From Microcoleus sp. FACHB-1515 (GTDB lineage: Bacteria > Cyanobacteriota > Cyanobacteriia > Elainellales > Elainellaceae): 64,000 bases of DNA. Made by a program: the position numbers and the translations under genes. How positions within the stretch are numbered: position 1 is the stretch's first letter; every line of letters starts with the position of its first letter. Location of the stretch: positions 124,001 through 188,000 of the forward strand of contig NZ_JACJPO010000056.1 in assembly GCF_014696105.1 (NCBI RefSeq), given 5' to 3'. Below are positions 1-64,000 of this stretch, piece by piece. Below the pieces are notes generated by a model. That model was given only the letters and a program-made list of their open reading frames with translations, ran no database searches and was not told the origin of the DNA.

Positions 1-375
1 AACTTCATTCCGTTCGTGGGCCCGATTTTGGGCGCAATTCCCTCGCTGGTCGTGGCGCTTTCTTATGGCTGGTGGACGCTGCTGTGGGTGTTTCTCCTGT
101 TTGTGATTATTCAAAATTTGGAAGCATATATTCTCGCTCCGGTTGTGATCGGCTCCTCGGTTGGCCTGCATCCGCTCTATTTGCTGCTGGCCGTTTTGGG
201 CGGAACCGAAGTCTTGGGAATTTTTGGGGCGCTGCTGGCTCCGCCGCTGGTGGGGGGAGCCGCTTTGCTGCTGGAAAATCTTTATTTGGAACCGAAAGAA
301 ATGGCAGAATCGCAAGAGCCGCTGCTGGTGGGCAAACCTTCGGAAGGAATGCCTGTGGGACAAATCGATCGCTAA
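1..375 (+). CDS. AI-2E family (PerM/UPF0118) membrane protein, C-terminal part
   Basis: The frame is open from the first base of the window, so this is the C-terminal end (about 125 residues) of a longer gene. The visible part is strongly hydrophobic and carries the family-like segment NFIPFVGPILGAIPSLVVAL, followed by two or three further membrane helices and a short polar tail. This matches the conserved end of AI-2E/PerM-type transporters, which are multi-pass inner-membrane proteins with varied or unknown substrates. The specific substrate cannot be told from this fragment. A GTG at 16 is internal and is not the start. Confidence 0.8.
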   Translation, partial: NFIPFVGPILGAIPSLVVALSYGWWTLLWVFLLFVIIQNLEAYILAPVVIGSSVGLHPLYLLLAVLGGTEVLGIFGALLAPPLVGGAALLLENLYLEPKEMAESQEPLLVGKPSEGMPVGQIDR

Positions 376-586
376 AGTGACGCCATTACCCGCAATTACA
401 GTCTGAATCAAACTAACTAAAATCAGGCTGATATGGTTCCGCAACTCTTCACTATTTGCATTCAGAAAATGACGATCGAGCCGAGTCGAAGTGCCGTCGA
501 GCGATTTGTAGCGATTTGCTAAGTTCAGTTGTCGATGTGAAGATTTCTTGACAGGCTCGAAAGAGGTGAAATTTTTTGGAGCGTCT

Positions 587-907
587 ATGAGCCTTGCTGT
601 GATTAAATTTTCTTCGGAAGACTGCGGCCTTTGTCACAAAATGTCGTTTTACGACCAAAAGGTGGCGCAGGAGTTGGGGTTGGAATTTGTCGATGTGAAG
701 ATGCAGGACACAGCGACCTACCGCAAATACCGCAAAATCCTGTTGGCGCAATATCCTGATAAGGCGGAAATGGGCTGGCCGACCTATTTGATCTGCAAAT
801 CGCCGGAAGCAGAATTTAAGATCGTCGGAGAAGTAAAAGGCGCACATCCGAAAGGCGAATTTCGATCGCGCCTGCAAGAACTGATTGATCAGGTTCCAGC
901 CAATTAA
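587..907 (+). CDS. Thioredoxin-fold protein with CGLC motif
   Basis: 106 residues from an ATG at 587 with a GGAG five bases upstream; a TTG further upstream at 548 in the same frame is less likely. The protein has a single thioredoxin-like domain: a first beta strand (LAVIKF), a redox-type C13-G-L-C16 motif, and a GWPTYLI segment that supplies the expected cis-proline. It is probably a cytosolic disulfide reductase or thioredoxin-like partner; no signal peptide is present. It ends just before a strong hairpin terminator. CGLC differs from the CGPC of classical thioredoxin, so the redox partner is unknown. Confidence 0.75.
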   Translation: MSLAVIKFSSEDCGLCHKMSFYDQKVAQELGLEFVDVKMQDTATYRKYRKILLAQYPDKAEMGWPTYLICKSPEAEFKIVGEVKGAHPKGEFRSRLQELIDQVPAN

Positions 908-954
908 TGAATTGAATCTCGATCGCTCAATTCAATCTGAACTGACGCTAAAAG

Positions 955-980
955 CCAGGAAATTAACTTCCTGGTTTTTT
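955..980 (+). terminator. Hairpin terminator after the thioredoxin-like gene
   Basis: CCAGGAA (955-961) pairs with TTCCTGG (968-974) over a 6-base loop and is followed by six T residues. It lies between the thioredoxin-like gene and the convergent XRE gene. The hairpin and the roughly 30 bases before it resemble the right half of the larger repeat at 27334-27442, so this terminator may be a partial copy of that element. Confidence 0.75.
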
Positions 981-994
981 ACTGCAATAAACAA

Positions 995-1261
995 CTAATC
1001 GGTTGATTCTTCATCAGAGCGATCGTCTTCCTCAAATGTAATATCACTCAGATACAACCTGACAAAATCTCTTGCTGCTTGTCGATTAATTTTTTCTAAA
1101 GCAACAACAATATCCGCTACTGACTCAGCAACAGGATCTTGTGTTTCATTGAACCAATAGTGAATTTTAGAGCATCCAACGCCCATTGTTGTAGCAAGTT
1201 TGTTTTGATTAATTCCGTACTGCTGCATCACTTCACGGAGCGCCCTACCTGCCTTTCCCAT
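995..1261 (-). CDS. XRE-family helix-turn-helix protein
   Basis: 88 residues. The N-terminal 60 residues form a five-helix XRE/Cro-like DNA-binding domain (ALREVMQQYGINQNKLAT, then a recognition helix near VGCSKIHYWF). The C-terminus is acidic (EEDDRSDEEST). It is probably a small transcriptional regulator or the antitoxin-like half of a lost pair; no toxin gene adjoins it. It converges on the thioredoxin-like gene across a terminator. The target is unknown. Confidence 0.7.
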   Translation of the reverse strand: MGKAGRALREVMQQYGINQNKLATTMGVGCSKIHYWFNETQDPVAESVADIVVALEKINRQAARDFVRLYLSDITFEEDDRSDEESTD

Positions 1262-1381
1262 CTTTTGTTAATGATTCATCACACATATCTGTTCAGAAAA
1301 CTGAACTTCTACCACCTAATTAAAGTCAGAAGCCAGCCCGAACCGTCGGAAGTGCAAGGCTGGCTCTGGCTTCAAATTGCA

Positions 1382-1603
1382 ATGGAGACAACCCACATTA
1401 TGACCTATCGCGATCGCTTACACTACTGGGCAGTCGTTCGATTTTTGCCGGATATGCAGCGCATTACAATCGCTCGATTTGCCAATCGAAGGGATACAGA
1501 CGGACATTTGCAGGCGTTTCGGCGGCTTTTACCGGATGCAAACGTGGCGATCGTTTTTGATCTCAACGATGGCCTCAAACCGGAGCAACGCGATCGAAAA
1601 TAG
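1382..1603 (+). CDS. Small conserved cyanobacterial protein, function unknown
   Basis: 73 residues from ATG 1382, or 67 from ATG 1400 (MTYRDRLHYWAVVRFLPDMQ), which is the likelier N-terminus by resemblance to other small cyanobacterial proteins I recall of the form MxYRDRLxPW...RFRxRxDAExHL. Basic and aromatic-rich, with no membrane segment. Its 3' end overlaps the convergent NYN gene by 29 bases. No function is known to me; the family identification is from memory, not a search. Confidence 0.6.
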   Translation: METTHIMTYRDRLHYWAVVRFLPDMQRITIARFANRRDTDGHLQAFRRLLPDANVAIVFDLNDGLKPEQRDRK

Positions 1604-2669
1604 AGGGTCTTAATTCGCTGGCAGTCACCAGTGGATGAATCGCCACATGACAGTCGGAATCGATGCTCATGACGCGAAACATTTCGCACGATCGCAAGAA
1701 TTTGGGAAAGTGTGAACCGAGTTTCCACGATCGCATAATTTCCGTTACACCAAAGCCATAGTGCTTTTGGAAATGGCTCGCGAGTGCTCCCACACTAACT
1801 GAACTGCCCGGTTTATGCGCCGTCAATGCGACTAGCAGCTTCGCCAATCGTTGCTCCAGTTCATCATGCGGATCAAACTTACCTGCACCTAATTCAAACA
1901 GTTGAATTCTGCCTGTTGTCCAGTCCGTCAGCCGAAACTGATGGCCGAATCGTCCCACCCCATGCACTTTCCAACCCTGCGATTGTAGTAGATTACAAAG
2001 CATAATCAAATGCCCATCGTTGGAGCAAACAAATACTTCTTTGGCGTGCGGATATTGCAGAAACAGCGAAGATCCGATCGCCGTCATTTGAATATCGGCA
2101 GCATTTTTTCCAGACGGCACGTGGATCATTTGATAGCCGCGATCGTGCAGGTCAATATCCTGCTTGCCCAATCCGCGCCAATTGGCAACCGCAACTTTTA
2201 CTCGAATTGGATAGGTTGAAAAGCTGCTCAGTGCTTGTTCTTCCAGCTGCTCAAGGCGAATATTTTCAACGTCCAGCAGCAGAATTGCGATCGGCTCTAA
2301 CTGGAGCAGGCGATCGTCAGAACGTGAGAAAAATTCCTGGTCAATTTGCTTCAATAAATCGCCGTAGCGAACAGATTGAAAGAAGCCATCGGTGCAAATT
2401 TGCTGCAAAAATTGCTTGAGCATCGCGGCGATCGAAGCGCAACGATGCATCTGCTCCAGGAGGTCTTGAAGCTGACAAACAAACATGATTTTGCACTGTG
2501 ACAGAGGCGACTGGCGATGTCGTTCGACGATCCATTCGGGCTGCTGCTGCTGAATTGAAACAAGGGTTTCGTAGACCATCAGACTAATTTTTTCAAATCG
2601 CTCGGATGGCTTAGGGGAAGGCAGGTTCGATCGCGGCAATCTAGACACAAATTTTAATATTCCAAACAA
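1575..2669 (-). CDS. NYN (PIN-like) domain protein with probable LOTUS/OST-HTH tail
   Basis: 364 residues from a TTG at 2669; a stop lies directly upstream, and the next ATG (2579) would remove a region that looks conserved. The NYN domain spans about 125-260, with acidic residues expected for a metal-dependent RNase: D133 in LLLDVENIR, D192 in KNAADIQM and D218 in CSNDGHL. Residues about 275-350 look like an OST-HTH/LOTUS RNA-binding winged helix. The family (LabA/NYN) acts on RNA or in regulation; the role here is inferred only. The N-terminal 120 residues are helical and unassigned. Confidence 0.75.
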   Translation of the reverse strand: MFGILKFVSRLPRSNLPSPKPSERFEKISLMVYETLVSIQQQQPEWIVERHRQSPLSQCKIMFVCQLQDLLEQMHRCASIAAMLKQFLQQICTDGFFQSVRYGDLLKQIDQEFFSRSDDRLLQLEPIAILLLDVENIRLEQLEEQALSSFSTYPIRVKVAVANWRGLGKQDIDLHDRGYQMIHVPSGKNAADIQMTAIGSSLFLQYPHAKEVFVCSNDGHLIMLCNLLQSQGWKVHGVGRFGHQFRLTDWTTGRIQLFELGAGKFDPHDELEQRLAKLLVALTAHKPGSSVSVGALASHFQKHYGFGVTEIMRSWKLGSHFPKFLRSCEMFRVMSIDSDCHVAIHPLVTASELRPSIFDRVAPV

Positions 2670-2973
2670 CTAAATTTTTAATGTAATATCACAAATTCGT
2701 ACACCTTGGCTACTCAAATTCGCAACGCCACCAGCGCTTGCATCTTGGCTGAACGCTACGGTCATCAGCAGAATTGCGATCGCGCTAGTTTTTCGGCTTC
2801 AAGACTGCGGATAAGCATTCAAAAAGGGTGTGGCGATCGCATCGACACTTCATGCTCACCAGAGCATTCGCCAACCAAACCGACTCGAACTGCCATGCGA
2901 TCACGCCTCCGCCAGTAGCCTACTATATCCAATTGGGAGCGGGGCGAGCGGATGTGTTTCGTATGTTACAGGC
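2670..2973. other. Intergenic region, no gene recognised
   Basis: About 300 bases between the NYN gene and the ATPase gene. An open frame at 2706-2918 (+) encodes a low-complexity, Ser/Arg-rich peptide without family features and looks spurious. The region contains HIP1 octamers. No hairpin with a T-run was found at the end of the ATPase gene. Confidence 0.5.
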
Positions 2974-4749
2974 TTAATTCTCTAAAAAGGAGATCTGGCC
3001 TTCTCTTACCTTCTTTCTAAGAACTGCTTTAACTTTCACAGAAGTAAAATTTAGCCTAGCTGCTAAATCATCCAAATCTTTAAAGGGTCTCTCTTTTATC
3101 AACCTATCAAGGGTTGTTTTCTTCACACCCGTTCCTTTGAAGGCAATGATCAAAGCATCTTTATCAGCACTGTTAATGTTAGTAGAATCAGCGCTGTTAA
3201 TGCCAATACACAAATTCACTGTTTGACTGGTTGGCTGAGTGCTTTCGCTCTCTTCCTCTATGCCTTCACTCGATTTCTTATTCTTATCAACGACTTTATC
3301 CGATTGTAGAAACTTTATTCCTTTAAGCTCCAGCTTTCGCTGTAAAAGAGAAGGGCAAGATGGGGCAATCATAAAAGCAAGGTCGGGTGGAGTTTTACCA
3401 TCAGTTGAAGGTTTGAAGCTTACATCTTGTAGCCATCGATCGAATGTCTCCAAGTGACCGCTCAAAAGCTCATAGTTTTTAGCTTCGCCAAAACATCTAG
3501 CGACAGTAGAATTATTGTGTTTCAGTTCCACAAAACAATCGAAAGCATGACCTGAAAGTATGGTTGTAGTCGAAACATCAGATAAGCTGTATGAGCTTTT
3601 GTTCAAATAATCCTTCCAGTGCTGTTCACACTGCGCTTTCACTAGATCGCGGGCATTACCCTCAAAGCTCTTTTCTGGCTCTTCCGTGAAATATCTTTCG
3701 TATATCTCAAGTACCGCTGATGCATGAGCTTGACAAAATTTCCTTAAATTCTGAGCAGGATTCAACGGTATGCTCTGAATTTCTTGCCAAGCAACATCAA
3801 AGTTTTTGTATCCTCCAAACGCTTTTTCTATACGGTCATCGATTTTATTCTTAATCATTCCAAACTCGTTACCGTATCCTTTATTCAAGTTTATAACTTG
3901 ATGACCAACAAGACTTTCAATGACTGAGCCTTCAGCAATAAAGCTGCCTACATTCTCTGATGTTCCTACTAAATAGATGAGGAGACGAATTTTCGAGTTA
4001 AATTCTTGCGCTACCCTCTTAACTAAAGCTGTGACTAAGGATCTCGTCTCCTGAAGCTGGCTGGGGAAGTTCTGTAACGAATCCAGTTCGTCGATTAAAT
4101 ATGCAAAAGTGAACCGAGGCTCTACCTTATGAATCTCCTCGATCGTCTCAAAGAAAAAGTCTTCAAAAACAACTTGACTTTTGCCAAAGTAGTTGCTGAA
4201 TTTAGATAAGAAGGGTGGAAATTTGCTCATTCCTACGAGCTGATGAACCTCTGCTTGCTCCAAATAATCGCTCAATATGCTTTTTGCTGTTTTTTGAACT
4301 TCTGATTCTGAACTGTGCAACAACTCCCAAAAAGTTTGAGCTAGCACATAACTGTACAGTTTCACACTAAAGCTTTGATTACCACCAGTCATCAGTAGAT
4401 CAGAAAGTTGAAAACGGTTAACAACGGAAAATCTTTGATAAGCCGATTTCGTTTTAGTTAGCCCATGCAGATAGGTGAGCAAAGAAGTTTTTCCGCTGCC
4501 AACTAAAGCAGCAACAAATCTAAAGGTGAAATACCCCTCATCAAAGCTATGCCTAAGATCGTCTTCCAACAACTCGGTCAAGTTGCTTATCCTTCTTCTA
4601 GACAAGCTCTGCGCTGTTGACCCCTCGCCGTCTGATCCTGGCGCTCTGATAGTACGTTCAATCCAGATGTCTTCGATTAAACCTTCTCCCGCTTTTACCC
4701 GTTGAAGAAAGTCTTTGATAAATTTTTTCTTTCCTGCGTCTTCAGGCAT
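2974..4749 (-). CDS. P-loop ATPase with PD-(D/E)XK-like region and C-terminal helix-hairpin-helix
   Basis: 591 residues, ATG start three bases after the stop of the upstream gene. Walker A is VGSGKTSL (83-90) and Walker B is AYLIDELDSL (216-225); LLIYLVGTSENV (257-268) fits a sensor-1 strand, so the core is an AAA/STAND-type ATPase. Residues about 395-485 contain FDCFVEL (403-409) and CFGEAK (419-424), an arrangement compatible with a PD-(D/E)XK nuclease core (D404, E422, K424). A low-complexity linker (490-515) leads to a ComEA-like helix-hairpin-helix (about 516-582), a DNA-binding module. A DNA-acting ATPase/nuclease, probably defence-related, is inferred; I do not recognise a named family. 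Confidence 0.7.
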   Translation of the reverse strand: MPEDAGKKKFIKDFLQRVKAGEGLIEDIWIERTIRAPGSDGEGSTAQSLSRRRISNLTELLEDDLRHSFDEGYFTFRFVAALVGSGKTSLLTYLHGLTKTKSAYQRFSVVNRFQLSDLLMTGGNQSFSVKLYSYVLAQTFWELLHSSESEVQKTAKSILSDYLEQAEVHQLVGMSKFPPFLSKFSNYFGKSQVVFEDFFFETIEEIHKVEPRFTFAYLIDELDSLQNFPSQLQETRSLVTALVKRVAQEFNSKIRLLIYLVGTSENVGSFIAEGSVIESLVGHQVINLNKGYGNEFGMIKNKIDDRIEKAFGGYKNFDVAWQEIQSIPLNPAQNLRKFCQAHASAVLEIYERYFTEEPEKSFEGNARDLVKAQCEQHWKDYLNKSSYSLSDVSTTTILSGHAFDCFVELKHNNSTVARCFGEAKNYELLSGHLETFDRWLQDVSFKPSTDGKTPPDLAFMIAPSCPSLLQRKLELKGIKFLQSDKVVDKNKKSSEGIEEESESTQPTSQTVNLCIGINSADSTNINSADKDALIIAFKGTGVKKTTLDRLIKERPFKDLDDLAARLNFTSVKVKAVLRKKVREGQISFLEN

Positions 4750-4752
4750 GGT

Positions 4753-5352
4753 TTATTCTACCCATTGAATCAGTTCGTTATCTTTCTCAATCACGGAGAA
4801 AATCTTGCCGTTTGATTTGAGCAGTTCAAAGTTTTGGATCAGTTTTTCTTCAGAAATAGAGGTTGCATCCATAAATTTCTGGCAAAGCTCTTTGCTGTGA
4901 ATTGCAACAACACCTCGAAGCTCTTGGCGCTTTCGCTCCTCAAAATACAGTTGCTTAAACTTCTGCTCAAACTCGGCAAATGACATTTCCTGTTGAGATT
5001 TAGAAGCGGGGGAATCTTGAGAAGTTTCTTTGATGCAGGCTAGCAAGGTATTCAGCACTTTTTGACCTTTGGAAGAATCAAACTGATAAGTAGTCACAGC
5101 AAGACTGCTAGCAAGCGCTTTTTTTCCCTGTGGTGTGACGGAAAAACGTCCTTCTCTTTTTGTCGGTTTCCCTTCCTTATCTACTTGCAAAATTAATTCC
5201 TGAGTTTGTAAAGCAGTACAGATCTCCTGTGCTTGCTTCTGCCATTCACTCGGTAGATGAGATTTTACAGTGCCTTTCGTTACTGTACCCCTCTCCGAGT
5301 AAGAATCGGCATAGAGCAGATAGAGCATTTGTTCCGTCGTAAGTTCAGCCAT
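4753..5352 (-). CDS. Winged-helix-like protein, first gene of the ATPase operon
   Basis: 199 residues with an ATG preceded by a perfect AGGAGG (5358-5363), the strongest ribosome-binding site in this region. The first 90 residues look like a winged helix (helices around TEQMLYLLYADSY and QEICTALQTQELIL, then a beta-wing near GRFSVTPQGKKAL). The second half is helical and charged (EFEQKFKQLYFEERKRQE) with another possible helical DNA/protein-binding segment at the end. It is 3 bases from the ATPase gene, so the two are almost certainly cotranscribed and act together. A sensor, adaptor or regulator role is a guess. Confidence 0.65.
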   Translation of the reverse strand: MAELTTEQMLYLLYADSYSERGTVTKGTVKSHLPSEWQKQAQEICTALQTQELILQVDKEGKPTKREGRFSVTPQGKKALASSLAVTTYQFDSSKGQKVLNTLLACIKETSQDSPASKSQQEMSFAEFEQKFKQLYFEERKRQELRGVVAIHSKELCQKFMDATSISEEKLIQNFELLKSNGKIFSVIEKDNELIQWVE

Positions 5353-5449
5353 ATTAGCCTCCTGATTAGTTGTAGCTTTTCATATCAGAAAGTAGCAAGG
5401 GGTGCAGCGATCGCCACACCCCCTTAAGAATTGCCTGAAGCTGTTTGTA

Positions 5450-6079
5450 TTAATGCAGCAGATACAGCATTCCAAACAGAATGATCCACACCACGTCTAC
5501 AAAGTGCCAGTAAATTTCCGTTGCTTCGACGCCGAAGTGGTGTTCGCTGGAGTAGTGATCGGCCTTGCGGGTTCGCCATAGAACCGCGAGCATCAAACAC
5601 AGACCGAGGAAGACATGCAGCCCGTGAAAGCCCGTTAGCACATAGAACGTGCTGGCAAACAAATTCGTTCTGAGGCTGAATTCGAGGTTGCTGTATTCGT
5701 AAAGCTGGCCGAGCAGGAAAATCGTGCCCATGACGATCGTGGCCGAGAACCAGATCCGCAAGCCTCGCATGTCGTTCTTCTTGACGGCAGTATCGCCTTT
5801 GTGAATCACAAAGCTGCTGGCGATCAAAATTGCGGTGTTGATCCCCGGAAGCAGCAGTTCCAAGCGGGGCGTACCTGCGGGCGGCCATTCCGGGGAAACG
5901 AGCCGGAAGGTAAGGTAGGCAATAAACAGTCCGGCGAAGATCATGCTTTCTGCGCCGAGGAAGACGAGCAGCCCGAAGATGCGGTGATCCGGGTGTTCTT
6001 CGTGATGCGCGGCGGCAGCTTCGGCGGCGTGATGGTGGTTGAGCGCTGTTTTAGCGGGATCGATCGTGGAGCCTTGCAT
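5450..6079 (-). CDS. ctaE: Cytochrome c oxidase subunit III
   Basis: 209 residues from ATG 6079; a TTG at 6136 would add 19 residues, but the MQGSTIDPAKT start resembles cyanobacterial CtaE N-termini. Five membrane helices are visible, with subunit III signatures such as LVFLGAESMIFAGLFIAYLT near the start, TGFHGLHVFLGL, and the final EIYWHFVDVVWIILF. It stabilises the catalytic core of the aa3-type terminal oxidase. It is the last gene of ctaC-ctaD-ctaE and is transcribed with them. A His-rich stretch (HHHAAEAAAAHHEEH) precedes the first helix. Confidence 0.93.
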   Translation of the reverse strand: MQGSTIDPAKTALNHHHAAEAAAAHHEEHPDHRIFGLLVFLGAESMIFAGLFIAYLTFRLVSPEWPPAGTPRLELLLPGINTAILIASSFVIHKGDTAVKKNDMRGLRIWFSATIVMGTIFLLGQLYEYSNLEFSLRTNLFASTFYVLTGFHGLHVFLGLCLMLAVLWRTRKADHYSSEHHFGVEATEIYWHFVDVVWIILFGMLYLLH

Positions 6080-6151
6080 AAGCGATTTTGGGATGTCGGG
6101 AATCGGAAATTGAAGATCGGCAGGTTGCGCCAGCAAAACAAACTGGTCGAA

Positions 6152-7870
6152 TTATTCTTCGGCGTTGCCTGCTCTGGCTTCTTCCGGCGGAATGAATCCG
6201 GGCGGCGCGTCCATGTTGGTTTGCTGTTCGGCTTCGTCTACTTTCGGGTTGCGATCGCCCACGCCATAATCATACGGGCCACCAACCAGAACGGGCAGCG
6301 TCTCGAAGTTTTCGATCGGCGGTGGACTCGTGGTTTGCCACTCAAAGGTGAGGGCGTTCCAAGGGTTTGAGGGAGCGATCGGGCCATTTACCCAAGCCCA
6401 GCAAGCGTTGATCAAGAAGGGAATCGTCGAGACGGCGAGAATGTAGGAGCCGATCGAGCAAAGCAAATTTAGCGTCGCAAATTTCGGGTCGTACAGGGCG
6501 ACACGGCGCGGCATTCCCAAGAGACCCAGTTCGTGCATCGGCATAAATGTCAGGTTTGCGCCGATCAAGGTGAGGACAAAGTGAACATAGCCCAGCGGCT
6601 CGTTCATCATCCGTCCGGTCATCTTGGGGAACCAGTGATAGATCGCGGCGTAGATGCCAAACACTGATCCGCCAAACAGCACGTAGTGCAGGTGAGCCAC
6701 GACGAAATAGGTGTCGTGGACGTGGATATCAAACGGTACTGCGGCCACCATGACTCCGGTGATCCCGCCGATCAAGAACATCGCGACAAAGCCGATCGCA
6801 AACCACATCGCCGTCGTCATGTCGAGCTTGCCGCCCCAAATCGTGGCCGTCCAGCCGAAGACTTTGATTCCGGTCGGCACGGCAATCACCATCGTCGTGA
6901 TCATGAAGAACATCCGCAGCCAAGCCGGAGTACCGCTGGTGAACATGTGGTGCGCCCAGACGATCAATCCGAGGAAGGCGATCGCTTGACTGGAGTAGGC
7001 GATCGCTCGATATCCAAAGATCGGCTTGCGGCAGTGGACGGGCAGCACTTCGGAAATCGACCCGAACAGCGGCAAAATCATGATGTACACCGCTGGGTGC
7101 GAGTAAAACCAGAACATATGCTGGTAGACGATCGGATCGCCGCCGCCAGTTGGATTGAAGAACGCCGTTCCCGCCAGCAGGTCAAAGGCCAAGAGAATCA
7201 ACGCACCCGCTAAGACGGGTGTGCCAATGAGGACTAGACCGGAAAGAGCGAGCATTGACCAGCAAAACAGGGGCATATCGTTTAAGCCCATGCTGGGAAC
7301 GCGCATCTTCAAAATCGTCACCAGGAAGTTAATCGCGCCCAAGATGGACGAGGTTCCCAGCGTCAGCAGGCAGAAGATCCAGATACCTTCGCCGACTTTT
7401 CCGGTCAGCAGACTGAGCGGTGGATAGGAAGTCCAGCCTGCTTCGGGAGCTTGAACGGCAAAGCTGGCGGCAAGCACGATCCCCGCTGGCGGAATCATCC
7501 AAAAGGCGATCGCGTTCAGCTTGGGGAACGCCATGTCCCTCGCGCCGATCATCAGCGGGATCAGATAGTTCGCCAAGCCCGCACCCGCCGGAATGATCCA
7601 CAAGAAGATCATGATCGTGCCGTGAACCGTAAACAGGCTGTTATAGATTTCCGGGCTGACGAGATCGGATTCGGGCGTGGCGAGTTCAGTGCGAATCACG
7701 GTCGCCAGTGCGCCGCCGATCAAATAAAAGATAAAAGACGTGACCAGATATTGAATGCCGATCACTTTATGGTCGGTGTTAAAGGTGAAGTAGTCCGTCC
7801 AGGGTCGCTGTCCGGGTTTTCCACCTTGCTCAGTCGGGTTGGCGACTGATTGCCATTCTGCTTGTGTCAT
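6152..7870 (-). CDS. ctaD: Cytochrome c oxidase subunit I
   Basis: 572 residues, the normal length. It is the catalytic subunit of aa3-type cytochrome c oxidase, carrying low-spin haem a and the haem a3-CuB centre. Visible ligands: the first haem histidine in FTVHGTIMIFLW, the CuB His in FYSHPAVYIMIL, the CuB pair in WAHHMFTSG, and the haem a3/a histidines in HDTYFVVAHLHYVLF. The motif reads HPAVY where many bacterial enzymes have HPEVY, so the D-channel glutamate position is Ala. The C-terminal tail is acidic and soluble. It lies between ctaC and ctaE on the same strand. Confidence 0.96.
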   Translation of the reverse strand: MTQAEWQSVANPTEQGGKPGQRPWTDYFTFNTDHKVIGIQYLVTSFIFYLIGGALATVIRTELATPESDLVSPEIYNSLFTVHGTIMIFLWIIPAGAGLANYLIPLMIGARDMAFPKLNAIAFWMIPPAGIVLAASFAVQAPEAGWTSYPPLSLLTGKVGEGIWIFCLLTLGTSSILGAINFLVTILKMRVPSMGLNDMPLFCWSMLALSGLVLIGTPVLAGALILLAFDLLAGTAFFNPTGGGDPIVYQHMFWFYSHPAVYIMILPLFGSISEVLPVHCRKPIFGYRAIAYSSQAIAFLGLIVWAHHMFTSGTPAWLRMFFMITTMVIAVPTGIKVFGWTATIWGGKLDMTTAMWFAIGFVAMFLIGGITGVMVAAVPFDIHVHDTYFVVAHLHYVLFGGSVFGIYAAIYHWFPKMTGRMMNEPLGYVHFVLTLIGANLTFMPMHELGLLGMPRRVALYDPKFATLNLLCSIGSYILAVSTIPFLINACWAWVNGPIAPSNPWNALTFEWQTTSPPPIENFETLPVLVGGPYDYGVGDRNPKVDEAEQQTNMDAPPGFIPPEEARAGNAEE

Positions 7871-7945
7871 GGTTGAGTGTCGGGGGTTCCTTCGGAGCGC
7901 TTACGCGAGCAGGTGTCGGGAATCGGCTGATCCCCAGCTACCGAT

Positions 7946-8935
7946 TTACTGATGGGGATGGAGTTGGGCGATCGCGTCAGGCGCGATGTCCAGTTGGCCT
8001 GCGAAGGGAGCGAGGTAGTCGGCCTCAGTGCGATCGGAAGGGGCGATTGCCACCGTCTGCGATTCACTACCGAGCGCGACCTGCTCTTGTACCCACTTGT
8101 CGTAGTCTTCGGGTGTGTGAACATACAGCTTGGTGTTCATCGCGCCGTGATAGGGACCACACAGTTCCGCACAGTTGATTGAATATTCACCGGGAACCGT
8201 TGGCTTGAAGCGCAATTCGGCTTCACGGTTGGGGATCGCGTCTTGCTTCAGGCGCAGTTCTGGAACCCAAAAGGCATGGAGGACATCTTGCGCTTTGATG
8301 TTCAACTGCACTTCTTCATTCGCGGGGACGTGCAGTTCCCCAGATGTGATCCCGCTTTCTGGGTAGGTGAAGATCCAGGCATATTGCAGGCCTGTCACAT
8401 CCACGTTTACGTCAGCAGGACGGCCTTCATCTTGCGGGAATGCACCAACGCCCAACGCCATCATGTGGTTATGTCCGCCTTTGTGCTTGGGTGGCGTGAC
8501 CAGATTTGAAGCTGTGCCATCCGGCAGCATGGCGACTTGGGTGACGCTGCCAGCACCGGGATCGCTGGCTGCTTCGGGATCGAAGCCGCCCAAGGCGCGG
8601 TAAACATCGAAGCTGTAGACGCCGATGATCAGCACGATCACAGCAGGAATGGCCGTCCAGACGATTTCCAGCGGCACGTTGCCATGAATCGGGGGACCGT
8701 CTTCGGTGTCCCCTTTTTTACGGCGAAACTTGATTACCGAGATCACCAGTGCGCCTTCGATGAGGAGAAACAGACCGATCGAAACGGTCATCATTGTGTT
8801 GAACAGGCCATCCACCATCGCCGCTTCAGCAGAAACCGCTGGTGGCAAAAGCCCGTGATTTTGTCCGTACCATAAGCTGATGAGCGTAATTGCGATGCCC
8901 GCCAACATGGTCAAAATGCTTGGAGGAATATTCAC
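7946..8935 (-). CDS. ctaC: Cytochrome c oxidase subunit II
   Basis: 329 residues from a GTG start (MNIPPSILTMLAG..., a typical cyanobacterial CtaC beginning). It has an N-terminal hydrophobic helix, a second and third helix around residues 45-65 and 90-112, then a lumenal/periplasmic cupredoxin domain. CuA ligands are present: His in VLHAFWVPEL and the cluster CAELCGPYHGAM (C-x3-C-x3-H-x2-M). It accepts electrons from cytochrome c6 or plastocyanin. It is the first gene of the ctaCDE operon; the 75-base gap to ctaD contains a short palindromic repeat (GGAGCGCTTACGCGAGC). Confidence 0.95.
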   Translation of the reverse strand: MNIPPSILTMLAGIAITLISLWYGQNHGLLPPAVSAEAAMVDGLFNTMMTVSIGLFLLIEGALVISVIKFRRKKGDTEDGPPIHGNVPLEIVWTAIPAVIVLIIGVYSFDVYRALGGFDPEAASDPGAGSVTQVAMLPDGTASNLVTPPKHKGGHNHMMALGVGAFPQDEGRPADVNVDVTGLQYAWIFTYPESGITSGELHVPANEEVQLNIKAQDVLHAFWVPELRLKQDAIPNREAELRFKPTVPGEYSINCAELCGPYHGAMNTKLYVHTPEDYDKWVQEQVALGSESQTVAIAPSDRTEADYLAPFAGQLDIAPDAIAQLHPHQ

Positions 8936-9315
8936 AGTGAATGGCTTCTTACTTACGTTCTCTACTTGGATTTGTATCCATCTACCACGTTAGTTCAGCA
9001 TTTGAAATCCGATCGAATAAAACTAGGAATCTTTAGCTTTTTCTTCGTAATTTCTTTGGGATCACAGGTTCATTCCTCTACCCAAAGAGGTAGATAAGAA
9101 TGCTTAGCGCAAGTGTTTAATTTTCTATGGGAAAGTATTAAGTTTTTCCGTGCTTTTCTAATCGGAAGAAAAGCCTAAAACCGCGCAGTTTTCTAGCAGC
9201 GATCGCTAGAGTAGGAGTTGGAAGCTAGCCCAAGAGCGATCGCTCCTACCTCTGTGAACTTGAGTATCGATCGTACTTGCTTCCTGATGGTTAAACGTTT
9301 GAGGAGAACCTTTGG
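8936..9315. promoter_or_regulatory. Divergent control region between ctaC and ctaA
   Basis: About 380 bases separate two divergent respiratory gene sets, so promoters for both must lie here, although I cannot place -35/-10 boxes with confidence. It holds an AT-rich segment (9001-9180), a small inverted repeat TCTACC...GGTAGA (9077-9094) and two HIP1-centred palindromes near 9197 and 9240. An AGGAG sits just before ctaA. No gene is seen. Confidence 0.5.
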
Positions 9316-10260
9316 ATGACTGACTCCGCTTCGACTCAGAGGATTGCGCTCTCCACAAATACCTCTGTGCCGATCGCACCTCAAGACCGCATCCGCCGCT
9401 TGATCTGGAAAATGGCGATCGCCACGCTGATTCTGATGGCGATCGGCAGTGCCACTCGCGTCATGAATGCCGGACTTGCCTGCCCCGACTGGCCGCTGTG
9501 CTACGGCACACTCGTTCCGACGCAGCAAATGAATTTGCAGGTGTTCCTCGAATGGATTCACCGCCTGGATGCCTCGCTAATCGGGCTAATGGCGATCGCG
9601 CTTGTTGCCCTCTCTTGCTGGTATCGCCGCGACCTTCCTACCTGGACACCCTGGGCATCTGTCTTCGCCCTCTTCCTGATCGTCTTTCAGGGCGTTTTGG
9701 GTGGCCTGACGGTGACGCAACTCCTCCGCTTTGATATCGTCACCGCCCACCTGGGAACCGCCCTGCTGTTCTTTATGACGCTGCTCGTGATGGGCGTTCT
9801 GCTCCTCCCCTATCGCGGCACGGGAACCGTAGGCCGCTTGCCCTGGGTGAGCCTGACCGCAGTGGGACTAATCTATGCACAAAGCTTGTCGGGCGCTTTG
9901 GTCGGTTCGCGCTGGGCGCTGCATCAGTGCCTTGCGGGATCAAAACTTTGCCTCGTTCTCAATAGCCATCTAATCGGCGTTTTGCCTGCTAGCGTTTCGG
10001 TTGTAGCCGTCGTTGTGATGGCGTGGCGAACTGCGGCCTTGCACCCTGCCCTGCGCCAACTGGCGAAAATTGCGGGCGGCTTGCTGCTCTTACAGGTGCT
10101 TTTGGGGGTGGCGACTTTCCGACTGCACTTGCAGATCGAACCGCTGACCGTCATGCACCAAACGGTAGGTGCAATGCTGCTGGGAACGCTCGTATGCTTT
10201 AGCGTTTTGGCTTTGCGCGATCGCCAATTCACTCCAAAAGACGCGCCCGCCCCTTTGTGA
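9316..10260 (+). CDS. ctaA: Heme A synthase (COX15/CtaA family)
   Basis: 314 residues, ATG preceded by GAGGAG. An eight-helix membrane protein that oxidises the C8 methyl of haem O to make haem A for CtaD. Family signatures seen: the early [21 protein letters not shown] segment with its cysteines (quoted here in part), [12 protein letters not shown] with a haem-ligand His, [32 protein letters not shown] and [11 protein letters not shown], giving the expected repeated histidines. It overlaps the upstream leader of ctaB, with which it forms an operon facing away from ctaCDE. Confidence 0.95.
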
Positions 10261-10274
10261 GGACATTTGAATAC

Positions 10275-11252
10275 ATGAACGAAACAACCTGGACATCGGC
10301 AACACGCCACCACGAAAACTTGGGACAGGTCTTGCAAAGCTATTGGCAACTGACCAAACCGCGCATCATCATTCTGCTGCTGATCACGACAGCGGGCAGT
10401 ATGTGGATGGCCGCACAGGGACAAGTTGATCCCGTTCTGCTGCTGGTGACGCTGCTGAGTGGCGCACTGGCCGCAGCTTCCGCCAACACGATTAATTGCC
10501 TGTACGATCGCGACATCGACTACGAAATGGAGCGGACGCGCCATCGTCCCTTGCCTTCGGGTCGAATTCAGCCGCAGCACGCGATTTTGTTTGCGATCGC
10601 CCTCGCCGCAACCTCTTTCACCCTCCTCGCTGTCTTTGCCAATCTCCTCGCCGCCTGCCTCGCCATGTCGGGGATCGCAACCTATGTCGTGGTTTACACG
10701 CACTGGCTGAAGCGCCACAGTACGCAAAACATCGTCATTGGTGGTGCAGCGGGCGCGATTCCGCCCCTCGTCGGTTGGGCAGCAGTGACAGGCGATCTAA
10801 GCTGGGCAGCCTGGGTATTTTTTGCGATCGTCTTCCTATGGACGCCGCCGCACTTTTGGGCGCTCGCGCTGATGATCCGCGAAGACTACGCGAAAGTGGG
10901 CGTGCCGATGCTGCCTGTGGTTGTGGGAGACGAACCAACCGCAAAACAAATCTGGATCTACACGCTGATCTTGATCCCCGCCACCTTGTTGCTGACCTAT
11001 CCGCTGCACGTGACGGGTGCGGTGTATGCCGTAATTGCTTTAGCGCTTGGTGCAATCTTCATCCGCAAAGCTTGGGCACTCTTGCAAACTCCGTCTGACG
11101 TACAGCAGGCGCGATCGGTGTTCAAATACTCGATTTTCTACATGATGCTGCTCTGTGCAGGCATGGGGATCGATAGTCTGCCTGTGACGCGCCAGTTGAG
11201 CGCAACCATTGCTCAGAATTTCCAGCTTTGGCTTGGCGCGATCGTCCGCTAG
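10275..11252 (+). CDS. ctaB: Protoheme IX farnesyltransferase (heme O synthase)
   Basis: 325 residues from ATG 10275; a GTG at 10257 in frame overlaps the ctaA stop and is less likely. A UbiA-superfamily prenyltransferase that adds a farnesyl group to haem B to give haem O, the CtaA substrate. The first aspartate-rich motif is [15 protein letters not shown] with the following RPLPSGR, and the second cytoplasmic loop is [18 protein letters not shown]. About nine membrane helices. Its location 14 bases after ctaA fits coupled haem A synthesis. Confidence 0.95.
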
Positions 11253-11300
11253 CTGCAATTTATTACAATTGGTGAAGAACCCTCTCGAAAGGAAATTGCG

Positions 11301-12320
11301 ATGCCTGCCGCAGTCTCGATCGAAAAACTGCAAAAGCGCTTTGGGAACGTTGAAGCCGTCAAAGACGTATCGCTGCAAGTTCAACCCGGAGAAATCTTTG
11401 GCCTGTTGGGGCCAAACGGAGCCGGAAAAACCACGACGCTGCGCTGCCTTTGCACCCTGTCTACGCCGGACAGCGGCTCGATCGAAGTGTCAGGGATATC
11501 CGTCCTCGACAACCCCAAACTGGCGCGGCAGCGATTAGGCTATGTCGCCCAACAAGTCGCGCCTGACAAAGTGCTAACCGGGCGCGAACTGCTTCAGCTT
11601 CAGGCCGCGCTGTACCATCTGCCAAAGTCGTTTGCAGGCGATCGCATCTCGAAAATGATTTCTCTCCTCGGTCTAGAAGCTTGGGCAGACAAACGCAGCG
11701 GCACTTATTCTGGCGGCATTCTCAAGCGGCTCGATCTGGCGATGGGTCTGCTGCATCAGCCGGATGTTTTGGTGCTGGATGAGCCGACGGTGGGACTCGA
11801 TATCGAAAGTCGATCGGCCATCTGGGATTTTCTGCGACAGCTTAAGGCCAGTGGGACAGCGGTTCTGCTGACCAGCCACTACCTTGAAGAAGTCGATGCT
11901 TTGGCCGATCGAGTCGCAATCATCGACAACGGCACGGTGATCGCAGCCGGAACGCCCTCGGAACTAAAAGATCGAGTCGGGGGCGATCGCGTTACGCTCC
12001 GCATTCGCGAATTCACATCCGTCGAAGAAGCGAATCAGGCCAGCGTCATGCTCGCTCAGTTTCCCTTTGTGCAGGAAGTGATCGTCAACAGCGCTCAAGG
12101 CAACTCGCTAAATCTAGTAGTCACGCCTCAAAGCGATGCGCTCTTAACCATTCAGCAAGCGCTGAAAGAAGCTGGACTTCCCACCTTTGGCATTTCGCAA
12201 TCGCGCCCCAGCCTCGATGACGTTTATCTAGCGGCAACCGGAAAAACCCTGACTGATGCCGAACTTGCCGCTGCGGGCAGTCGCGATCCCAAGGCGGAGC
12301 GCAAGCAAAATATGCGGTAG
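11301..12320 (+). CDS. ABC transporter ATP-binding protein (DrrA/CcmA-like)
   Basis: 339 residues. Walker A is GLLGPNGAGKTTTL (about 36-49), the signature is YSGGILKRLDLAMGL, Walker B is VLVLDEPTVGLD and the switch histidine is in LLTSHYLEE, so the ATPase should be active. The C-terminal 100 residues form the extra domain of daunorubicin-type exporter ATPases. In many cyanobacteria an ABC-2 permease gene would be expected next; here the fluoride-channel genes follow, so the membrane partner must lie elsewhere or be lost. The substrate is unknown. It lies 48 bases downstream of ctaB and may be read from the same promoter. Confidence 0.9.
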   Translation: MPAAVSIEKLQKRFGNVEAVKDVSLQVQPGEIFGLLGPNGAGKTTTLRCLCTLSTPDSGSIEVSGISVLDNPKLARQRLGYVAQQVAPDKVLTGRELLQLQAALYHLPKSFAGDRISKMISLLGLEAWADKRSGTYSGGILKRLDLAMGLLHQPDVLVLDEPTVGLDIESRSAIWDFLRQLKASGTAVLLTSHYLEEVDALADRVAIIDNGTVIAAGTPSELKDRVGGDRVTLRIREFTSVEEANQASVMLAQFPFVQEVIVNSAQGNSLNLVVTPQSDALLTIQQALKEAGLPTFGISQSRPSLDDVYLAATGKTLTDAELAAAGSRDPKAERKQNMR

Positions 12321-12328
12321 GGCGATCG

Positions 12329-12712
12329 ATGCCACTCTCCGATCTTCCTGCTCCCGTTGCCGTCAGCCTCGGTGCGATCCCCGGTGCGCTCAGTCGCTAC
12401 TACTTGGGCTTATTCCTGACTCGCAAGCTGGGATCGCAGTTTCCGTTTGGAACGTTTGCGGTGAATTTGTCCGGATCGCTCTTGATGGGAATCGTGGCGA
12501 CTTTGGCGATCGAACGAGCGATCCCCGCGAATTTGCAACTCTCGATCGCAACGGGATTTCTTGGTTCTTACACCACTTTTTCCACCTACGCGCTCGATAC
12601 GGTCGGGCTTTGGCAGTCGAGCAAATCCGCCGCGCTGTTTTACAGTATTGGCAGCATTGGATTTGGGCTGTTGGGATTGGGGTTTGGCGTGATGCTGGTG
12701 CGGATGCTGTGA
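12329..12712 (+). CDS. crcB: Fluoride channel subunit Fluc/CrcB, first of a pair
   Basis: 127 residues with four membrane helices, the usual Fluc size. Conserved motifs: GALSRYY near the N-terminus, FPFGTFAVNLSGSLLMG (the Asn and TM2-3 region) and GFLGSYTTFSTYALD (TM3 break with the Phe and Ser/Thr residues lining the fluoride path). Fluc works as an antiparallel dimer that exports F- passively. Its 3' end overlaps the second crcB by four bases, suggesting a heterodimer made from two subunits of opposite topology. No fluoride riboswitch precedes it. Confidence 0.93.
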   Translation: MPLSDLPAPVAVSLGAIPGALSRYYLGLFLTRKLGSQFPFGTFAVNLSGSLLMGIVATLAIERAIPANLQLSIATGFLGSYTTFSTYALDTVGLWQSSKSAALFYSIGSIGFGLLGLGFGVMLVRML

Positions 12713-13086
12713 GGGCGGCAGTTGCGATTAGTTTGGGGGCGATCGCTGGAGCGTTGAGCCGTTATTTTGTGGCGATCGCGCTTCAGAACTGGCTGGGAGC
12801 AAGTTTTCCGTTTGGAACACTGTTTGTCAACTTGTCGGGCGCGTTTGCGATGGGGTGGTTTTCCGGGTTGGCGATCGCACCGCGATCGCCGGAACTCCGC
12901 TTGCTGCTTGCCGTTGGCTTCCTCGGCTCTTACACAACTTTTTCAACCTATGAACTGGATGTCGCCAATCTGCTCGCCCTCAAACAGTGGCAAGCTGCCG
13001 TACTGTACTGGCTGGGAAGTGCAATTTTGGGCATTGGGGCGCTAGTGGGTGGCCGACTGGTCGCTGCCAAAAAATCACAAAATTGA
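12709..13086 (+). CDS. crcB: Fluoride channel subunit Fluc/CrcB, second of a pair
   Basis: 125 residues from GTG 12709, overlapping the TGA of the first crcB (GTGA junction), which suggests translational coupling. Four membrane helices and the same motifs as its neighbour: GALSRYFVA, FPFGTLFVNLSGAFAMG and GFLGSYTTFSTYELD. The frame is open further upstream (to 12256), but that part overlaps the ABC gene and the first crcB in another frame and is not coding. The pair most likely forms one heterodimeric channel. Confidence 0.88.
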   Translation: MRAAVAISLGAIAGALSRYFVAIALQNWLGASFPFGTLFVNLSGAFAMGWFSGLAIAPRSPELRLLLAVGFLGSYTTFSTYELDVANLLALKQWQAAVLYWLGSAILGIGALVGGRLVAAKKSQN

Positions 13087-13178
13087 TGCGGATTTCTACC
13101 AGGATGCAGTGAAGCAGGATACCAAATTTGGATAGATTTGAATTTAACCCTGCGTCACTTTTTTATCATTCATCTGCA

Positions 13179-13592
13179 ATGAACGCCGAAGAACTGCTAG
13201 AACGTTATGCTGCGGGCGATCGCGATTTTCGCAACGTTGATTTACGCTTTGCCAAACTCACAGGCGCAATCTTAAACGACATCGATCTGAGCGGTGCGAT
13301 GCTCGAAATTGCTGGGCTGAATAACGTCACGCTGCACAACGCCACGCTCAGAGGTGCATCACTGGCGGGAGCAAACTTAACGAATGCCGATTTGTCTGGA
13401 GCAGATTTGTCGGAAGCCGATTTAAGCGCGGCAATTTTGATGCGAGCGAAGCTAGATAATGCCAAATTTAAGGGAACAAATTTGCGCTGGGCGTCCTTGG
13501 TCAACGCGACGCCCGCTGATGTTAATTTGCGAGATGCACAGCTCGATCGAACGATCATGCCGTGCGGTTCACCGTCCAGCGTACAAACTTAA
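13179..13592 (+). CDS. Pentapeptide repeat protein
   Basis: 137 residues from ATG 13179; an in-frame upstream ATG region at 13128 lacks family character. After a 22-residue start (MNAEELLERYAAGDRDFRNV) there are roughly 18 tandem A(D/N)LxX units, such as ANLTNADLSGADLSEADLS, which would fold into a right-handed quadrilateral beta-helix. No signal peptide or membrane helix. Such proteins are abundant in cyanobacteria and mostly of unknown role. It ends in a non-repeat tail with a single Cys. Confidence 0.85.
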   Translation: MNAEELLERYAAGDRDFRNVDLRFAKLTGAILNDIDLSGAMLEIAGLNNVTLHNATLRGASLAGANLTNADLSGADLSEADLSAAILMRAKLDNAKFKGTNLRWASLVNATPADVNLRDAQLDRTIMPCGSPSSVQT

Positions 13593-13655
13593 GTTGGGCG
13601 ATCGAACTTTCAGCAAATGCAGTAACTTTAAGAGCAACGAGATCGAGATGTGACT

Positions 13656-13862
13656 ATGACGCAAGGATTTCACGATGAGCTTTCGCTGGCCGATCGCGCC
13701 GTTGCGCTGGGTGAACAAGCGATGAAGCAAGGAATCATCCCAAGTTTTGTCGTGCGCCACTACCCCGACAGCCGCCAGTTTCTCATCCCCGATGACTCTG
13801 CTGAACCGTTGACTCCAGAGGAAGCTTTTCTGAAGTTCAAGAAGATGCTAGGAGAAATCTAA
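13656..13862 (+). CDS. Small conserved hypothetical protein
   Basis: 68 residues from ATG 13656. Soluble and acidic/basic mixed; the readable core is LADRAVALGEQAMKQGIIPSF followed by VVRHYPDSRQFLIPDD (given as two pieces). The steady composition and good codon use suggest a real gene rather than a shadow frame. It ends 13 bases before a long hairpin and converges on the protease gene. Function unknown. Confidence 0.6.
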   Translation: MTQGFHDELSLADRAVALGEQAMKQGIIPSFVVRHYPDSRQFLIPDDSAEPLTPEEAFLKFKKMLGEI

Positions 13863-13875
13863 AGAACTGAGGAGA

Positions 13876-13908
13876 TGCTGAGTCGAGGCCAAACCTCGAT
13901 CCTCAGCA
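13876..13908. terminator. Bidirectional terminator hairpin
   Basis: TGCTGAG (13876-13882) pairs with CTCAGCA (13902-13908), and inside it CGAGG (13884-13888) pairs with CCTCG (13894-13898) around a CCAAA loop. It lies exactly between two convergent genes (small hypothetical and Clp-fold protease). There is no T-run on the + side, so termination strength is uncertain. Confidence 0.55.
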
Positions 13909-13923
13909 CTGCTCGATCGCGGT

Positions 13924-14805
13924 TTAACTGCCTTCTTGCGAAGCGTTGCCCGCAGGTTCCGGCGACATAGGACGGCGATCGTAAGGCGTCGGAATATACT
14001 GCACGCTGGGGCGTCCGCCTCTGGGTTGCGGGAAAAGATCCATCAGTCGATAAATCGGCTTCGGGAGACCAACGGTGATCGGCAAGCCTAGCTGCTTGGC
14101 TTCTTCCACCATGATCGGGTAGTCGTGCGTCACGCGACCAGTCGTCAGCGCCTCGATGATTGAATCGACTTTCTCAGGCGCAACTTTTGGCTTGGGGACA
14201 ACATCAAGCAGCAAAGTCCGCACAAATTTCTGCACCTGATCGATCGCTTTCTTCGACAAATCCGCCATGATCAGCGTTTGGTCATCAATTTCTGCGATCG
14301 GTTTGTCCTGCACGACGCGCAAAATGCTAGCGGCAGCAAAGTTGCCCAACTGCGGATCAACCGGTCCCAAAACCGCATTTTCATCCATGACAATTTCATC
14401 CGCTGCCAAGGCGAGCATTGTGCCGCCGCTCATGGCGTAGTGCGGTACAAAAACCGTCACTTTGGCAGGGTGGCGAATCAGAGCGTGGGCAATTTGCTCG
14501 GTGGCAAGGACGAGTCCGCCGGGAGTGTGGAGGATTAGATCGATCGGCACGTCGTCGGGCGTGAGGCGAATCGCTCGTAAGACCTGTTCAGAGTCTTCAA
14601 TGCTGATAAAGCGCGAAATCGGAATTCCCAAGAGGCTAACCGATTCTTGACGGTGAATCAGCAAAATGACGCGACTGTTGCGTCCCTGCTCAAACTCGCG
14701 CAGGGCACGAAGGCGACGCAGTTCTGTTGTCTGCCGCTGCCAAGCGGGTTGCACAGAAATGATGAAGAAGATAATCCAAAATAGGTCAGAAAAATTAAAG
14801 TTCAT
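13924..14805 (-). CDS. Clp-fold serine protease (SDH/SppA-like), membrane-anchored
   Basis: 293 residues from ATG 14805; a TTG at 14826 would add seven residues. An N-terminal hydrophobic segment (LFWIIFFIISV) anchors it, followed by a charged coiled stretch and a ClpP/crotonase-like fold. The likely nucleophile is Ser in HYAMSGGTMLALAADE, preceded by the oxyanion-type LHTPGG, with Asp in LGPVDPQL and His in RVTHDYP completing a Ser-Asp-His set. It probably cleaves membrane or signal peptides. The Pro/Arg-rich C-terminus is disordered. It lies downstream of fraD on the same strand. Confidence 0.8.
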   Translation of the reverse strand: MNFNFSDLFWIIFFIISVQPAWQRQTTELRRLRALREFEQGRNSRVILLIHRQESVSLLGIPISRFISIEDSEQVLRAIRLTPDDVPIDLILHTPGGLVLATEQIAHALIRHPAKVTVFVPHYAMSGGTMLALAADEIVMDENAVLGPVDPQLGNFAAASILRVVQDKPIAEIDDQTLIMADLSKKAIDQVQKFVRTLLLDVVPKPKVAPEKVDSIIEALTTGRVTHDYPIMVEEAKQLGLPITVGLPKPIYRLMDLFPQPRGGRPSVQYIPTPYDRRPMSPEPAGNASQEGS

Positions 14806-14916
14806 TGTCGCGATCGCATAAGACAAATGCCTTTATTCTTCCACTGCCTGGTTTGCGAGCATTCTACCCGCAGAATTAATTCCTATTTGTTACAAGCAAC
14901 CGCTGTTACAGGCAAC

Positions 14917-15948
14917 CTAAGCGGCTGGCGTGTTGGCAGGTGGGGGAGGCGGAACGTTTTCGATCGGGTCGCTGATTGGGCCACAGCGAACCTGCGTGGC
15001 GATCGTCCCCGGTGGCAGTTGGCGGTTAATCAAGCTTGCAACTCGCGTCACGTTGCAGGCTCGCGTTAGGTAAAAGCCATTGCGATATGAACTGGGACCT
15101 TGCCAAAGCGCCTGCATCAGCACGGTGTATTGCGTTCCGGGTGGCACAGTCGCTCGCAGTTGCCACAGCGAATTTTCGTTAACCTCTTCCAGCCGAGCCT
15201 GCGTCTGCTGCTGAATCTGCGTCATCTCGCTATCGAGATTCAGCAGAAAGCGCTCGGTTTCTGACCAAGCACGACCATCGAGGCGCTCGGTCAGAATGTC
15301 GCCCGCCACATTCAAAATTGCCACGCCTCGCGACACCTGCTGCTGCCGCTGCACTCCTGGCAAAGTAATTTCATTGACGAACGTGCTGCGGCTGAAGTCG
15401 CCATTGGCAATGCTGGGATACTCAGCTAGCCAATCGCGAATCGTGAAGTTGAAAGCAATCCAGCAGCTTAGCAGGGCGTTGGCAAGAATGACGAGCAGCA
15501 GATTTTGCCGCGTTGAAGGCTTGGGAACGGTGAGAGCTGGACCGGGCTTCAAGAAGCTGGTGGTGGAAGCGATCGCAGACGAGATCAGCGGCCAAATCAC
15601 CCAGGGCACCGAATTTGGCAAATCTGGAAAACTGGCGGCGATGAAAATGCTGTACAGCGCTCCGCTCACCCAGGGGCCGGGTTGAATGTCAATATCAAAA
15701 AACGGCACTCTAAATTTGCGTCCGCCCAGCGCCCAAGCGACACTCAGCGTCAAAAATAGCCAGCCCAATGCGGCCAAAGCATCCTTGACGTAATCGGTAC
15801 GCGCCAGAAACGACATCACAGCGGAAAAAATGCTCAGATACAGCAAGGTTTGCCACGAAAACGTTTTCGGCGGCTTGGCTCGCTGCCAGATGTTGACGAT
15901 CAGGTTAATAAAGAAGAGATCTCTGAGCAGTGTAAATAGTGAACTCAT
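14917..15948 (-). CDS. fraD: Septal junction / filament integrity protein FraD (DUF5357)
   Basis: 343 residues, the length of Anabaena FraD. About five N-terminal membrane helices (residues 1-190) are followed by a periplasmic domain with a coiled stretch (LLNLDSEMTQIQQQTQARLE) and a Pro-rich end (PPPPPANTPAA). In heterocyst-formers FraD is a structural component of septal junctions. It follows fraC by 19 bases in the order known from Anabaena, though no fraE-like ABC permease gene follows here; the next gene is the protease. Assignment rests on order, length and topology. Confidence 0.8.
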   Translation of the reverse strand: MSSLFTLLRDLFFINLIVNIWQRAKPPKTFSWQTLLYLSIFSAVMSFLARTDYVKDALAALGWLFLTLSVAWALGGRKFRVPFFDIDIQPGPWVSGALYSIFIAASFPDLPNSVPWVIWPLISSAIASTTSFLKPGPALTVPKPSTRQNLLLVILANALLSCWIAFNFTIRDWLAEYPSIANGDFSRSTFVNEITLPGVQRQQQVSRGVAILNVAGDILTERLDGRAWSETERFLLNLDSEMTQIQQQTQARLEEVNENSLWQLRATVPPGTQYTVLMQALWQGPSSYRNGFYLTRACNVTRVASLINRQLPPGTIATQVRCGPISDPIENVPPPPPANTPAA

Positions 15949-15967
15949 GGCCTGCTTTATTTCCCCA

Positions 15968-16489
15968 TCAAATAGCGGCGAGCGTGAGTTGGCGCAGCAC
16001 CAGGACGAGCGAAATTGCGCTGTAGCTCACCAAATTTGCCAGCAGCACGATCGCCGCCAGCCGAGTTCCCCTTGGTCTCGGTCGCTTCAGCGTTGCAAAA
16101 TTCGGCGTTTGGCGCGGTTCAATTGCTTCTTCTCGCGGTTCTTCGCGCACCCGCTTCAGCAAAATTAGCCCTTGCAGCTTGAGGAAAAAGCTGAGGAAAA
16201 ACGTAACGATCGCCGTCGGCACTGCCCAGCTTTCCATTCCTTCTGACCACTGGTTAAAAAAGATGAAGTTCAGCAGTTGCAATCGCAAAACCTGGGGCAG
16301 CAGCTCTTCCACAAAAAAGAACAGCAGCCAGCCTGCCACAACGGACAGCAGTTCGATCGTGGCGGCATACTCGACGCTGGTGCGCGGCGACACCTGCAAC
16401 TGACGGCGAAAAATATAACTTTGGATGGCGATCGCAATCAGGACGAACAACGCCTGAAACACAATCGTTCGTAGCGGCACAACGTTCAT
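15968..16489 (-). CDS. fraC: Filament integrity protein FraC
   Basis: 173 residues, ATG with AGGAG upstream. Four or five membrane helices, with the FraC-like beginning VVPLRTIVFQALFVLIAIA and the segment TSVEYAATIELLSVVAGWLL; a charged, Arg/Glu-rich loop (REEPREEAIEPRQ) precedes the last helix. FraC is needed for long filaments and cell-to-cell communication in filamentous cyanobacteria. It heads the fraC-fraD operon. Its presence is the main evidence that the host is filamentous. Confidence 0.82.
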   Translation of the reverse strand: MNVVPLRTIVFQALFVLIAIAIQSYIFRRQLQVSPRTSVEYAATIELLSVVAGWLLFFFVEELLPQVLRLQLLNFIFFNQWSEGMESWAVPTAIVTFFLSFFLKLQGLILLKRVREEPREEAIEPRQTPNFATLKRPRPRGTRLAAIVLLANLVSYSAISLVLVLRQLTLAAI

Positions 16490-16725
16490 AGGGGCGGCTC
16501 CTTGCCCAAGCTGCTATCCCCATCCTCTCCGATCGCTGACGTTTTCACTGCACTATATTCCTTGTGAGACGGAATTTCTGAATCGAGCAAGCGCTAGTCG
16601 TAGAATCATTGCTCGATCGACTAGCCAAAGTAGCGCTATTTATAGCGTAGTTTGTTCCAAGACTCAACACCAATTTAGACCAGCATGTACTACGATCGAA
16701 TTCTCAAAAGGCAGTTGCAACCAAT

Positions 16726-17847
16726 ATGACCACAGGCATTGGCATTCGCACCGCTCAAGCCCGCAGCGAACGCTTGAAAGGACAGATCCACGTCTACGAT
16801 GGCGTTGGCAAAGGCAAGTCTCAAGCCGCGCTTGGCGTTGTGCTGCGATCGATCGGCTTGGGCATCCACACCGGAGCGCAAACTCGCGTTTTGCTCTTGC
16901 GCTTCCTCAAAGGTCCCGGACGCACCTATGACGAAGATGCGGCGATCGAAGCGCTTCAGCGCGGCTTTCCACATTTAATCGATCAGGTGCGAACCGGACG
17001 AGCCGAATTTTTTGGTGCAGACGACATTACTCGTTTCGACAAGCTCGAAGCGCAGCGCGGTTGGGACGTGGCAAAGGGCGCGATCGCATCCGGCCTCTAT
17101 TCAGTTGTCGTGCTGGACGAACTCAATCCCGTGCTGGATTTGGGACTCTTGGCGATCGATGAAGTTGTGCAAACGCTCAAGCGCAAACCGGAAGATCTCG
17201 AAATCATTGCGACCGGACGAGGTGCACCCCAACCCCTGCTCGACATCGCCGATCTGCATTCAGAAATGAAGCCCTACCCCGATGCAGGGCACGGCATGGA
17301 AGGCATCGAAATTTACACCGGATCGGGCAAAGGCAAATCAACAAGCGCCTTGGGCAAAGCGCTTCAGGCGATCGGCAAAGGCATCAGCCAAGACAAATCG
17401 CATCGCGTTTTGATTATGCAGTGGCTCAAAGGCGGCGTCGGCTATACCGAAGATGCGGCGATCGCTGCCCTCCACCAAAGCTATCCCAATTTGGTCGATC
17501 ATCAGCGCTGTGGACGAGATGCGATCGTCTGGCGCGGCCAGCAGCAAGAACTCGACTACATCGAAGCCGAACGCGGTTGGGAAATTGCCCGCGCCGCGAT
17601 CGCTTCCGGCCTCTACAAAACGATTATTTTGGATGAGTTAAATCCCACAGTTGATTTAGAATTGCTGCCGCAACAACCGATCGTTCAAGCTTTGTTGCGT
17701 AAGCCTCGCGACACCGAAGTGATTATTACCGGACGGTATAAAAATCCGCCCGCCTATTTCGATCTCGCCAGCACTCATTCCGAAGTTTTCAACCACAAAC
17801 ATTACGCTGAGAAAGGTGTGGATTTGAAACGAGGTGTGGATTTTTAA
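16726..17847 (+). CDS. Two-domain cob(I)alamin adenosyltransferase-like P-loop protein
   Basis: 373 residues made of two homologous CobA/CobO/BtuR-type domains. Domain 1 has IHVYDGVGKGKSQAALG (about 22-38) and domain 2 has IEIYTGSGKGKSTSALG (about 191-207). Both keep RVLLLRFLKG/RVLIMQWLKG, the ERGW/AQRGW helix and a VVLDELNP/IILDELNP strand. Classical CobA is a single domain of about 190 residues that transfers the adenosyl group from ATP to cob(I)alamin. Here a duplication and fusion gives an intramolecular pseudo-dimer. Such fused forms occur in cyanobacteria to my knowledge; the exact activity is inferred. Confidence 0.82.
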   Translation: MTTGIGIRTAQARSERLKGQIHVYDGVGKGKSQAALGVVLRSIGLGIHTGAQTRVLLLRFLKGPGRTYDEDAAIEALQRGFPHLIDQVRTGRAEFFGADDITRFDKLEAQRGWDVAKGAIASGLYSVVVLDELNPVLDLGLLAIDEVVQTLKRKPEDLEIIATGRGAPQPLLDIADLHSEMKPYPDAGHGMEGIEIYTGSGKGKSTSALGKALQAIGKGISQDKSHRVLIMQWLKGGVGYTEDAAIAALHQSYPNLVDHQRCGRDAIVWRGQQQELDYIEAERGWEIARAAIASGLYKTIILDELNPTVDLELLPQQPIVQALLRKPRDTEVIITGRYKNPPAYFDLASTHSEVFNHKHYAEKGVDLKRGVDF

Positions 17848-17908
17848 GAAATTTCAGGTTTGGATGGTGTAGCAGTTCTGCGATTGCGATCGCCCACCTC
17901 CAATCTGT

Positions 17909-18399
17909 ATGAGCCAAAATCCTGTCGTCTCCACGATCGAACTCACCAAACTCAAGTCTTAATTGCCGCTGCTCTGCTGCCCTGGTTAATTGTTAACCAA
18001 GTTGCGGTAAATTACCCACTTAGCATGGCGATCGCTTTCCTGGCGGTTGCAAACATCTTATTAATTTATGGCGTTTTAATTCAAATGATTTTTGCTAGCA
18101 AAAATCGCAATCCGCTGGTTTGGGCGCTTGGTGCATTAATTGTCGCAGCAGGTGTACCGCCCACTATTTTGTCATTGCTAAGTTGGCTTCCTCAAAGAAC
18201 AGGTGGCGCGATTTTTGCGACAGCTTGGACATTCTTCGGTTATCCTTTGTGGAACTATAACGATCGCTCTCATTTGCTGTTCGCTGCTCTAGGAGTTGTA
18301 CTTCAATTAGTTCTTTTGGCAGGACTGCTGCTGAAATTTCGTCAAACGCTACGCTGCTTGAAGGTAAGTGCGTCTCAGCCCATCGAGACGAATTATTGA
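17909..18399 (+). pseudogene. Membrane protein gene with an apparent frameshift near its start
   Basis: The long frame (open from 17860, ending 18399) encodes four membrane helices, including LIAAALLPWLIVNQVAVNYP and LIYGVLIQMIFASKNRN. It has no good start codon. A natural ATG at 17909 lies in another frame and reads MSQNPVVSTIELTKLKS, then stops. Adding a single A in CTCAAG at about 17953-17957 would join them as TKLK-VLIAAALL without a break. I therefore read it as one gene with a 1-base deletion, or a sequencing error. Function unknown; cyanobacterial hypothetical. Confidence 0.6.
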
Positions 18400-18478
18400 A
18401 TTTTTCTAAGCATTACAGAATCTGGCAACTGTTCAATCTACAGCGCATAATTAAAGTGATCTTTCGATCGCTTTAATT

Positions 18479-19816
18479 ATGCTGCAATCGGCTCAACTGC
18501 TGCAAAATCGCTATCGGCTCGATCGCCCTTTAAGCCAAGCAGCAGGACGCGAAACTTGGCTCGCTACTGATACACAAACGCAAGAGCAAGTCGTTGTCAA
18601 GCTGTTAGCGTTTAGCGACGCCGTGCAGTGGAATCGTGTGCGGTTGTTTGAGCGTGAGGCCGCAATTTTGCGACAGCTTCAGCACGATCGCATTCCTCAA
18701 TACCGCGACCAGTTTTGTCTAGACGATCGCCTCTTGTGGTTTGGTTTGGTGCATGACTACATTCCTGGTCGATCGCTCAAAGAAGAACTGAGCGATCGCG
18801 GCAAATTTTCTGAAGATGACGTGCGAGCGATCGCAATTTCTGTTCTCGAAGTTCTCGATTATCTACACAGCTTGAATCCGCCCGTCTTGCATCGCGATAT
18901 CAAGCCGAGCAATTTAATTTGCAGTGCAGACAATCAAATTTATCTCATTGATTTCGGCACAGTTCAAGATCGAATTGCTAAAGAAGGTGCAACCTTTACC
19001 GTTGTAGGAACCTATGGCTATGTGCCGCTAGAGCAGCTTGGCGGACGTACCATTCCCGCCTCAGATCTGTATGCGCTTGGTGCAACTTTAATGCATTTGC
19101 TAACAGGGATTGCGCCCGCAGATTTACCGCTGCAAGATAGCCGATCGCTGGTTTCCCTCGATGCCAGTCCTGCGTTACGCCGTTGGCTGTTGCGGATGAT
19201 CGAACCAAATTTCGATCGCCGTTTCACAAGCGCCAAACTCGCTTTGGCAGCGCTGCGATCGACTCAAAAAACTCAAAATATACAGCACAAATTTGTCAAT
19301 CAACGCATCAAGATTCAAAAAGCTCCGCATCGCTTCAGACTTGAGCTGCCCATGTCATATCAAGTGATTGTACTGCCACTTTTGATAGCAGGAATGATTG
19401 CGCTCATCTTCACACTGCCCATTCATTCATTGGCAACAGCAACTCTCTGGATATATGGGATTTGGTTGACCGCACTCCTTGGTGTTTTACCTTTATTTAT
19501 TTTTTGGCTGCTCACGCTACCAGATGCGATCGCAACTCAAGTCAAAATCAATCCCCAACAATTTGAAATTTGCTGGAAGCTGTTAGGCATTCCGATTCAC
19601 CGGGTGCGAGGCGAAACGGCTGAGATCGATCGCGTTTATTCAACCACAAATCGTGTTAAAAGCGGACAGTTTGGCATTGGCATCAGTGCCGGAATTCACG
19701 AATATCGCCTCAGTCCAACTGGACTGAAGCTGGATGCGGAAGATTGCCGTAAGTTAGCCGCAGAAATTGCAGATTGGCTCGGACTAATAGAGGAAGCATA
19801 CGATGCCGAAAACTAA
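18479..19816 (+). CDS. Serine/threonine protein kinase with membrane tail (first of two)
   Basis: 445 residues. The kinase domain (about 12-265) has a glycine-loop region, the lysine in VVVKLLAF, the catalytic loop VLHRDIKPSN, DFGT in place of DFG-x, and the activation-segment landmark GTYGYVPLEQ. Residues about 290-360 hold two membrane helices, and a cytoplasmic C-terminal domain follows. Pkn2/Spk-like eukaryotic-type kinases of this layout are common in cyanobacteria. Its last 14 bases overlap the next kinase gene, so the two are translationally coupled. Confidence 0.9.
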   Translation: MLQSAQLLQNRYRLDRPLSQAAGRETWLATDTQTQEQVVVKLLAFSDAVQWNRVRLFEREAAILRQLQHDRIPQYRDQFCLDDRLLWFGLVHDYIPGRSLKEELSDRGKFSEDDVRAIAISVLEVLDYLHSLNPPVLHRDIKPSNLICSADNQIYLIDFGTVQDRIAKEGATFTVVGTYGYVPLEQLGGRTIPASDLYALGATLMHLLTGIAPADLPLQDSRSLVSLDASPALRRWLLRMIEPNFDRRFTSAKLALAALRSTQKTQNIQHKFVNQRIKIQKAPHRFRLELPMSYQVIVLPLLIAGMIALIFTLPIHSLATATLWIYGIWLTALLGVLPLFIFWLLTLPDAIATQVKINPQQFEICWKLLGIPIHRVRGETAEIDRVYSTTNRVKSGQFGIGISAGIHEYRLSPTGLKLDAEDCRKLAAEIADWLGLIEEAYDAEN

Positions 19817-21335
19817 TCAAATTCTAGTCGATCGCTACAGGCTCGATCGCCAGCTTGGACAAAATGCTAGTCGCCAAACTTGGCTCGCGACAGATATCGA
19901 AACGCAAGCCGCTGTCGTCGTCAAGCTATTGGCATTTAATCCGCAGATGCAATGGGAAGAATCAAAGTTGTTTGAGCGCGAAGCCGCTGTTCTACAATCG
20001 CTCAATCATTCCCAAATTCCCAAGTACCAAGATTTTTTTACGCTCGACAGTCTTCCCGATTCTCGATTTCCCTGGTTTGGCTTAGTCCAAACCAACATTC
20101 CGGGTGAATCGCTGCAAGCGAAAGTCGATCGAGGCGATCGCTTCCATGAATCTGACATTGAAAAAATTGCTCGCGAGCTATTAGCAGTTTTATCCTACTT
20201 GCACAATCTTAATCCGCCAGTGCTGCACCGGGATATCAAGCCAAGCAACATTATTTGGGGCAAAGACGATCGAATTCATCTTGTTGATTTTGGCGCAGTG
20301 CAAGACCAAGCGGCTCAAGAAGGCGCAACGTTTACTGTTGTAGGAACTTATGGCTATGTACCAATTGAACAGTTTGGTGGACGCGCCGTTCCTGCCTCAG
20401 ATTTGTATGCTCTAGGAATGACGCTGATCCATTTGGTGACGGGAATTTCACCTGCGGATTTACCTCAAGAACATGGGCATATTCAATTTCGCAATACCCT
20501 ACCGAGACGCCACGATACCCTACCGAGACGCCACGATACCGTGCCGGGAGCGCTTCGCAATCACCTTGCGCTAGATGCAGGTTGGATTAATTGGCTGGAA
20601 AAAATAACCGCACCGAATTGGGGCGATCGCTTTCCTTCTGCTCAAGCTGCATTAGATGCATTAAGTCAGCGACAATTGCTGCTAACGCGATCGCAAACGC
20701 CTCAGCCTCGCGGCAGCAAAATTAAGATGAAGCGATCGCCCCAATCGCTAGAGTTTCTTACGCCTGCGAGGGGTCGCGCTGCATTTAGCGTGGTGCAAAT
20801 TGTTGGTTTAGTGGTGATGTCGATCGCTCAGGCTGGCGTCTTGGGATTGGTTATTTTGCTGATGGGAGTCGCTTGGATAGGCGGCACTTTTGCGGTATGG
20901 CTGCTGTTAGCAATTGCGCTGCTATTAGGCTTTAATATTGCTCCTGCATTTACGCGCATTCGTTTAGTTTGCGATCGAAACTGGCTCATGCTCAGACACG
21001 AGCTATTCGGCATTTGCTACCGCAAACAGATTATTCCGCTCGACAAAATTCAAGAAATTTTTGCAGGGGATGATCTTGATCGATTGGAGAAGACAATTCG
21101 GGCAAGCATCGCATCTTCCTATAGAGCCTATCCTCATTTATTTTGTGAATTCCAGGCTGCTTGTCGTGCCGCCTTGGTCAAGTTTAGTGATCGACTCGTC
21201 ATTCAAGCCAGCGATCGATTCTACAGAACGAATCTGCTTTCACTTGCCGAGCGAATTTGGCTGCGCGATGAACTTTTGCACTGGTTGAAACAAGCGCGAT
21301 CGACTAGGCCAAATTCGCGAACTGATGTACCATAA
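19803..21335 (+). CDS. Serine/threonine protein kinase with membrane tail (second of two)
   Basis: 510 residues, paralogous to the gene it overlaps. Kinase motifs: VVVKLLAF lysine, VLHRDIKPSN catalytic loop, LVDFGAVQD, and GTYGYVPIEQ. Between the kinase core and the last kinase helices an in-frame 7-residue repeat (TLPRRHD twice, then a degenerate TVPGALR) has been inserted relative to its neighbour. Two membrane helices lie at about 330-385, followed by a cytoplasmic region. The pair seems to come from a tandem duplication, and they may cross-phosphorylate; targets are unknown. Confidence 0.9.
   Translation: MPKTNQILVDRYRLDRQLGQNASRQTWLATDIETQAAVVVKLLAFNPQMQWEESKLFEREAAVLQSLNHSQIPKYQDFFTLDSLPDSRFPWFGLVQTNIPGESLQAKVDRGDRFHESDIEKIARELLAVLSYLHNLNPPVLHRDIKPSNIIWGKDDRIHLVDFGAVQDQAAQEGATFTVVGTYGYVPIEQFGGRAVPASDLYALGMTLIHLVTGISPADLPQEHGHIQFRNTLPRRHDTLPRRHDTVPGALRNHLALDAGWINWLEKITAPNWGDRFPSAQAALDALSQRQLLLTRSQTPQPRGSKIKMKRSPQSLEFLTPARGRAAFSVVQIVGLVVMSIAQAGVLGLVILLMGVAWIGGTFAVWLLLAIALLLGFNIAPAFTRIRLVCDRNWLMLRHELFGICYRKQIIPLDKIQEIFAGDDLDRLEKTIRASIASSYRAYPHLFCEFQAACRAALVKFSDRLVIQASDRFYRTNLLSLAERIWLRDELLHWLKQARSTRPNSRTDVP
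20494..20535 (+). repeat. 21-bp direct repeat inside a kinase gene
   Basis: Two perfect 21-base copies (20494-20514 and 20515-20535, ATACCCTACCGAGACGCCAC plus G) and a third degraded copy from 20536 that runs into GCCGGGAGCGCTTCGCAA. Each unit adds seven residues in frame, so the kinase stays intact. The upstream paralogous kinase lacks it. Confidence 0.85.
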
Positions 21336-21360
21336 ATTCAGTTTTCAAAGGTTGGAGTGA

Positions 21361-22590
21361 ATGCTGCCCAGCGAATTATTAATCAGTCGGCACAGCGGCG
21401 AGGAACTGACGCCGAAGCGGTTGGCGATTGCGCCTCACAATCTCGAAATGGCCGAAGAACTCATTCGCCTGTTTGCTGCCGCAAGGGGGACAACGCAGGG
21501 CGAACTGAATCGGCAACTGCTGGAGCTTGAAGGCGAAGACACTGACTATCGCATCAAGCGCGGACTTGCTCATTTGCTGAAGGCCGAGGCGTTCAGTACG
21601 TTTGAGGTCGTGAGTCCGCTAGAGCCGCAGTTGTTGCGATCGCGCGTCTTTGCCCTTGCTGCCCAGTCTGCGCCGTTGCCACAAACCGCTCCCAACACGC
21701 TTGACGCTCTGGCCGATCATCTCAGTTCCGAACTGGGCTACGAAGTTTTTCCCGACCAGATTCGCTGCGGACTTTATGCCGACTTGCAGGAAAATCGCAT
21801 TCTGACGCAGTTCGATGCGCCCACACCTGAAGCCCTCCTGCACCGCTACAATTTGTCGCAAGTTCAAGGCGTTTTCTACCGCGCCAGCCACATTTTGATC
21901 AACGCGCACCGCAACGATCCGGGTGAGTATAAGCTGCTGTTTCGCTACCTGAAGCTGTTCGGCCTGATGACCTACATCGAAGGCGACGCCGATCACGGCT
22001 TTACGATTACGATCGACGGTCCCACCAGCCTTTTCAAGCCCAGCACCCGCTACGGACTCGACATCGCCAAATTGATCCCCGCGCTGTTGCACGTGACGCG
22101 CTGGAGCCTCAAAGCCGATTTACACATCAAAGACAACTACAGCAACAAAGATAAAACGCGCCGCTTCAGCCTCAATTCCGACTGTGGCCTCGTCTCGCAC
22201 TATCCACCCGGAAAGCCCTACGACAGCATGTTAGAAGCTTCATTTGCCGATCGCTGGCCGACGACGAGCGACTGGCAGCTAGAGCGCGAGGTGGATCTGA
22301 TTCCGATTCCCGGCAGCGTCATGATCCCGGACTTTCGACTCGTTCACGCAGACGGACGATCGTTCCTGCTCGAAATTGTCGGCTATTGGCGACCGGAATA
22401 TTTGCGGAAGAAATTCTTTCAAGTCCAACAGTCGGGACGCGACGACATTATTTTGGCAATTAGCGATCGCCTCAACCTTGAAAAAGCCGGAGTCAAAGTC
22501 AACGAAACGCCTGCTCGCGTCGTCTGGTTCAAAGACAAGCTTTCTCCCAAAGCCGTCCTATCCATCCTCGAAGCACAATCCACGCCTTAA
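21361..22590 (+). CDS. DUF790 family protein (Bax1-like nuclease)
   Basis: 409 residues. The whole length resembles DUF790 proteins, whose archaeal member Bax1 is an endonuclease that works with the XPB helicase. N-terminal LPSELLISRHSGEELTPKRL is typical, and the C-terminal part carries a PD-(D/E)XK-type arrangement: a conserved IPDFRL strand and FLLEIVGYWRPEYLRKK with the catalytic-type E. DNA repair is the likely context. It overlaps the convergent gene by four bases. An XPB-like helicase is not in the window. Confidence 0.8.
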   Translation: MLPSELLISRHSGEELTPKRLAIAPHNLEMAEELIRLFAAARGTTQGELNRQLLELEGEDTDYRIKRGLAHLLKAEAFSTFEVVSPLEPQLLRSRVFALAAQSAPLPQTAPNTLDALADHLSSELGYEVFPDQIRCGLYADLQENRILTQFDAPTPEALLHRYNLSQVQGVFYRASHILINAHRNDPGEYKLLFRYLKLFGLMTYIEGDADHGFTITIDGPTSLFKPSTRYGLDIAKLIPALLHVTRWSLKADLHIKDNYSNKDKTRRFSLNSDCGLVSHYPPGKPYDSMLEASFADRWPTTSDWQLEREVDLIPIPGSVMIPDFRLVHADGRSFLLEIVGYWRPEYLRKKFFQVQQSGRDDIILAISDRLNLEKAGVKVNETPARVVWFKDKLSPKAVLSILEAQSTP

Positions 22591-23936
22591 TTGCCTCTTA
22601 GCATTGCCGACCAATAAGAAACGCCGTGTTTGCCAAAGTGAATGCTGGCAACAATCATCCAGTGTTCTAAACATTCAACCAGCCAGTTGACGCCCTGACT
22701 ATCTTGCATTTCATATTCTCGAAACAAAGCCGCAAATCGTTCTGCGAGGTGCGATCGAATCGCGTCCAAATTCGGATCAATTCCTGCCTCAGAAGCAAGC
22801 GGTGAGTTGCCGTTGTGACACACTAAAACGATTTTGAGCAGCAGTCCGACCGTCAGCATCGTCCCCAAATTAGCCGTCAAATCAAGCAGCTTCACGTGAC
22901 CGTCGATGCGATCGCGCGGCGGCTCTAGCAGCACATCCAGCAGATGCGTACAAGTTTGCACTCGTAAACTCACGTTTGGCGGCTGATTGTCATGTTGGGG
23001 CAGCGCAGTTTGTAGCTGTTGATGCAGCCAGCGACCAAAGTGGTGATCGGCATAATCGTAATCCGGACGGCTATGGGGATTGTGCATCCGAAAGGCTTGG
23101 GTGGCAAACGCGCAAAGCTCTTGGTGAAGCTGCGCTTTGAACGCACGATGATTGGGAAGCTGGTGCGATCGCAACACAAGCTGACGCGCCGCTTCGTGAT
23201 AGCTCATCGCTCCAACGCCTTCATAGCTGAAGTGCCGCAGCGCTCGATCGACTTCTGCCGTGTCGAGCAGCGTGGGATTTTCGGGTAGCGTTTGCGATCG
23301 ATGCCGATGTCCAGACATCTTTCGCAAGCCATAGCGCCACAGCATCTCTTCAATTTCCTGTTCGCGATTTTGCTGATGCTGATGCACGGCATCTCGTCCG
23401 CCTTCGCTGCTGTCAAACTCCAACAGATAGTGCGGGTAAAGCGGCGGAAAACGGCTGATTAATTCGCGCAGCGGACGAGTTTTGCGGTTTTGTTTGGTGT
23501 CGTGCAGATTTTTGCTGGCCGAAGCGCGTCGCTGCAACACTTGATGCTGACTGCTTTGGACAAATTGCTGCACCAGTTCGTGTAGCCGCTGCACCGAAGC
23601 TGCATCATTGGCGCGTGGCGTTTCTTGAAATAGTGCAATTAGCCGTTCTGTTGCTTCTCCCCCATTGGGCAAATAGCTCCAATAGTTGATCAAGATGTAG
23701 CAGCAGCGGTTGAGAATCGCGCTGAAGCGGCGATCTGCCCAACGACAATTGGCAAGACGATGAACGGCCTGCTGAATCTCGTGTTTTTGATAGCCGCTGC
23801 CGTGAATAAACAAATGACGGTAACGATCGATCAGTTGTGAGCAAGATTCAGCTTGACGAACGAGTTGCAGGTGATTGAACAGCAGTTTTTCATCCGCTTC
23901 AAAATCGGCATACGAATAGCTTGACCGCATGGACAT
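22587..23936 (-). CDS. Conserved cyanobacterial hypothetical protein
   Basis: 449 residues, soluble, helical, unusually rich in His, Gln and Arg (for example QHQQNREQEIEEMLWRYG). No catalytic motif or membrane helix is evident. A linker around 145-180 is basic. It has two ATGs at the start (MSMRS); the first is used here. It converges on the DUF790 gene with a 4-base overlap and is followed upstream by a short degenerate repeat region (GTGACAACGGCA twice near 24010-24050). I do not recognise its function. Confidence 0.6.
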   Translation of the reverse strand: MSMRSSYSYADFEADEKLLFNHLQLVRQAESCSQLIDRYRHLFIHGSGYQKHEIQQAVHRLANCRWADRRFSAILNRCCYILINYWSYLPNGGEATERLIALFQETPRANDAASVQRLHELVQQFVQSSQHQVLQRRASASKNLHDTKQNRKTRPLRELISRFPPLYPHYLLEFDSSEGGRDAVHQHQQNREQEIEEMLWRYGLRKMSGHRHRSQTLPENPTLLDTAEVDRALRHFSYEGVGAMSYHEAARQLVLRSHQLPNHRAFKAQLHQELCAFATQAFRMHNPHSRPDYDYADHHFGRWLHQQLQTALPQHDNQPPNVSLRVQTCTHLLDVLLEPPRDRIDGHVKLLDLTANLGTMLTVGLLLKIVLVCHNGNSPLASEAGIDPNLDAIRSHLAERFAALFREYEMQDSQGVNWLVECLEHWMIVASIHFGKHGVSYWSAMLRGN

Positions 23937-24178
23937 GAAAAGATGCCTACTTGGGATACACCACCAACGAAGAGGAACAGCGACTCAACAACAGCAAAAG
24001 CGATTCAGTGACAACGGCAAGTATCGACAGCAAGTGACAACGGCAATTAGCAACGGCCAGATATCCGAAAGAACTTGGTTTTTCAGGAAGATTTCGGAAA
24101 ATTCTACCGTGAGGATAAAATTTCCTACTTGTTAGCATAGGACACTTACCGAACTGGCTTGAAGAATTTCAGCAATCT

Positions 24179-25489
24179 TTAACTCACTTCACTTCCATCA
24201 AGCAAATAGCGTCTGAGCAGTCGCGTTAAACCATAATTTGCTTCATCAATTTCCAGCAGCGATCGCCTGCGGAGTGAATTCAAAGCGGCTCGTAATTGGC
24301 GCGATCGATTAGCGGTTTGAATCTCGCTAAACGTGGCAGGTTCATGTTCGGCCAAATAGTTCACCACCTGTCGTTCCAGCGGCGACAAGCGAGCGAATTG
24401 GGTTTCAATTTGCGATCGCGCATGGTCTAACAGCACTTCTTCTTGCGACTCTTCGAGATATTGGGCAATATCGCCACCATAGAAATCACGAATGAAAGCA
24501 GCAACTTCATTCAGCGCGTAAGGATTGCCATCATACAGCCGCATTAATGTCCACCAGTCGCCATCGCTGCCGCTGAAACTGCCTTTGTGGTTGAACACCG
24601 TGCGGACGCTGCGATCGCCCAATCCTCGAACCGGAAAAGACTGAACCGCAGCAGGCATTTGTTCTTTGAGCGCGGCAATTTCTTTGGGTTCTTCGCGACT
24701 TGTGAGAATGAAGCAGCTTTGATGCATCGTGTGGCCGATTTCGCTGAACAGTTGACCATATTCTTCATAGCCGTCTAGGTATGCACCATCATGAACGCCG
24801 CCTTGCAACAGCGCTTCAAAACCGTCTAAAACAATTAAACAGCGACGATCGCGCAATTGGTCGCGCAGTCGCTTGGCTGGACGATCGCTTAAAACCTCCT
24901 GCAAATCCGCAATCAGCGCGTCCATCGTGGGTCGCTGGTGAACGATCGATCGCCAAATGCACACCTGAAACTGATCCCAAACTGTTTCCCCCAGTTTTGC
25001 CGCCAGTGCTGTTTTGCCCACACCGCCAATGCCATACAGCGTCAGCAGCCGACAACCGCGCAGGCGAATTTGTCGCGCAAGCTGATTTAAGTCAGAATTG
25101 CGCCCCACAAACAGCGGCACATCCGGCACAAATCGATACCAATCTTCGCGATCGATTTCCAGTTCACTGCGATTTTCTGAGGGATTTGCTGAAGTTATGC
25201 TGTTCAAATCATTCGGATGCATTGCTTTCCAAGCGCGATCGATCAACCCCTGCAAAGTGTTCTTTTTGACAGGTTCACCCAGCACTTGAGAAAGTTTTTT
25301 CCGCAGTTTAGCCGCCACATTGCGTTCAAGATGTTCAAGGCTAGTTCGATTTTTGCAGGTTTGATAAATCTCTTGATAAGAATCACCGTTCCAAGCACCC
25401 TTGAAAACAATACGCTCTAAGTCGCTGAGGCGGAGGTTTTGCTGGGCAAGCAGCGATTCAACGAATTCCAAAGCTTCGTCGGCAGTCAT
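24179..25489 (-). CDS. NB-ARC/STAND ATPase with vMAP-type N-terminal helical domain
   Basis: 436 residues. The first 85 residues (ALEFVESLLAQQNLRLSDLE, then a helix-turn-helix-like GDSYQEIYQTCKNRT) match the N-terminal domain found before many cyanobacterial STAND ATPases. The NB-ARC part follows: VGRNSDLNQLARQI, Walker A YGIGGVGKTALAAKL, Walker B RRCLIVLDGFEAL, FILTSREEP (sensor 1), and a winged helix near the end with RQVVNYLAEHEPATFSEI. Full-length relatives carry WD40 or TPR sensors after this point; here the protein stops. It may be a regulatory or defence switch lacking its sensor. Confidence 0.8.
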   Translation of the reverse strand: MTADEALEFVESLLAQQNLRLSDLERIVFKGAWNGDSYQEIYQTCKNRTSLEHLERNVAAKLRKKLSQVLGEPVKKNTLQGLIDRAWKAMHPNDLNSITSANPSENRSELEIDREDWYRFVPDVPLFVGRNSDLNQLARQIRLRGCRLLTLYGIGGVGKTALAAKLGETVWDQFQVCIWRSIVHQRPTMDALIADLQEVLSDRPAKRLRDQLRDRRCLIVLDGFEALLQGGVHDGAYLDGYEEYGQLFSEIGHTMHQSCFILTSREEPKEIAALKEQMPAAVQSFPVRGLGDRSVRTVFNHKGSFSGSDGDWWTLMRLYDGNPYALNEVAAFIRDFYGGDIAQYLEESQEEVLLDHARSQIETQFARLSPLERQVVNYLAEHEPATFSEIQTANRSRQLRAALNSLRRRSLLEIDEANYGLTRLLRRYLLDGSEVS

Positions 25490-25726
25490 GGGCGATCGCG
25501 TCGTAGATGCTACAGGACAGCATAGGCTGAACTAAGCTGTAGTTTCCTGTACTTTGTAAACATTTCAGCTTTACCTCGCTCCAAAAAAACTTGATTCTTC
25601 TGTATTTCGAGAATTGAACGGTGTTTCTAAACTTGAAAGTAATCAAGCTTCTAGGTCATTTGCAGCGATCGAACTTGATTGTTGGCCTGTTCATCAAACG
25701 ACAGCTTACAACCAGGAGGAACTTTC

Positions 25727-25993
25727 ATGTTGAGCGATTCAAGCTTTACGAGCGAGTGTCCAAAATGCGGCAAAAAAGCGCTGATCAAGCGGCAAGATAG
25801 CCTTTATCAGTGCCTTGCTTGCAACTTCAAAAAAGATCTAGAAAAGCCAGAAGCAGAACCTTCTGGCATCGCGCTGGCCTTTGCGATCGCCCTGCTGATC
25901 ATTTTGATTGTCACAGTTACCCACTATGGAATCACTAATCCTTGTGCGCCAAACGATTTGCAGTGCATCGAGCGGGAACGATTGAATCGCTAA
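25727..25993 (+). CDS. Small zinc-ribbon membrane protein
   Basis: 88 residues from ATG 25727 with AGGAGGA upstream. The N-terminal half is a zinc ribbon (CPKCGKK...YQCLAC), followed by a single membrane helix (IALAFAIALLIILIVTV) and a short tail with two more Cys (NPCAPNDLQC). Probably inner-membrane with the ribbon in the cytoplasm. Function unknown. It precedes an NfeD-like small gene on the same strand. Confidence 0.7.
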   Translation: MLSDSSFTSECPKCGKKALIKRQDSLYQCLACNFKKDLEKPEAEPSGIALAFAIALLIILIVTVTHYGITNPCAPNDLQCIERERLNR

Positions 25994-26047
25994 AGCGCTG
26001 TTTTGTGTGGGTGCATCTGCCGTTCTCTGTTTTTTGGAGGAACCGTG

Positions 26048-26257
26048 ATGGCTAACCAAATCGAATCACTAGAGCGAGAAGCGATCGTGACCCTGACGAT
26101 CGCCCCCGGACGCGCCGGACAAGTGCAGTTTCAAGGTTCATGGTGGAAAGCTCGCTGTGCCGATGCGATTACCTTGCTGCCCGGAACGATTGTGTATGTG
26201 ATCGATCGCCAGTTCGTGACCACGCTCTACGTTAAGCCTGTGGTTGCATCGGTTTGA
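26048..26257 (+). CDS. NfeD-like (OB-fold) small protein
   Basis: 69 residues from ATG 26048 with GGAGG 8-9 bases upstream. The sequence REAIVTLTIAPGRAGQVQFQG, then WWKARCADAI and LPGTIVYVIDRQ, is the pattern of the C-terminal OB-fold domain of NfeD proteins (GRVRFdGe.W.A.s...i..Gt.V.Vv.v.g). No membrane helices, so it is the soluble domain alone. NfeD proteins act with Clp-fold membrane proteases or stomatins; such partners are not adjacent here. Confidence 0.72.
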   Translation: MANQIESLEREAIVTLTIAPGRAGQVQFQGSWWKARCADAITLLPGTIVYVIDRQFVTTLYVKPVVASV

Positions 26258-26329
26258 AACAGCCAGCCCTGATTCCCTAGATCCCTTAACCCCTTCATTT
26301 GTGGAAGAAGGGAAATTGGATTTCAAAGT

Positions 26330-26350
26330 CCCTCTCCTCTAGGGAGAGGG
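26330..26350. repeat. Short dispersed hairpin repeat (CCCTCTCC/GGAGAGGG)
   Basis: CCCTCTCC (26330-26337) and GGAGAGGG (26343-26350) form an 8-bp stem, with GGATTTAGGGTGAGGGC following. The context from about 26270 (CCCTTAACCCCTTC ... GGGAAATTGGATTTC) is the sort of short repeat that is scattered in many cyanobacterial genomes. It may also serve as a terminator between the convergent NfeD-like and acylphosphatase genes. Confidence 0.6.
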
Positions 26351-26416
26351 ATTTAGGGTGAGGGCAAAAGCAATTAGGACGATTTGATGATTGGAGGCAC
26401 GATCGCCCTTCCAAAA

Positions 26417-26704
26417 TCACTGCCGCACTTCAAACTGCCGCAAATTTTCCGGCGGCTCATATTCGATCGCTACTTCATCTACGATCGCCCAACTCGATCC
26501 CTGATGACACCAGCGCAACATTTCTTGAACCGTCTCCGCTGATCCTTCAAACACGGCTTCCACCCGCCCATCACTCAGATTCCGCACCCAGCCATTCAGC
26601 TTCAGCGCAATTGCCTGATCGTAAGTAGCGGCTCGATAGCCTACGCCCTGCACTCGACCGGAGACCCAAACGTGAGCGCGAATTAGCGAGGTTGAATCAG
26701 TCAT
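26417..26704 (-). CDS. acyP: Acylphosphatase
   Basis: 95 residues from ATG 26704; upstream in-frame sequence is not family-like. It hydrolyses acyl phosphates such as carbamoyl or 1,3-bisphosphoglycerate phosphate. The catalytic arginine is in VSGRVQGVGYRAATYDQA and the catalytic asparagine in LNGWVRNLSDGRVEAVFEG, both in the standard positions. Length and fold are normal. It is divergent from groES, sharing the control region with CIRCE. Confidence 0.9.
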   Translation of the reverse strand: MTDSTSLIRAHVWVSGRVQGVGYRAATYDQAIALKLNGWVRNLSDGRVEAVFEGSAETVQEMLRWCHQGSSWAIVDEVAIEYEPPENLRQFEVRQ

Positions 26705-26786
26705 AAAAACGGGCGAGAAGCATGATGGAATCAGGCTTGAGGCAGAAATCGCGACTTCAGTTCGGGAAACCGTACAGAAAAACTGG

Positions 26787-26840
26787 TTGCAGTTCAATCC
26801 ATCGTTCGCTAAATTAGCACTCAGAGGTCGAGAGTGCTAA
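26787..26840 (+). promoter_or_regulatory. groESL promoter with CIRCE operator
   Basis: CIRCE is exact: TTAGCACTC (26814-26822), nine bases, GAGTGCTAA (26832-26840). A sigma70-like promoter fits over it: TTGCAG (26787-26792), 17-base spacer, TAAATT (26810-26815). HrcA bound to CIRCE would block this promoter in non-stress conditions. The -35/-10 boxes are inferred from spacing. Confidence 0.92.
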
Positions 26841-27000
26841 TGTGGTTTAGGACTTGACCTCGATCGCGCCGATCCATAAGTTTGAATTGGCTTGTGAATC
26901 GATCGCCAACTGCAAGTTTAGCTCCGAATCCAGACGGGTTGGAGTTTTATTTTGTGTGTCGTAGTTTTAGTTGAAACTGGAAAGTTTTGGAGAGTTTTGT

Positions 27001-27312
27001 ATGGCAGCCGTATCTCTAAGCGTTTCGACGGTTAAACCGCTGGGTGAGCGCGTCTTTATCAAAGTCAGCGCGTCGGAAGAAAAAACCGCAGGCGGCATTT
27101 TGCTCCCCGATACTGCGAAGGAAAAGCCGCAGGTGGGCGAAATTGTGGCCGTTGGTTCGGGCAAGCGCAACGATGACGGTTCACGCTCGGAACTCGAAGT
27201 CAAAGTGGGTGACAAAGTTCTCTACTCGAAGTACGCCGGAACCGATGTGAAACTCGGCTCGGATGAATATGTGCTTCTGTCTGAAAAAGACATTTTGGCG
27301 ATCGTTTCCTAG
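27001..27312 (+). CDS. groES: Co-chaperonin GroES
   Basis: 103 residues from ATG 27001 with GGAGAG upstream; an upstream in-frame start at 26971 is not needed. Cpn10 features: [26 protein letters not shown] (mobile loop; quoted in part as [19 protein letters not shown]), [13 protein letters not shown] and the C-terminal [15 protein letters not shown]. It caps the GroEL ring. It is the first gene of the CIRCE-controlled operon; the 202-base gap to groEL contains a two-hairpin repeat. Confidence 0.97.
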
Positions 27313-27333
27313 CGGCGCAGATGCCGTGAACGA

Positions 27334-27442
27334 AAGTTCCGGCTGAAAGCTGAAACCCATCGAAATGAAATGGGTTTTGCGATTGGTTTGAGTCCGTTTC
27401 AACTGACTTGAGCTTTGAGCCAGGAAATTGATTTCCTGGTGC
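27334..27442 (+). repeat. Two-hairpin dispersed repeat, copy A (between groES and groEL)
   Basis: Ordered parts: CCGGCTGAAAGC, a hairpin AAACCCAT (27353-27360) / ATGGGTTT (27370-27377), GAGTCCGTTT, GACTTGAGCTTTGAG, then a near-perfect palindrome CCAGGAAAT-TG-ATTTCCTGG (27420-27439). The same parts occur in the same order, reverse-complemented, at 43498-43600. Here it lies inside the transcribed groES-groEL spacer, so it would be present as RNA hairpins in the operon mRNA. Confidence 0.8.
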
Positions 27443-27490
27443 AAGTATGTAACTCCTGCTAGAAGTTTCGATCGATTTCGCTCCATTTGA

Positions 27491-29150
<1,660 letters not shown>

Positions 29151-29152
<2 letters not shown>

Positions 29153-29171
29153 ACGCGAGATCTTCGCGTCT
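29151..29171 (+). terminator. Hairpin just after groEL
   Basis: AGACGCGA (29151-29158) pairs with TCGCGTCT (29164-29171). The stem begins within the groEL stop codon. No T-run follows, so it may act as a stability or processing element rather than a classical terminator. A second pair of inverted GGGCGATCGTC-type blocks lies at about 29214-29250. Confidence 0.5.
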
Positions 29172-29349
29172 GTACGGGTCGGGTGTCGGCATCCGAGCCT
29201 GAAGAAGTGAAGAGGGCGATCGTCTTTTTGAAGGGGCGATCGTCCTCTTGTGTAGAACGAATGAAGTTTCTTTTGATACTCAGGATCGCTTGAGGGGAAA
29301 ACTGAATGTAGTTTTGTAACCCTCCCCTTCAGCCAAGACTGACCATTCC

Positions 29350-29790
29350 ATGCAAAAAGCAAAGAAAGCAGTGGCAATTGTAATGACCACTTTATTTCTC
29401 ACACTTCACCTGTGCTTTGCCGTACCCGCACCAGCCTTTGCAGGTGACACGATCATCAATAATGATTGTCGCTACGGCTATCAAGCAAGTTGCGGAAATG
29501 TTCAACAAAGCGATTCAGGTTTGGCAGAGGCAACAGGTTATGTTGCTGGCATTGTTGGAGATGTTGCAGCAATCTCAAGCTTGGGAAGCGTTGCAGGTTT
29601 AAGCGGCGCAGGAATTGCATCAGGTTTAGCCACGATCGGTAGCGTAGTCGGCGGCGGCATGGTAGCAGGTCTAGCAATCACTGTTGCTGCTCCTGCTGTT
29701 GCAGCGCTAGCAGTCGGTGCAGGTGTACACTATCTGAGTCAGGCGAATTCACCTGCGGCTGATCAGCCAGTTGAGCGAGTGAATCCGTAA
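29350..29790 (+). CDS. Secreted Gly/Ala-rich hydrophobic protein, unknown
   Basis: 146 residues with a clear Sec signal peptide (MQKAKKAVAIVMTTLFLTLH, cleavage after APAFA). The mature part has two Cys in NDCRYGYQASCGN and then a long small-residue-rich hydrophobic stretch (GLAEATGYVAGIVGDVAAIS ... VGGGMVAGLAITVAAP). The composition resembles membrane-active or amphipathic bacteriocin-like sequences, but no family is recognised. It is 197 bases after groEL on the same strand. Confidence 0.6.
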   Translation: MQKAKKAVAIVMTTLFLTLHLCFAVPAPAFAGDTIINNDCRYGYQASCGNVQQSDSGLAEATGYVAGIVGDVAAISSLGSVAGLSGAGIASGLATIGSVVGGGMVAGLAITVAAPAVAALAVGAGVHYLSQANSPAADQPVERVNP

Positions 29791-29897
29791 TTTTTAAAGC
29801 TTGGATTAAACAAATTGATTGACACTTGGGCGATCGTTTCCTTACAGAACGATCGCTCTCTTGTAAGTACAGTGATTGAAACTCTGCTAATTCCTGT

Positions 29898-30314
29898 ATG
29901 CCTGCAAGGGATGTCTATCACGGCTCTGTTAAAAATGCCTTACTGAAAGACGGTTGGACAATTACAGCGGAAGATTATGTACTTGAGTATGGCGAGGACA
30001 AAGTTTATGTTGATCTGGCGGCTGAAAAGACGATCGCGGCTGAAAAACAAGGAAGAAAGATTGCGGTTGAAGTAAAAAGTTTTTTGGGTCGATCGTTCAT
30101 TAGCGATTTTGAGGATGCGATCGGTCAATACATTCTTTACCGCGATATCTTAAGTGAAACAGAACCAGAACGCCAAGTTTATCTAGCTGTTGCTACAAGC
30201 GCTTATAACAGCGGCTTTCAAAGAAGACTTCCTCAAATGGCGTTGAAACGCAACCGAATTAGCGTAGTAATTTTTAATGCAGATCGCGAGGAGATTTTTC
30301 AATGGATAGACTAG
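29898..30314 (+). CDS. xisH: XisH family protein (fdxN element excision controlling factor-like)
   Basis: 138 residues from ATG 29898. The sequence MPARDVYHGSVKNALLKDGW, then YVDLAAEKTIAAEKQG and RKIAVEVKSFLG, is characteristic of XisH. D39, E58 and K60 form a PD-(D/E)XK-like set, so a nuclease fold is expected. XisH and XisI were first found as required for excision of the Anabaena fdxN element, yet they are widespread in strains lacking it. The stop overlaps xisI by 13 bases. Confidence 0.88.
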   Translation: MPARDVYHGSVKNALLKDGWTITAEDYVLEYGEDKVYVDLAAEKTIAAEKQGRKIAVEVKSFLGRSFISDFEDAIGQYILYRDILSETEPERQVYLAVATSAYNSGFQRRLPQMALKRNRISVVIFNADREEIFQWID

Positions 30315-30634
30315 ACCGCTACCGCAACTTGATCAAGAAAATACTGACAGAATATTACGAACTAGGGCGCAGTTCTGAAATCGAAGCTGCGTTAGCTTTT
30401 GATGAGCAGCATGACCAGTATTTGCTGCTGAATATGGGTTGGAAGCGGGATGAACGAATTAAGTCAACGACGATTCATGTTCGGATTCAGAATGAGAAGA
30501 TTTGGATTGAGGAAGATTGGACAGAAGATGGTGTGGTGACGGATTTGCTAGAAGCGGGTGTCCCAAATAGCGATATTGTGTTGGCTTTTCATCCGCCGCA
30601 TCTAAGGAAGTATACGGAGTTTGCGATCGCCTAA
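30302..30634 (+). CDS. xisI: XisI family protein
   Basis: 110 residues from ATG 30302, overlapping xisH. It has the XisI pattern: an N-terminal helix MDRLDRYRNLIKKILTEY, DEQHDQYLLLNMGWKRDERI, HVRIQNEKIWIEEDWTEDG and a C-terminal LAFHPPHLRKYTEFA. It is the partner of XisH; the two may form a toxin-antitoxin-like or excision-control pair. No fdxN-type element or xisF recombinase is seen in the window. Confidence 0.88.
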   Translation: MDRLDRYRNLIKKILTEYYELGRSSEIEAALAFDEQHDQYLLLNMGWKRDERIKSTTIHVRIQNEKIWIEEDWTEDGVVTDLLEAGVPNSDIVLAFHPPHLRKYTEFAIA

Positions 30635-30643
30635 CGCTTCTGG

Positions 30644-33600
30644 CTACACAGCCGAACCGCTTCTCAACCGAACAATGTGTTTGACTAAAACTTCAGGTTC
30701 GATCGGTTTTGTCAGATGCGCTTGGAATCCGGCTTGAAAGGCTTTTTGCTGATCTCCATCGCTGGCGTAGGCCGTGAGCGCGATCGCCAAAATGTCGCCG
30801 CCGCGATCGATCGGGCGCGATCGAATCTGCCTGATCAGCGTGTAGCCGTCCATGTCGGCCATGCCGATATCGCTGACAATCAAATCGGGCGTGGCGCGAT
30901 CGATCGCTTCTAGCGCCTCCAAGCCAGAGGCAACAGCAGTGACGGTTGCGCCGTTTTGTTCCAGTACGAAGGCTTGAAACTGGCGGGTGTCGTCGTCATC
31001 ATCCACAACGAGAATTTGCAGATTGCTTAAAAGATTTTTGAGATCTGGACTGTGGTTGTGGTTAGGCGATCGCGTTGAAACACGCTGCTCAATGACAGGC
31101 AACTGGACGGTGAAAATTGCGCCTTGATGTTCGCCAGGACTGTCGGCTTTGACTGTACCGCCGTGCAGTTCGACGATTTGCCGCACGATCGCCAACCCCA
31201 AGCCCAAACCGCCAAATTTGCGGGTGGTGGAGCTGTCTTCTTGCCGGAAATACTCAAAGATGTGCGGCAAAAACTGCGGGTTGATGCCTTTTCCCGTGTC
31301 GATCACGCGAATTTGGGCGATTCGATCGATCTGCCGCAGTTCAACGCTGATTTGTCCATTGTTGGGCGTGAATTTGACGGCGTTGGTGAGCAAGTTCCAA
31401 ATAACTTGCTGGAGGCGGGCGGCATCGCCAGAAACGTGGGCAACGGCTGAAGCCAAATCGAGCGTCAGTTGAATGTGCTTGGCTTCGACGGCAAGGCGGA
31501 CGGTTTCGATCGCCGCCTCAATCACAAAACTCAAGCTGACCGGAACCGCCGTCAGCGACAGTTTGCCCTGCATGATGCGTGAGATGTCGAGCAAATCTTC
31601 AATCAGTTGCGTTTGCAGTTTGGCGTTGCGCTCGATCGTGGCGAGGGCTTCGCGCTGGCGGGTCGCGTCGAGTTTGCCGCTTTGCAGCAGGCGCGTCCAG
31701 CCCAAAATCGGATTCAGCGGCGTTCGCAGCTCGTGTGAGAGGACGGCCAAAAATTCATCTTTGATGTGGTTAGCGCGATCGAGCGCTTCAGCGCGGTCTT
31801 GCAGTTCGGTGATCAGGCGCGATCGCTCTAGTGCTGCGGAAACTTGAGCCGCGACTGCCTGCATCAAATCGAGTTCGTCTTGCGTGAAGCGATCGCGCTG
31901 GCGAGTGCCTAATCCCAATGTGCCGATGACGCGATCGCCAATCTTCAGCGGATGGCTGGCGTAAGCGCGAATGCCCTCAGCCTGTACGGGAATCGCCATT
32001 GGATCGGTCGGATCTACCGTACAGTCAACCACGACCGGACGACGCTGCTGCACCACATAGCCGCAAACGGCCTGTCCTAAGTCCAGGTAGCGAGCCGCTT
32101 GTGCAAGCGCTTCGCTGATGCCGCCGTGAGCATGAAGTTCAAGACGCTGCTTGTCTTCTCGAAAGAGATAGTTGACGTAAATTTCAAGCTGCAAATGCGC
32201 TGCAACCTTGTTCAGCAAACTGGCTAAAAATGCTTTGGGATCGATCGTCACCAACAAATCATTTGCGGTTTCTGCTAACAGTTTGAGTCGATCATTACTC
32301 GCTTGAATGGTGATTTCTGCCTGTTTGCGATCGCTAATGTCTTTGAAAACGATCGCGACTTTTCTCGCTTCCGGTTCACCTGTGCAACAGGCGTATACAT
32401 CAAACCAGCGTCCCAGCACTTCCGATCCGCTTTCAAACCGAACGGATTCACCTGTGATTGCCACATGGCCGTAAGTTTGAATCCAGTGATCTTCCAGATT
32501 TAGCTCACGAGCGGTTTTGCCGACCGCCTGTTGCAGTCCGGTCTGCTGCTCAAAGGCCGGATTGATTTCCAGGATGCGATAGTCGATCGGCCTATTGTCC
32601 GCATTGCAAATTACTTCAACAACGCAAAAGCCTTCATCGATCGACTCAAACAGCATCCGATAGCGTTCTTCCGATTGACGCAGAGCAGCATCAGCTTGAA
32701 TTCGATCGGTGACGTTGCGGAAGTAGATCGTGATGCCTTGCGCGGCAGGATAGCTGCGGACTTCATACCAGCGATCGTGGTCGGGATAAAAAGCCACCAG
32801 CGATCCGGCGACGCGATCGCGCATCACGCTTTGGTGAAGCTGCTCAAAGTCGCTGCCCTCCAAGCCGGGAAAAACCTCCCAAAAGTTTTCGCCAATCACA
32901 TCGTCGGGCATGAAGTTGAGCAGTGTTTCAGCCGCTTTGTTCATGTAGGTGAAGCGCCAGTTTTCATCCAGCGCCAGAAAGCCGTCATCAATGCTTTCTA
33001 AAATATTGCGGCTTTGTGCTTCGCTCGCTTGCAAAGCAGCTTCGGCGATTTTGCGATCGTGAATGTCAAGCGATGCGCCAAACCAGCGAATGATTTCGCC
33101 AGTTTGCGGATCAAAATATGGCTCAGCGCGAACGATAAACCAGCGGTAGTCACCAGAGGCCGATCGGACTCGATGTTCGATCGCAAACTGCCTGCCGAGC
33201 CGCTGCGCTTCGCCAAACATCTGCATGGTGCGTTCGGCATCGTCTGGATGAATGAAGTTGTCGACAATTTCGGCAGCGGTGATTGGCTCGTAGGGAACGC
33301 CAGTGTAGTTGCTCCACTGCTGGTTGAAAAATTCGACTCGTCCTTGGGCATCGGTGATCCAAACAATTTGCGGAACCACATCGGCCATCAGCCGAAATTG
33401 TTCTTCGCTGTCGCGCAGGGCAACTTCAGCTTGGAGGCGATCGACCTCCAGCCGCTTCGCCGCCGTGATGTCAACTGCCGAGCCGTAGAGAACGTGACCT
33501 TCTAGCTGTGCCCGCCACCGCAGCCAGCGATAGGAGCCGTCTTTGTGGCGGTAGCGATTTTCAAAGGCTAAGGTTTTCTGGCCAGAAAATAAGCTGTCGG

Positions 33601-34792
33601 CTTCTAGCGTTGAAGCATTGAGATCGTCGGGGTGAACAAACTCAGTCCAGGGGCGCGACGTTATTTCCTCAACCGTCCAGCCGAGCAGTCGTTCCACTGA
33701 GGGACTGACCCACTCAAAGAAGCCATCCGATCGCGTCATCACCTGCAAGTCCGAGGCAACAGCAAAGAAGCGATCGCGCTTTTGCTCGATCTGCTGCCGC
33801 TCAAACTCAGTGGAAACGCGCGAAGCAAAAACTGCCAGCAGCGATTCGGCCAGGTGAACGTTCTCTAGCGGTTTGCCATCCATCACGCCCAGCAGCCCCA
33901 GCGGTACGCCGTCCGAGTCAAAAAACGGCACAGCAACATAGCTTTCGATCGCGAGCGGCTTCAGCAGCGGAGCATGAGGAAAATGCGCCTGCACATTGCA
34001 CGGATACGAGCAGATTTTGCGCTGTTCGATCACTTCCCAGCACGGCGTATCTTGCAGCAAATATTCCACATTGTCAGCAGGTTGCCCCTGAGCGCACAAA
34101 GCGATCGTCCGCATGAGTTTGGGATCATCTCCTTCAACCACGCCAATGTAGGCGTAATCGACATCGAGCACTTTGGCAAAGTGCAGCACGAGGGCATCAA
34201 AAAACGCGCTGCCCATGACCATCGAGACGCCCTGCGTAATTTCCATCAGAGCCGCATCGACCTGAGCAACTTTGCGAGCGGCCAGCCGCAGTTCCAGTTC
34301 GTCCACCACCATTGCCGCTAGATCCACCAGCGTTGCCTGCTGCTCTGCCGTGAGCGGATCGTGCGGCTGCGAGTCGAGCAAGCAAAGCGTCCCCAGGTTG
34401 AAGCCGTCATCACTCATCAGCGGCGCACCTGCATAAAAGCGCACTCCCGGCTCTTGCTGCACAAACGGATTGCAGGCGAAGCGATCGTCCAGTCGCGTGT
34501 CGGGAATAATCAGCGGCTCGTCGGTCAAAACGGCAAAGCTGCACAGCGTCGCATCGCGCGGCACTTCTTGCGCTTCAAAGCCAATGCACGACTTGAACCA
34601 GGCGCGTGATTCATCCACCAGCGAAATCAGCGCGATCGGCATGTTGAACAGACGGGCAGCAAGTCCGGTGATGCGATCGAATGCGGCTTCCGGCGGCGTG
34701 TCCAGAATTTTGTAGCGATGCAGTGCCGCCAATCGCTTAGTTTCATTAGCAGGAATCGGTGCGGTTGAATTTTGCGGCGGTGCGTCGGACAT
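30644..34792 (-). CDS. Multi-sensor hybrid histidine kinase (GAF-GAF-PASx4/5-GAF-HK-REC)
   Basis: 1382 residues from ATG 34792. Order: GAF near the N-terminus (TPPEAAFDRITGLAARLF), a second GAF, four or five PAS domains (for example WVSPSVERLLGWTVEEITSR and WITDAQGRVEFFNQQWSNYT), a third GAF (YVNYLFREDKQRLELHAHGG), HisKA with VLSHELRTPLNPILGWTRLL, HATPase_c (NLLTNAVKFTP, DTGKGI, GLGLGLAIVRQ) and a C-terminal receiver (LVVDDDDDT, SDIGMADMDGY). No membrane helix, so it is cytoplasmic and probably senses light, redox or ligands. None of the GAFs shows an evident bilin-binding Cys motif by eye. Its cognate output is unknown. Confidence 0.92.
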   Translation of the reverse strand: MSDAPPQNSTAPIPANETKRLAALHRYKILDTPPEAAFDRITGLAARLFNMPIALISLVDESRAWFKSCIGFEAQEVPRDATLCSFAVLTDEPLIIPDTRLDDRFACNPFVQQEPGVRFYAGAPLMSDDGFNLGTLCLLDSQPHDPLTAEQQATLVDLAAMVVDELELRLAARKVAQVDAALMEITQGVSMVMGSAFFDALVLHFAKVLDVDYAYIGVVEGDDPKLMRTIALCAQGQPADNVEYLLQDTPCWEVIEQRKICSYPCNVQAHFPHAPLLKPLAIESYVAVPFFDSDGVPLGLLGVMDGKPLENVHLAESLLAVFASRVSTEFERQQIEQKRDRFFAVASDLQVMTRSDGFFEWVSPSVERLLGWTVEEITSRPWTEFVHPDDLNASTLEADSLFSGQKTLAFENRYRHKDGSYRWLRWRAQLEGHVLYGSAVDITAAKRLEVDRLQAEVALRDSEEQFRLMADVVPQIVWITDAQGRVEFFNQQWSNYTGVPYEPITAAEIVDNFIHPDDAERTMQMFGEAQRLGRQFAIEHRVRSASGDYRWFIVRAEPYFDPQTGEIIRWFGASLDIHDRKIAEAALQASEAQSRNILESIDDGFLALDENWRFTYMNKAAETLLNFMPDDVIGENFWEVFPGLEGSDFEQLHQSVMRDRVAGSLVAFYPDHDRWYEVRSYPAAQGITIYFRNVTDRIQADAALRQSEERYRMLFESIDEGFCVVEVICNADNRPIDYRILEINPAFEQQTGLQQAVGKTARELNLEDHWIQTYGHVAITGESVRFESGSEVLGRWFDVYACCTGEPEARKVAIVFKDISDRKQAEITIQASNDRLKLLAETANDLLVTIDPKAFLASLLNKVAAHLQLEIYVNYLFREDKQRLELHAHGGISEALAQAARYLDLGQAVCGYVVQQRRPVVVDCTVDPTDPMAIPVQAEGIRAYASHPLKIGDRVIGTLGLGTRQRDRFTQDELDLMQAVAAQVSAALERSRLITELQDRAEALDRANHIKDEFLAVLSHELRTPLNPILGWTRLLQSGKLDATRQREALATIERNAKLQTQLIEDLLDISRIMQGKLSLTAVPVSLSFVIEAAIETVRLAVEAKHIQLTLDLASAVAHVSGDAARLQQVIWNLLTNAVKFTPNNGQISVELRQIDRIAQIRVIDTGKGINPQFLPHIFEYFRQEDSSTTRKFGGLGLGLAIVRQIVELHGGTVKADSPGEHQGAIFTVQLPVIEQRVSTRSPNHNHSPDLKNLLSNLQILVVDDDDDTRQFQAFVLEQNGATVTAVASGLEALEAIDRATPDLIVSDIGMADMDGYTLIRQIRSRPIDRGGDILAIALTAYASDGDQQKAFQAGFQAHLTKPIEPEVLVKHIVRLRSGSAV

Positions 34793-34905
34793 GGTTTCGC
34801 TAGAGCGGTAAATCAACCCAGTTGGAATGAGCCTAACCCAGCACCTTGCATCCAACTGGTACTCTTCCCGACGAGATCCTTTCTATTTTGCCAATTTCCC
34901 AGCCT

Positions 34906-35769
34906 TTACTGATGCATGATTTCCTGAAATTCTTGCAAAATTTGCTGAAACAGCGGATGATTCGCGCTGTCATAGCGATGCGGATGAATCGCACCGAGCG
35001 GCTTGAGTTCGATCATCGTCGCTGCTAGAAATCCTCCTTCACAGGAATTGAGATCGGCGATCGTCAAATTTGCCTCGATCGCTTCAATCCCCAATCGATC
35101 GCAAAGCTCGAAAATTGTGGCGCGAGTAATTCCCGGAAAAATGCTGGGCGTCAAAGCAGGGGTGAGCAGGCGATCGCCTTGCAGCAAAAACAAATTCGCG
35201 GCTGTTGCTTCGGTGATGCGTCCTTCGGCATCTAGCAAAATTGCATCCTGAAAGCCTTGCTGCTCTGCGGTGCGACGGCTGAGATAGCTATTGATGTAGG
35301 TTCCACACAGCTTTAAGCGAATTGGAACGGCCAGTCCGGAAATCCGCTGATAGGGCGAAACGTGACAGGCGATCGGTGCGGTGCGATCGCGATCGATTCC
35401 CACTACTAGAATGCTCACCTCCACAGGCATCTCTTCCCGAAAATTCAGGTGCGGTACGGCGCGGTAGGCGATCGGACGCAGATAGTAGGTTTGCGCGGGT
35501 AAAGCTGCCAGCAAAGCAGAAATCCCGCTGGTCAGTTCTTCAGTTGACCAGGAAAAACCCAGCCCGATCTGCTGTGCGCTGTGGCGAAAGCGATCGAGAT
35601 GTGCAGCCAGCCGATGAATGTAGTAGTGATCCTGATTGCGATAGGCCATGATGCCATCAAAAACACCGATGCCAAGGTGTAGCGAATGGCTGGCGATCGA
35701 CGGGTCGGCTTGTTCGCGAGGAACGAGATCGCCATTGTGCCAAATCAGCGGTTGCAAACGGCCAAGCAT
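34906..35769 (-). CDS. Class IV aminotransferase (BCAT/DCL-like)
   Basis: 287 residues from ATG 35769; a TTG at 35856 would add 29. Fold-type IV PLP enzyme. WHNGDLVPREQA and HLGIGVFDGI are the usual beginning, the catalytic Lys is in RLKLCGTYINSYLS, and ITEATAANLFLL is the conserved PLP-binding segment. It may be a branched-chain amino acid aminotransferase, D-amino acid aminotransferase or 4-amino-4-deoxychorismate lyase; the sequence does not settle it. It diverges from cofG. Confidence 0.82.
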   Translation of the reverse strand: MLGRLQPLIWHNGDLVPREQADPSIASHSLHLGIGVFDGIMAYRNQDHYYIHRLAAHLDRFRHSAQQIGLGFSWSTEELTSGISALLAALPAQTYYLRPIAYRAVPHLNFREEMPVEVSILVVGIDRDRTAPIACHVSPYQRISGLAVPIRLKLCGTYINSYLSRRTAEQQGFQDAILLDAEGRITEATAANLFLLQGDRLLTPALTPSIFPGITRATIFELCDRLGIEAIEANLTIADLNSCEGGFLAATMIELKPLGAIHPHRYDSANHPLFQQILQEFQEIMHQ

Positions 35770-35880
35770 AAAGCAAAAAGTACAAACGAACGGTTCGATC
35801 GCAGTATAAGCGTCAATTCCGGTGAAACTTGGAATTTGATCGATCGCTAAACTCAAACTATCTGCTCATTCCGAACTGCT

Positions 35881-36855
35881 GTGCCGCCCATCATCACCTA
35901 CAGTCCGGCCTATACGATCGTGCCGACTTATGAATGCTTTAATCGCTGTGCCTACTGTAATTTTCGGGTTGATCCGGGGGGCGATCGCTGGCTCACGCTA
36001 GCGTCGGCTGAACAAATCTTGCGACCGCTGCGATCGCAAGGCGTAATCGAAATTTTGGTGCTGTCGGGTGAGGTGCATCCGCAGAGCGATCGTCGGAGGG
36101 CGTGGTTCGATCGCATCTTCGATTTGTGTGAATTGGCGCTCTCGCTGGGATTTTTGCCGCATACGAACGCTGGTCCCTTGAGTTTTGCAGAAATGGCGCG
36201 GCTCAAAACCGTGAATGTCTCGATGGGGCTGATGCTAGAGCAGCTTGCACCTTTGGCCGTGCATCGCCACGCGCCGAGCAAACGAGCAGAGCTGCGAATT
36301 CAGCAGCTTGAATGGGCGGGGGAACTGCAAATTCCATTTACGACCGGATTGCTGCTGGGCATTGGCGAACACGAAGCGGACTGGCAGGCAACGCTGGAGG
36401 CGATCGCTCAAATTCACGCGCGTTGGGGACATATTCAAGAAGTGATTTTGCAGCCGCACAGTCCGGGAAATCAGCAAAGCTGGACAGGCAAAGCGTTTGA
36501 CTTTGATCGATTAGTTGAAGTCGTGTCGATCGCTCGTCGCCTGCTGCCGCCCGACATTGCGCTGCAAATTCCGCCCAACCTCGTTTCTGAAACGACGCTG
36601 CTCGCCTGTCTGCGCGAGGGTGCAACAGACATTGGCGGCATCAGTCCCAAAGACGAAGTAAATCCGGATTATCCACATCCGCACGATCGCCAGCTTGCTC
36701 GTTTGCTCGATCGCGCTGGCTGGCAGTTGCATCCGCGCCTGCCCATTTATCCGCAGTATGACGCTTGGCTACCTGGGCAATTGCAGGAGGCGATCGCTGT
36801 TTGGCGCGAAAAAATCACAAGCGATCGCAGCCGACCTTCTAGTTTTCACGGTTGA
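35881..36855 (+). CDS. cofG: 7,8-didemethyl-8-hydroxy-5-deazariboflavin synthase, CofG subunit
   Basis: 324 residues from a GTG start. A radical SAM enzyme with the CFNRCAYCNF cluster motif (C-x3-C-x2-C). With CofH it makes the deazaflavin F0, the antenna chromophore of cyanobacterial photolyases. TNAGPLSFAEMARLK, SMGLMLEQL, HRHAPSKR and TTGLLLGIGE are typical CofG segments, and GGISPKDEVNPDYPHP is near the end. cofH is not in the window. Confidence 0.93.
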   Translation: MPPIITYSPAYTIVPTYECFNRCAYCNFRVDPGGDRWLTLASAEQILRPLRSQGVIEILVLSGEVHPQSDRRRAWFDRIFDLCELALSLGFLPHTNAGPLSFAEMARLKTVNVSMGLMLEQLAPLAVHRHAPSKRAELRIQQLEWAGELQIPFTTGLLLGIGEHEADWQATLEAIAQIHARWGHIQEVILQPHSPGNQQSWTGKAFDFDRLVEVVSIARRLLPPDIALQIPPNLVSETTLLACLREGATDIGGISPKDEVNPDYPHPHDRQLARLLDRAGWQLHPRLPIYPQYDAWLPGQLQEAIAVWREKITSDRSRPSSFHG

Positions 36856-36960
36856 CAAATTTGCTGCAAAAGACTGGCACTTCCGATAGAGGAATTTCTC
36901 AACCCGGATTAATACCTTGAAAAGCAAAGCAGCTTTTTTTGACATCCAGGTTTAACAGCA

Positions 36961-37776
36961 ATGGCTAAATTGAATCGCACCACAAAATTTGCGGGCATCA
37001 TGGGCGCAGCGGCGATCGCTGCGCTGGTTGCCCTTCCCAGTTTGGCGCAGGTGAATCCGAGTCCCAATATCTTCAACGAGCCAAACTACGATGGCAATCC
37101 GGATACGCGCACCGCTCCGCTTGTGACGCCCGCACCCGCCGTCAACCCGAATCCCAGCATCTTTAGTGAGTTTGGCCTTGAGCGTCCTTCGACTCCACAA
37201 GCCCAAGTCAGCCAGTCCAATTCGCCTGCCTTGAATCCGAACCCCAGCATCTTTAGCGAATTGGGAGTCGATCGCGCTGCTCCCGCCACGACGATTTCTC
37301 GTGCAGCAAGCGATCTGTCTTCGCTCGATCAGCAGTTCATGCGGATGGCAGCCCACAGCGACCAGTTCGAGATTCGTTCCTCGCAGATGGCACTGCAAAA
37401 GTCGAATAATCCCGAAGTGCGCCAGTACGCCGAAATGATGATTCAAGAGCACACGCAATCGACGCAGCTTCTGACTCAACTGGCAGCCGAGCGCGGCTTC
37501 ACCTTGCCAACCGAGCCAAGCGAATTTCAGCAAGCCGTGATCGATAGCCTCATGCCGCTCTCTGGTGTGGAGTTCGATCGGGCATACATGGCAGCGCAGG
37601 CCAACGGCCACATCCAAACAGTCGGCGTTTTCCGCAGCCAGATTGGTCAAGGCCGAGATGCAGAACTACGTCAGTTTGCTGCTGGTTTGCTGCCGACGAT
37701 CGAAAATCACTACGAAATGGCGAGCATGATGAGCGGCCAGTTCAGCGCGTTTGATATTCGTCGTCCAGTTCAGTAG
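36961..37776 (+). CDS. DUF4142 domain protein, secreted
   Basis: 271 residues with a signal peptide (MAKLNRTTKFAGIMGAAAIA..., cleavage after SLAQ). Residues 30-110 hold three similar short repeats, VNPSPNIFNE, VNPNPSIFSEFG and LNPNPSIFSELG, separated by Pro/Thr-rich linkers. A DUF4142 four-helix domain follows (SLDQQFMRMAAHSDQFEIRS, EVRQYAEMMIQEHTQS, HIQTVGVFRSQI). DUF4142 proteins are periplasmic with unknown, possibly stress-related, roles. A strong terminator follows directly. Confidence 0.85.
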   Translation: MAKLNRTTKFAGIMGAAAIAALVALPSLAQVNPSPNIFNEPNYDGNPDTRTAPLVTPAPAVNPNPSIFSEFGLERPSTPQAQVSQSNSPALNPNPSIFSELGVDRAAPATTISRAASDLSSLDQQFMRMAAHSDQFEIRSSQMALQKSNNPEVRQYAEMMIQEHTQSTQLLTQLAAERGFTLPTEPSEFQQAVIDSLMPLSGVEFDRAYMAAQANGHIQTVGVFRSQIGQGRDAELRQFAAGLLPTIENHYEMASMMSGQFSAFDIRRPVQ

Positions 37777-37788
37777 AATCTCCTATTC

Positions 37789-37827
37789 AAAAGCGGCGAT
37801 CGCATCTCATCTGCGATCGCCGCTTTT
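37789..37827 (+). terminator. Strong hairpin terminator built on HIP1 palindromes
   Basis: AAAAGCGGCGATCGCA (37789-37804) pairs perfectly with TGCGATCGCCGCTTTT (37812-37827) around a 7-base loop, with the A-run and T-run flanking the stem. It follows the DUF4142 gene and contains HIP1 in both arms. Confidence 0.88.
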
Positions 37828-37885
37828 GCCTTAAAAATAGTACGATTGCTCTAAGACAGCCACTTTTTGCAACTGTCTAGAACGT

Positions 37886-38383
37886 ATGGATTTTTCGCAG
37901 GATTTGAGCAATCGGATTATTTTGGGGATCGACCCAGCGATCGCCAGCATTGGCTTTGGCGTCATTCGCGGCAGTGAAGCGATCGAGTATGGCGTGATTA
38001 AAACCTCGGCCAAAGCTTCGATGTACGATCGCCTCAGCCAAATTCGCACCGATATTTTGGAACTGTGCAATCTGGTCAAACCGGACATTGCCGCAATGGA
38101 GATGCCCTTTTTTGGCCGTGAAAATACAAATGCGGGAAGAGTGCTTCGCGCCTTGGGCGTCATCGAGCTTGCCTTGGGGGATTACGGGCTGACGGATATC
38201 ATTTTTTTGCACCAGTCGCAGGTGAAGTCTGCCGTTGCTCAATACGGCGCAGCGAAATCGGAAATTAAGCAGGCCGTCATGCAAATCTTCGATTTGCCCA
38301 AGCCGCCGACGCCCGATGACAGTGCGGATGGCTTGGCGATCGCCTACGCTGCCCAGTGCGGAGCCAGAGCCAGCGTTGCCTGA
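37886..38383 (+). CDS. ruvC: Crossover junction endodeoxyribonuclease RuvC
   Basis: 165 residues. RNase H-fold resolvase that cuts Holliday junctions with RuvAB. The first catalytic Asp is in IILGIDPAIASIGFGVI, the Glu in AAMEMPFFGREN, and the last acidic pair in PDDSADGLAIAYA. The DPA in place of the common DPG and the FFGRENT in place of FFNRN-T make it somewhat divergent, but all four acidic positions are kept. ruvA and ruvB are not here. It converges on the GGDEF gene, 11 bases apart. Confidence 0.88.
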   Translation: MDFSQDLSNRIILGIDPAIASIGFGVIRGSEAIEYGVIKTSAKASMYDRLSQIRTDILELCNLVKPDIAAMEMPFFGRENTNAGRVLRALGVIELALGDYGLTDIIFLHQSQVKSAVAQYGAAKSEIKQAVMQIFDLPKPPTPDDSADGLAIAYAAQCGARASVA

Positions 38384-38394
38384 GCGCAGACGGA

Positions 38395-40563
38395 TCAATG
38401 GCTCATGACTGCGATCGATCGAAAAAATTCGTAGCAGTTTTTGCCTTGCTGCTTGGCCTGATACATCGCTTGGTCTGCACAGGTCATCAAGCTTTCACTG
38501 TCGATGCTGTCGATCGGATAAATGCTGATGCCAACGCTGGTTGTGACATGCAGCGCTTCGCCTTCGATGCTAAATGGTTGTGAAAGCGTGTAAATCAGTT
38601 TTTCCGCGACGATCGAAATATCGGGAGCCGAAGAAATCGCAGGCAGCAATACGACAAATTCATCACCGCCCATTCTCGCAACCGTATCGCTGCCGCGCAA
38701 ACATCCGGCTAGGCGCTGCGCGACGGCTTTGAGCAGCAGATCGCCCATTCGGTGGCCGAAACTGTCGTTGATCTGCTTAAAGCCATCGAGATCGAGAAAT
38801 AGCAAGACGACAAGCTGTTCTCGGTCGTGGGCACGATCGATCGCTTGCTCCAGTCGCTCTTGCAGCAGTTGACGATTCGGCAGTTTGGTCAGTCCATCAT
38901 GCAGCGCCAGTTGCCGCAGTTGAATTTCACTTTGGCGCAGTGCCGCATTCGATCGCACCAAATCTTCTGCCGTGCGTCGCAGTTCATCTTCCACTCGTTT
39001 GCGCTGCGTGATGTCGCGGATAACACCGACCAGAAACACATTGCCCGCCGAATCGCGATGCAGCGATCGCTTGGTGGCAATCGAGTAGGTAACGCCCTGT
39101 GCATCGGTAAAAATTTCTTCGCTTTCCTGTTCGCCACCGCTGATAAAAGCGAGATCGTCATGTTTCCAAAAGGCGGCAGCTTGGTCAGGCGCAAAAAAGT
39201 CACGATCGGTTTTTTCCAACAGAGCATCGATCGGCTGACCCACCAAGCGGCAGTATGCATCATTCAGTACGATCCACTGGTGATTGCGATTCTTGACAAA
39301 AACCGGATCGGGAATCGCGTTGATGATCGAACTGAGGAATTCTTTGGATTTCTTTAGTTCTTCTTTGATTTGCGCTAAATGCGTCACGATGCCGATCGAG
39401 GAGCCGCTAAAGGCGATCGCTGAGGGCACAAGCGGCAGCCACCAGCCACCCAAGAATGCCATATAGCAAATGCCGCCCAGCCCAGCGAGCGCACTTGCCA
39501 GCACGATCGCCGAGTGCGTTGGTTTGCGAACGCGCCAGCTTAAAGTAGCACCCAGGTAAGACCAGCCAAAAATCCACAGCAGTTCGATCGGCTCAGGCCA
39601 AACTTGCAGCAGCGATCGCCCATATAAAGCTGCATCGAGAATTTGCCGAATGAAATGTGCTTGCAGTTCAACGCCGGGCATCGGCTCAGCCGGACGAAAC
39701 AAGCCGTCGCTGAGCGGCATGAAAAACGCATCTTTGAGGCTGTCTGCGGTGGAGCCAATCAGCACGATGCGATCGCGAAACAAGTCGAGGTTGACCTTTC
39801 CTGCAATCACGTCGGACATTGAAACTTGCTGAAAGCTGCGATCGCTCAGGTGAAAATTTGCCAAAAACTGGTAGCCGCGAGCATCCGTGCGTACATAGCC
39901 GCCGTCGTTGCTGCGAAACGGTTCAAACACAACTTGACCAAGCTGCATGTTAGTCGAATTGGGAGCGGCTTGCGGCGCAATGCCAGCGCGATCGAGATAG
40001 CGCAACGCCAATGCCAGCGCGAAACTAGTGTGATATTTGCCGTCTGGTGTTGTCCAATACAGCATTCCGCGCCGGACGCGCCCATCTCCATCCACGATCG
40101 TATTGTTGAAACCCACCTGATTGCGAGCAGCCAAAACGGGTGGCGGCATCACGCCCATGCTTTCGCCCGCTGCAATCTTTTCGATGCCAATCAGGTTTGG
40201 TGTACTGGCAAAAACTCGCTCTAGCGCTTGATTTCCCGGCTTGATTGGCAAATCGCGATAGATATCTAGCCCGATCGCTCTCGGCTCGGCAGCGCGAATC
40301 TGCCGCAGCAAATTTGCCATCGTCGCGTCGGACATCGGCCAAGCGCCAACGTTGCGAATGTCGCGATCATCAATGCCCACAATCACGATGCGATCGTCGG
40401 TCGGTTCTTGGGGACGCAGCCGCACCAGTTGATCGAACCCAGCAAACTCAACAAATTGCAGTACGCCACTGAAGCGCATCGCTGCCACGCAGGTCGCAAC
40501 GCCAACGGCAGTGAGCCAAACTCGCAGTTCCGATCGCGGCCAGCAAGAAGAAGGAAATTTCAT
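38395..40563 (-). CDS. CHASE2-PAS-GGDEF diguanylate cyclase
   Basis: 722 residues from ATG 40563. One N-terminal helix, then a periplasmic CHASE2 domain (DQLVRLRPQEPTDDRIVIVG, with the usual IGLDIYRD), three membrane helices (about 325-395), a PAS domain (IINAIPDPVFVKNRNHQWIV) and a GGDEF domain (RMGGDEFVVLLP) with an RxxD inhibitory site (RGSD) just before it. It should make cyclic di-GMP in response to an extracytoplasmic signal. No EAL domain. Confidence 0.93.
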   Translation of the reverse strand: MKFPSSCWPRSELRVWLTAVGVATCVAAMRFSGVLQFVEFAGFDQLVRLRPQEPTDDRIVIVGIDDRDIRNVGAWPMSDATMANLLRQIRAAEPRAIGLDIYRDLPIKPGNQALERVFASTPNLIGIEKIAAGESMGVMPPPVLAARNQVGFNNTIVDGDGRVRRGMLYWTTPDGKYHTSFALALALRYLDRAGIAPQAAPNSTNMQLGQVVFEPFRSNDGGYVRTDARGYQFLANFHLSDRSFQQVSMSDVIAGKVNLDLFRDRIVLIGSTADSLKDAFFMPLSDGLFRPAEPMPGVELQAHFIRQILDAALYGRSLLQVWPEPIELLWIFGWSYLGATLSWRVRKPTHSAIVLASALAGLGGICYMAFLGGWWLPLVPSAIAFSGSSIGIVTHLAQIKEELKKSKEFLSSIINAIPDPVFVKNRNHQWIVLNDAYCRLVGQPIDALLEKTDRDFFAPDQAAAFWKHDDLAFISGGEQESEEIFTDAQGVTYSIATKRSLHRDSAGNVFLVGVIRDITQRKRVEDELRRTAEDLVRSNAALRQSEIQLRQLALHDGLTKLPNRQLLQERLEQAIDRAHDREQLVVLLFLDLDGFKQINDSFGHRMGDLLLKAVAQRLAGCLRGSDTVARMGGDEFVVLLPAISSAPDISIVAEKLIYTLSQPFSIEGEALHVTTSVGISIYPIDSIDSESLMTCADQAMYQAKQQGKNCYEFFRSIAVMSH

Positions 40564-40990
40564 GGCGGCAGATTTGTGGGAGCATCTGTAGAAGGCAATT
40601 CGTTTGGCAACTGCCGAGCGCAAACTTGCAGTTTCGATGCGGCGCGATCAAAACTTCGAGCGTGAAGGTGCGATCGAGATCAGCACTGCTTCAGCATTCG
40701 CAACTCGATCGCGTCGTAGATACACACCCTGAATGCCAGACCAGAAGGAAAATACGCAGGCTGCTAGATGTCTCAATTTCCATTACATCTATCGATATCC
40801 TACCGAGACCTGATTACGGAATTGACGAGCAGAAGAGACTTCTTGAAATCTACATCACATCTTCACGGGTTTGCTCCGCAACTTTTCGGAAACTAATTTT
40901 GCTGCGTCTGATGCACCATTCCTCTATTTCCTTTGTTGCTCAGAAAATACACTGAACGATCAGCCAATCTCCGTAAATTCTCTAAGCCAA
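40564..40990. other. Intergenic region, divergent promoters only
   Basis: About 430 bases between the divergent GGDEF gene and a small membrane protein gene. Open frames here (for example 40626-40955 +) show no family character. The short string TACCGAGACC near 40800 resembles the core of the 21-bp repeat at 20494. No RNA gene was recognised. Confidence 0.45.
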
Positions 40991-41176
40991 ATGAACAATA
41001 CTCCAAAGTTTATTTTTGAGGTACTCGCTGTTTCGCTGCTGATCGCAGTTTTGATCAAAGCGATCGGTCCGGCTTTGCCCATTCCCGCCACCAATTTCAG
41101 CGCGATCGCGATCGTCCTCACCCCCACGCTCGTTATGGGTAGTTTGCTGTTGTGGCGGGCGGTACGCTATCTATAG
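40991..41176 (+). CDS. Small conserved cyanobacterial membrane protein
   Basis: 61 residues from ATG 40991. Two membrane helices: FIFEVLAVSLLIAVLIKAIG and AIAIVLTPTLVMGSLLLWRA, joined by the loop PALPIPATNF. The ALPIPAT loop and overall layout fit a small protein family I recall from many cyanobacteria. Function unknown. It is 41 bases upstream of recQ on the same strand. Confidence 0.65.
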   Translation: MNNTPKFIFEVLAVSLLIAVLIKAIGPALPIPATNFSAIAIVLTPTLVMGSLLLWRAVRYL

Positions 41177-41217
41177 CGCTTAGGGCAACATAGAGATAGA
41201 GACGCTATTCGATCGGC

Positions 41218-43455
41218 ATGAACGCTCAGTCAACCACTCAACCCTCGCTCGAACAGTCACTCAAGCATTTCTTCGGCTACGATGCGTTTCGCCCCGGACA
41301 GCGCAGCGTTGTCGAAGCGGCAATGCAAGACCGCGATTTGCTCGTGATCATGCCCACAGGCGGCGGCAAATCCTTGTGCTTTCAGCTTCCCGCCTTGCTG
41401 AAATCGGGCGTATCGATCGTCGTCTCTCCCCTGATCGCCCTGATGCAAGACCAAGTTGAAGCCTTGCAAGACAACGGCATCGGCGCAACGTTTCTCAACA
41501 GCAGTCTCAGCGCGGCTGAAGTCCGCCAGCGGCAAAGCGATTTGCTGGCAGGCCGAATCAAACTTCTATACGTTGCGCCGGAACGCCTGTTGAACGATCG
41601 CTTCCTCGACTGGCTCGACCATCTGCACGAATCGATCGGGATTAGCACATTTGCAATCGACGAAGCGCACTGCGTCTCTGAATGGGGACACGACTTTCGC
41701 CCGGAATATCGCCAGATGCGACTCGTGCGCGATCGCTTCCCGAATGTTCCTGTCCTCGCGCTCACCGCCACTGCCACCGAGCGCGTCCGCGAAGACATTG
41801 TGCAGCAGCTTGATTTACGCAATCCCACTGTTCACGTCGCCAGTTTCAACCGTCAAAACCTCTATTACGAAGTTCGCCCCAAGGAAAAGCAGGCCTATCA
41901 GGAACTGCTGCGGCAGGTTCAGCAAACGCCCGGATCGGGAATTATCTACTGCCTCAGCCGTCGCAAAGTCGATGAAATTACCTACAAGCTCCAGCTAGAC
42001 GGCGTGGACGCCTTGCCCTATCACGCCGGACTGTCGGACAAAGAACGCGCCTCCAACCAAACTCGCTTCATCCGCGATGACGTGCGGATTATGGTAGCGA
42101 CGATCGCCTTTGGCATGGGCATCAACAAGCCAGACGTGCGGTTTGTGATTCACTATGATTTACCGCGCAACCTGGAAAGCTACTATCAAGAATCCGGACG
42201 AGCCGGACGCGACGGCGAACCCGCCCACTGTACGTTGTATTTCAGCTTTGGCGATATTAAAACGATCGAATTCCTCATCGCCCAAAAAGTCCATCCCACA
42301 ACGGGCGCACCGCTTGCTGCCGAGCAGAAAATCGCCAAGCAGCAGCTACGGCAGGTGATCAACTACGCCGATAGCGTCGAGTGTCGCCGCAAAATTCAAC
42401 TGCGCTATTTTGGCGAATCGATCGAGGGCAACTGCGGCCAGTGTGACAACTGCCGCTCTCCCAAACCCGTTGAAGACTGGACGATCGAAGCGCAAAAATT
42501 CTTGTCCTGCGTGGCTCGCTGCAAAGAAAATTTCGGCCTCAAATACATCGTCGATGTGCTGCGCGGTTCACGAGACAAGCGGATTTTACAAAACCGTCAC
42601 GACGAACTGTCCACCTACGGGATTGGACGCGATCGCACGGCAGACGCTTGGCGCAAACTGGGGCGATCGCTGCTCCAACAAGGCTTGCTAGACGAAACGA
42701 CCGACGGCTATCCGGTTCTCAAACTCAATGATCTCAGTTGGGAAGTGCTCCGCAAACAGCGATCGGTGTTGATTGCCCTGCCCAATGAGGCGATCGCGCC
42801 AGATGAACTGGAAGAATCCGGCACGCAGATCGAAGTGGAGTTGCTGTTTAACCGCCTGCGCCAACTGCGTAAAGAAATTGCCGACGCGCAATCGATGCCG
42901 CCCTACATGATCTTTGCGGATTCTAGCCTCAAGGCAATGGCGCAAACTCGTCCCCAAACGCGATCGACCTTTGCCAAAATTTCTGGCGTCGGCAGTCACA
43001 AACTAGAGCGATATGGCGATCGCTTCACGGCAGAAATTCGCGCCTTTTGCGAAGAACAAGGCTTGCCGCTTCGTCCCGAAGAACCTGAAAAATCGGCTGT
43101 GCCTGCACCCACCGATCGATCGCGCAGCACGATCGCAATGACGCACCTGAATACGCTGCGCCTGCATGAGCAAGGCTTGACGCCCAGCCAAATCGCGATC
43201 GAGCGCAATCTCCGCCTCACCACCATCTACGATCACTTGGGAATGCTGCGAGAAGCAGGGCATCCGGTCGATCTTGATGCGCTTGTCCCTGTTGAGCGCC
43301 AGACGCAAATTCGAGCGGCGATCGATGAGGTCGGAGCCGACTCTCTACGGCTAATTCGCGATCGACTGGGCGAAACGTTTGACTACAACGAGATTCGCTT
43401 GGTCAGAGCCGATTGGGTGCGATACCGTTCCGCAAGCTCGCGATCGAATTCGTAG
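41218..43455 (+). CDS. recQ: ATP-dependent DNA helicase RecQ
   Basis: 745 residues, full length. Walker A is [16 protein letters not shown], the DEAH box is [18 protein letters not shown], and helicase motif VI is [12 protein letters not shown]. The zinc-binding cysteines are in SVECRRKIQ and [15 protein letters not shown] and HRDC domains follow (HRDC around [15 protein letters not shown]). A C-terminal helix-turn-helix module ([20 protein letters not shown]) is the extra domain of longer RecQ forms. It unwinds recombination and repair intermediates 3'-5'. Confidence 0.96.
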
Positions 43456-43497
43456 CAGCCTTTGATTGAAATTCAGCGTGACAGTGACGATAATTGG

Positions 43498-43600
43498 CAC
43501 CAGGAACTCAAGTTCTTGACTCAAAGCTCAAGTCCCAAAACGGACTGAGCGCGTCAAACGAACCCATTTGAATGGGTTTCCGCTTTCAGCCGGAAATTGA
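43498..43600 (-). repeat. Two-hairpin dispersed repeat, copy B (recQ-ycf39 gap)
   Basis: Reverse-complement counterpart of copy A at 27334-27442. On the + strand it reads CCAGGAACT...AGTTCTTG (43500-43518), GACTCAAAGCTCAAGTC, AACGGACT, then the perfect palindrome AACCCATT-TG-AATGGGTT (43561-43578) and GCTTTCAGCCGGAA. It lies between the convergent recQ and ycf39 genes, where it could stop transcription from either side. Confidence 0.78.
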
Positions 43601-43645
43601 TTTCGCGGCTTCTGCTGTCCTGTTTCCGACAAATTTGCTCAACCC

Positions 43646-44623
43646 TCAAGAAGGCGTTTTGAACGGCGATCGCTTTTTCTTTTTCTGCTTTTCGCGCTCA
43701 AAATCGAGTTCTTTCAGTTTCTTGAGGATGCGATCGAAATATTCTTTCAAATACGCTTCCAGGGTCGTCATTTCTTGCGGATCAAGGCCGAACACCGAAT
43801 AGGTTTCGTCCATGCTGGCGTCGAGCGGTTTTCCGGTTGCCATCACTTCGGCAAAGGCGAGGCGATCGGAGACGTTCCAGCCCCACTGAAAAAAGCGGAT
43901 GATGCGGCGCGAAGCTCGCAAAACGCCGATCGGCATTCGCGTCACTTTCGCTTCTTTGCCCGACAAGCGTTCGCACAATCGAATGATTTCGTATGGCCCC
44001 CAAGCGCGAGAGCCAACAACGGGGAAGGTGCGGTTTTCGGTTTCGGGGACTTTGAGAGCGCGGACGGCAAATTTGGCGATGTCTTGCGTGTCCATGTATG
44101 CGATCGGGGCGGTTTCACCCATCACCCAGACGGCTTGATTTTCCAGAACCGGAATCGCGTACTGGCCGATTAAGCCTTGCAGAAATCCGGCGGGCTTGAG
44201 AACCGTGTAGTTTAAGCCGGATTCGGCCAAATACAATTCGGTGCAGCGCTTCACCTCCATCAGCGGCACATCGGGAAATTTCTCAGAATCGAGGATTGAG
44301 AAGAAGATGTAGCGATCGACGTTCGCCGCTTTTGCCGCCTGAATCAGGTTGACCTTGCCCTCCCAATCCACTTCGCGGATGCTGAGCGAATCGGTGGGGC
44401 GAGCCGTTGCCGCATCGATGACTGCCGTGACACCTTCAAAAGCGGGCGTCAGCGTTTCGGGAGCGCACAGATCGCCGCGCACCAGTTCTGCGCCCCACTC
44501 TTTCAAGAAGGCAGCTTTCTTGAAGCCGCGCACCAAACAGCGCACTTCATATCCCTCATCGAGGGCGCGGCGCGTGACTTGCCTTCCCAAAGTGCCAGTT
44601 GCACCAACAATTAGTACGCTCAT
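43646..44623 (-). CDS. ycf39: Ycf39-type NAD(P)-binding protein, photosystem II assembly factor
   Basis: 325 residues. Atypical short-chain dehydrogenase of the NmrA-like branch; the Rossmann motif is SVLIVGATGTLGRQVTRRAL. Ycf39 in Synechocystis associates with chlorophyll synthase and HLIPs and helps deliver chlorophyll to the D1 module. Further typical segments: VRCLVRGFKKAAFLKEWGAE, YIFFSILDSEKFPDVPLM and VLKPAGFLQGLIGQYA. The C-terminus is basic and charged (REKQKKKKRS). It is divergent from the ArsR-type gene. Confidence 0.88.
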   Translation of the reverse strand: MSVLIVGATGTLGRQVTRRALDEGYEVRCLVRGFKKAAFLKEWGAELVRGDLCAPETLTPAFEGVTAVIDAATARPTDSLSIREVDWEGKVNLIQAAKAANVDRYIFFSILDSEKFPDVPLMEVKRCTELYLAESGLNYTVLKPAGFLQGLIGQYAIPVLENQAVWVMGETAPIAYMDTQDIAKFAVRALKVPETENRTFPVVGSRAWGPYEIIRLCERLSGKEAKVTRMPIGVLRASRRIIRFFQWGWNVSDRLAFAEVMATGKPLDASMDETYSVFGLDPQEMTTLEAYLKEYFDRILKKLKELDFEREKQKKKKRSPFKTPS

Positions 44624-44768
44624 GAGGGATGCTTAAAAAACCATTAACTTTTTATAAGATTATCAGAATTCAGCGTTCCCAGGCGAGGCAACCCGTAAAC
44701 TTGCTACGCTGGAGACACAGCCGATCGCCTTTTTGCACGGCTGAACGTCAAGTTTTTGAGCGATCGCG

Positions 44769-45155
44769 ATGCCCACTGATCCGCTGCCTATCCCTGAAGA
44801 GGTCGTCTGCTCCGTTCAGCATCCGGTAGACCTCAATCATGTTCGCCAGTTGCACGATCGCGTTCTCAAGGTCGAGAAGGCGCAGCGCATGGCCGAATTT
44901 TTTGCGCTGTTGGGCGATGCGAATCGGCTTAGAATTCTGTCTGCCTTGGCCGATCAGGAACTTTGTGTTTGCGATTTGGCCGCGCTGGTGAAGATGAGCG
45001 AATCTGCCGTGTCGCATCAGCTTCGGGCGCTGCGGACGATGCGGCTGGTGAGCTATCGCAAGCAGGGGCGCAACGTCTTCTATTACCTCAAAGACAGCCA
45101 CGTCTTGAATCTCTATCGTGAGGTGGCCGAACATCTCGATGAGCCGGAAGATTGA
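44769..45155 (+). CDS. ArsR/SmtB family metal-responsive repressor
   Basis: 128 residues. The winged helix has LGDANRLRILSALADQELCV, then CDLAALVKMSESAVSHQLRA as recognition helix, and YRKQGRNVFYYLKD as wing. The alpha-5 segment DSHVLNLYREVAEHLDE supplies D, H and H/E at zinc-site spacing like SmtB/ZiaR, and an N-terminal Cys (EEVVCSVQHPVDLNH) and ELCVC could add an alpha-3N-type site. A zinc- or cadmium-responsive role is inferred; no efflux or metallothionein gene is adjacent. It may regulate ycf39 or itself. Confidence 0.88.
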   Translation: MPTDPLPIPEEVVCSVQHPVDLNHVRQLHDRVLKVEKAQRMAEFFALLGDANRLRILSALADQELCVCDLAALVKMSESAVSHQLRALRTMRLVSYRKQGRNVFYYLKDSHVLNLYREVAEHLDEPED

Positions 45156-45188
45156 CCAGACTGGTGAAGCAGCCTGGTCGATCGATCG

Positions 45189-45293
45189 CTATTCTTCGCC
45201 GCCCTGAAGCCGCAGCAGCAAAAATCCCATGCCCATGCCCACCAAAATCAAGGTGAAGGCGAGAATCGCGGCGTTGAAAATTTCTCCGTTCAT
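45189..45293 (-). CDS. petM: Cytochrome b6f complex subunit PetM (subunit VII)
   Basis: A 34-codon gene on the minus strand: ATG at 45293 with AGGAG upstream, stop at 45189. The peptide begins MNGEIFNAAILAFTLILVG and ends FLLLRLQGGEE, a single membrane helix with the LQGxEE terminus seen in PetM. It stabilises the b6f complex in the thylakoid membrane. It converges on the ArsR-type gene; a small inverted repeat GACCAG...CTGGTC (45154-45179) lies at the junction. Confidence 0.88.
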   Translation of the reverse strand: MNGEIFNAAILAFTLILVGMGMGFLLLRLQGGEE

Positions 45294-45497
45294 GAAAAAC
45301 TCCTGAAATACAAGATGCGCGGATGACGCAACGTTAAGACGATTAAACCTGCATCAAGTATTTTAAAGCAGTTTGGGAATCAGAATCGCTGATGCGTGTT
45401 TTCAAAGCGCTAGCAGGAGTGGAGGGTGTGCGATCCGGTCCGGATCGGCTTCGCTGACTGGGAAGTGCTGACGCTGATCGCTGACATTCTGACGGGT

Positions 45498-45720
45498 TTA
45501 ACCCGCTTTTGATTTGGCCTGAAAATTAGCTTTGAGCAGGTCTAACGCTCGCTGATACTTTTGCGATCGCTGCAAATCCTGTTTAGAAATAGCGGCTAAT
45601 CGACTTAAATCTAAATTGTCTTTTAGGTCAGCAATCTTTACTTTTGTAGCGATCGCCGGACACAAACTGATGACACATTTCCTGTGACGCAAAGTATCTT
45701 CATAGGCTAATCAGCAGTGT
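45498..45720 (-). pseudogene. Probable remnant of an HD-domain (SpoT-like) hydrolase gene
   Basis: The frame reads AYEDTLRHRKCV..., then ATKVKIADLKDNLDLSRLAA and SKQDLQRSQKYQRALDLLKA before the stop at 45498. KVKIADLKDNLDLSR with a following KDLQR-QKY is the C-terminal pattern of small HD-domain (p)ppGpp hydrolase-like proteins. The upstream part, including the HD residues, is absent: a stop and the end of the ppx gene lie directly before it. Only a TTG (45692) could start it. I read it as a truncated remnant. Confidence 0.45.
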
Positions 45721-47365
45721 TGCTCGCGATCGCCGCTACTGAACATTCCAAAACGGGAATTAGTTTCAGATTGAATTCTGATTCAAAGCCGTCTTTTTTC
45801 AGATTCAGGCTCCACAGTTCCAGCGCACAATCGTCTTGTGGATGGCTCGATCGAACGCGCAGAAATAGCGTTGCTTGGTCTGGAATAAATTCACACTGAA
45901 TTTGTTCAACCGCACCGATTTGGCGGCGATCGAGCGCGGCAGCGAGCCTCAGCATCGTATGAAGCTGATCGACGATGCGGCGATGTTTCTTGCTAGAAAT
46001 ATTGCGATAGTTGTCGTGTTTTTTCTTGGGATTACTTTTGCGGTGATAGCGGGCAAGATTGGCGATCGTTTCGATTTCCGCTTCGGTATATCCCAACAAA
46101 TCGCTATTGCGAATCAGATAGTAAGAATGCTTGTGATGAGCCGAATGATTCACAAAATGGCCGCAATTGTGCAGCATTGCCGCCGCCCACAATAGTTCGC
46201 GTTCTTCTTCGCCCCAGTTGTGCAGCTTGCCTCGTGTTTGGTCAAACAAGGCCAGCGCAAACGCTGCAACTCGCTGACTGTAATCGAGATTCACCTGATA
46301 TTTTTCTGCTGCTCTCATGACGCTGCGTTCGCGCACCGAGCCTTGAAATCGCAAGCGGTCTTCGATGAGTCCATGCGTCAGCATCCAATCAACGATGACG
46401 CCTTCGCGCAGCGATCGCTCGCAGATCACCACGCTTTCCATTCCCAGCAGCAGCATCGCCTCTTGCAAAATCACCGCTCCCGCCAAAATAATTTCGGCTC
46501 GCCGCTCAGACATTTCTGGCAGGGCAGCGCGCTCGCTCAAGCTCAATCGGCGCAGACGATTGAGCATTTCTTGCAAATCGTGCAGAGGCAGTTCGTAGCC
46601 ATGCAGCGGCGTAGGAACAATCCCCAAGCGATCGCGAGCGTGCAAAGCGGCTAAGGCTTCGATCGTGCCGGATGTGCCGACCAGTCGCGGCTGTTCACCG
46701 ACATGCAGATAAGATTTGAGTTCATCGATCGATCGCTCCAGCATTCCCCGCGCATAAGCTTGGAGATAGTTGAATTCCGAGCTGCTAATCGGGTCGGTGC
46801 TGATCAGCTCGCGAGTCAGGCGAACGGCTCCCACCTTTGTACTGCTGAGCGTGCGCGGCTCGTGTCCATCGCCCAAAATTAACTCGGTTGAGCCGCCGCC
46901 GATGTCAATGACAATATGCGGCTGAAAGCTAAATTCCATCCCGGACAGCACGCCCAAATAGATACGACGTGCTTCTTCTTGTCCAGAAATTAAGTGGATG
47001 ACCAGTCCCAAATCGGCTTCAATTTGCTGAAGGAAGTTGCGCCCGTTGGGAGCTTCGCGCACAGCACTTGTTGCAACTGCGACAATTTCTTCGGCCTTGA
47101 GACTTTGGGCAATGCTTTGACAGCGTTTGAGAGCGGCAGCGGCACGATCGATCGCGGCAGCCGTTAGCATTCCCGTCGTTTTGTCGCGATCGCCGAGCCG
47201 CACCGTTTCCTTTTCCCTCGCGATAATTGTGAAGGCGGGAAGGCGGGGCTGAATTCGCACAACGACCATGTGGATCGAATTTGTCCCCACATCGATCGCC
47301 GCCATGATGCGGTCGCGATCGATCGGTAGCGGCAGCGGTTGACGCTCGGTGATCAAATGAATCAT
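45707..47365 (-). CDS. ppx: Ppx/GppA family exopolyphosphatase
   Basis: 552 residues. Actin-like ATPase fold with the phosphate-binding loops AAIDVGTNSIHMVVVRI, VIDIGGGSTELILG and VGTSGTIEALA. The C-terminal half holds an HD-like domain (MLHNCGHFVNHSAHHKHSYY and IANLARYHRKSNPKK). It degrades polyphosphate, or pppGpp to ppGpp. Normal length for cyanobacterial forms. Its stop adjoins the HD-domain remnant. Confidence 0.9.
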   Translation of the reverse strand: MIHLITERQPLPLPIDRDRIMAAIDVGTNSIHMVVVRIQPRLPAFTIIAREKETVRLGDRDKTTGMLTAAAIDRAAAALKRCQSIAQSLKAEEIVAVATSAVREAPNGRNFLQQIEADLGLVIHLISGQEEARRIYLGVLSGMEFSFQPHIVIDIGGGSTELILGDGHEPRTLSSTKVGAVRLTRELISTDPISSSEFNYLQAYARGMLERSIDELKSYLHVGEQPRLVGTSGTIEALAALHARDRLGIVPTPLHGYELPLHDLQEMLNRLRRLSLSERAALPEMSERRAEIILAGAVILQEAMLLLGMESVVICERSLREGVIVDWMLTHGLIEDRLRFQGSVRERSVMRAAEKYQVNLDYSQRVAAFALALFDQTRGKLHNWGEEERELLWAAAMLHNCGHFVNHSAHHKHSYYLIRNSDLLGYTEAEIETIANLARYHRKSNPKKKHDNYRNISSKKHRRIVDQLHTMLRLAAALDRRQIGAVEQIQCEFIPDQATLFLRVRSSHPQDDCALELWSLNLKKDGFESEFNLKLIPVLECSVAAIASNTAD

Positions 47366-47607
47366 TGGCGGGATGCAGTTTTGAGCAGGGCAGCAATCCG
47401 ATAAAACGGTGCTTCAAACCTCCCAGATCCTACCGTGCTACACATCTGAATCAGGATAGATTCAGTGGAAATTCAGTGATTTTTGTAAAGTTCTTCACAG
47501 AAGCGCGGAGAACACGCAGCCGTTGCAGGTCAGATAGGTGATTCCTCCGATTCCGCATTTCAGCTAACTAGCTCTGCCAATCGCACGATCGAAGCGTTGT
47601 GTCGTTC

Positions 47608-47631
47608 TCGATCGACCGAGGGGTCGATCGA
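47608..47631. terminator. Palindromic hairpin beyond the glycosyltransferase gene
   Basis: TCGATCGACC (47608-47617) pairs with GGTCGATCGA (47622-47631) around a GAGG loop. It lies 18 bases past the stop of the minus-strand glycosyltransferase gene. No T-run follows in that direction, so it is only a possible terminator. Confidence 0.4.
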
Positions 47632-47648
47632 ATCCCTAAAAGCCTCCC

Positions 47649-48899
47649 TCAGACAGGAAAAGCTCTCATTAAGATCTGAATTGCTTTCCTGCGCTTCACA
47701 AATGCAGGCTTGCCTTGTCGTGCTTCACAAATGCTAAGCAACGTTGATTTGAGGGCAGATCCCCAGCTTTTGATCGGCGTGTAAAACTGATGTTGAACGT
47801 CCAAGCAGCCTTTGCGCTTGTCTTCATAAAAGGCGCGATCGTCACACAGTTTCAGCAGCGCATCGCCGTAGCCTTTGACATCATTGGGCTGCACCTCAAC
47901 CACCGCCGGACGCACATAGTCGATCGCAGGACAAACGGCAGATGTAATGACCGGACGACCGATCAGCACTCCTTCAGCGACCACCTTGCAGAATCCCTCC
48001 ACAAATTCAGTTCTTGTAGGAGCAATGACCACATGCGACTGGCTGAATCGATCGCGCATTTGAGTTTTGTTGCAGTGTCCATGACAAACGAATGAATCTG
48101 ATAGTCCAGCCTCGGAAGCGGCCTGCTGCAAAGCAATCAAAGCTGAACCATCGCCACACAAATCAAAGCGAATATCTTGTCTTCCTTCGGCTGAAAATCG
48201 TTTAGCAACTTCGAGCAGATCAAAAACACCTTTGTCAGCTTCAATTCGCCCAACATAAAGCACATTGAAGAGCGATCGATCGGCAGAAGGTGGCGCGATC
48301 GACGCAAATTCAGACTGTCGGTAAACAGGCAGAAATTCTTGAATCGGCGGGTACTCTTTGCCCATCCACTGCTTGATTTGTTCTCCAATTGCTTGAGAAA
48401 CAACAAGCGCTTGATGACATCTTCCAAACAAAAAGCGATTCAACCGCCAAATGAGCCGATTCACCTTGTTTTGAGGAGCGTATCTGTTCCAAGGCATACA
48501 GTGCAAAGAAGGAATGATCTTCACACCGAGAAGGGGCAAAATGCTCAACACGAACCAATGGGTTGTTCCATCGGCAATAACAACTGCGTCTGCTTGCCAG
48601 CGCAATGCCGAGAGCAGCAAGCTTAATCCATACTGCAACTGACCGAGATGATAGTGGAGGCTGGACTTGCTTTCTATGCTCTTAGGACGATGTTCAATCT
48701 TGAATTGTTCTGATTCTGAAAGCTTTGCTTCTGAATGATGAGAAATAATGTAGCCAAACGCACCAATTTGACGGCAAACGTTGAAGAACTGACTGGAATA
48801 GGTGACGCTAACTTGGGAAGGATCTTCTTCTCCGATCGCCCAATGTTGGTAAGTTCCTAACACATTGCCGGGGCCAGCCGCGTAGAGTACACGAAGCAT
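47649..48899 (-). CDS. Glycosyltransferase family 4
   Basis: 416 residues from ATG 48899 with AGGAG upstream (a TTG directly before it is not needed). GT-B fold: the N-terminal domain has MLRVLYAAGPGNVLGTYQHW and IPSLHCMPWNRYAP; the C-terminal domain has NVLYVGRIEADKGVFDLLEV and the retaining-enzyme ExFxxxxxE motif in TEFVEGFCKVVAEG. It probably adds a sugar to an exopolysaccharide or lipid. The gene stands alone and is preceded by a long AT-rich region, which hints at separate acquisition or regulation. Confidence 0.85.
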   Translation of the reverse strand: MLRVLYAAGPGNVLGTYQHWAIGEEDPSQVSVTYSSQFFNVCRQIGAFGYIISHHSEAKLSESEQFKIEHRPKSIESKSSLHYHLGQLQYGLSLLLSALRWQADAVVIADGTTHWFVLSILPLLGVKIIPSLHCMPWNRYAPQNKVNRLIWRLNRFLFGRCHQALVVSQAIGEQIKQWMGKEYPPIQEFLPVYRQSEFASIAPPSADRSLFNVLYVGRIEADKGVFDLLEVAKRFSAEGRQDIRFDLCGDGSALIALQQAASEAGLSDSFVCHGHCNKTQMRDRFSQSHVVIAPTRTEFVEGFCKVVAEGVLIGRPVITSAVCPAIDYVRPAVVEVQPNDVKGYGDALLKLCDDRAFYEDKRKGCLDVQHQFYTPIKSWGSALKSTLLSICEARQGKPAFVKRRKAIQILMRAFPV

Positions 48900-49385
48900 C
48901 AAAATCTCCTTAATGTATCTAGAAGCACACTTTAACCTGATTCATGAGAAATTAGTAACTGTTCAAAAGCAACGTATTAATACTGATAGCAAAGCCAACC
49001 TCTATTTCTTAGACTCTTCTTGAAAGCTTCACAGAATCAAAACATTGATGTTTAAATAGCAAAGTTGATAGAAAATAATCTATTGATAATTAGTTTTATA
49101 TAGACTTTAATCAATGTTTAAGACTAACTTTCGACCAGATGTATGAAGATTTGTACTGCTGCACGGAGAGCGCAACCGTACTTTTACTGACCTTTCCTGA
49201 TCTGAATCTGGTTCTATTAATTTCTACGATCGAAATGAAATCATTCGTAAACGGATCGTGTCTTGCTTGAAGCAGAAATCGATCGCTTCGATCTGCTAAA
49301 GCTCAAATATACTAGAGGCAATTGCACAGCAAATAGCGATCGCTCAACACAGCAACCAATAACACAATCGAATTATTTCTATCGC
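48900..49385. other. Long AT-rich intergenic region
   Basis: About 485 bases, distinctly AT-rich from 48940 to 49130 (for example TTGATAGAAAATAATCTATT, which has dyad symmetry AGAAAATAATCT-like) compared with the GC-balanced surroundings, and poor in HIP1. No convincing gene; the frame at 49263-49466 (+) overlaps the end of the membrane protein gene and looks spurious. It probably carries the glycosyltransferase promoter. Confidence 0.5.
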
Positions 49386-50084
49386 TCAATCCTTTTGCGA
49401 AAAATGAATGCGAACGGCTGGAAATTGCGAGCCAATGTAGAGCAGCAGCGCTCGAATAAAAAGTAGAATGCCAAGCATTTCTAATAGCTCTTCGATCGCA
49501 ACCACTAAAGCTAGCAGCAGTTGATGTAAGCCGGAAATATTCAAAACCGCAAAGCCCGTAAGCAACTCTAGTCCGATCGCACCGCTAAGATAAAGCGCAG
49601 CACTGAAGAGAATTAAATTTCGCATCTGCGAAGGTAGACTCATCAAGAACTTCCAATAAAATAGGGCGATCGCGCCTGCAAAGATGCTGCCTGGAATTAC
49701 CCAAAGAAACAGCAAATTATCATCAACATTGAGCAGCGATCGCATAAAAGGATTCAGCTTTTCGTGGAGGCTTGCTGCTTCATCCAGCGACAGCAGTAGA
49801 AACAACAGTGCTAAACCGCGCCAGTGATTAGTGAAGCGATCGTTCTGCTGTTGCTTTAAAGTTGCAATGAGCGCCAGCAGCAGCACGCAAACGAGCAGAG
49901 CGATCGTTGAATACCAAGTGGGAATATTTGCTTCGTTGTTGACATTCAGCAGACGATAGATCGCCGATCGACGATCGAGAATTAGGAAATATCTTGCGAC
50001 CTGAGCTGCCAGGTTTGCCAGCGTTAGACCCAGCACAGCACAGCAAAGCAATCGGTAGATTTTATGGAGCGAAATCGAAATCAT
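49386..50084 (-). CDS. Multi-pass membrane protein, function unknown
   Basis: 232 residues from ATG 50084 (further in-frame starts at 50126 and 50141 are possible). Six membrane helices: the first is LLCCAVLGLTLANLAAQVAR, others include TIALLVCVLLLALIATL, LLFLWVIPGSIFAGAIALFY and QLLLALVVAIEELLEMLGIL. A central LDEAASLHEKLNP segment with Asp, Glu and His is conserved in appearance and may be functional. It follows folB on the same strand by 60 bases. No family function is known to me. Confidence 0.6.
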   Translation of the reverse strand: MISISLHKIYRLLCCAVLGLTLANLAAQVARYFLILDRRSAIYRLLNVNNEANIPTWYSTIALLVCVLLLALIATLKQQQNDRFTNHWRGLALLFLLLSLDEAASLHEKLNPFMRSLLNVDDNLLFLWVIPGSIFAGAIALFYWKFLMSLPSQMRNLILFSAALYLSGAIGLELLTGFAVLNISGLHQLLLALVVAIEELLEMLGILLFIRALLLYIGSQFPAVRIHFSQKD

Positions 50085-50145
50085 CAGTGAATAGCAGACT
50101 TCAGAAATAAATTGCCCGAAGCGCATTAAAGCGCTGACCAAACAA

Positions 50146-50508
50146 CTAATGGCGATCGCGCGTGATTTCGATCGATACTGATCCGGTGAAGTCTGGAATC
50201 GGTGGATGCATCTTCGTTAATCGCACTGTCACCTGCTTGACTCGACCCGATTGCAACGCAATTTTGGCAATTTCTGCGGCTAGCTTTTCGAGCAGCTTAA
50301 ATCGCGAAGTTTCAACCAGTTTTACAATAGCTGCCACATCGGAACCATAATCGTAAGTATCTTCGAGGCGATCGCTTTCACTCGCTTGCTTCAGATCAAG
50401 CCGCAAAGTGAGGTTAATCTCAAACCACTGCCCCAGCGTTTGCTCTTCTGCAAACAGACCTGTGTAGCCGTAAGCACGAATACCTGTAAGGTGAATGCAA
50501 TCGCTCAT
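50146..50508 (-). CDS. folB: Dihydroneopterin aldolase
   Basis: 120 residues, the normal size. It converts dihydroneopterin to 6-hydroxymethyl-dihydropterin in folate synthesis. Signatures: IHLTGIRAYGYTGLFAEEQT with the conserved Tyr/Glu, DTYDYGSDVAAIVK, LLEKLAAEIA with the active-site-type Glu-Lys, and TVRLTKMHPPIPDFTGSVS near the C-terminus with the catalytic-type Lys. Its start overlaps the stop of the upstream hypothetical gene by four bases, indicating coupling. Confidence 0.92.
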   Translation of the reverse strand: MSDCIHLTGIRAYGYTGLFAEEQTLGQWFEINLTLRLDLKQASESDRLEDTYDYGSDVAAIVKLVETSRFKLLEKLAAEIAKIALQSGRVKQVTVRLTKMHPPIPDFTGSVSIEITRDRH

Positions 50509-50996
50509 GCTTCCATCGTGCCGTCTAGCACCTGTAAAAGATCTTCGATCGATCGTCCCAAAATGCGCGATAGCGGCATCAGCATGGCGCTGTCAATTTC
50601 TTCGCCCGCATAAATTGCTTGCAGTTCTACTTTCGAGAGGCGGTAGGATTCGCAAAAGCGCATGAATTCCTTGTTGCTCACGTCGAGTTCGTCTTGCCGC
50701 TGCCGCAAGAGAGCCGCGATCGCCGCTGTTCCGGTTTTGGGCTGAGTCGTTTTAGCCAGATAGAATGCGACAAGATCATCGGGCGGCATCGAGCTTCCGC
50801 CTGCCATACTTGCCAGATCGGTGCAGGCAATGCGTAGGGCGCGTCGCAGGCGTTCGTCGTCGTTCATTGCTTCCACGATGCGACTGGCAAAATCAGGTTT
50901 GCAAAAGCCGATCAGCTCGTCCTCATAGGTAATCGACACAAAGCTATCAGAGGAATAAAACTTCCAGGCTTGCGGCTCGTCGGGAATTGCCGTCAT
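50505..50996 (-). CDS. Conserved hypothetical protein upstream of folB
   Basis: 163 residues, soluble. The N-terminus WKFYSSDSFVSITYEDELIG looks beta-rich; the rest is helical, with RRALRIACTDLASMAGGSS in the middle and a C-terminal KVELQAIYAGEEIDSAMLMP and SRILGRSIEDLLQVLDG that resembles a helix-turn-helix-like domain. It overlaps folB by four bases and lies five bases after proA on the same strand, so it is part of that operon. Function not recognised. Confidence 0.6.
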   Translation of the reverse strand: MTAIPDEPQAWKFYSSDSFVSITYEDELIGFCKPDFASRIVEAMNDDERLRRALRIACTDLASMAGGSSMPPDDLVAFYLAKTTQPKTGTAAIAALLRQRQDELDVSNKEFMRFCESYRLSKVELQAIYAGEEIDSAMLMPLSRILGRSIEDLLQVLDGTMEA

Positions 50997-51001
50997 AAAA
51001 C

Positions 51002-52309
51002 TTACTTCACGTCGCGATGGAGAAACGGCTTGGCATCAGAACCAGAATACATGGCCGCAGTTTGACCTTCACCCACAAGCTGGTATTTATATGTCATCAA
51101 ACCTTCAAGTCCAACGGGGCCACGCGGCGGCATTTTTTGCGTGCTGATGCCGACTTCTGCCCCAAACCCGTAGCGGAAGCCGTCGGCAAATCGCGTTGAG
51201 CAGTTGTGAAATACGCCCGCTGCATCCACTTGAGCAATAAACGTTTCCGCCGCCTGCTGATCTTGCGTGACGATCGCCTCGGTATGTCGCGATCCATAAG
51301 TCGTGATGTGATCGATCGCTGCTTCCAGCGAATTGACGATGCGAATCGACAAAATCAAATCGCTATACTCAGTCGCCCAATCTTCATCCGTTGCTGCATT
51401 CATCTCGACAATGGCACGGGCGCGATCGTCTCCACGCAGTTCAACTTCTTGCTGACGTAAAGCAGCGGCAACCTGTGGCAAAAATTCCGGCGCGATCGCT
51501 TCATGCACGAGCAGCGTTTCGATCGCGTTGCAGGCCGAGGGATAGCTGGCTTTGGCATCGACGGCGATCGCAACAGCCTGATCGAGATCGGCGGCTCGAT
51601 CGACATAGAGATGACAAATTCCATCCGCATGACCCAAGACGGGAATGGTGGAATTCTCCTGCACGAAGCGGACGAACGAATTCGAGCCTCTGGGAATGAT
51701 CAAATCCACAAATTGATCGAGCTTGAGCAGTTCGATCGTTTGCGATCGCGTCGTCAAAAGCTGAACGACATCCGGATCGAGTCCGGTTTCGCTCAAGCCC
51801 TGACGAATTGCTTGAACGAGCGCTTCGCACGATCGCACCGCTTCTTTGCCGCCCTTCAAAATCACGCCATTTCCCGACTTGACGGCGAGCGAGGCAATCT
51901 GCACAGCGGCATCTGGACGCGACTCAAAAATCACGCCCAACACGCCCAAGGGACAAGTGACGCGCTTCAAAATCAAGTTCGTGTCCAGTTCGCGGTGAAT
52001 CTGCACCTGTCCGATCGGGTCGGCCAACCGCTGCACGTCGCGCACACCCAAGATGATGCCTTTGAGTTTGTTCTCGTCCAGCTTCAAGCGTCCGTAGAGC
52101 GATCGCGCCAGTCCGTCTTGCAGCGCAGTTTCGCAGTCGGCTTGATTGGCGGCGAGAATTTCTGGAGCGGCAGTTTCGAGGGCACGGGCGATCGCTTCGA
52201 TCGCGCGATCGCGCTGCTCGCTGGACGTGAGGGCAAGCTGTCGGGCGGCCTGACGAGTGCGTTGTGCCAAACTGACCAGCGAGGCAGAAGTCAAAGGTGA
52301 AGCTGTCAT
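51002..52309 (-). CDS. proA: Glutamate-5-semialdehyde dehydrogenase (gamma-glutamyl phosphate reductase)
   Basis: 435 residues. Second step of proline synthesis: reduces gamma-glutamyl phosphate with NADPH. Aldehyde dehydrogenase fold with [32 protein letters not shown], the active-site Cys region [10 protein letters not shown], and the signature [20 protein letters not shown]. Full length with standard ends. proB is not in the window. Confidence 0.95.
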
Positions 52310-52347
52310 CGGTAGACTTGCGCTGAAAACTTTTATCTTAGTTCAAG

Positions 52348-53037
52348 TTAAGGTGCATCCGGATCAATTCCCACCGCCCGTAGCTGTTCGGCCAATCGTG
52401 CCGCCCGTGCTTCTGCTGCATCGGCTCGCTGGCGTTCCTGCTCTGCCCGTTGGCGTTCTTGCTCGGCCTGCTGCGCCATTTCTGCAAAAGAGATGAAGCG
52501 ATCGCCATTCGATCGAAAAATTTCCAGGGTCGTTGCGGTCGGCTCAAAGCGAATGCCCAACAGCGGACTCACCCAGCTACTGATTGGATTGATCACGCTC
52601 AGTCGTGAGCTTTGTCGCTGCCAGCCGCTAAAGTCGTTGCGATCGGGGTCGTAGAGGTAATATTCCTCGACGCCGTAGCGATCGTAGAACACCAATTTTT
52701 CATCCAGTTCGGTTTGGCGATTGCTGGGCGATCGAATCTCAAACACGACTTGCGGCGGAATGTTGCCTTCTTGCCACTGAAGATACGAGCCGCGATCGCC
52801 TTTGGGTCGTCCAATCGCCACCATCACGTCGGGCGCAGTGCAGACGCGATTGTTGCCCTCGACCGGATACCAGAGCAGATCGGCAGCGACAAACACATCT
52901 TCGCGATCGGCAAACTGCAACTCCAGTCCTTCTTTGATCAAAACAATCCAAAGATACTGTCGCGTATTGTCTGCCATCGGTTTGCCGTCGGATTCGGGGT
53001 AAATAACGCCCGACGTCGAAGAAATCTGTGTGACCAT
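52348..53037 (-). CDS. Uma2 family protein (DUF820, PD-(D/E)XK fold) with coiled-coil tail
   Basis: 229 residues. The DUF820/Uma2 nuclease-like domain covers about 1-180: VVEGNN-like PVEGNNRVCTAPDVMVAIG, then PPQVVFEIRSPSNRQTELDE, in which D, E and the usual K position (here EIRS, with Arg instead of Lys) would make the PD-(D/E)XK set, and YGVEEYYLYDPDRNDFSGWQ. The C-terminal 45 residues are a heptad-like QAEQERQRAEQERQRADAAE coil. Very common in cyanobacteria, often in many copies; function not settled. Confidence 0.85.
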   Translation of the reverse strand: MVTQISSTSGVIYPESDGKPMADNTRQYLWIVLIKEGLELQFADREDVFVAADLLWYPVEGNNRVCTAPDVMVAIGRPKGDRGSYLQWQEGNIPPQVVFEIRSPSNRQTELDEKLVFYDRYGVEEYYLYDPDRNDFSGWQRQSSRLSVINPISSWVSPLLGIRFEPTATTLEIFRSNGDRFISFAEMAQQAEQERQRAEQERQRADAAEARAARLAEQLRAVGIDPDAP

Positions 53038-53084
53038 AGTTCGATCGCCCGCTTGCTAAAGCTGTTTTGATTGTCGAATATTCT

Positions 53085-53882
53085 TCAGGTGCGCGGCTGC
53101 TCCGACGCTGGAAATTGGCGATCGCGCACTTCGCTGGCATAACTACGAATCGCCTCAGTCACAATTTCCCGTAGATTCACATACGACTTGGCAAACGGTG
53201 GCTGCCAGTCTGAGAGACCCAGCAAATCGTGCGTCACTAAAACTTGACCGTCGCAGTTTGGCCCCGCGCCGATGCCGATCGTGGGAATGGTCAGCTTTTG
53301 CGAAATTTGCAGGCCGAGTTCGTCAGGAATATGTTCAAGGACGATGCCGAAGGCTCCGGCTTGTTCCAGCGCGATCGCCTCAGCCAAAATGCGATCGCCT
53401 GCCTCGCTTGAAGTTCCTTGCTTGCGAAAGCCGCCGAACTGATGGACGGACTGCGGCGTCAGGCCAATGTGCGCGAGGACGGGAATTCCAGCTTGAACCA
53501 GACGGGCAACGGTTTCGACAGCGATCGGATAGCCGCCTTCGAGCTTGACGGCTTGTGCTCCCGTTTCCTTCAAGGCGCGACCTGCCGATCGCAACGCCTG
53601 CTCAATGCTTTCCTGATAGCTCATGAACGGCAGATCGAACACGACCAAGGCTTCTTTGACTCCGCGCCGGACGGCTTTCGCGTGGTGGATCATGTCGTCA
53701 AGCGTGACGGGCAGCGTGGTTTCATATCCCAGCGCCACCATCGCCAAAGTGTCCCCAACCAAAATCAGATCGACTCCGGCTTGATCCATGATTTGGGCAA
53801 ACGGATAGTCCCAGGCAGTCAGCGCGACGATCGATCGGCCTTGCTGCTTGTAGCGCATCAGTTTGGGAATCGTGATAGCCAT
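53085..53882 (-). CDS. panB: 3-methyl-2-oxobutanoate hydroxymethyltransferase
   Basis: 265 residues. First step of pantothenate synthesis from alpha-ketoisovalerate and methylene-THF. TIM-barrel features: [40 protein letters not shown] (metal Asp), [18 protein letters not shown] with substrate Lys/Glu, [20 protein letters not shown], and [20 protein letters not shown]. Complete, of normal length. The amidohydrolase remnant begins 36 bases upstream. Confidence 0.95.
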
Positions 53883-53917
53883 CTTGAAAACCTGCCGGAT
53901 TCAATAAATCCAGCGTA

Positions 53918-54200
53918 CTAGAGATTTCGCATGGCTCGCCCAAAGGAGGCGAAGCCATCGCTTTGATACAGCACTTCCCGCCGCATCGTCAGCGGCACAT
54001 CAGCGGGCGTGACGCGAGACACGACAGAGGCGATTCAATGCCGAGTCGATCGCAACTGCGGCTGCATAAAATCCAGCACAACGAGATCAGCAGGCAGTCC
54101 CGCTTCCAGATAGCCGTAAGTGTCGCCCCCCAAGAAGTCGCGAATGTTGCAGGTTGCCATTTGCAGAATCGATCGCGGGTCGGGTCGAATTGCGAACCCC
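53918..54200 (-). pseudogene. Amidohydrolase pseudogene, C-terminal fragment
   Basis: On the minus strand the DNA encodes SGFAIRPDPRSILQMATCNI, DFLGGDTYGYLEAGLPADLV and VLDFMQPQLRSTRH before a stop, the typical end region of TRZ/ATZ-type amidohydrolases (MAT.N.A..LG...G.LE.G..ADLVVLD). The last 40 residues continue in a different frame (SRVTPADVPLTMRREVLYQS, then a stop at 53918-53920), so a frameshift separates them. The matching N-terminal piece lies at about 55905-56122. Confidence 0.7.
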
Positions 54201-54206
54201 GAAGGA

Positions 54207-54366
54207 ATACGGAAAATGTCTGGGTAACTCTCTGAGTAGGGAGTATTATGCGGAAAGCAATCCGGGTAATACCGATCAGAAGGGTAGTTATACGGAATGT
54301 TTCAAGGTAATGCCTTTATGAGGGGCATTTATACGGAAAGCGCCCGTATAATAAATTGTTATACGG
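54207..54366 (+). repeat. Degenerate tandem repeats of about 41-42 bases
   Basis: ATACGG-type anchors start at 54207, 54248 (ATGCGG), 54290, 54331 and 54361; the first four are spaced 41, 42 and 41 bases. In the first three units a GGGTAA/AGGTAA follows (54222, 54264, 54305) and then a GGG-rich block (54236, 54281, 54321). The last two anchors frame a perfect palindrome CCGTATAA...TTATACGG (54344-54366). They lie between the amidohydrolase remnant and the first cassette. Confidence 0.75.
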
Positions 54367-54500
54367 CTTCGGTTGCAGGTTGTGACTGTACTTTGAGACA
54401 ACTCGTTCAAGTCCAAAATCAGGGGAAGAGCTATCGAAATGCTTGAAAAGGGCAGCCTAAACCTTGAATACAAATTGAAGCGATTTAGGAAGATTGATCG

Positions 54501-54968
54501 ATGACTGATTTGAGAGCGGCTCTTGATTTGATGTCTGACTACCTTGAACAGGAGATTGCAGGTCAATCATTGAATCCTGGGTTGGATTTTGAAGATATCG
54601 AGCGGGCAGTCAGCATTTTACCCTTCGAGTTGCCAATGGAGGTGTACCAACTTTATATGTGGCGCAATGGTGGATCGCTGGAGTCGCTTCCTTATCCAAG
54701 TTTTGAGGATTGCGAGGAAGGCTATGAGCGAATTCATGGTTTCCTATCTCTCAACGAGGCTGTGGAGGTGGCGAGAAGCTGGAATAAAGGCTGGTTTCCA
54801 CTGTTCGATACTGACGGAAGCATTTTTTGGATTGTTGGTTGTAGTGAACGAGAAGCTACTGCTCCAATTTTTATCAATGACGTAGACGAATTGCCAGATG
54901 AGCCGAGTTTTGAAAGCTTAACTGACATGATGAACAAGTTGATTGAACCGATGGAAGATCTAAGATGA
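54501..54968 (+). CDS. SMI1/KNR4 (SUKH) family protein, cassette 1
   Basis: 155 residues. SUKH-type fold: LDFEDIERAVSILPFELP and EVYQLYMWRNGGSLESLPYP, then a C-terminal GWFPLFDTDGSIFWIVGC. SUKH proteins are often immunity proteins for toxin systems and are frequent integron cassette cargo. No toxin gene adjoins, so it may be an orphan immunity gene. Codon use is more AT-rich than in the neighbouring panB and codB genes, in line with acquisition. The stop is 17 bases before attC1. Confidence 0.8.
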   Translation: MTDLRAALDLMSDYLEQEIAGQSLNPGLDFEDIERAVSILPFELPMEVYQLYMWRNGGSLESLPYPSFEDCEEGYERIHGFLSLNEAVEVARSWNKGWFPLFDTDGSIFWIVGCSEREATAPIFINDVDELPDEPSFESLTDMMNKLIEPMEDLR

Positions 54969-54985
54969 TGAAGTTGTTGCCACCC

Positions 54986-55073
54986 GTATAACAATCCGCC
55001 TGCACCCGACCGTTTAGAGTCTTTTCGTTGAGTTCAAAAGGTTACTAGCGGCGGGTGAGGCGGAACGTTAGGC
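54986..55073 (+). other. attC-like recombination site 1
   Basis: R'' GTATAAC (54986-54992), spacer AAT, L'' CCGCCT-G-CACCCG (54996-55008), a 43-base loop, L' CGGGTGAGGCGG (55052-55063), spacer AAC, R' GTTAGGC (55067-55073). L'' and L' pair over 12 bp with G55002 bulged out, as expected of an extrahelical base. R' belongs to the next cassette, which explains its mismatch with this R''. Confidence 0.8.
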
Positions 55074-55176
55074 TTCTTAGCTCTTGGCTGAGGTAGTTCT
55101 TGAAAGCTTCTGACTCGTAGTATTTAGCGTGAAGAGCAACAGGCTAAAATAGAGTAGCCTTGCTTCGAGCGATCGC

Positions 55177-55623
55177 ATGACAAAAGTATATTTAGATACC
55201 AGTACTTATAACCGTCCATTCGACGATCAAACTCAGCCCAAAATTTTCCTTGAAACTCAGGCTGTGATTATCATTTTACAAATGGTTGAAGTCAAGGCTT
55301 TTGAGTTAATCAGTTCCTTTGTTTTGGAGTATGAGAACAGCCGTAACCCTTATCCTATCAAACAGGAGGCAATGAATCGGTATCTCCAGTTAGCCGATTT
55401 AAGGCAAGAAGTTGATGAAGCAATTCGTAAGAGAGCTGAAGAATTAGAAAAAGACGGATTAAAAGCGATTGATGCGTTGCATGTTGCATGTGCTGAAGCG
55501 GTTAACAGTGATTATTTCATTACTTGTGATAAGCGTTTGATCAATCGTTGCTCAAAGCTAACCATGAAAGTTATGAATCCAGCGAATTTTGTTTTGGAGA
55601 TGAGTAGCGATGATCCAAGTTAA
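55177..55623 (+). CDS. PIN domain protein (VapC-like toxin), cassette 2
   Basis: 148 residues from ATG 55177. The PIN fold begins with MTKVYLDTSTYNRPFDDQTQ (D7, N12), followed by E51 in VLEYENS, D99 in LKAIDALHVACAEA and D118 in FITCDKRLINR, the full acidic set of a ribonuclease. It overlaps the next small gene by 14 bases, the layout of a toxin-antitoxin pair, although here the putative toxin comes first. A promoter-like TAAAAT lies at about 55144. The gene is the first of cassette 2. Confidence 0.82.
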   Translation: MTKVYLDTSTYNRPFDDQTQPKIFLETQAVIIILQMVEVKAFELISSFVLEYENSRNPYPIKQEAMNRYLQLADLRQEVDEAIRKRAEELEKDGLKAIDALHVACAEAVNSDYFITCDKRLINRCSKLTMKVMNPANFVLEMSSDDPS

Positions 55624-55825
55624 AAGTGAGCAGCAAGTTTTACAAGAAGGATTTCAGATTTTGTTATCTAATATGGAACCGTCTACTGTTGCTCGGTTTT
55701 GGGCAGCATGTAATATCGGCAAGGGAGACTACTTGAAACTCAAAGACCAACTTTTTGCTCAAGAATCAGTAAGCAGTTTGTACTCCAAAATTGTAGATTT
55801 TCAAGCATCAAAGCGCGAAGCCTAA
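55610..55825 (+). CDS. Small partner of the PIN protein, possible antitoxin
   Basis: 71 residues from ATG 55610. Helical: MIQVKSEQQVLQEGFQILLS, then VARFWAACNIGKGDYLKLKD and a C-terminal basic end. No known DNA-binding motif is evident. Overlap with the PIN gene and exclusive pairing in one cassette suggest it is the antitoxin or a helper. Its TAA stop (55823-55825) lies inside the R'' box of attC2, a feature typical of integron cassettes. Confidence 0.7.
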   Translation: MIQVKSEQQVLQEGFQILLSNMEPSTVARFWAACNIGKGDYLKLKDQLFAQESVSSLYSKIVDFQASKREA

Positions 55826-55906
55826 CAATTCAAATGCAGCGGACAGTTGAAAGCCGTTGGTGTTGAGTGCAATGGTATCTGCTGCCGCTAATTTGAGCCG
55901 TTCCCG
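55820..55906 (+). other. attC-like recombination site 2 (array end)
   Basis: R'' GCCTAAC (55820-55826), L'' TCAAAT-GC-AGCGG (55830-55842), loop, L' CCGCT-A-ATTTGA (55885-55896), then a degenerate R' GTTCCCG (55900-55906). L'' has one base more than L' at the centre, again an extrahelical position. The degraded R' is expected if its last six bases come from the chromosomal target rather than a cassette. Confidence 0.72.
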
Positions 55907-56122
55907 TCATGCCCGTCGCGCCATCCGGCAGGCATGAGTCGCCCATGTGCATATGACAGTTGTACAGTCCGGGCATGACGACGATCGCCCCGTGATCGAT
56001 CGCCTGAACGGGTGAACCCAAATCGAAACGAGCGATCGTGTCCGCTTGGACGACGAGGCAATCGCAGTGGTGCGGACTCAGACCGCATCGTGCAGCACAA
56101 CACAGTTTTTGAGATCGAGCAT
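55905..56122 (-). pseudogene. Amidohydrolase pseudogene, N-terminal fragment
   Basis: From ATG 56122 the frame reads MLDLKNCVVLHDAV and stops; after a frame change it reads VVQADTIARFDLGSPVQAID, then HGAIVVMPGLYNCHMHMGDS and CLPDGATGMT, where MPGLYNCHMHMGD is the metal-binding HxH motif of amidohydrolases. Similarity ends at the cassette boundary (about 55906). The gene starts eight bases after the codB-like permease stop, so it was once its operon partner, perhaps a cytosine- or purine-type deaminase. About 250 middle residues are missing. Confidence 0.7.
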
Positions 56123-56129
56123 CACCCGA

Positions 56130-57428
56130 CTAGCGCAGGGTGGGAACGCGCTGCGGCAAAACGCGAATCAAAATCGCATACAAGCCAGCGGCGATGATGA
56201 TGCCGTTGACAGCCGGAATTCCCCAGCCCAATCGACCGGAGAGAAATGCGATCGAGGCAGCAGCGACATAGGCGATGATGCCTGCCCAGTTGAAGGCGGG
56301 TTGGGGCGAATCCATTGCGGGAAACTGCCCTCTGTGCCGCAGCCAAAAATCCACCATAATAATGCCGCCGACCGGAGGAATGACCGATCCGAGGAAAATC
56401 AGGTAGGGAATAATCTGGTTGTAGATGCCGCTGAGGGAGAGGATGTAGGCCAGCGTTGCACCACCAAGAACAAAAATCGTCCGCTTGGTGACGCGAAAGA
56501 AATTTGCGCCAGCCATCGAAAAGGCATAGATCGTGTTGTCTTGCGTTGTCCAGACGTTGAGGATCAGCAAAATCAAGCCCCAAAACAGCAAACCCTGCTG
56601 CGCCATTGCCTGAATCAAATCTTCGCTGCCGTAAACAAGGGTGCAAAAGGCTCCGGCGAAGACGAGAATGCCGTTGACGACCAGAAACGCCAGAAGGGTG
56701 CTGCCGATCGCAGTCTTGCCCGTATCGGCAAAGCGGCTCCAGTTGGTCGATTGCGTGCCGCCGGAGATGAACGTGCCAATCACAACGGCGAGCGCGGCAG
56801 AGAAACTGAGGTTGCCTGTGGGTGCGATCGCCTGCAATTCGGCAAAGCTGCCGCCATCTCCGATCGCAATTCCCAAACTGATCGCCAGCAAAATCAACAT
56901 CGCAGGCACGGCCAAGCGGCTGAGCCAATCCATCGCCGTATAGCCAAAATACGCCGTCGCACAAAATCCATACGTGAAAATCAGCACAACCAGCCAGTTC
57001 CATGATTCCGGCAAACCGATGAGCTGATTGAGCGCTTGGGCGACAAAGGCATTGGTGACGGCATACCAGCCGATTTGCGTTGCCCCCAAAATGAAATCAA
57101 CCCAGCGCGACCCGACATTGCCAAAGCTAAACCGCGCCATCAGCACGGTTGCCAGTCCGCTTTTTTGCGCGATGTAGCCCAAAGCAGCGCAGTATGCACC
57201 CAAGATGATATTGCCGACCACAATGATCGCAATCAAATCGGGAAAGAAGCGAAAGGCGGGGCCAATTTGTCCGCCTGCAATCAGCGTGGTGGAGGTGAAG
57301 GCAAAGCCGATCATCAGCGGAGCCAGCGACCAGAACGATCGCCTTGCCGTCAGAGGAACTGGAGAAAGCGGATAATCCTGGCTGGCTTGTGTGGTCGATG
57401 CGCCAATGCCAGGTTCAGAAGTTGTCAT
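56130..57428 (-). CDS. codB: NCS1-family nucleobase permease (CodB-like)
   Basis: 432 residues from ATG 57428 (the open frame extends upstream without family features). About 12 membrane helices. NCS1 features: SFWSLAPLMIGFAFTSTTLI near the start, GYIAQKSGLATVLMARFSFG, QIGWYAVTNAFVAQALNQLI and WTTQDNTIYAFSMAGANFF. Transports cytosine or related bases with a cation, to judge from CodB. Its likely downstream enzyme is now a pseudogene, so the transporter's use in metabolism is doubtful. The exact substrate is unknown. Confidence 0.85.
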   Translation of the reverse strand: MTTSEPGIGASTTQASQDYPLSPVPLTARRSFWSLAPLMIGFAFTSTTLIAGGQIGPAFRFFPDLIAIIVVGNIILGAYCAALGYIAQKSGLATVLMARFSFGNVGSRWVDFILGATQIGWYAVTNAFVAQALNQLIGLPESWNWLVVLIFTYGFCATAYFGYTAMDWLSRLAVPAMLILLAISLGIAIGDGGSFAELQAIAPTGNLSFSAALAVVIGTFISGGTQSTNWSRFADTGKTAIGSTLLAFLVVNGILVFAGAFCTLVYGSEDLIQAMAQQGLLFWGLILLILNVWTTQDNTIYAFSMAGANFFRVTKRTIFVLGGATLAYILSLSGIYNQIIPYLIFLGSVIPPVGGIIMVDFWLRHRGQFPAMDSPQPAFNWAGIIAYVAAASIAFLSGRLGWGIPAVNGIIIAAGLYAILIRVLPQRVPTLR

Positions 57429-57729
57429 GGCTGCCCTTTCAAAATGTTTGAATCTGGGCTTATTGTTGAGCTTGTTCGGTTGCAGGACAGTATTCTGTGT
57501 GACGAAGACGAAGTGGCGATCGCCTCCGCAAAAGCAATCTGCCGCTCTGCATCTGCGTTTCATTCAATCTTGATTCGCTGAAGCGATCGACCATTGGAGA
57601 TAGGGATATGGCGATCAAAGGGATGCAGCACGCAAACTCGATCGTCAAAAGTTGCGATCGATTTTCATCATCGCGGTTTTGAGAGATTCCTGGGAATAAT
57701 TAGTTCGATCAATTCGCATTGCGATCGAG
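57429..57729. other. Intergenic region between codB and the histidine kinase gene
   Basis: About 300 bases holding divergent promoters that I cannot place. Several GATCG/CGATC motifs and HIP1-related octamers (for example 57518-57525) occur. No riboswitch of the purine or guanine type and no gene were recognised. Confidence 0.4.
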
Positions 57730-59958
57730 ATGATACACGCCCATCGCCTGCCGCTCAAACGAGCGATTAAGAAGATTCCCCTTCAGCTCATTCTCGTTGT
57801 TCCGTTCGTCATTCAAACCGTTTCTGCTGTTGGTCTGGTTGGGTTTTTCTCATTTCGCAGCGGTCAAAAAGCCGTCAGTGCGCTGGCCGATCAGCTCATT
57901 GATAAGACGAGCCAGCAGGTAAACGCTCATCTGAATCTGTATCTCGCCCTGCCGCAACAGCTCAACGAACTCAACGCAGGCGCGATCGTCACAGGCAAAA
58001 TCGATCTCAACAATGCAAAGGACAGCGAGCAGATTTTTTGGCAGCAGGCGAAAACCTTTGAAACCCTGAGCTACATCGGCTATGCGCTTCCAGATGGGCG
58101 GCAGTCCGGAGCGGGGCGCTGGCTCAATGGCGTCGATCTACTGCTGTATGAGAATTTGCCAGGTGAAGGTAAAACGTTTGATTTTTTGGCAGATGCAGCA
58201 GGAGAGCGAAGAGTGCTGCTGCAAAGCTATGACTACAATCCGCTCAGCGATTCGTGGTATGAGCGAGCGATCGCTGAGCGGCAGCCTGCCTGGAGCGCCA
58301 TCTATACGGCACAGGTGTCGAACATCATCGCAAATCAGCAACAAACTACAGAACCCAAACCTTATGTTGCAGTTTCAGCAGTCGCCCCGGTCTATCAGGG
58401 AACACAACTGCTGGCAATTTTAAATATCGATTTGCTGCTCACCAACATCAGCGAGTTTTTGCAGCAGCTTAAAGCGAGTCCCAACGGTGAAGTGTTTATT
58501 CTAGAGCGCGATGGCAACTTAGTTGGAAGTTCAAGCACCCATCCAATCTTGCAAACAACAGGCACAACCACAGAACGCCTCAGCGCATTCAATAGCCCTG
58601 ACCCGCTGCTGCACGCGATCGGTGAAACGGTAAAAACTCAAGGAATTGACCTCAACGCGATCGATCGTGCTCAACACTTAAAAGTGAGCGTTGCTGGAGA
58701 GCCGCAGTATGTGCGAATTACGCCTTGGCAAGACCGCTACGGCTTGAACTGGCTTGTCGTTGTGACCGTGCCAGAATCGTACTTTATGGCTCAGATCAAT
58801 GCCAACGCTCGCACGACAGCTTTGCTGTGTTTGGCGGCTTTGGGCGCAACGATCGCGCTGGGAATTTACACGGCTCGCTGGATTACGCGCCCAATTTTGC
58901 AGCTTGCTCAAGCTTCAAAAGCGATCGCCGCAGGCAAGCTCGATCAGCAATTAGAGTATACGGGCATTCAAGAAGTTGATGTCGTCAGCGACTCGTTTAA
59001 TCAGATGGCAGAGCAGCTTAACGAGTCGTTTCGCGAAATGGAAAATCGAGTAGAAGCTCGAACTGAAGCGCTCTCTCAAGCTTTAAAAGAACTGCGTCAA
59101 ACGCAAATTCAGCTTGTTCAAACCGAAAAGATGTCAAGTTTAGGACAGCTTGTGGCCGGAGTTGCACACGAAATTAATAATCCGGTCAATTTCATTCACG
59201 GCAATCTCACTTTTGCAGAACAATATTCGCAAGTGCTGCTCGAAAGCATTCAACACTATCAAAAATATGCGCCTGCTTTGCCAGATGAAATCCAAGCAGA
59301 AATTGACGAACTCGATTTAGAGTTTGTCAAGCAAGATTTGCCGAAAGTGCTTGCTTCGATGCAAACTGGAACCAGTCGAGTTGCAGAAATTATTCGATCG
59401 CTCCGCAATTTTTCACGCTTGGACGAAGACGGATTCAAAATTGTTGATATTCACGAAGGCATTGATAACACCTTGATGGTTTTGCATCATCGTCTTAAAG
59501 CATCGCTCGATCGACCTGAAATTAAAATCATTAAAAACTACAGTAATTTGCCGCCAATTGAATGTTGCCCTGGTCAACTCAATCAGGTGTTTATGAATCT
59601 TTTAAGCAATGCGATCGATGCCGTCGAAGAAGCTCGAATAGTGCGATCGGATCAGCACGCAAAGCAAGCTTTAAGCACAATCGAAGTTGTCACTGAGCAG
59701 CAGGACGATCGCACAGTTGCGATTCGAGTAATTGATAACGGCGCAGGTATTTCTAAGTCCGCTCAGGACAAACTATTTGATCCATTTTTTACAACTAAGC
59801 CTGTTGGCAAAGGAACGGGTCTTGGTCTTTCAATTAGCTATCAAATTATTAGCGATCGGCATCAGGGCAAACTGTATTGTCAGTCCACCTCTAGCAGCGG
59901 AACCGAGTTTGTCGTTGAGCTACCCATAACACAAAAGCGGACATCTATCGAGATTTGA
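57730..59958 (+). CDS. Membrane sensor histidine kinase (dCache-HAMP-HK)
   Basis: 742 residues. First helix LQLILVVPFVIQTVSAVGLV, a periplasmic double-Cache domain (about 45-350, with YIGYALPDGRQSGAGRWLNG), second helix (TALLCLAALGATIALGIYTA), HAMP (RPILQLAQASKAIAAGKLDQ), a coiled linker (REMENRVEARTEALSQALKE), then the kinase core: phospho-acceptor VAGVAHEINNPVNFIHGN, N-box NLLSNAIDAVEEA, DNGAGI and GKGTGLGLSIS. The HisKA type is the cyanobacterial EINNPVNFI subgroup. No response regulator gene adjoins. Confidence 0.92.
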   Translation: MIHAHRLPLKRAIKKIPLQLILVVPFVIQTVSAVGLVGFFSFRSGQKAVSALADQLIDKTSQQVNAHLNLYLALPQQLNELNAGAIVTGKIDLNNAKDSEQIFWQQAKTFETLSYIGYALPDGRQSGAGRWLNGVDLLLYENLPGEGKTFDFLADAAGERRVLLQSYDYNPLSDSWYERAIAERQPAWSAIYTAQVSNIIANQQQTTEPKPYVAVSAVAPVYQGTQLLAILNIDLLLTNISEFLQQLKASPNGEVFILERDGNLVGSSSTHPILQTTGTTTERLSAFNSPDPLLHAIGETVKTQGIDLNAIDRAQHLKVSVAGEPQYVRITPWQDRYGLNWLVVVTVPESYFMAQINANARTTALLCLAALGATIALGIYTARWITRPILQLAQASKAIAAGKLDQQLEYTGIQEVDVVSDSFNQMAEQLNESFREMENRVEARTEALSQALKELRQTQIQLVQTEKMSSLGQLVAGVAHEINNPVNFIHGNLTFAEQYSQVLLESIQHYQKYAPALPDEIQAEIDELDLEFVKQDLPKVLASMQTGTSRVAEIIRSLRNFSRLDEDGFKIVDIHEGIDNTLMVLHHRLKASLDRPEIKIIKNYSNLPPIECCPGQLNQVFMNLLSNAIDAVEEARIVRSDQHAKQALSTIEVVTEQQDDRTVAIRVIDNGAGISKSAQDKLFDPFFTTKPVGKGTGLGLSISYQIISDRHQGKLYCQSTSSSGTEFVVELPITQKRTSIEI

Positions 59959-60189
59959 GGCGCTAAAGCGATCGCAATCCGACTTAAGTCGAATCACTTT
60001 GTGTTCAGCTTGTCATCCGGATTTCGACGGAGTAGAATTACGGACATTCAGTCTTCACAAACTGTAAAGCGCTTTGATTGGACGAGCTAAATACTCGTAG
60101 ATTCTCGCGCGTCATTAAGGCCAAAAGCCTAACTTCTTGCTGCTGCAATACACCGTTTGAGTCACTTTGAATAGGAGCCTGAATCTGAA

Positions 60190-60660
60190 ATGACACCGAT
60201 CATGCTCGATCGCACCACGCGAACTGGAAAGCGTGCTGTTGCTGCAATTGATATTGCTCAAGGAACAACAATTCATCACATTCGCCACTATCAAATTCGT
60301 CATACTCCGACCTATACCAGTGTGCAGCTCAGCGCAAATTTGCACATCGAAGAATTGTATCTTGCCTCGCTCAATCACAGTTGCGATCCAAATGTTTTGA
60401 TTAATCTTGAAACTTTGGAATTGCAGGCCATTCGCGATATTGCTGTCGGAGAAGAACTGAGCTTTTTCTATCCCAGTACAGAATGGGAAATGGACGCGCC
60501 GTTTGACTGTTTGTGTCAGTCGCCTCGGTGCCTAAAGCGAATTGCTGGAGCAAAATATCTCTCGATCGAAACCTTGAGTCAGTACACACTCAATCGACAC
60601 ATCTGCGTTCAAATCTTCAGTAGCTTGGCGCAGGCGAGCCAGTTTGTACAGGCGGCCTAG
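60190..60660 (+). CDS. SET domain protein
   Basis: 156 residues. The SET core shows SLNHSCDPNVLINLETLELQ (NHSC at 62-65, forming the pseudoknot), IRDIAVGEELSFFYPSTEWE and a post-SET cysteine cluster CLCQSPRC (C107, C109, C114). It would bind S-adenosylmethionine and methylate lysine or a related amine. Bacterial SET proteins with a short post-SET motif occur near biosynthetic genes. It is 59 bases upstream of the A-T-R gene on the same strand and probably cotranscribed, so its substrate may be the tethered or released product. Confidence 0.82.
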   Translation: MTPIMLDRTTRTGKRAVAAIDIAQGTTIHHIRHYQIRHTPTYTSVQLSANLHIEELYLASLNHSCDPNVLINLETLELQAIRDIAVGEELSFFYPSTEWEMDAPFDCLCQSPRCLKRIAGAKYLSIETLSQYTLNRHICVQIFSSLAQASQFVQAA

Positions 60661-60719
60661 CTCGGCTGAGCACTTGCTATTAACTACAGCCATCTAATCA
60701 AAAATTCGGGCATTTCTAC

Positions 60720-63700
60720 ATGACGTTGTTGCATTCTGCTACACTCGTTGTGCTGTTTGAAGCACAAGTTCAACAAACGCCCGATCGCATCGCGCTGATC
60801 GAAGGCGATCGCCAGTTTACCTATCAAGAACTCAACGCCAAAGCCAATCAGCTTGCTCACGCGCTCAAGCAGTGTGACTGGGCAAACCACACGAACCTGG
60901 TGGCGATCGCGCTCGATCGATCTTGCGAATTTGTGATTGCCGTTTTGGGCGTGTTGAAGGCCGGATTTGCCTACATTCCGCTTGACCGATCGCTGCCTGA
61001 AAATCGCATTTTGCACATTCTTTCTGAAGCGCGATCGCCGCTGCTGACCACACAGGCGTTTGCGGGCGTCGAACTTCCGGTTCCCAGCTTCCACCTCGAT
61101 CGCGCTCAGCCTTTAATTCAGCGTCAAAGTACGGCCAATCCGGTCAGTTGCGTTCAGCCGAGCGATCTCGCTTACGTGATCTACACCTCTGGTTCGACCG
61201 GAGTTCCCAAAGGTGTGATGATCGAACACCGCTCTGCCGCTCACTACGCCGTGACAGCAGCGGCAGCATATGGCTTGACGCCGATCGATCGCGTGTTGCA
61301 GTGCTGCTCGCTCAGCTTTGATGCGGTGATTGAAGAATTATTCTGCACATTTGCGATCGGCGCAACATTGATCATCCGCAGCGAAGACATGCTGAGCACG
61401 GCAGCTTTTTTCTTGAGCGAATGTCAGCGATTGCAGATTAGCGCTTTGTTTGTGCCAACTGCGCTGTGGCACTTCCTCGCAACTGCTGTCGTTGAAGAGG
61501 CGCTGGAACTGCCCAAGACGCTGCATCTCATTAGCGTGGGCGGAGAACGAGCACGACCAGAATTGTTTCAGCGCTGGCGCGATCGCGTCGGCAACTCGAT
61601 TCGCTTGATCAACAGCTATGGGCCGACCGAGGCAACGGTTGTGGCAACGATGAGCGACTTATCGCAGCTCGAAGCAATCGAGGGCGAACTCCCCATCGGT
61701 GTGCCGATCGCCGGAGTCGAAGCTTACGTTCTCGATGCTGACCTGAATCCTGTTGCACCGTTTCAGGTCGGAGAGCTGTATTTGGGCGGGGTGGGAATTG
61801 CCAGAGGCTATCTAAATCAGCCGCAACTCACGCAGGAACGCTTCATTCTCAATCCGTTCGACAATTGCACTCGCCTCTATCGCACGGGCGATCGCGTGCG
61901 GATGCGATCGGATCAGCAGCTTGAATATGTCGGCAGAATCGATCATCAAGTTAAAGTGGCAGGTGGATTTCGCGTCGAACTGTTTGAGATTGAAGCTCAA
62001 ATCGCGCAGCATCCGAGCGTCGATCAAGCCGTTGTCATCGCAGCAGATCAGGGGCAGGGTGAAAAGTGCCTGATTGCCTATGTGGTTTTCCAATCGATTG
62101 TGTTTGAAGAAACGGTTGCCCTTGCAGAATTGCGATCGTTCTTGAAGCAGCAGCTACCCGCCTACATGATCCCGGTGCGGTTTGTGCCGCTAGACGCGCT
62201 GCCGCTTAGCCCAATCGGAAAAGTCGATCGCCAAAAGCTCGCGGCGCAATCTGTAGCAACTGAAATAGCGCCATCAACTCGATCGAACAGCTCGATCGCC
62301 GCTCAAATTGCCAATATCTTTCAAGGTCTGCTTCAGCAATCGATCGGCCTTGACGATAACTTCTTTGATTGGGGAGGAACGTCGCTGCTCGCCGCTCAAG
62401 CCCTCGCGCAGATCACTCGCACTTGGCAAGTGTCTGTGTGGATGCGTCAGTTTTATCAGTCACCCACGCCTGCGGCACTTGCTCAAATTGTGCTTGCTGC
62501 ACAGCAAGGCAAGCCATCGCTGAACGAGTCGATCGATTTTGAGGCGGAAGCTCAGTTTTCTCTGGAGGTCGATCGCGCCAAGCCCGTGCTGTCTGTCGCA
62601 GCCGCTCAAACCATTTTGCTGACGGGAGCCACCGGATTTTTGGGTGCGTTTCTGCTGCACGAACTGCTGCAAACTACGACGGCAACGATCGTCTGTCTCG
62701 TTCGGTGTCGCGATGCCACCGCAGGACAAGCCCGCCTGCAATCGATCCTGACCCAATATCACCTGTGGAATCCCGCCGATCGCGACCGGATTCAGATTCT
62801 ACCTGGCGATCTCGCCCAGCCTCGGCTTGGCCTCAGCGAAGCCGCATTTCTTCAGCTTGCCGATCGCGTTGAAGCGATTTATCACAGCGGCGCGATCGTT
62901 GATTTTATCAAACCCTATTCGCTGCTCAAAGCCGCCAACGTCCTTGGCACAGCAGAAATTCTGCGGCTTGCGAGCAGCGGCACGGCCATCAAACCGCTGA
63001 TTTACATTTCCACGATCGGCGTGTTTGGAGCGGCAGGCTACTTCACAGGCAACACCGTGATTCACGAGCAAACGCCGCTTTCAGTCAGCAAGCCATTTAT
63101 TGGCTTAGACGACGGCTATGCTCAAAGCAAGTGGGTCGCGGAACGAATGGTTCAGCAGGCACAGCAGAAATTGCCGATCGCAATCGTGCGACCAGGATTC
63201 ATTTTTGGTCACAGCCAAACTGGAGCCGCCAACCACAAAGACTACATTTCTCGCTTGATCAAAGGCTGCATCGAACTAGGCTGTGTATCGCCGATCTTTG
63301 GACAAAAAGATCAGATGGTTACGGTCGATTACGTGGCACGAGCGATCGTTTATCTTTCAAAAAGTTCTCAGCACATCGGCAAGATTTTTCATCTAACACC
63401 GCCCCCTGGCCGCGACATCAACACACACCAACTGTATCGGTTATTGGGAAAATTTGGCTACTCTCTTGATTGGGTGAGCTATTCAGAATGGACGCAACGA
63501 CTCGCCAGTTCTCCGACCAATTCGCTTTATCCGCTGCTGCCGTTATTTAGCGAACCTGTTTATCAGGGCAAATCTCTGATTGAACTTTACGAACACTGCC
63601 CAGACTACGACTGTTGCACAACGCAAGCAGCACTTGCAGCGATCGAAATGACATTTTCATCAATTGAGCCAGTCTTGCTCAAAACCTACCTGCCCGCTTG

Positions 63701-63794
63701 GATTCGCAGCGGATTTTTGACCCCGCCCGAAAAGGTTGAATTGTCAACAGTTCAGCCTCGGTTACTCACGTCTGCTACGGCACCTGAGCATTAG
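60720..63794 (+). CDS. Monomodular NRPS: adenylation - thiolation - thioester reductase
   Basis: 1024 residues. Adenylation domain (about 1-500): YVIYTSGSTGVPKGVMIEHR (A3), FDAVIEELF (A4, with the Asp that binds an amino group), NSYGPTEATV (A5), YRTGDRVRMRSDQQLEYVGR (A7-A8) and LSPIGKVDRQKL (A10). Thiolation domain with DNFFDWGGTSLLAAQAL, Ser at about 553. Reductase domain (about 630-1000): LLTGATGFLGAFLLHELL and the active-site YAQSKW (Y-x3-K). One amino acid is activated and released as an aldehyde or alcohol by NAD(P)H. No condensation domain, so no peptide bond is formed here. Confidence 0.9.
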   Translation: MTLLHSATLVVLFEAQVQQTPDRIALIEGDRQFTYQELNAKANQLAHALKQCDWANHTNLVAIALDRSCEFVIAVLGVLKAGFAYIPLDRSLPENRILHILSEARSPLLTTQAFAGVELPVPSFHLDRAQPLIQRQSTANPVSCVQPSDLAYVIYTSGSTGVPKGVMIEHRSAAHYAVTAAAAYGLTPIDRVLQCCSLSFDAVIEELFCTFAIGATLIIRSEDMLSTAAFFLSECQRLQISALFVPTALWHFLATAVVEEALELPKTLHLISVGGERARPELFQRWRDRVGNSIRLINSYGPTEATVVATMSDLSQLEAIEGELPIGVPIAGVEAYVLDADLNPVAPFQVGELYLGGVGIARGYLNQPQLTQERFILNPFDNCTRLYRTGDRVRMRSDQQLEYVGRIDHQVKVAGGFRVELFEIEAQIAQHPSVDQAVVIAADQGQGEKCLIAYVVFQSIVFEETVALAELRSFLKQQLPAYMIPVRFVPLDALPLSPIGKVDRQKLAAQSVATEIAPSTRSNSSIAAQIANIFQGLLQQSIGLDDNFFDWGGTSLLAAQALAQITRTWQVSVWMRQFYQSPTPAALAQIVLAAQQGKPSLNESIDFEAEAQFSLEVDRAKPVLSVAAAQTILLTGATGFLGAFLLHELLQTTTATIVCLVRCRDATAGQARLQSILTQYHLWNPADRDRIQILPGDLAQPRLGLSEAAFLQLADRVEAIYHSGAIVDFIKPYSLLKAANVLGTAEILRLASSGTAIKPLIYISTIGVFGAAGYFTGNTVIHEQTPLSVSKPFIGLDDGYAQSKWVAERMVQQAQQKLPIAIVRPGFIFGHSQTGAANHKDYISRLIKGCIELGCVSPIFGQKDQMVTVDYVARAIVYLSKSSQHIGKIFHLTPPPGRDINTHQLYRLLGKFGYSLDWVSYSEWTQRLASSPTNSLYPLLPLFSEPVYQGKSLIELYEHCPDYDCCTTQAALAAIEMTFSSIEPVLLKTYLPAWIRSGFLTPPEKVELSTVQPRLLTSATAPEH

Positions 63795-63852
63795 AATCCT
63801 GCTGGTAATCAAACTCGATTTTCCTATCGATCGAATTGATGGCTAGAACAGG

Positions 63853-63891
63853 TTTTCGTAGGGGAACGGTATTGCCACGCCCCTACGAAAA
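63853..63891 (+). terminator. Hairpin after the NRPS gene, probable dispersed repeat
   Basis: TTTTCGTAGGGG (63853-63864) pairs perfectly with CCCCTACGAAAA (63880-63891) around a 15-base loop; the stem carries T- and A-runs at its ends, so it can act as a terminator in both directions. GTAGGGG...CCCCTAC hairpins of this kind are scattered repeats in several cyanobacteria. Confidence 0.65.
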
Positions 63892-64000
63892 TTTACCCGA
63901 CTCGCCAATTCATTTAGTACTAGATAATCGAATTGCAACAACAAAAACTCATTTTTATTTAGCTTTTGAAATATTTGGGTTCTATATGGATTGAAAGTTC

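Follow-up and report, generated by a model that had tools for sequence, protein, structure and literature searches.

A probable mobile two-gene anti-invader system of cyanobacteria built on an ORC/BrxC-like ATPase

The gene pair B-A, located in the window (the whole stretch of 64,000 nucleotides that was analysed), probably forms a mobile two-gene anti-invader (conflict, or immune) system, whose ORC/BrxC-like ATPase would license an effector that can be exchanged. The scatter of the pair among genomes, the discord between its phylogeny and that of RecA, the exchange of the nuclease for TIR and of the helix-hairpin-helix (HhH) for WD40 repeats, and a changing AAA+ core together point to a conflict system. 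The case for defence is built on patchiness, horizontal transfer and the exchange of effectors and sensors, rather than on a defence-island setting. The features of the pair and its immediate neighbours are given in Table 1.

Table 1. Positions, in the window, of genes A and B, of their domains and of the neighbouring genes.
Feature	Coordinates	Strand	Description	Basis
Gene A	2974..4749	-	591 aa; AAA+ ATPase, PD-(D/E)XK-like nuclease, HhH	ORF, alignments, AF2
A, AAA+ ATPase with lid	3685..4581	-	residues 57-355; ORC/Cdc6-TnsC-BrxC-like	fold comparison, Foldseek
A, helical insert (strand 2 to Walker B)	4123..4371	-	residues 127-209; candidate sensor region	identity, local DNA divergence
A, PD-(D/E)XK-like nuclease core	3292..3612	-	residues 380-486; D404, E422, K424	strand/helix order, triad
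A, ComEA-like HhH	3004..3180	-	residues 524-582	sub-threshold Pfam HhH/T2SSK matches, AF2 helices 527-582
Gene B	4753..5352	-	199 aa; two winged helices linked by helices	ORF, AF2, fold comparison
B, winged helix 1	5083..5352	-	residues 1-90	AF2 secondary structure, fold comparison
B, winged helix 2	4756..4911	-	residues ~148-199; conserved I-Q-W-V-E tail	AF2 secondary structure, conservation
AGGAGG ribosome-binding site of B	5358..5363	-	CCTCCT on the + strand just before the ATG of B	sequence
Neighbour NYN gene	1575-2669		C-terminal extension	Pfam NYN above cut-off
Neighbour small HTH gene	995-1261		HTH matches all sub-threshold	

The gene pair and its proteins

An earlier, sequence-only reading of this DNA had described two tightly coupled open reading frames, and both were recovered, in the order B then A, with 3 nt between the stop of B and the start of A. 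They are kept together in all of the 26 relatives found, in which B lies directly upstream of A on the same strand, the spacing being again 3 nt in 17 and ranging from -13 to +16 nt in the other nine. The AGGAGG reported ahead of B was likewise found, and GAGG-like sites precede B in most of the relatives. A is present as a single copy in the genome of the window. In four close pairs, dN/dS ranged from 0.11 to 0.43 for A and B, and these are therefore genes under selection rather than chance open reading frames.

The AF2 model of B (mean pLDDT 83.7) places two long helices between two winged helices; the description of B as a winged-helix protein thus stands, the count being two rather than the one first proposed. 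The first of them resembles the winged helices of MarR/RosR/Rio2-type proteins (Z ~10-11 in the fold comparison). This likeness to MarR-type repressors would suit a regulator of DNA modification or partition, in which B acts as a transcription factor and the nuclease of A has a structural role, but such a regulator is very improbable, as the catalytic triad is kept in 25 of the 26 A proteins, being lost only alongside the gain of TIR, and the Walker motifs are almost invariant.

In A, the P-loop ATPase previously proposed from VGSGKTSL and LIDELDSL, with K87 and E221, is well supported. Walker A (GSGKT) corresponds to residues 84-88 and Walker B (LIDELD) to residues 218-223; G84, G86, K87, T88, D220 and D223 are invariant across the 24 aligned A proteins, while position 221 carries E in 23 of them and D in the remaining one. 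In the AF2 model (mean pLDDT 59.9), a AAA+ core bears a helical insert as well as a lid. Among solved structures, this predicted AAA+ module comes closest to Cdc6/Orc1 2qby (VIA Z 13.6), and TnsC and BrxC score ~11-12. At the profile level, the Pfam family BrxC_BrxD reached its cut-off in a single protein (L080), five of the 26 A proteins matching it at E<1 (best 7.6e-5). Mean pairwise identity is highest in the N-terminal tail (56%) and the nuclease region (55%), and the helical insert, at 32%, is the least conserved of the structured regions.

The region after the ATPase was assigned earlier to a PD-(D/E)XK core on the basis of D404 and E422-A-K424, and here the motif and the order of the strands agree, with low AF2 confidence in this part of the protein. 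The model presents a helix (365-383), three strands (388-396, 403-411 and 414-422) and a second helix (426-442), with D404 opening strand 2 and E422-A-K424 closing strand 3. The triad fits this superfamily, and the arrangement may correspond to its alpha-beta-beta-beta-alpha-beta core, in a model whose pLDDT is ~38-64 in the nuclease region and from which the last strand is absent. Neither sequence nor profile comparison linked this region to a known nuclease. The triad is intact in all but one of the A proteins (23 of the 24 in the alignment, with one broken).

The ComEA-like HhH, also foreseen in the sequence-only reading, is supported by the matches and helices listed in Table 1, and the linker that precedes it is very variable in length. 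The HhH part of the A profile cross-matches the HhH of PLD-type proteins. Weak genome matches limited to the HhH (frames of 545-568 aa) were rejected as A proteins, since the three that were read are, by eye, PLD-like proteins ending in an HhH. PLD-like proteins (by eye) whose C-terminal HhH is ComEA-like were recovered in this way in L034, L038 and L065.

Distribution, transfer and domain exchange

The pair had been proposed for a search in other genomes, and profile searches in cyanobacterial genomes retrieved the 26 relatives of A, all cyanobacterial; a scan of genome contigs with exact 8-residue patterns gave matches in cyanobacteria only. Full-length A was found in 7 of 386 genomes of a phylum-wide sample, in 10 of 390 genomes of the class and in 17 of 293 genomes of one other order, that is, in ~2-6% of the sampled genomes, which is at odds with a housekeeping family common to all cyanobacteria. 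Its distribution is patchy even inside genera (one of seven and one of three genomes in two of them). In the sample of the order of the window (36 genomes, all of its family), there is one other full copy, and a third genome holds a C-terminal remnant. Degraded, truncated copies occur in G207, G447 and G437. No copy was found in phage records, plasmid records or viral-contig collections. All 25 same-family genomes compared encode ctaE, and at the loci examined in them neither B nor A lies beside this gene; the NYN gene of the window is also absent from these ctaE loci.

The pairwise identities of A correlate poorly with those of RecA (r = 0.17) and better with those of B (r = 0.64); RecA was usable for 20 of the 24 genomes, the motif search having overlooked the other four. 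The genome of the window and a genome of the same family (G467) have RecA proteins that are 84% identical and A proteins that are 39% identical, while the A of the window is 69% identical to that of a genome from another family (G255). AU tests, which rest on quick trees of A, reject same-family pairs as clades in the A tree (G000 with G467, p 8e-90; G078 with G153, p 2e-49; and a further pair, p 1e-6). The A tree contradicts RecA, indicating that the system has been swapped between distant lineages.

The domains of A have also been exchanged. In L078 (genome G655), the triad positions are occupied by K, G and R, the sole broken triad among the 26 A proteins, and a C-terminal TIR_2 domain is present above the cut-off (E 2.1e-17), with the AAA+ module, the HhH and B all kept. 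This protein sits on a long branch of the A tree, and its sequence suggests that the loss of the nuclease went together with the acquisition of a different enzyme, of a type usual among immune effectors. In L075 (G686), WD40 repeats stand where the HhH would be and the triad is kept. The TIR and WD40 variants were found in one genome each.

The changing AAA+ core is best seen between the close relatives L015 and L017, whose DNA is 95-98% identical in B and ~91-95% in the nuclease region but 68-78% in the AAA+ core, with dS at 0.35 in A against 0.05 in B. The divergence is sharp and local (L015, 4421-8900, compared with L017), as expected if the AAA+ core were being exchanged or were diversifying.

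These patterns also bear on a role as an accessory of DNA repair, recombination or uptake, in which an ORC/Cdc6-like ATPase, helped by B and the HhH, would load on DNA that is damaged or entering the cell, leaving the nuclease to trim it. A DNA-binding AAA+ module, two winged helices and a ComEA-like HhH would suit such an accessory, and many neighbours of the pair are ordinary chromosomal genes. Nevertheless, this role is unlikely for genes that are rare, patchy inside genera, discordant with RecA and sometimes degraded, and in which one lineage lost the nuclease along with the appearance of TIR, a domain that does not repair DNA.

Known systems and a related three-gene operon

No named system with this order of domains was known to the sequence-only reading, and none was matched in the databases and literature searched. 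A and B have no Pfam or NCBIfam family above cut-off, no PADLOC-DB 2023 match at E up to 1 and no PHROGs match at E up to 0.01, and their profiles gave only chance matches against PDB sequences. No description of the pair was found in the literature searches, which missed most subscription papers.

In a survey of BREX (PMC12839542), whose main text mentions neither cyanobacteria nor HhH, TIR or WD40, BrxC is an ORC/Cdc6-clade AAA+ ATPase followed by a wHTH. A resembles BrxC in the ATPase clade that its predicted fold suggests, in a few Pfam BrxC_BrxD matches at or below cut-off and in the link between winged helices and ATPase. In contrast, A has ~590 aa against 1200-1300 aa for BrxC, its nuclease and HhH are fused to the ATPase, and the winged helices belong to a separate protein, B. 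The B-A unit comprises two genes only, flanked by cox genes, the NYN gene and the small HTH gene, and includes neither PglZ nor the adenine methyltransferase of BREX; PglZ, methyltransferase and BrxA/B are absent from the window. The Orc1/Cdc6 initiators share the predicted AAA+ fold with A but carry their winged helix in cis at the C-terminus, where A instead continues with a beta-rich core and the HhH, its winged helices being provided by B.

A P-loop ATPase followed on one chain by a C-terminal PD-(D/E)XK domain (DUF234/DUF4143 types) is found in the archaeal-type ATPase_2 proteins (PF01637). This order is shared with A, yet the Pfam matches of the A proteins to ATPase_2 remain below cut-off, and to our knowledge neither a B-like partner nor an HhH accompanies the ATPase_2/DUF234/DUF4143 families.

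The B profile also recovered a distant winged-helix family in many genomes, and all 16 of the loci fetched encode an operon of a winged-helix protein, a AAA+ ATPase (~620 aa) and a protein joining DUF1802 to an Mrr-like PD-(D/E)XK nuclease with a conserved GGxGGxD...ECK (L189-L204; another lies at L017:1466-5727). In some loci, a second ATPase gene is close by. No description of this operon was found in the literature searched. It occurs in roughly a sixth of the sampled cyanobacteria and is commoner than B-A. B aligns with its first protein over 162 columns, most of the length of B (hhalign E 2.9e-15), which identifies the two, at the profile level, as distant homologues. The ATPases are weakly alike (global hhalign E 1.8e-5, prob 55), and no homology was found by hhalign between the nuclease of A and the Mrr-like nuclease. 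Therefore, the order of winged-helix protein, ATPase and nuclease is shared by both systems, whereas the nucleases, which are Mrr-like and on a separate gene in the three-gene operon, may have had a separate origin. The idea that the C-terminal part of the ATPase of that operon is a dead copy of the nuclease of A was also considered and gained no support, hhalign detecting no homology between them. No separate DUF1802-nuclease gene lies next to A in the window, and in the genome of the window DUF1802 is confined to a 198-aa frame that lacks the nuclease part.

Proposed mechanism and genomic neighbourhoods

The account that we propose for this probable conflict system, which infers that DNA is cut, what triggers the cutting, what B does and that the pair serves in defence, would run as follows. 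B would bind DNA through its two winged helices, serve as an adaptor of A, or both, and A would assemble on DNA in an ATP-dependent manner via its ORC/TnsC/BrxC-like AAA+ module, with the HhH gripping the DNA. Once a feature linked to an invader is recognised, probably via the fast-changing helical insert, the PD-(D/E)XK nuclease would be released and would then cut DNA, either that of the invader or, if the response is abortive, that of the cell. At least one lineage has lost the active site of the nuclease, and the TIR domain added there is likely the new effector. It may be, at slightly less than even odds, that this represents an undescribed kind of prokaryotic immune system, in which an ORC/BrxC-type AAA+ sensor and a dual winged-helix partner license interchangeable effectors, either a PD-(D/E)XK nuclease or a TIR domain, and the C-terminal binding domain is likewise interchangeable, being an HhH in some proteins and WD40 in others. 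Specificity would reside in the fast-evolving helical insert, and the three-gene operon common in cyanobacteria would be a sister form. If so, the ATPase clade of replication initiators and transposons (ORC, TnsC and BrxC) would be tied to an immune module of just two genes whose effector can be swapped; being far simpler than BREX, such a module would be easier to dissect. Attention would also be drawn to the commoner operon of winged-helix protein, ATPase and DUF1802-nuclease, in a phylum where immune systems other than CRISPR seem to have been little charted.

The setting resembling a defence island, suggested earlier from the XRE and NYN genes of the window, was not borne out. The copies lie mostly amid ordinary genes (cox, rpsB-tsf, mnmE, groESL and others, as read from the sequence), the copy of the window coming after a cox operon; around other copies, neither the XRE nor the NYN gene was seen. 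Among the best 25 families listed, PADLOC matches showed no clear excess in 138 neighbours compared with 133 control genes, and those in the control genes were mostly kinase-like. We counted against the immune reading these ordinary neighbours, the lack of PADLOC excess, the lack of phage, plasmid or viral copies, the single-genome TIR and WD40 variants and the low-confidence nuclease fold. In its favor, we counted a Type II R-M system adjoining the pair in L017, a C5 methylase adjoining it in L021, and the three-gene operon with a B homologue in 16 of 16 loci. A C5 methylase also adjoins the three-gene set of L189.

A transposon-like or addiction element, in which a TnsC-like ATPase and a TnsA-like PD-(D/E)XK nuclease would move or maintain the cassette, agrees with TnsC being among the best folds for A, with the scattered sites and absence of fixed neighbours, and with a telomere resolvase beside one copy. 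TnsA of Tn7 is a PD-(D/E)XK nuclease. However, A differs from the Tn7 proteins in that its nuclease is fused to the TnsC-like ATPase and its partner is a double winged-helix protein, with neither a transposase nor TnsB seen; no conserved transposase or third gene was present among the neighbours listed, and the TIR and WD40 variants do not fit transposition, making such an element quite unlikely. The resolvase, of the ResT/TelK type (PF16684, E 4.7e-27; L019:1641-3563, genome G078), is encoded just downstream of B-A, a hint that the replicon could be a linear plasmid or resemble a prophage.

In two loci from different families (L020 and L046), genes that by eye are prolyl-oligopeptidase-like adjoin the pair, which has opposite orientations in the two; these neighbours possibly mark a preferred insertion site. 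Similarly, mnmE-like genes (by eye) lie within ~4 kb of the pair in L021 and L077, which also belong to different families. Elsewhere in the window (21361-25489), a DUF790 gene (E 1e-152) is followed by a gene without assignment and then by a gene for an NB-ARC/NACHT-type NTPase.

Follow-up and report, generated by a model that had tools for sequence, protein, structure and literature searches.

A SET-fold methyltransferase gene paired with a stand-alone A-T-R carboxylate reductase gene in cyanobacteria, beside a gene for a dCache-like sensor kinase

Background

The myxochelin synthetase MxcG carries out the reductive release of lysine. A stand-alone reducing NRPS-like enzyme is described in ATRR, the glycine betaine reductase of fungi and nematodes, which takes a methylated onium acid (PMC7496086). 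In the ham cluster, whose product is a diffusible signal, a single amino acid is described as the substrate of the A-T-R protein HamD; valdiazen of this cluster is the nearest precedent for a signal made by an A-T-R enzyme, and related clusters of pseudomonads, mgo and pvf, are named alongside it (PMC5878181).

In the literature searched, the BurB/MSMT enzymes are the one kind of SET-fold enzyme characterised as doing something other than methylating proteins. BurB is described as methylating free methionine to S-methylmethionine (PMC12542666; PMC7496086). Rubisco LSMT, which is a SET enzyme, is cited as also methylating free lysine in a side reaction, and an activity that methylates free lysine is cited for Neurospora with no gene established for it (PMC8085414). 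A literature search aimed at a dedicated bacterial free-lysine SET methyltransferase found none, no paper was found that combines SET domain, cyanobacteria and thioester reductase, and nothing describing the cassette reported here was found.

Results and discussion

A kinase, a SET protein and an A-T-R enzyme are encoded in a row

The window analysed is a stretch of 64,000 nucleotides from Microcoleus sp. FACHB-1515, whose 5.79 Mb genome (G000; the window lies on contig C52) contains exactly one SET gene, that of the window. The features are as follows.

57730..59958, + strand: histidine kinase, 742 aa, with a dCache-like sensor (about residues 15-380), HAMP, HisKA and HATPase_c (Pfam)
60010..60038, + strand: promoter-like site, 10 of 12, in the gap between kinase and SET genes; weak, no excess over shuffles
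60190..60660, + strand: predicted SET-fold methyltransferase, 156 aa, BurB-like (Pfam, BurB at 1e-13, structure model)
60720..63794, + strand: predicted stand-alone A-T-R carboxylate reductase, 1024 aa (Pfam and NCBIfam)
60756..62222, + strand: adenylation (A) domain, pocket D201 A202 E205 F244 S272 G274 S299 V307 V308 K501 = DAEFSGSVVK
62304..62489, + strand: carrier (T) domain with the GGTSLL serine motif (Pfam, motif)
62610..63719, + strand: thioester reductase (R) domain, TGATGFLG, Y800/K804 (TIGR01746, 324.5 bits, cut-off 213)

The SET stop and the A-T-R start are 59 bases apart and both reading frames are intact on the + strand; the frames and their domains bear out the initial annotation, which had placed a SET gene 59 bases ahead of a single-module A-T-R gene. 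The kinase gene lies directly upstream on the same strand and ends 231 bases before the SET start. This dCache-like histidine kinase and the apparent alternative diiron partner described below were both absent from the initial annotation. Six promoter-like sites were found against a shuffle mean of 5.5, neither promoter nor terminator counts exceeded those of shuffles, and no tandem repeats were found at the locus.

The SET protein resembles BurB and falls outside its clade

The SET protein belongs to the SET superfamily by its Pfam score (32.3 bits, cut-off 22.4). The NHSC motif and post-SET cysteines that had been described as complete are read as LNHSCDPN and CLCQSPRC, and alignment shows that FFY-Tyr94 is kept as well, the catalytic Tyr being present. 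The nearest solved protein by sequence is BurB (1e-13), followed by SMYD3 (1e-4). The structure model (mean pLDDT 92) gives the same picture, matching BurB at a VIA-align Z of 15.4 (rmsd 3.2, 126 aligned) against at most 11.5 for histone-type SET domains, and the Foldseek ranking agrees in placing BurB ahead of the histone-type enzymes.

Like the BurB and MSMT enzymes, which are SET-fold methionine S-methyltransferases of DMSP synthesis, the window protein is a small, stand-alone, single-domain SET protein with an NHSC-type motif and post-SET cysteines, and it is encoded beside a carrier-protein assembly line. Unlike BurB, which has YASTED, the window's clade has a YPSTEW motif at this place, and no BurI/BurD/BurE-type gene set was seen beside the window's SET gene. 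In a FastTree phylogeny of 103 SET stretches, in which BurB was entered as an 84-residue fragment, the window protein groups with five other cyanobacterial proteins (L175, L131 and L176-L178; support 0.91), whereas BurB groups with plasmid proteins of Eleftheria, Rhizobium and Sphingomonas (L170, L171 and L174), apart from the window. Judged by model and tree, the window SET has a BurB-like fold but lies outside BurB's own clade. Filing it as a BurB-type methionine S-methyltransferase was rejected on the separation in the tree. The contacts of BurB to methionine are described as main-chain contacts (PMC12542666), and side chains therefore do not decide whether the window SET uses methionine.

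SET domains classically methylate protein lysines, and database entries carry the name 'SET domain-containing protein-lysine N-methyltransferase'; the window's SET could accordingly be an ordinary enzyme of this kind, acting for example on a ribosomal protein or on the A-T-R enzyme, with its position incidental. We consider this quite improbable, since the protein is closest to BurB by both sequence and fold, since its scattered distribution (present in 23 of 386 cyanobacterial genomes) is ill-suited to a ribosomal target, and since metabolic neighbours recur. Protein methylation was set aside as the main reading because of the BurB similarity and these neighbours, and was retained as a rival. 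The initial annotation had left three targets for N-methylation, namely the product, the carrier-bound amino acid or a protein; with BurB as nearest relative and a recurring A-T-R pairing, a small molecule is probable, while the protein target loses ground and a free amino acid becomes likelier.

Genes for amino acid and small-molecule metabolism are the recurrent neighbours of SET relatives (69 of 80 SET loci entered the neighbour clustering, 11 being dropped because the SET reading frame was not recovered, and some cyanobacterial loci were read for context with 1.5 kb flanks). Several are of lysine type. An LL-diaminopimelate aminotransferase adjoins the SET in L086 (440 bits, cut-off 365), and a gene of the same type lies alongside Moorena SETs. 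In L088 the neighbour is a homologue of lysine hydroxylases and halogenases, matching halogenase B at 7.6e-74 with lysine enzymes next and with HxD kept, and a weaker homologue is found beside the SET in L192. In addition, ATP-grasp ligases occur near SET relatives, one of them as an ATP-grasp/SET fusion, as do DMT/EamA-like transporters (judged by eye; one annotated). Plasmid SETs beside a diaminopimelate decarboxylase or an AdoMet decarboxylase-like gene were not counted for lysine, as the tree puts them on BurB's side.

The pair recurs in other cyanobacteria

Whether the SET and A-T-R genes stay adjacent in related genomes has a divided answer. The flanks of the best 80 SET relatives from genome contigs were searched for A, T and R domains, and none was found. 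Among the 36 genomes of the window's order, four besides the window's own contain a SET match; no A-T-R was found beside these four SETs in the stretches read, and no second SET/A-T-R pair was found in the order; the nearest homologues of the window's A-T-R are in two genomes, G396 and G401, that have no SET gene. A second sample of 387 genomes gave closer SET relatives, and wide flanks were read at the window's SET and at L188-L195, which makes nine cyanobacterial SET places, spread over eight genomes. At four of the nine (the window, L188, L189 and L192) an A-T-R adjoins the SET, so that the pair reappears outside the order in three other cyanobacteria.

The arrangement of these pairs varies. 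The SET gene precedes the A-T-R gene in the window and in L188 and follows it in L189 and L192, with a halogenase-like gene between the two in L192, where the enzyme also has an inserted methyltransferase domain (A-nMT-T-R). The pair of L188 (genome G449) is a relic in which the SET has lost its amino end and the A-T-R is frameshifted and partly deleted, and the A-T-R of L189 (genome G609) has one frameshift. A phylogeny of 59 A domains unites the SET-linked four with the two SET-less ones of G396 and G401 in a single six-member clade (support 0.983), so the pair looks inherited, with loss of the SET gene in G396 and G401. Both reading frames are kept as homologues across many genomes and the pairing recurs as well, and the pair is therefore more than a chance juxtaposition. 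We regard the pairing of SET and A-T-R enzymes as well supported; the pair is, judging from these comparisons, real, recurrent and functional-looking.

The A domain probably takes a basic amino acid

AMP-binding, AMP-binding_C, PP-binding and NAD_binding_4 all score above the Pfam cut-off in the A-T-R protein, and its carrier (GGTSLL), reductase (TGATGFLG) and Y-x-x-x-K (YAQSK) motifs are present together with the A-domain core motifs. By domain order and catalytic motifs, the protein is predicted to be a stand-alone NRPS-like A-T-R carboxylate reductase. MxcG is the best NCBIfam match over it (734 bits), although this score is far under the family cut-off of 2300 and no condensation domain was found in the window enzyme by Pfam.

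Residue 201 of the A domain stands at what we take to be the position of GrsA Asp235, which holds the alpha-amino group. The Asp that had been singled out in the initial annotation is indeed present there, and with the A-T-R domains it makes activation of an alpha-amino acid, and its reduction to an aldehyde or alcohol as then proposed, probable. Pocket codes were read by ungapped alignment to GrsA numbering, and the reading was checked on neighbours whose codes resemble known ones. The ten-residue code of the window, DAEFSGSVVK, points to a basic amino acid and resembles a lysine code. The other SET-linked codes are DAEFSGGVVK (L188), DTEVTGTIVK (L189) and DTEDIGGVV (L192, last residue unread), and those of the SET-less G396 and G401 are DAESIGTVVK and DAESVGTVIK. 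Asp235 and Glu239 are kept in all six A domains of the clade, and Glu239 (Glu205 in the window) would face a cationic side chain.

No literature match was found to the full codes; a search by code prefix found the signature of the BacB lysine module, given as DAESIGSV (PMC3207962). The window's DAEFSGSV equals it at six of eight positions, the changes being S to F at 278 and I to S at 299. Since Asp235 and Glu239 are kept and the codes in part resemble the BacB lysine signature, the substrate is likely to have a basic side chain, with lysine as the foremost candidate. The Phe and Ser at 278 and 299 in the window and L188 hint at a pocket that could fit a methylated ammonium, a hint and no more because L189 and L192 are without that change. 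ATRR offers a parallel as a stand-alone reducing enzyme, but it is described as having two reductase domains; its Asp235-bearing loop is described as replaced (PMC7496086), where the window's A domain keeps Asp235.

The same pockets bear on another possibility, namely that the SET is a methionine S-methyltransferase like BurB and that the A-T-R reduces S-methylmethionine or another sulfonium acid to a sulfonium aldehyde or alcohol. The nearest solved relative does make S-methylmethionine, and BurA-A, which loads a sulfonium acid, is likewise described as placing an acidic residue of its pocket opposite the cation (PMC7496086). However, the A pockets of the window and its SET-less sisters resemble lysine codes, the SET tree puts BurB elsewhere, and lysine-type neighbours adjoin SETs outside the BurB group, which together make a sulfonium substrate unlikely.

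A related sensor lies beside SET genes in several genomes

HAMP, HisKA and HATPase_c of the window kinase score above the Pfam cut-off, and dCache_1 reaches 37.1 bits where its cut-off is 45; the homologous kinases of L188 and L189 score 57.6 and 56.8 for dCache_1. The sensor half is 33-45% identical to the sensors of kinases beside the SET in L188-L192 and L194 and is homologous throughout, whereas the kinase half differs, L188 and L192 carrying another, hybrid type.

This sensor family is multicopy, with 5 copies in the window's genome, 8 in G391, 14 in G449, 15 in G609, 4 in G634, 8 in G541, 6 in G522, 3 in G072 and 1 each in G360, G278, G300 and G385. These are the 12 genomes with stronger SET matches, weak-match genomes and G616 (a SET fragment) having been left out. 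In six of them (G000, G449, G609, G634, G541 and G522) the SET has a sensor copy no more than 5 kb away, against 0.1 expected from random placement (P about 1e-10, a post hoc value that ignores relatedness); without the window's genome, the count is 5 of 11 (P about 7e-9, with the same reservation). Gene order differs between the sensor-bearing SET loci, despite the genomes being related. On a phylogeny of 24 sensors, four changes account for the label 'SET-adjacent' and 17 of 500 shuffles were as low, which suggests a modest clustering of SET-adjacent sensors.

With 1 to 15 sensor copies per genome, many copies presumably do other work. The SET and A-T-R might accordingly make a methylated amino acid product for which the kinase is not the receptor, being a common paralogue that travels along or senses something else, and in this respect the closest relative of the window's sensor is a paralogue in the same genome that is not beside the SET (50%). 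We think this rather unlikely, given adjacency in 6 of the 12 genomes, where about 0.1 of a genome was expected, and given that in G609, G522, G541 and G634, although not in G449, no other copy in the genome matches the window's sensor as well as the SET-side one.

A proposed pathway from a free basic amino acid

The reading we favour, tentatively, has three steps: a free basic amino acid, probably lysine, is methylated on its side chain by the SET protein, the A-T-R enzyme reduces it, and the kinase senses the product. We infer the substrate, the order of steps, the final product and the ligand of the kinase as follows. The SET protein would transfer methyl from SAM to the side chain of a basic alpha-amino acid in its free form, with N6 of L-lysine as the most likely site. 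The A-T-R would then adenylate that amino acid, with the alpha-amino group held by Asp201 and the cationic side chain facing Glu205, attach it to its carrier and, with NAD(P)H as reductant, release an aldehyde or an alcohol. Cyclisation of the aldehyde, or its dimerisation to a pyrazine, may follow. The dCache-like kinase may sense the product or a derived compound, in which case a single small molecule would be both made and sensed by the cassette.

The BurB-like fold, the lysine-like A codes, the lysine-type genes beside other such SETs, the recurrence of the SET/A-T-R pair and the adjacency of the sensor to SET genes support this reading. Against it, BurB, the best-studied relative, uses methionine and not lysine, the G449 pair is a relic, the G609 enzyme is frameshifted and the G396 and G401 enzymes occur without a SET gene. 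Also against it are the absence of a pair among the best 80 SET relatives or the order's 36 genomes, and the modest clustering of a multicopy sensor family. The window's SET clade would represent a second kind of SET-fold enzyme outside protein methylation, with partners different from those of BurB, and the window's pair, intact and cloneable, can be used to test free-lysine methylation by SET enzymes. Should the kinase indeed sense the product, cyanobacteria would turn out to possess a new amino-acid-derived signalling system.

A predicted diiron protein as an apparent alternative partner

At four other wide-flank SET places (L190, L191, L193 and L194), and also beside the more distant SETs L132 and L133, the SET has a 285-residue protein as neighbour. 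No Pfam, NCBIfam or PDB-sequence match was found for it, and it is identified by its predicted fold only: the model (pLDDT 77.8) has a heme-oxygenase-like diiron fold, with Z of 17.3 to PolF, 17.0 to HrmI (the entry with N6-hydroxylysine bound), 16.6 to HamA and 16.4 to BesC. Of 13 genomes, four (G391, G541, G609 and G634) encode it. No homologue of this protein was found in the window's genome, so that, as far as this diiron family goes, an A-T-R and a diiron gene are not combined in one locus there as in Ham/Mgo/Pvf-type clusters, and no A-T-R match at 1e-120 was found in G391, G541 or G634. The A-T-R and the diiron protein thus appear to be alternative partners of the SET.

The ham cluster resembles these loci in that its A-T-R acts on one amino acid and HamA shares the fold of the diiron protein, but the cited description of that cluster reports no SET, whereas the SET loci alternate the diiron protein with the A-T-R, and the window's locus has a dCache-like kinase next to it. 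A wider scheme is possible, if rather doubtful, in which the SET methylates free lysine and either A-T-R reduction or diiron oxidation then yields methylated signals derived from lysine, which are read by the co-encoded dCache-like kinase, the sensor being kept and the output module exchanged. One exception to the alternation is genome G609, which has both an A-T-R and a diiron protein, at two separate SET places.

SET operons and possibly exported products

SET stands in a recurrent operon with either a single ATP-grasp protein of the D-Ala-D-Ala ligase-like type or a pair of them, and one of these proteins is itself fused to a second SET domain. The operon, which is found in Bacteroidetes, Gemmatimonadota, one Fibrobacteres MAG and one cyanobacterium, is probably another small-molecule SET pathway. 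It occurs at the following loci around SET relatives:

L029, 7932-11051: SET/ATP-grasp operon
L071, 7938-11027: SET/ATP-grasp operon
L056, L047, L004, L012 and L044: SET/ATP-grasp operon
L107, 895-2961: SET/ATP-grasp operon, cyanobacterial copy

In several other loci, all cyanobacterial (L089, L090, L095, L085 and L086), inspection by eye places DMT/EamA-like transporters immediately beside SET genes, which suggests that a product is exported. The SET subfamily of L089, L090 and L095 is marked by the motif RTxHSFQMD. A DMT transporter also occurs with SET on a Tabrizicola conjugative plasmid:

L172, 1124-6128: SET, then GHMP kinase, PLP enzyme, DMT transporter and alanine racemase

Radical-SAM neighbors and possible cassette decay

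A single radical-SAM-like family has a member within four ORFs of SET in 36 of the 69 clustered SET loci (L008-L082, mostly Chloroflexota), always upstream of SET among the 12 rows listed. Two SET relics suggest that the cassettes decay frequently:

L194 (genome G609), 5646-6977: SET relic adjoined by an intact diiron gene and by a sensor kinase
L195 (genome G616), about 7182-7358: SET relic, standing alone

The window also encodes a radical-SAM protein (35881-36855) like that upstream of SET in the Moorena loci L045 and L072 but, unlike in those loci, far from SET; by eye, this type appears to be a CofG-type FO synthase subunit. Elsewhere in the window, one ORF (16726-17847) contains two similar halves and, also by eye, resembles cob(I)alamin adenosyltransferase.
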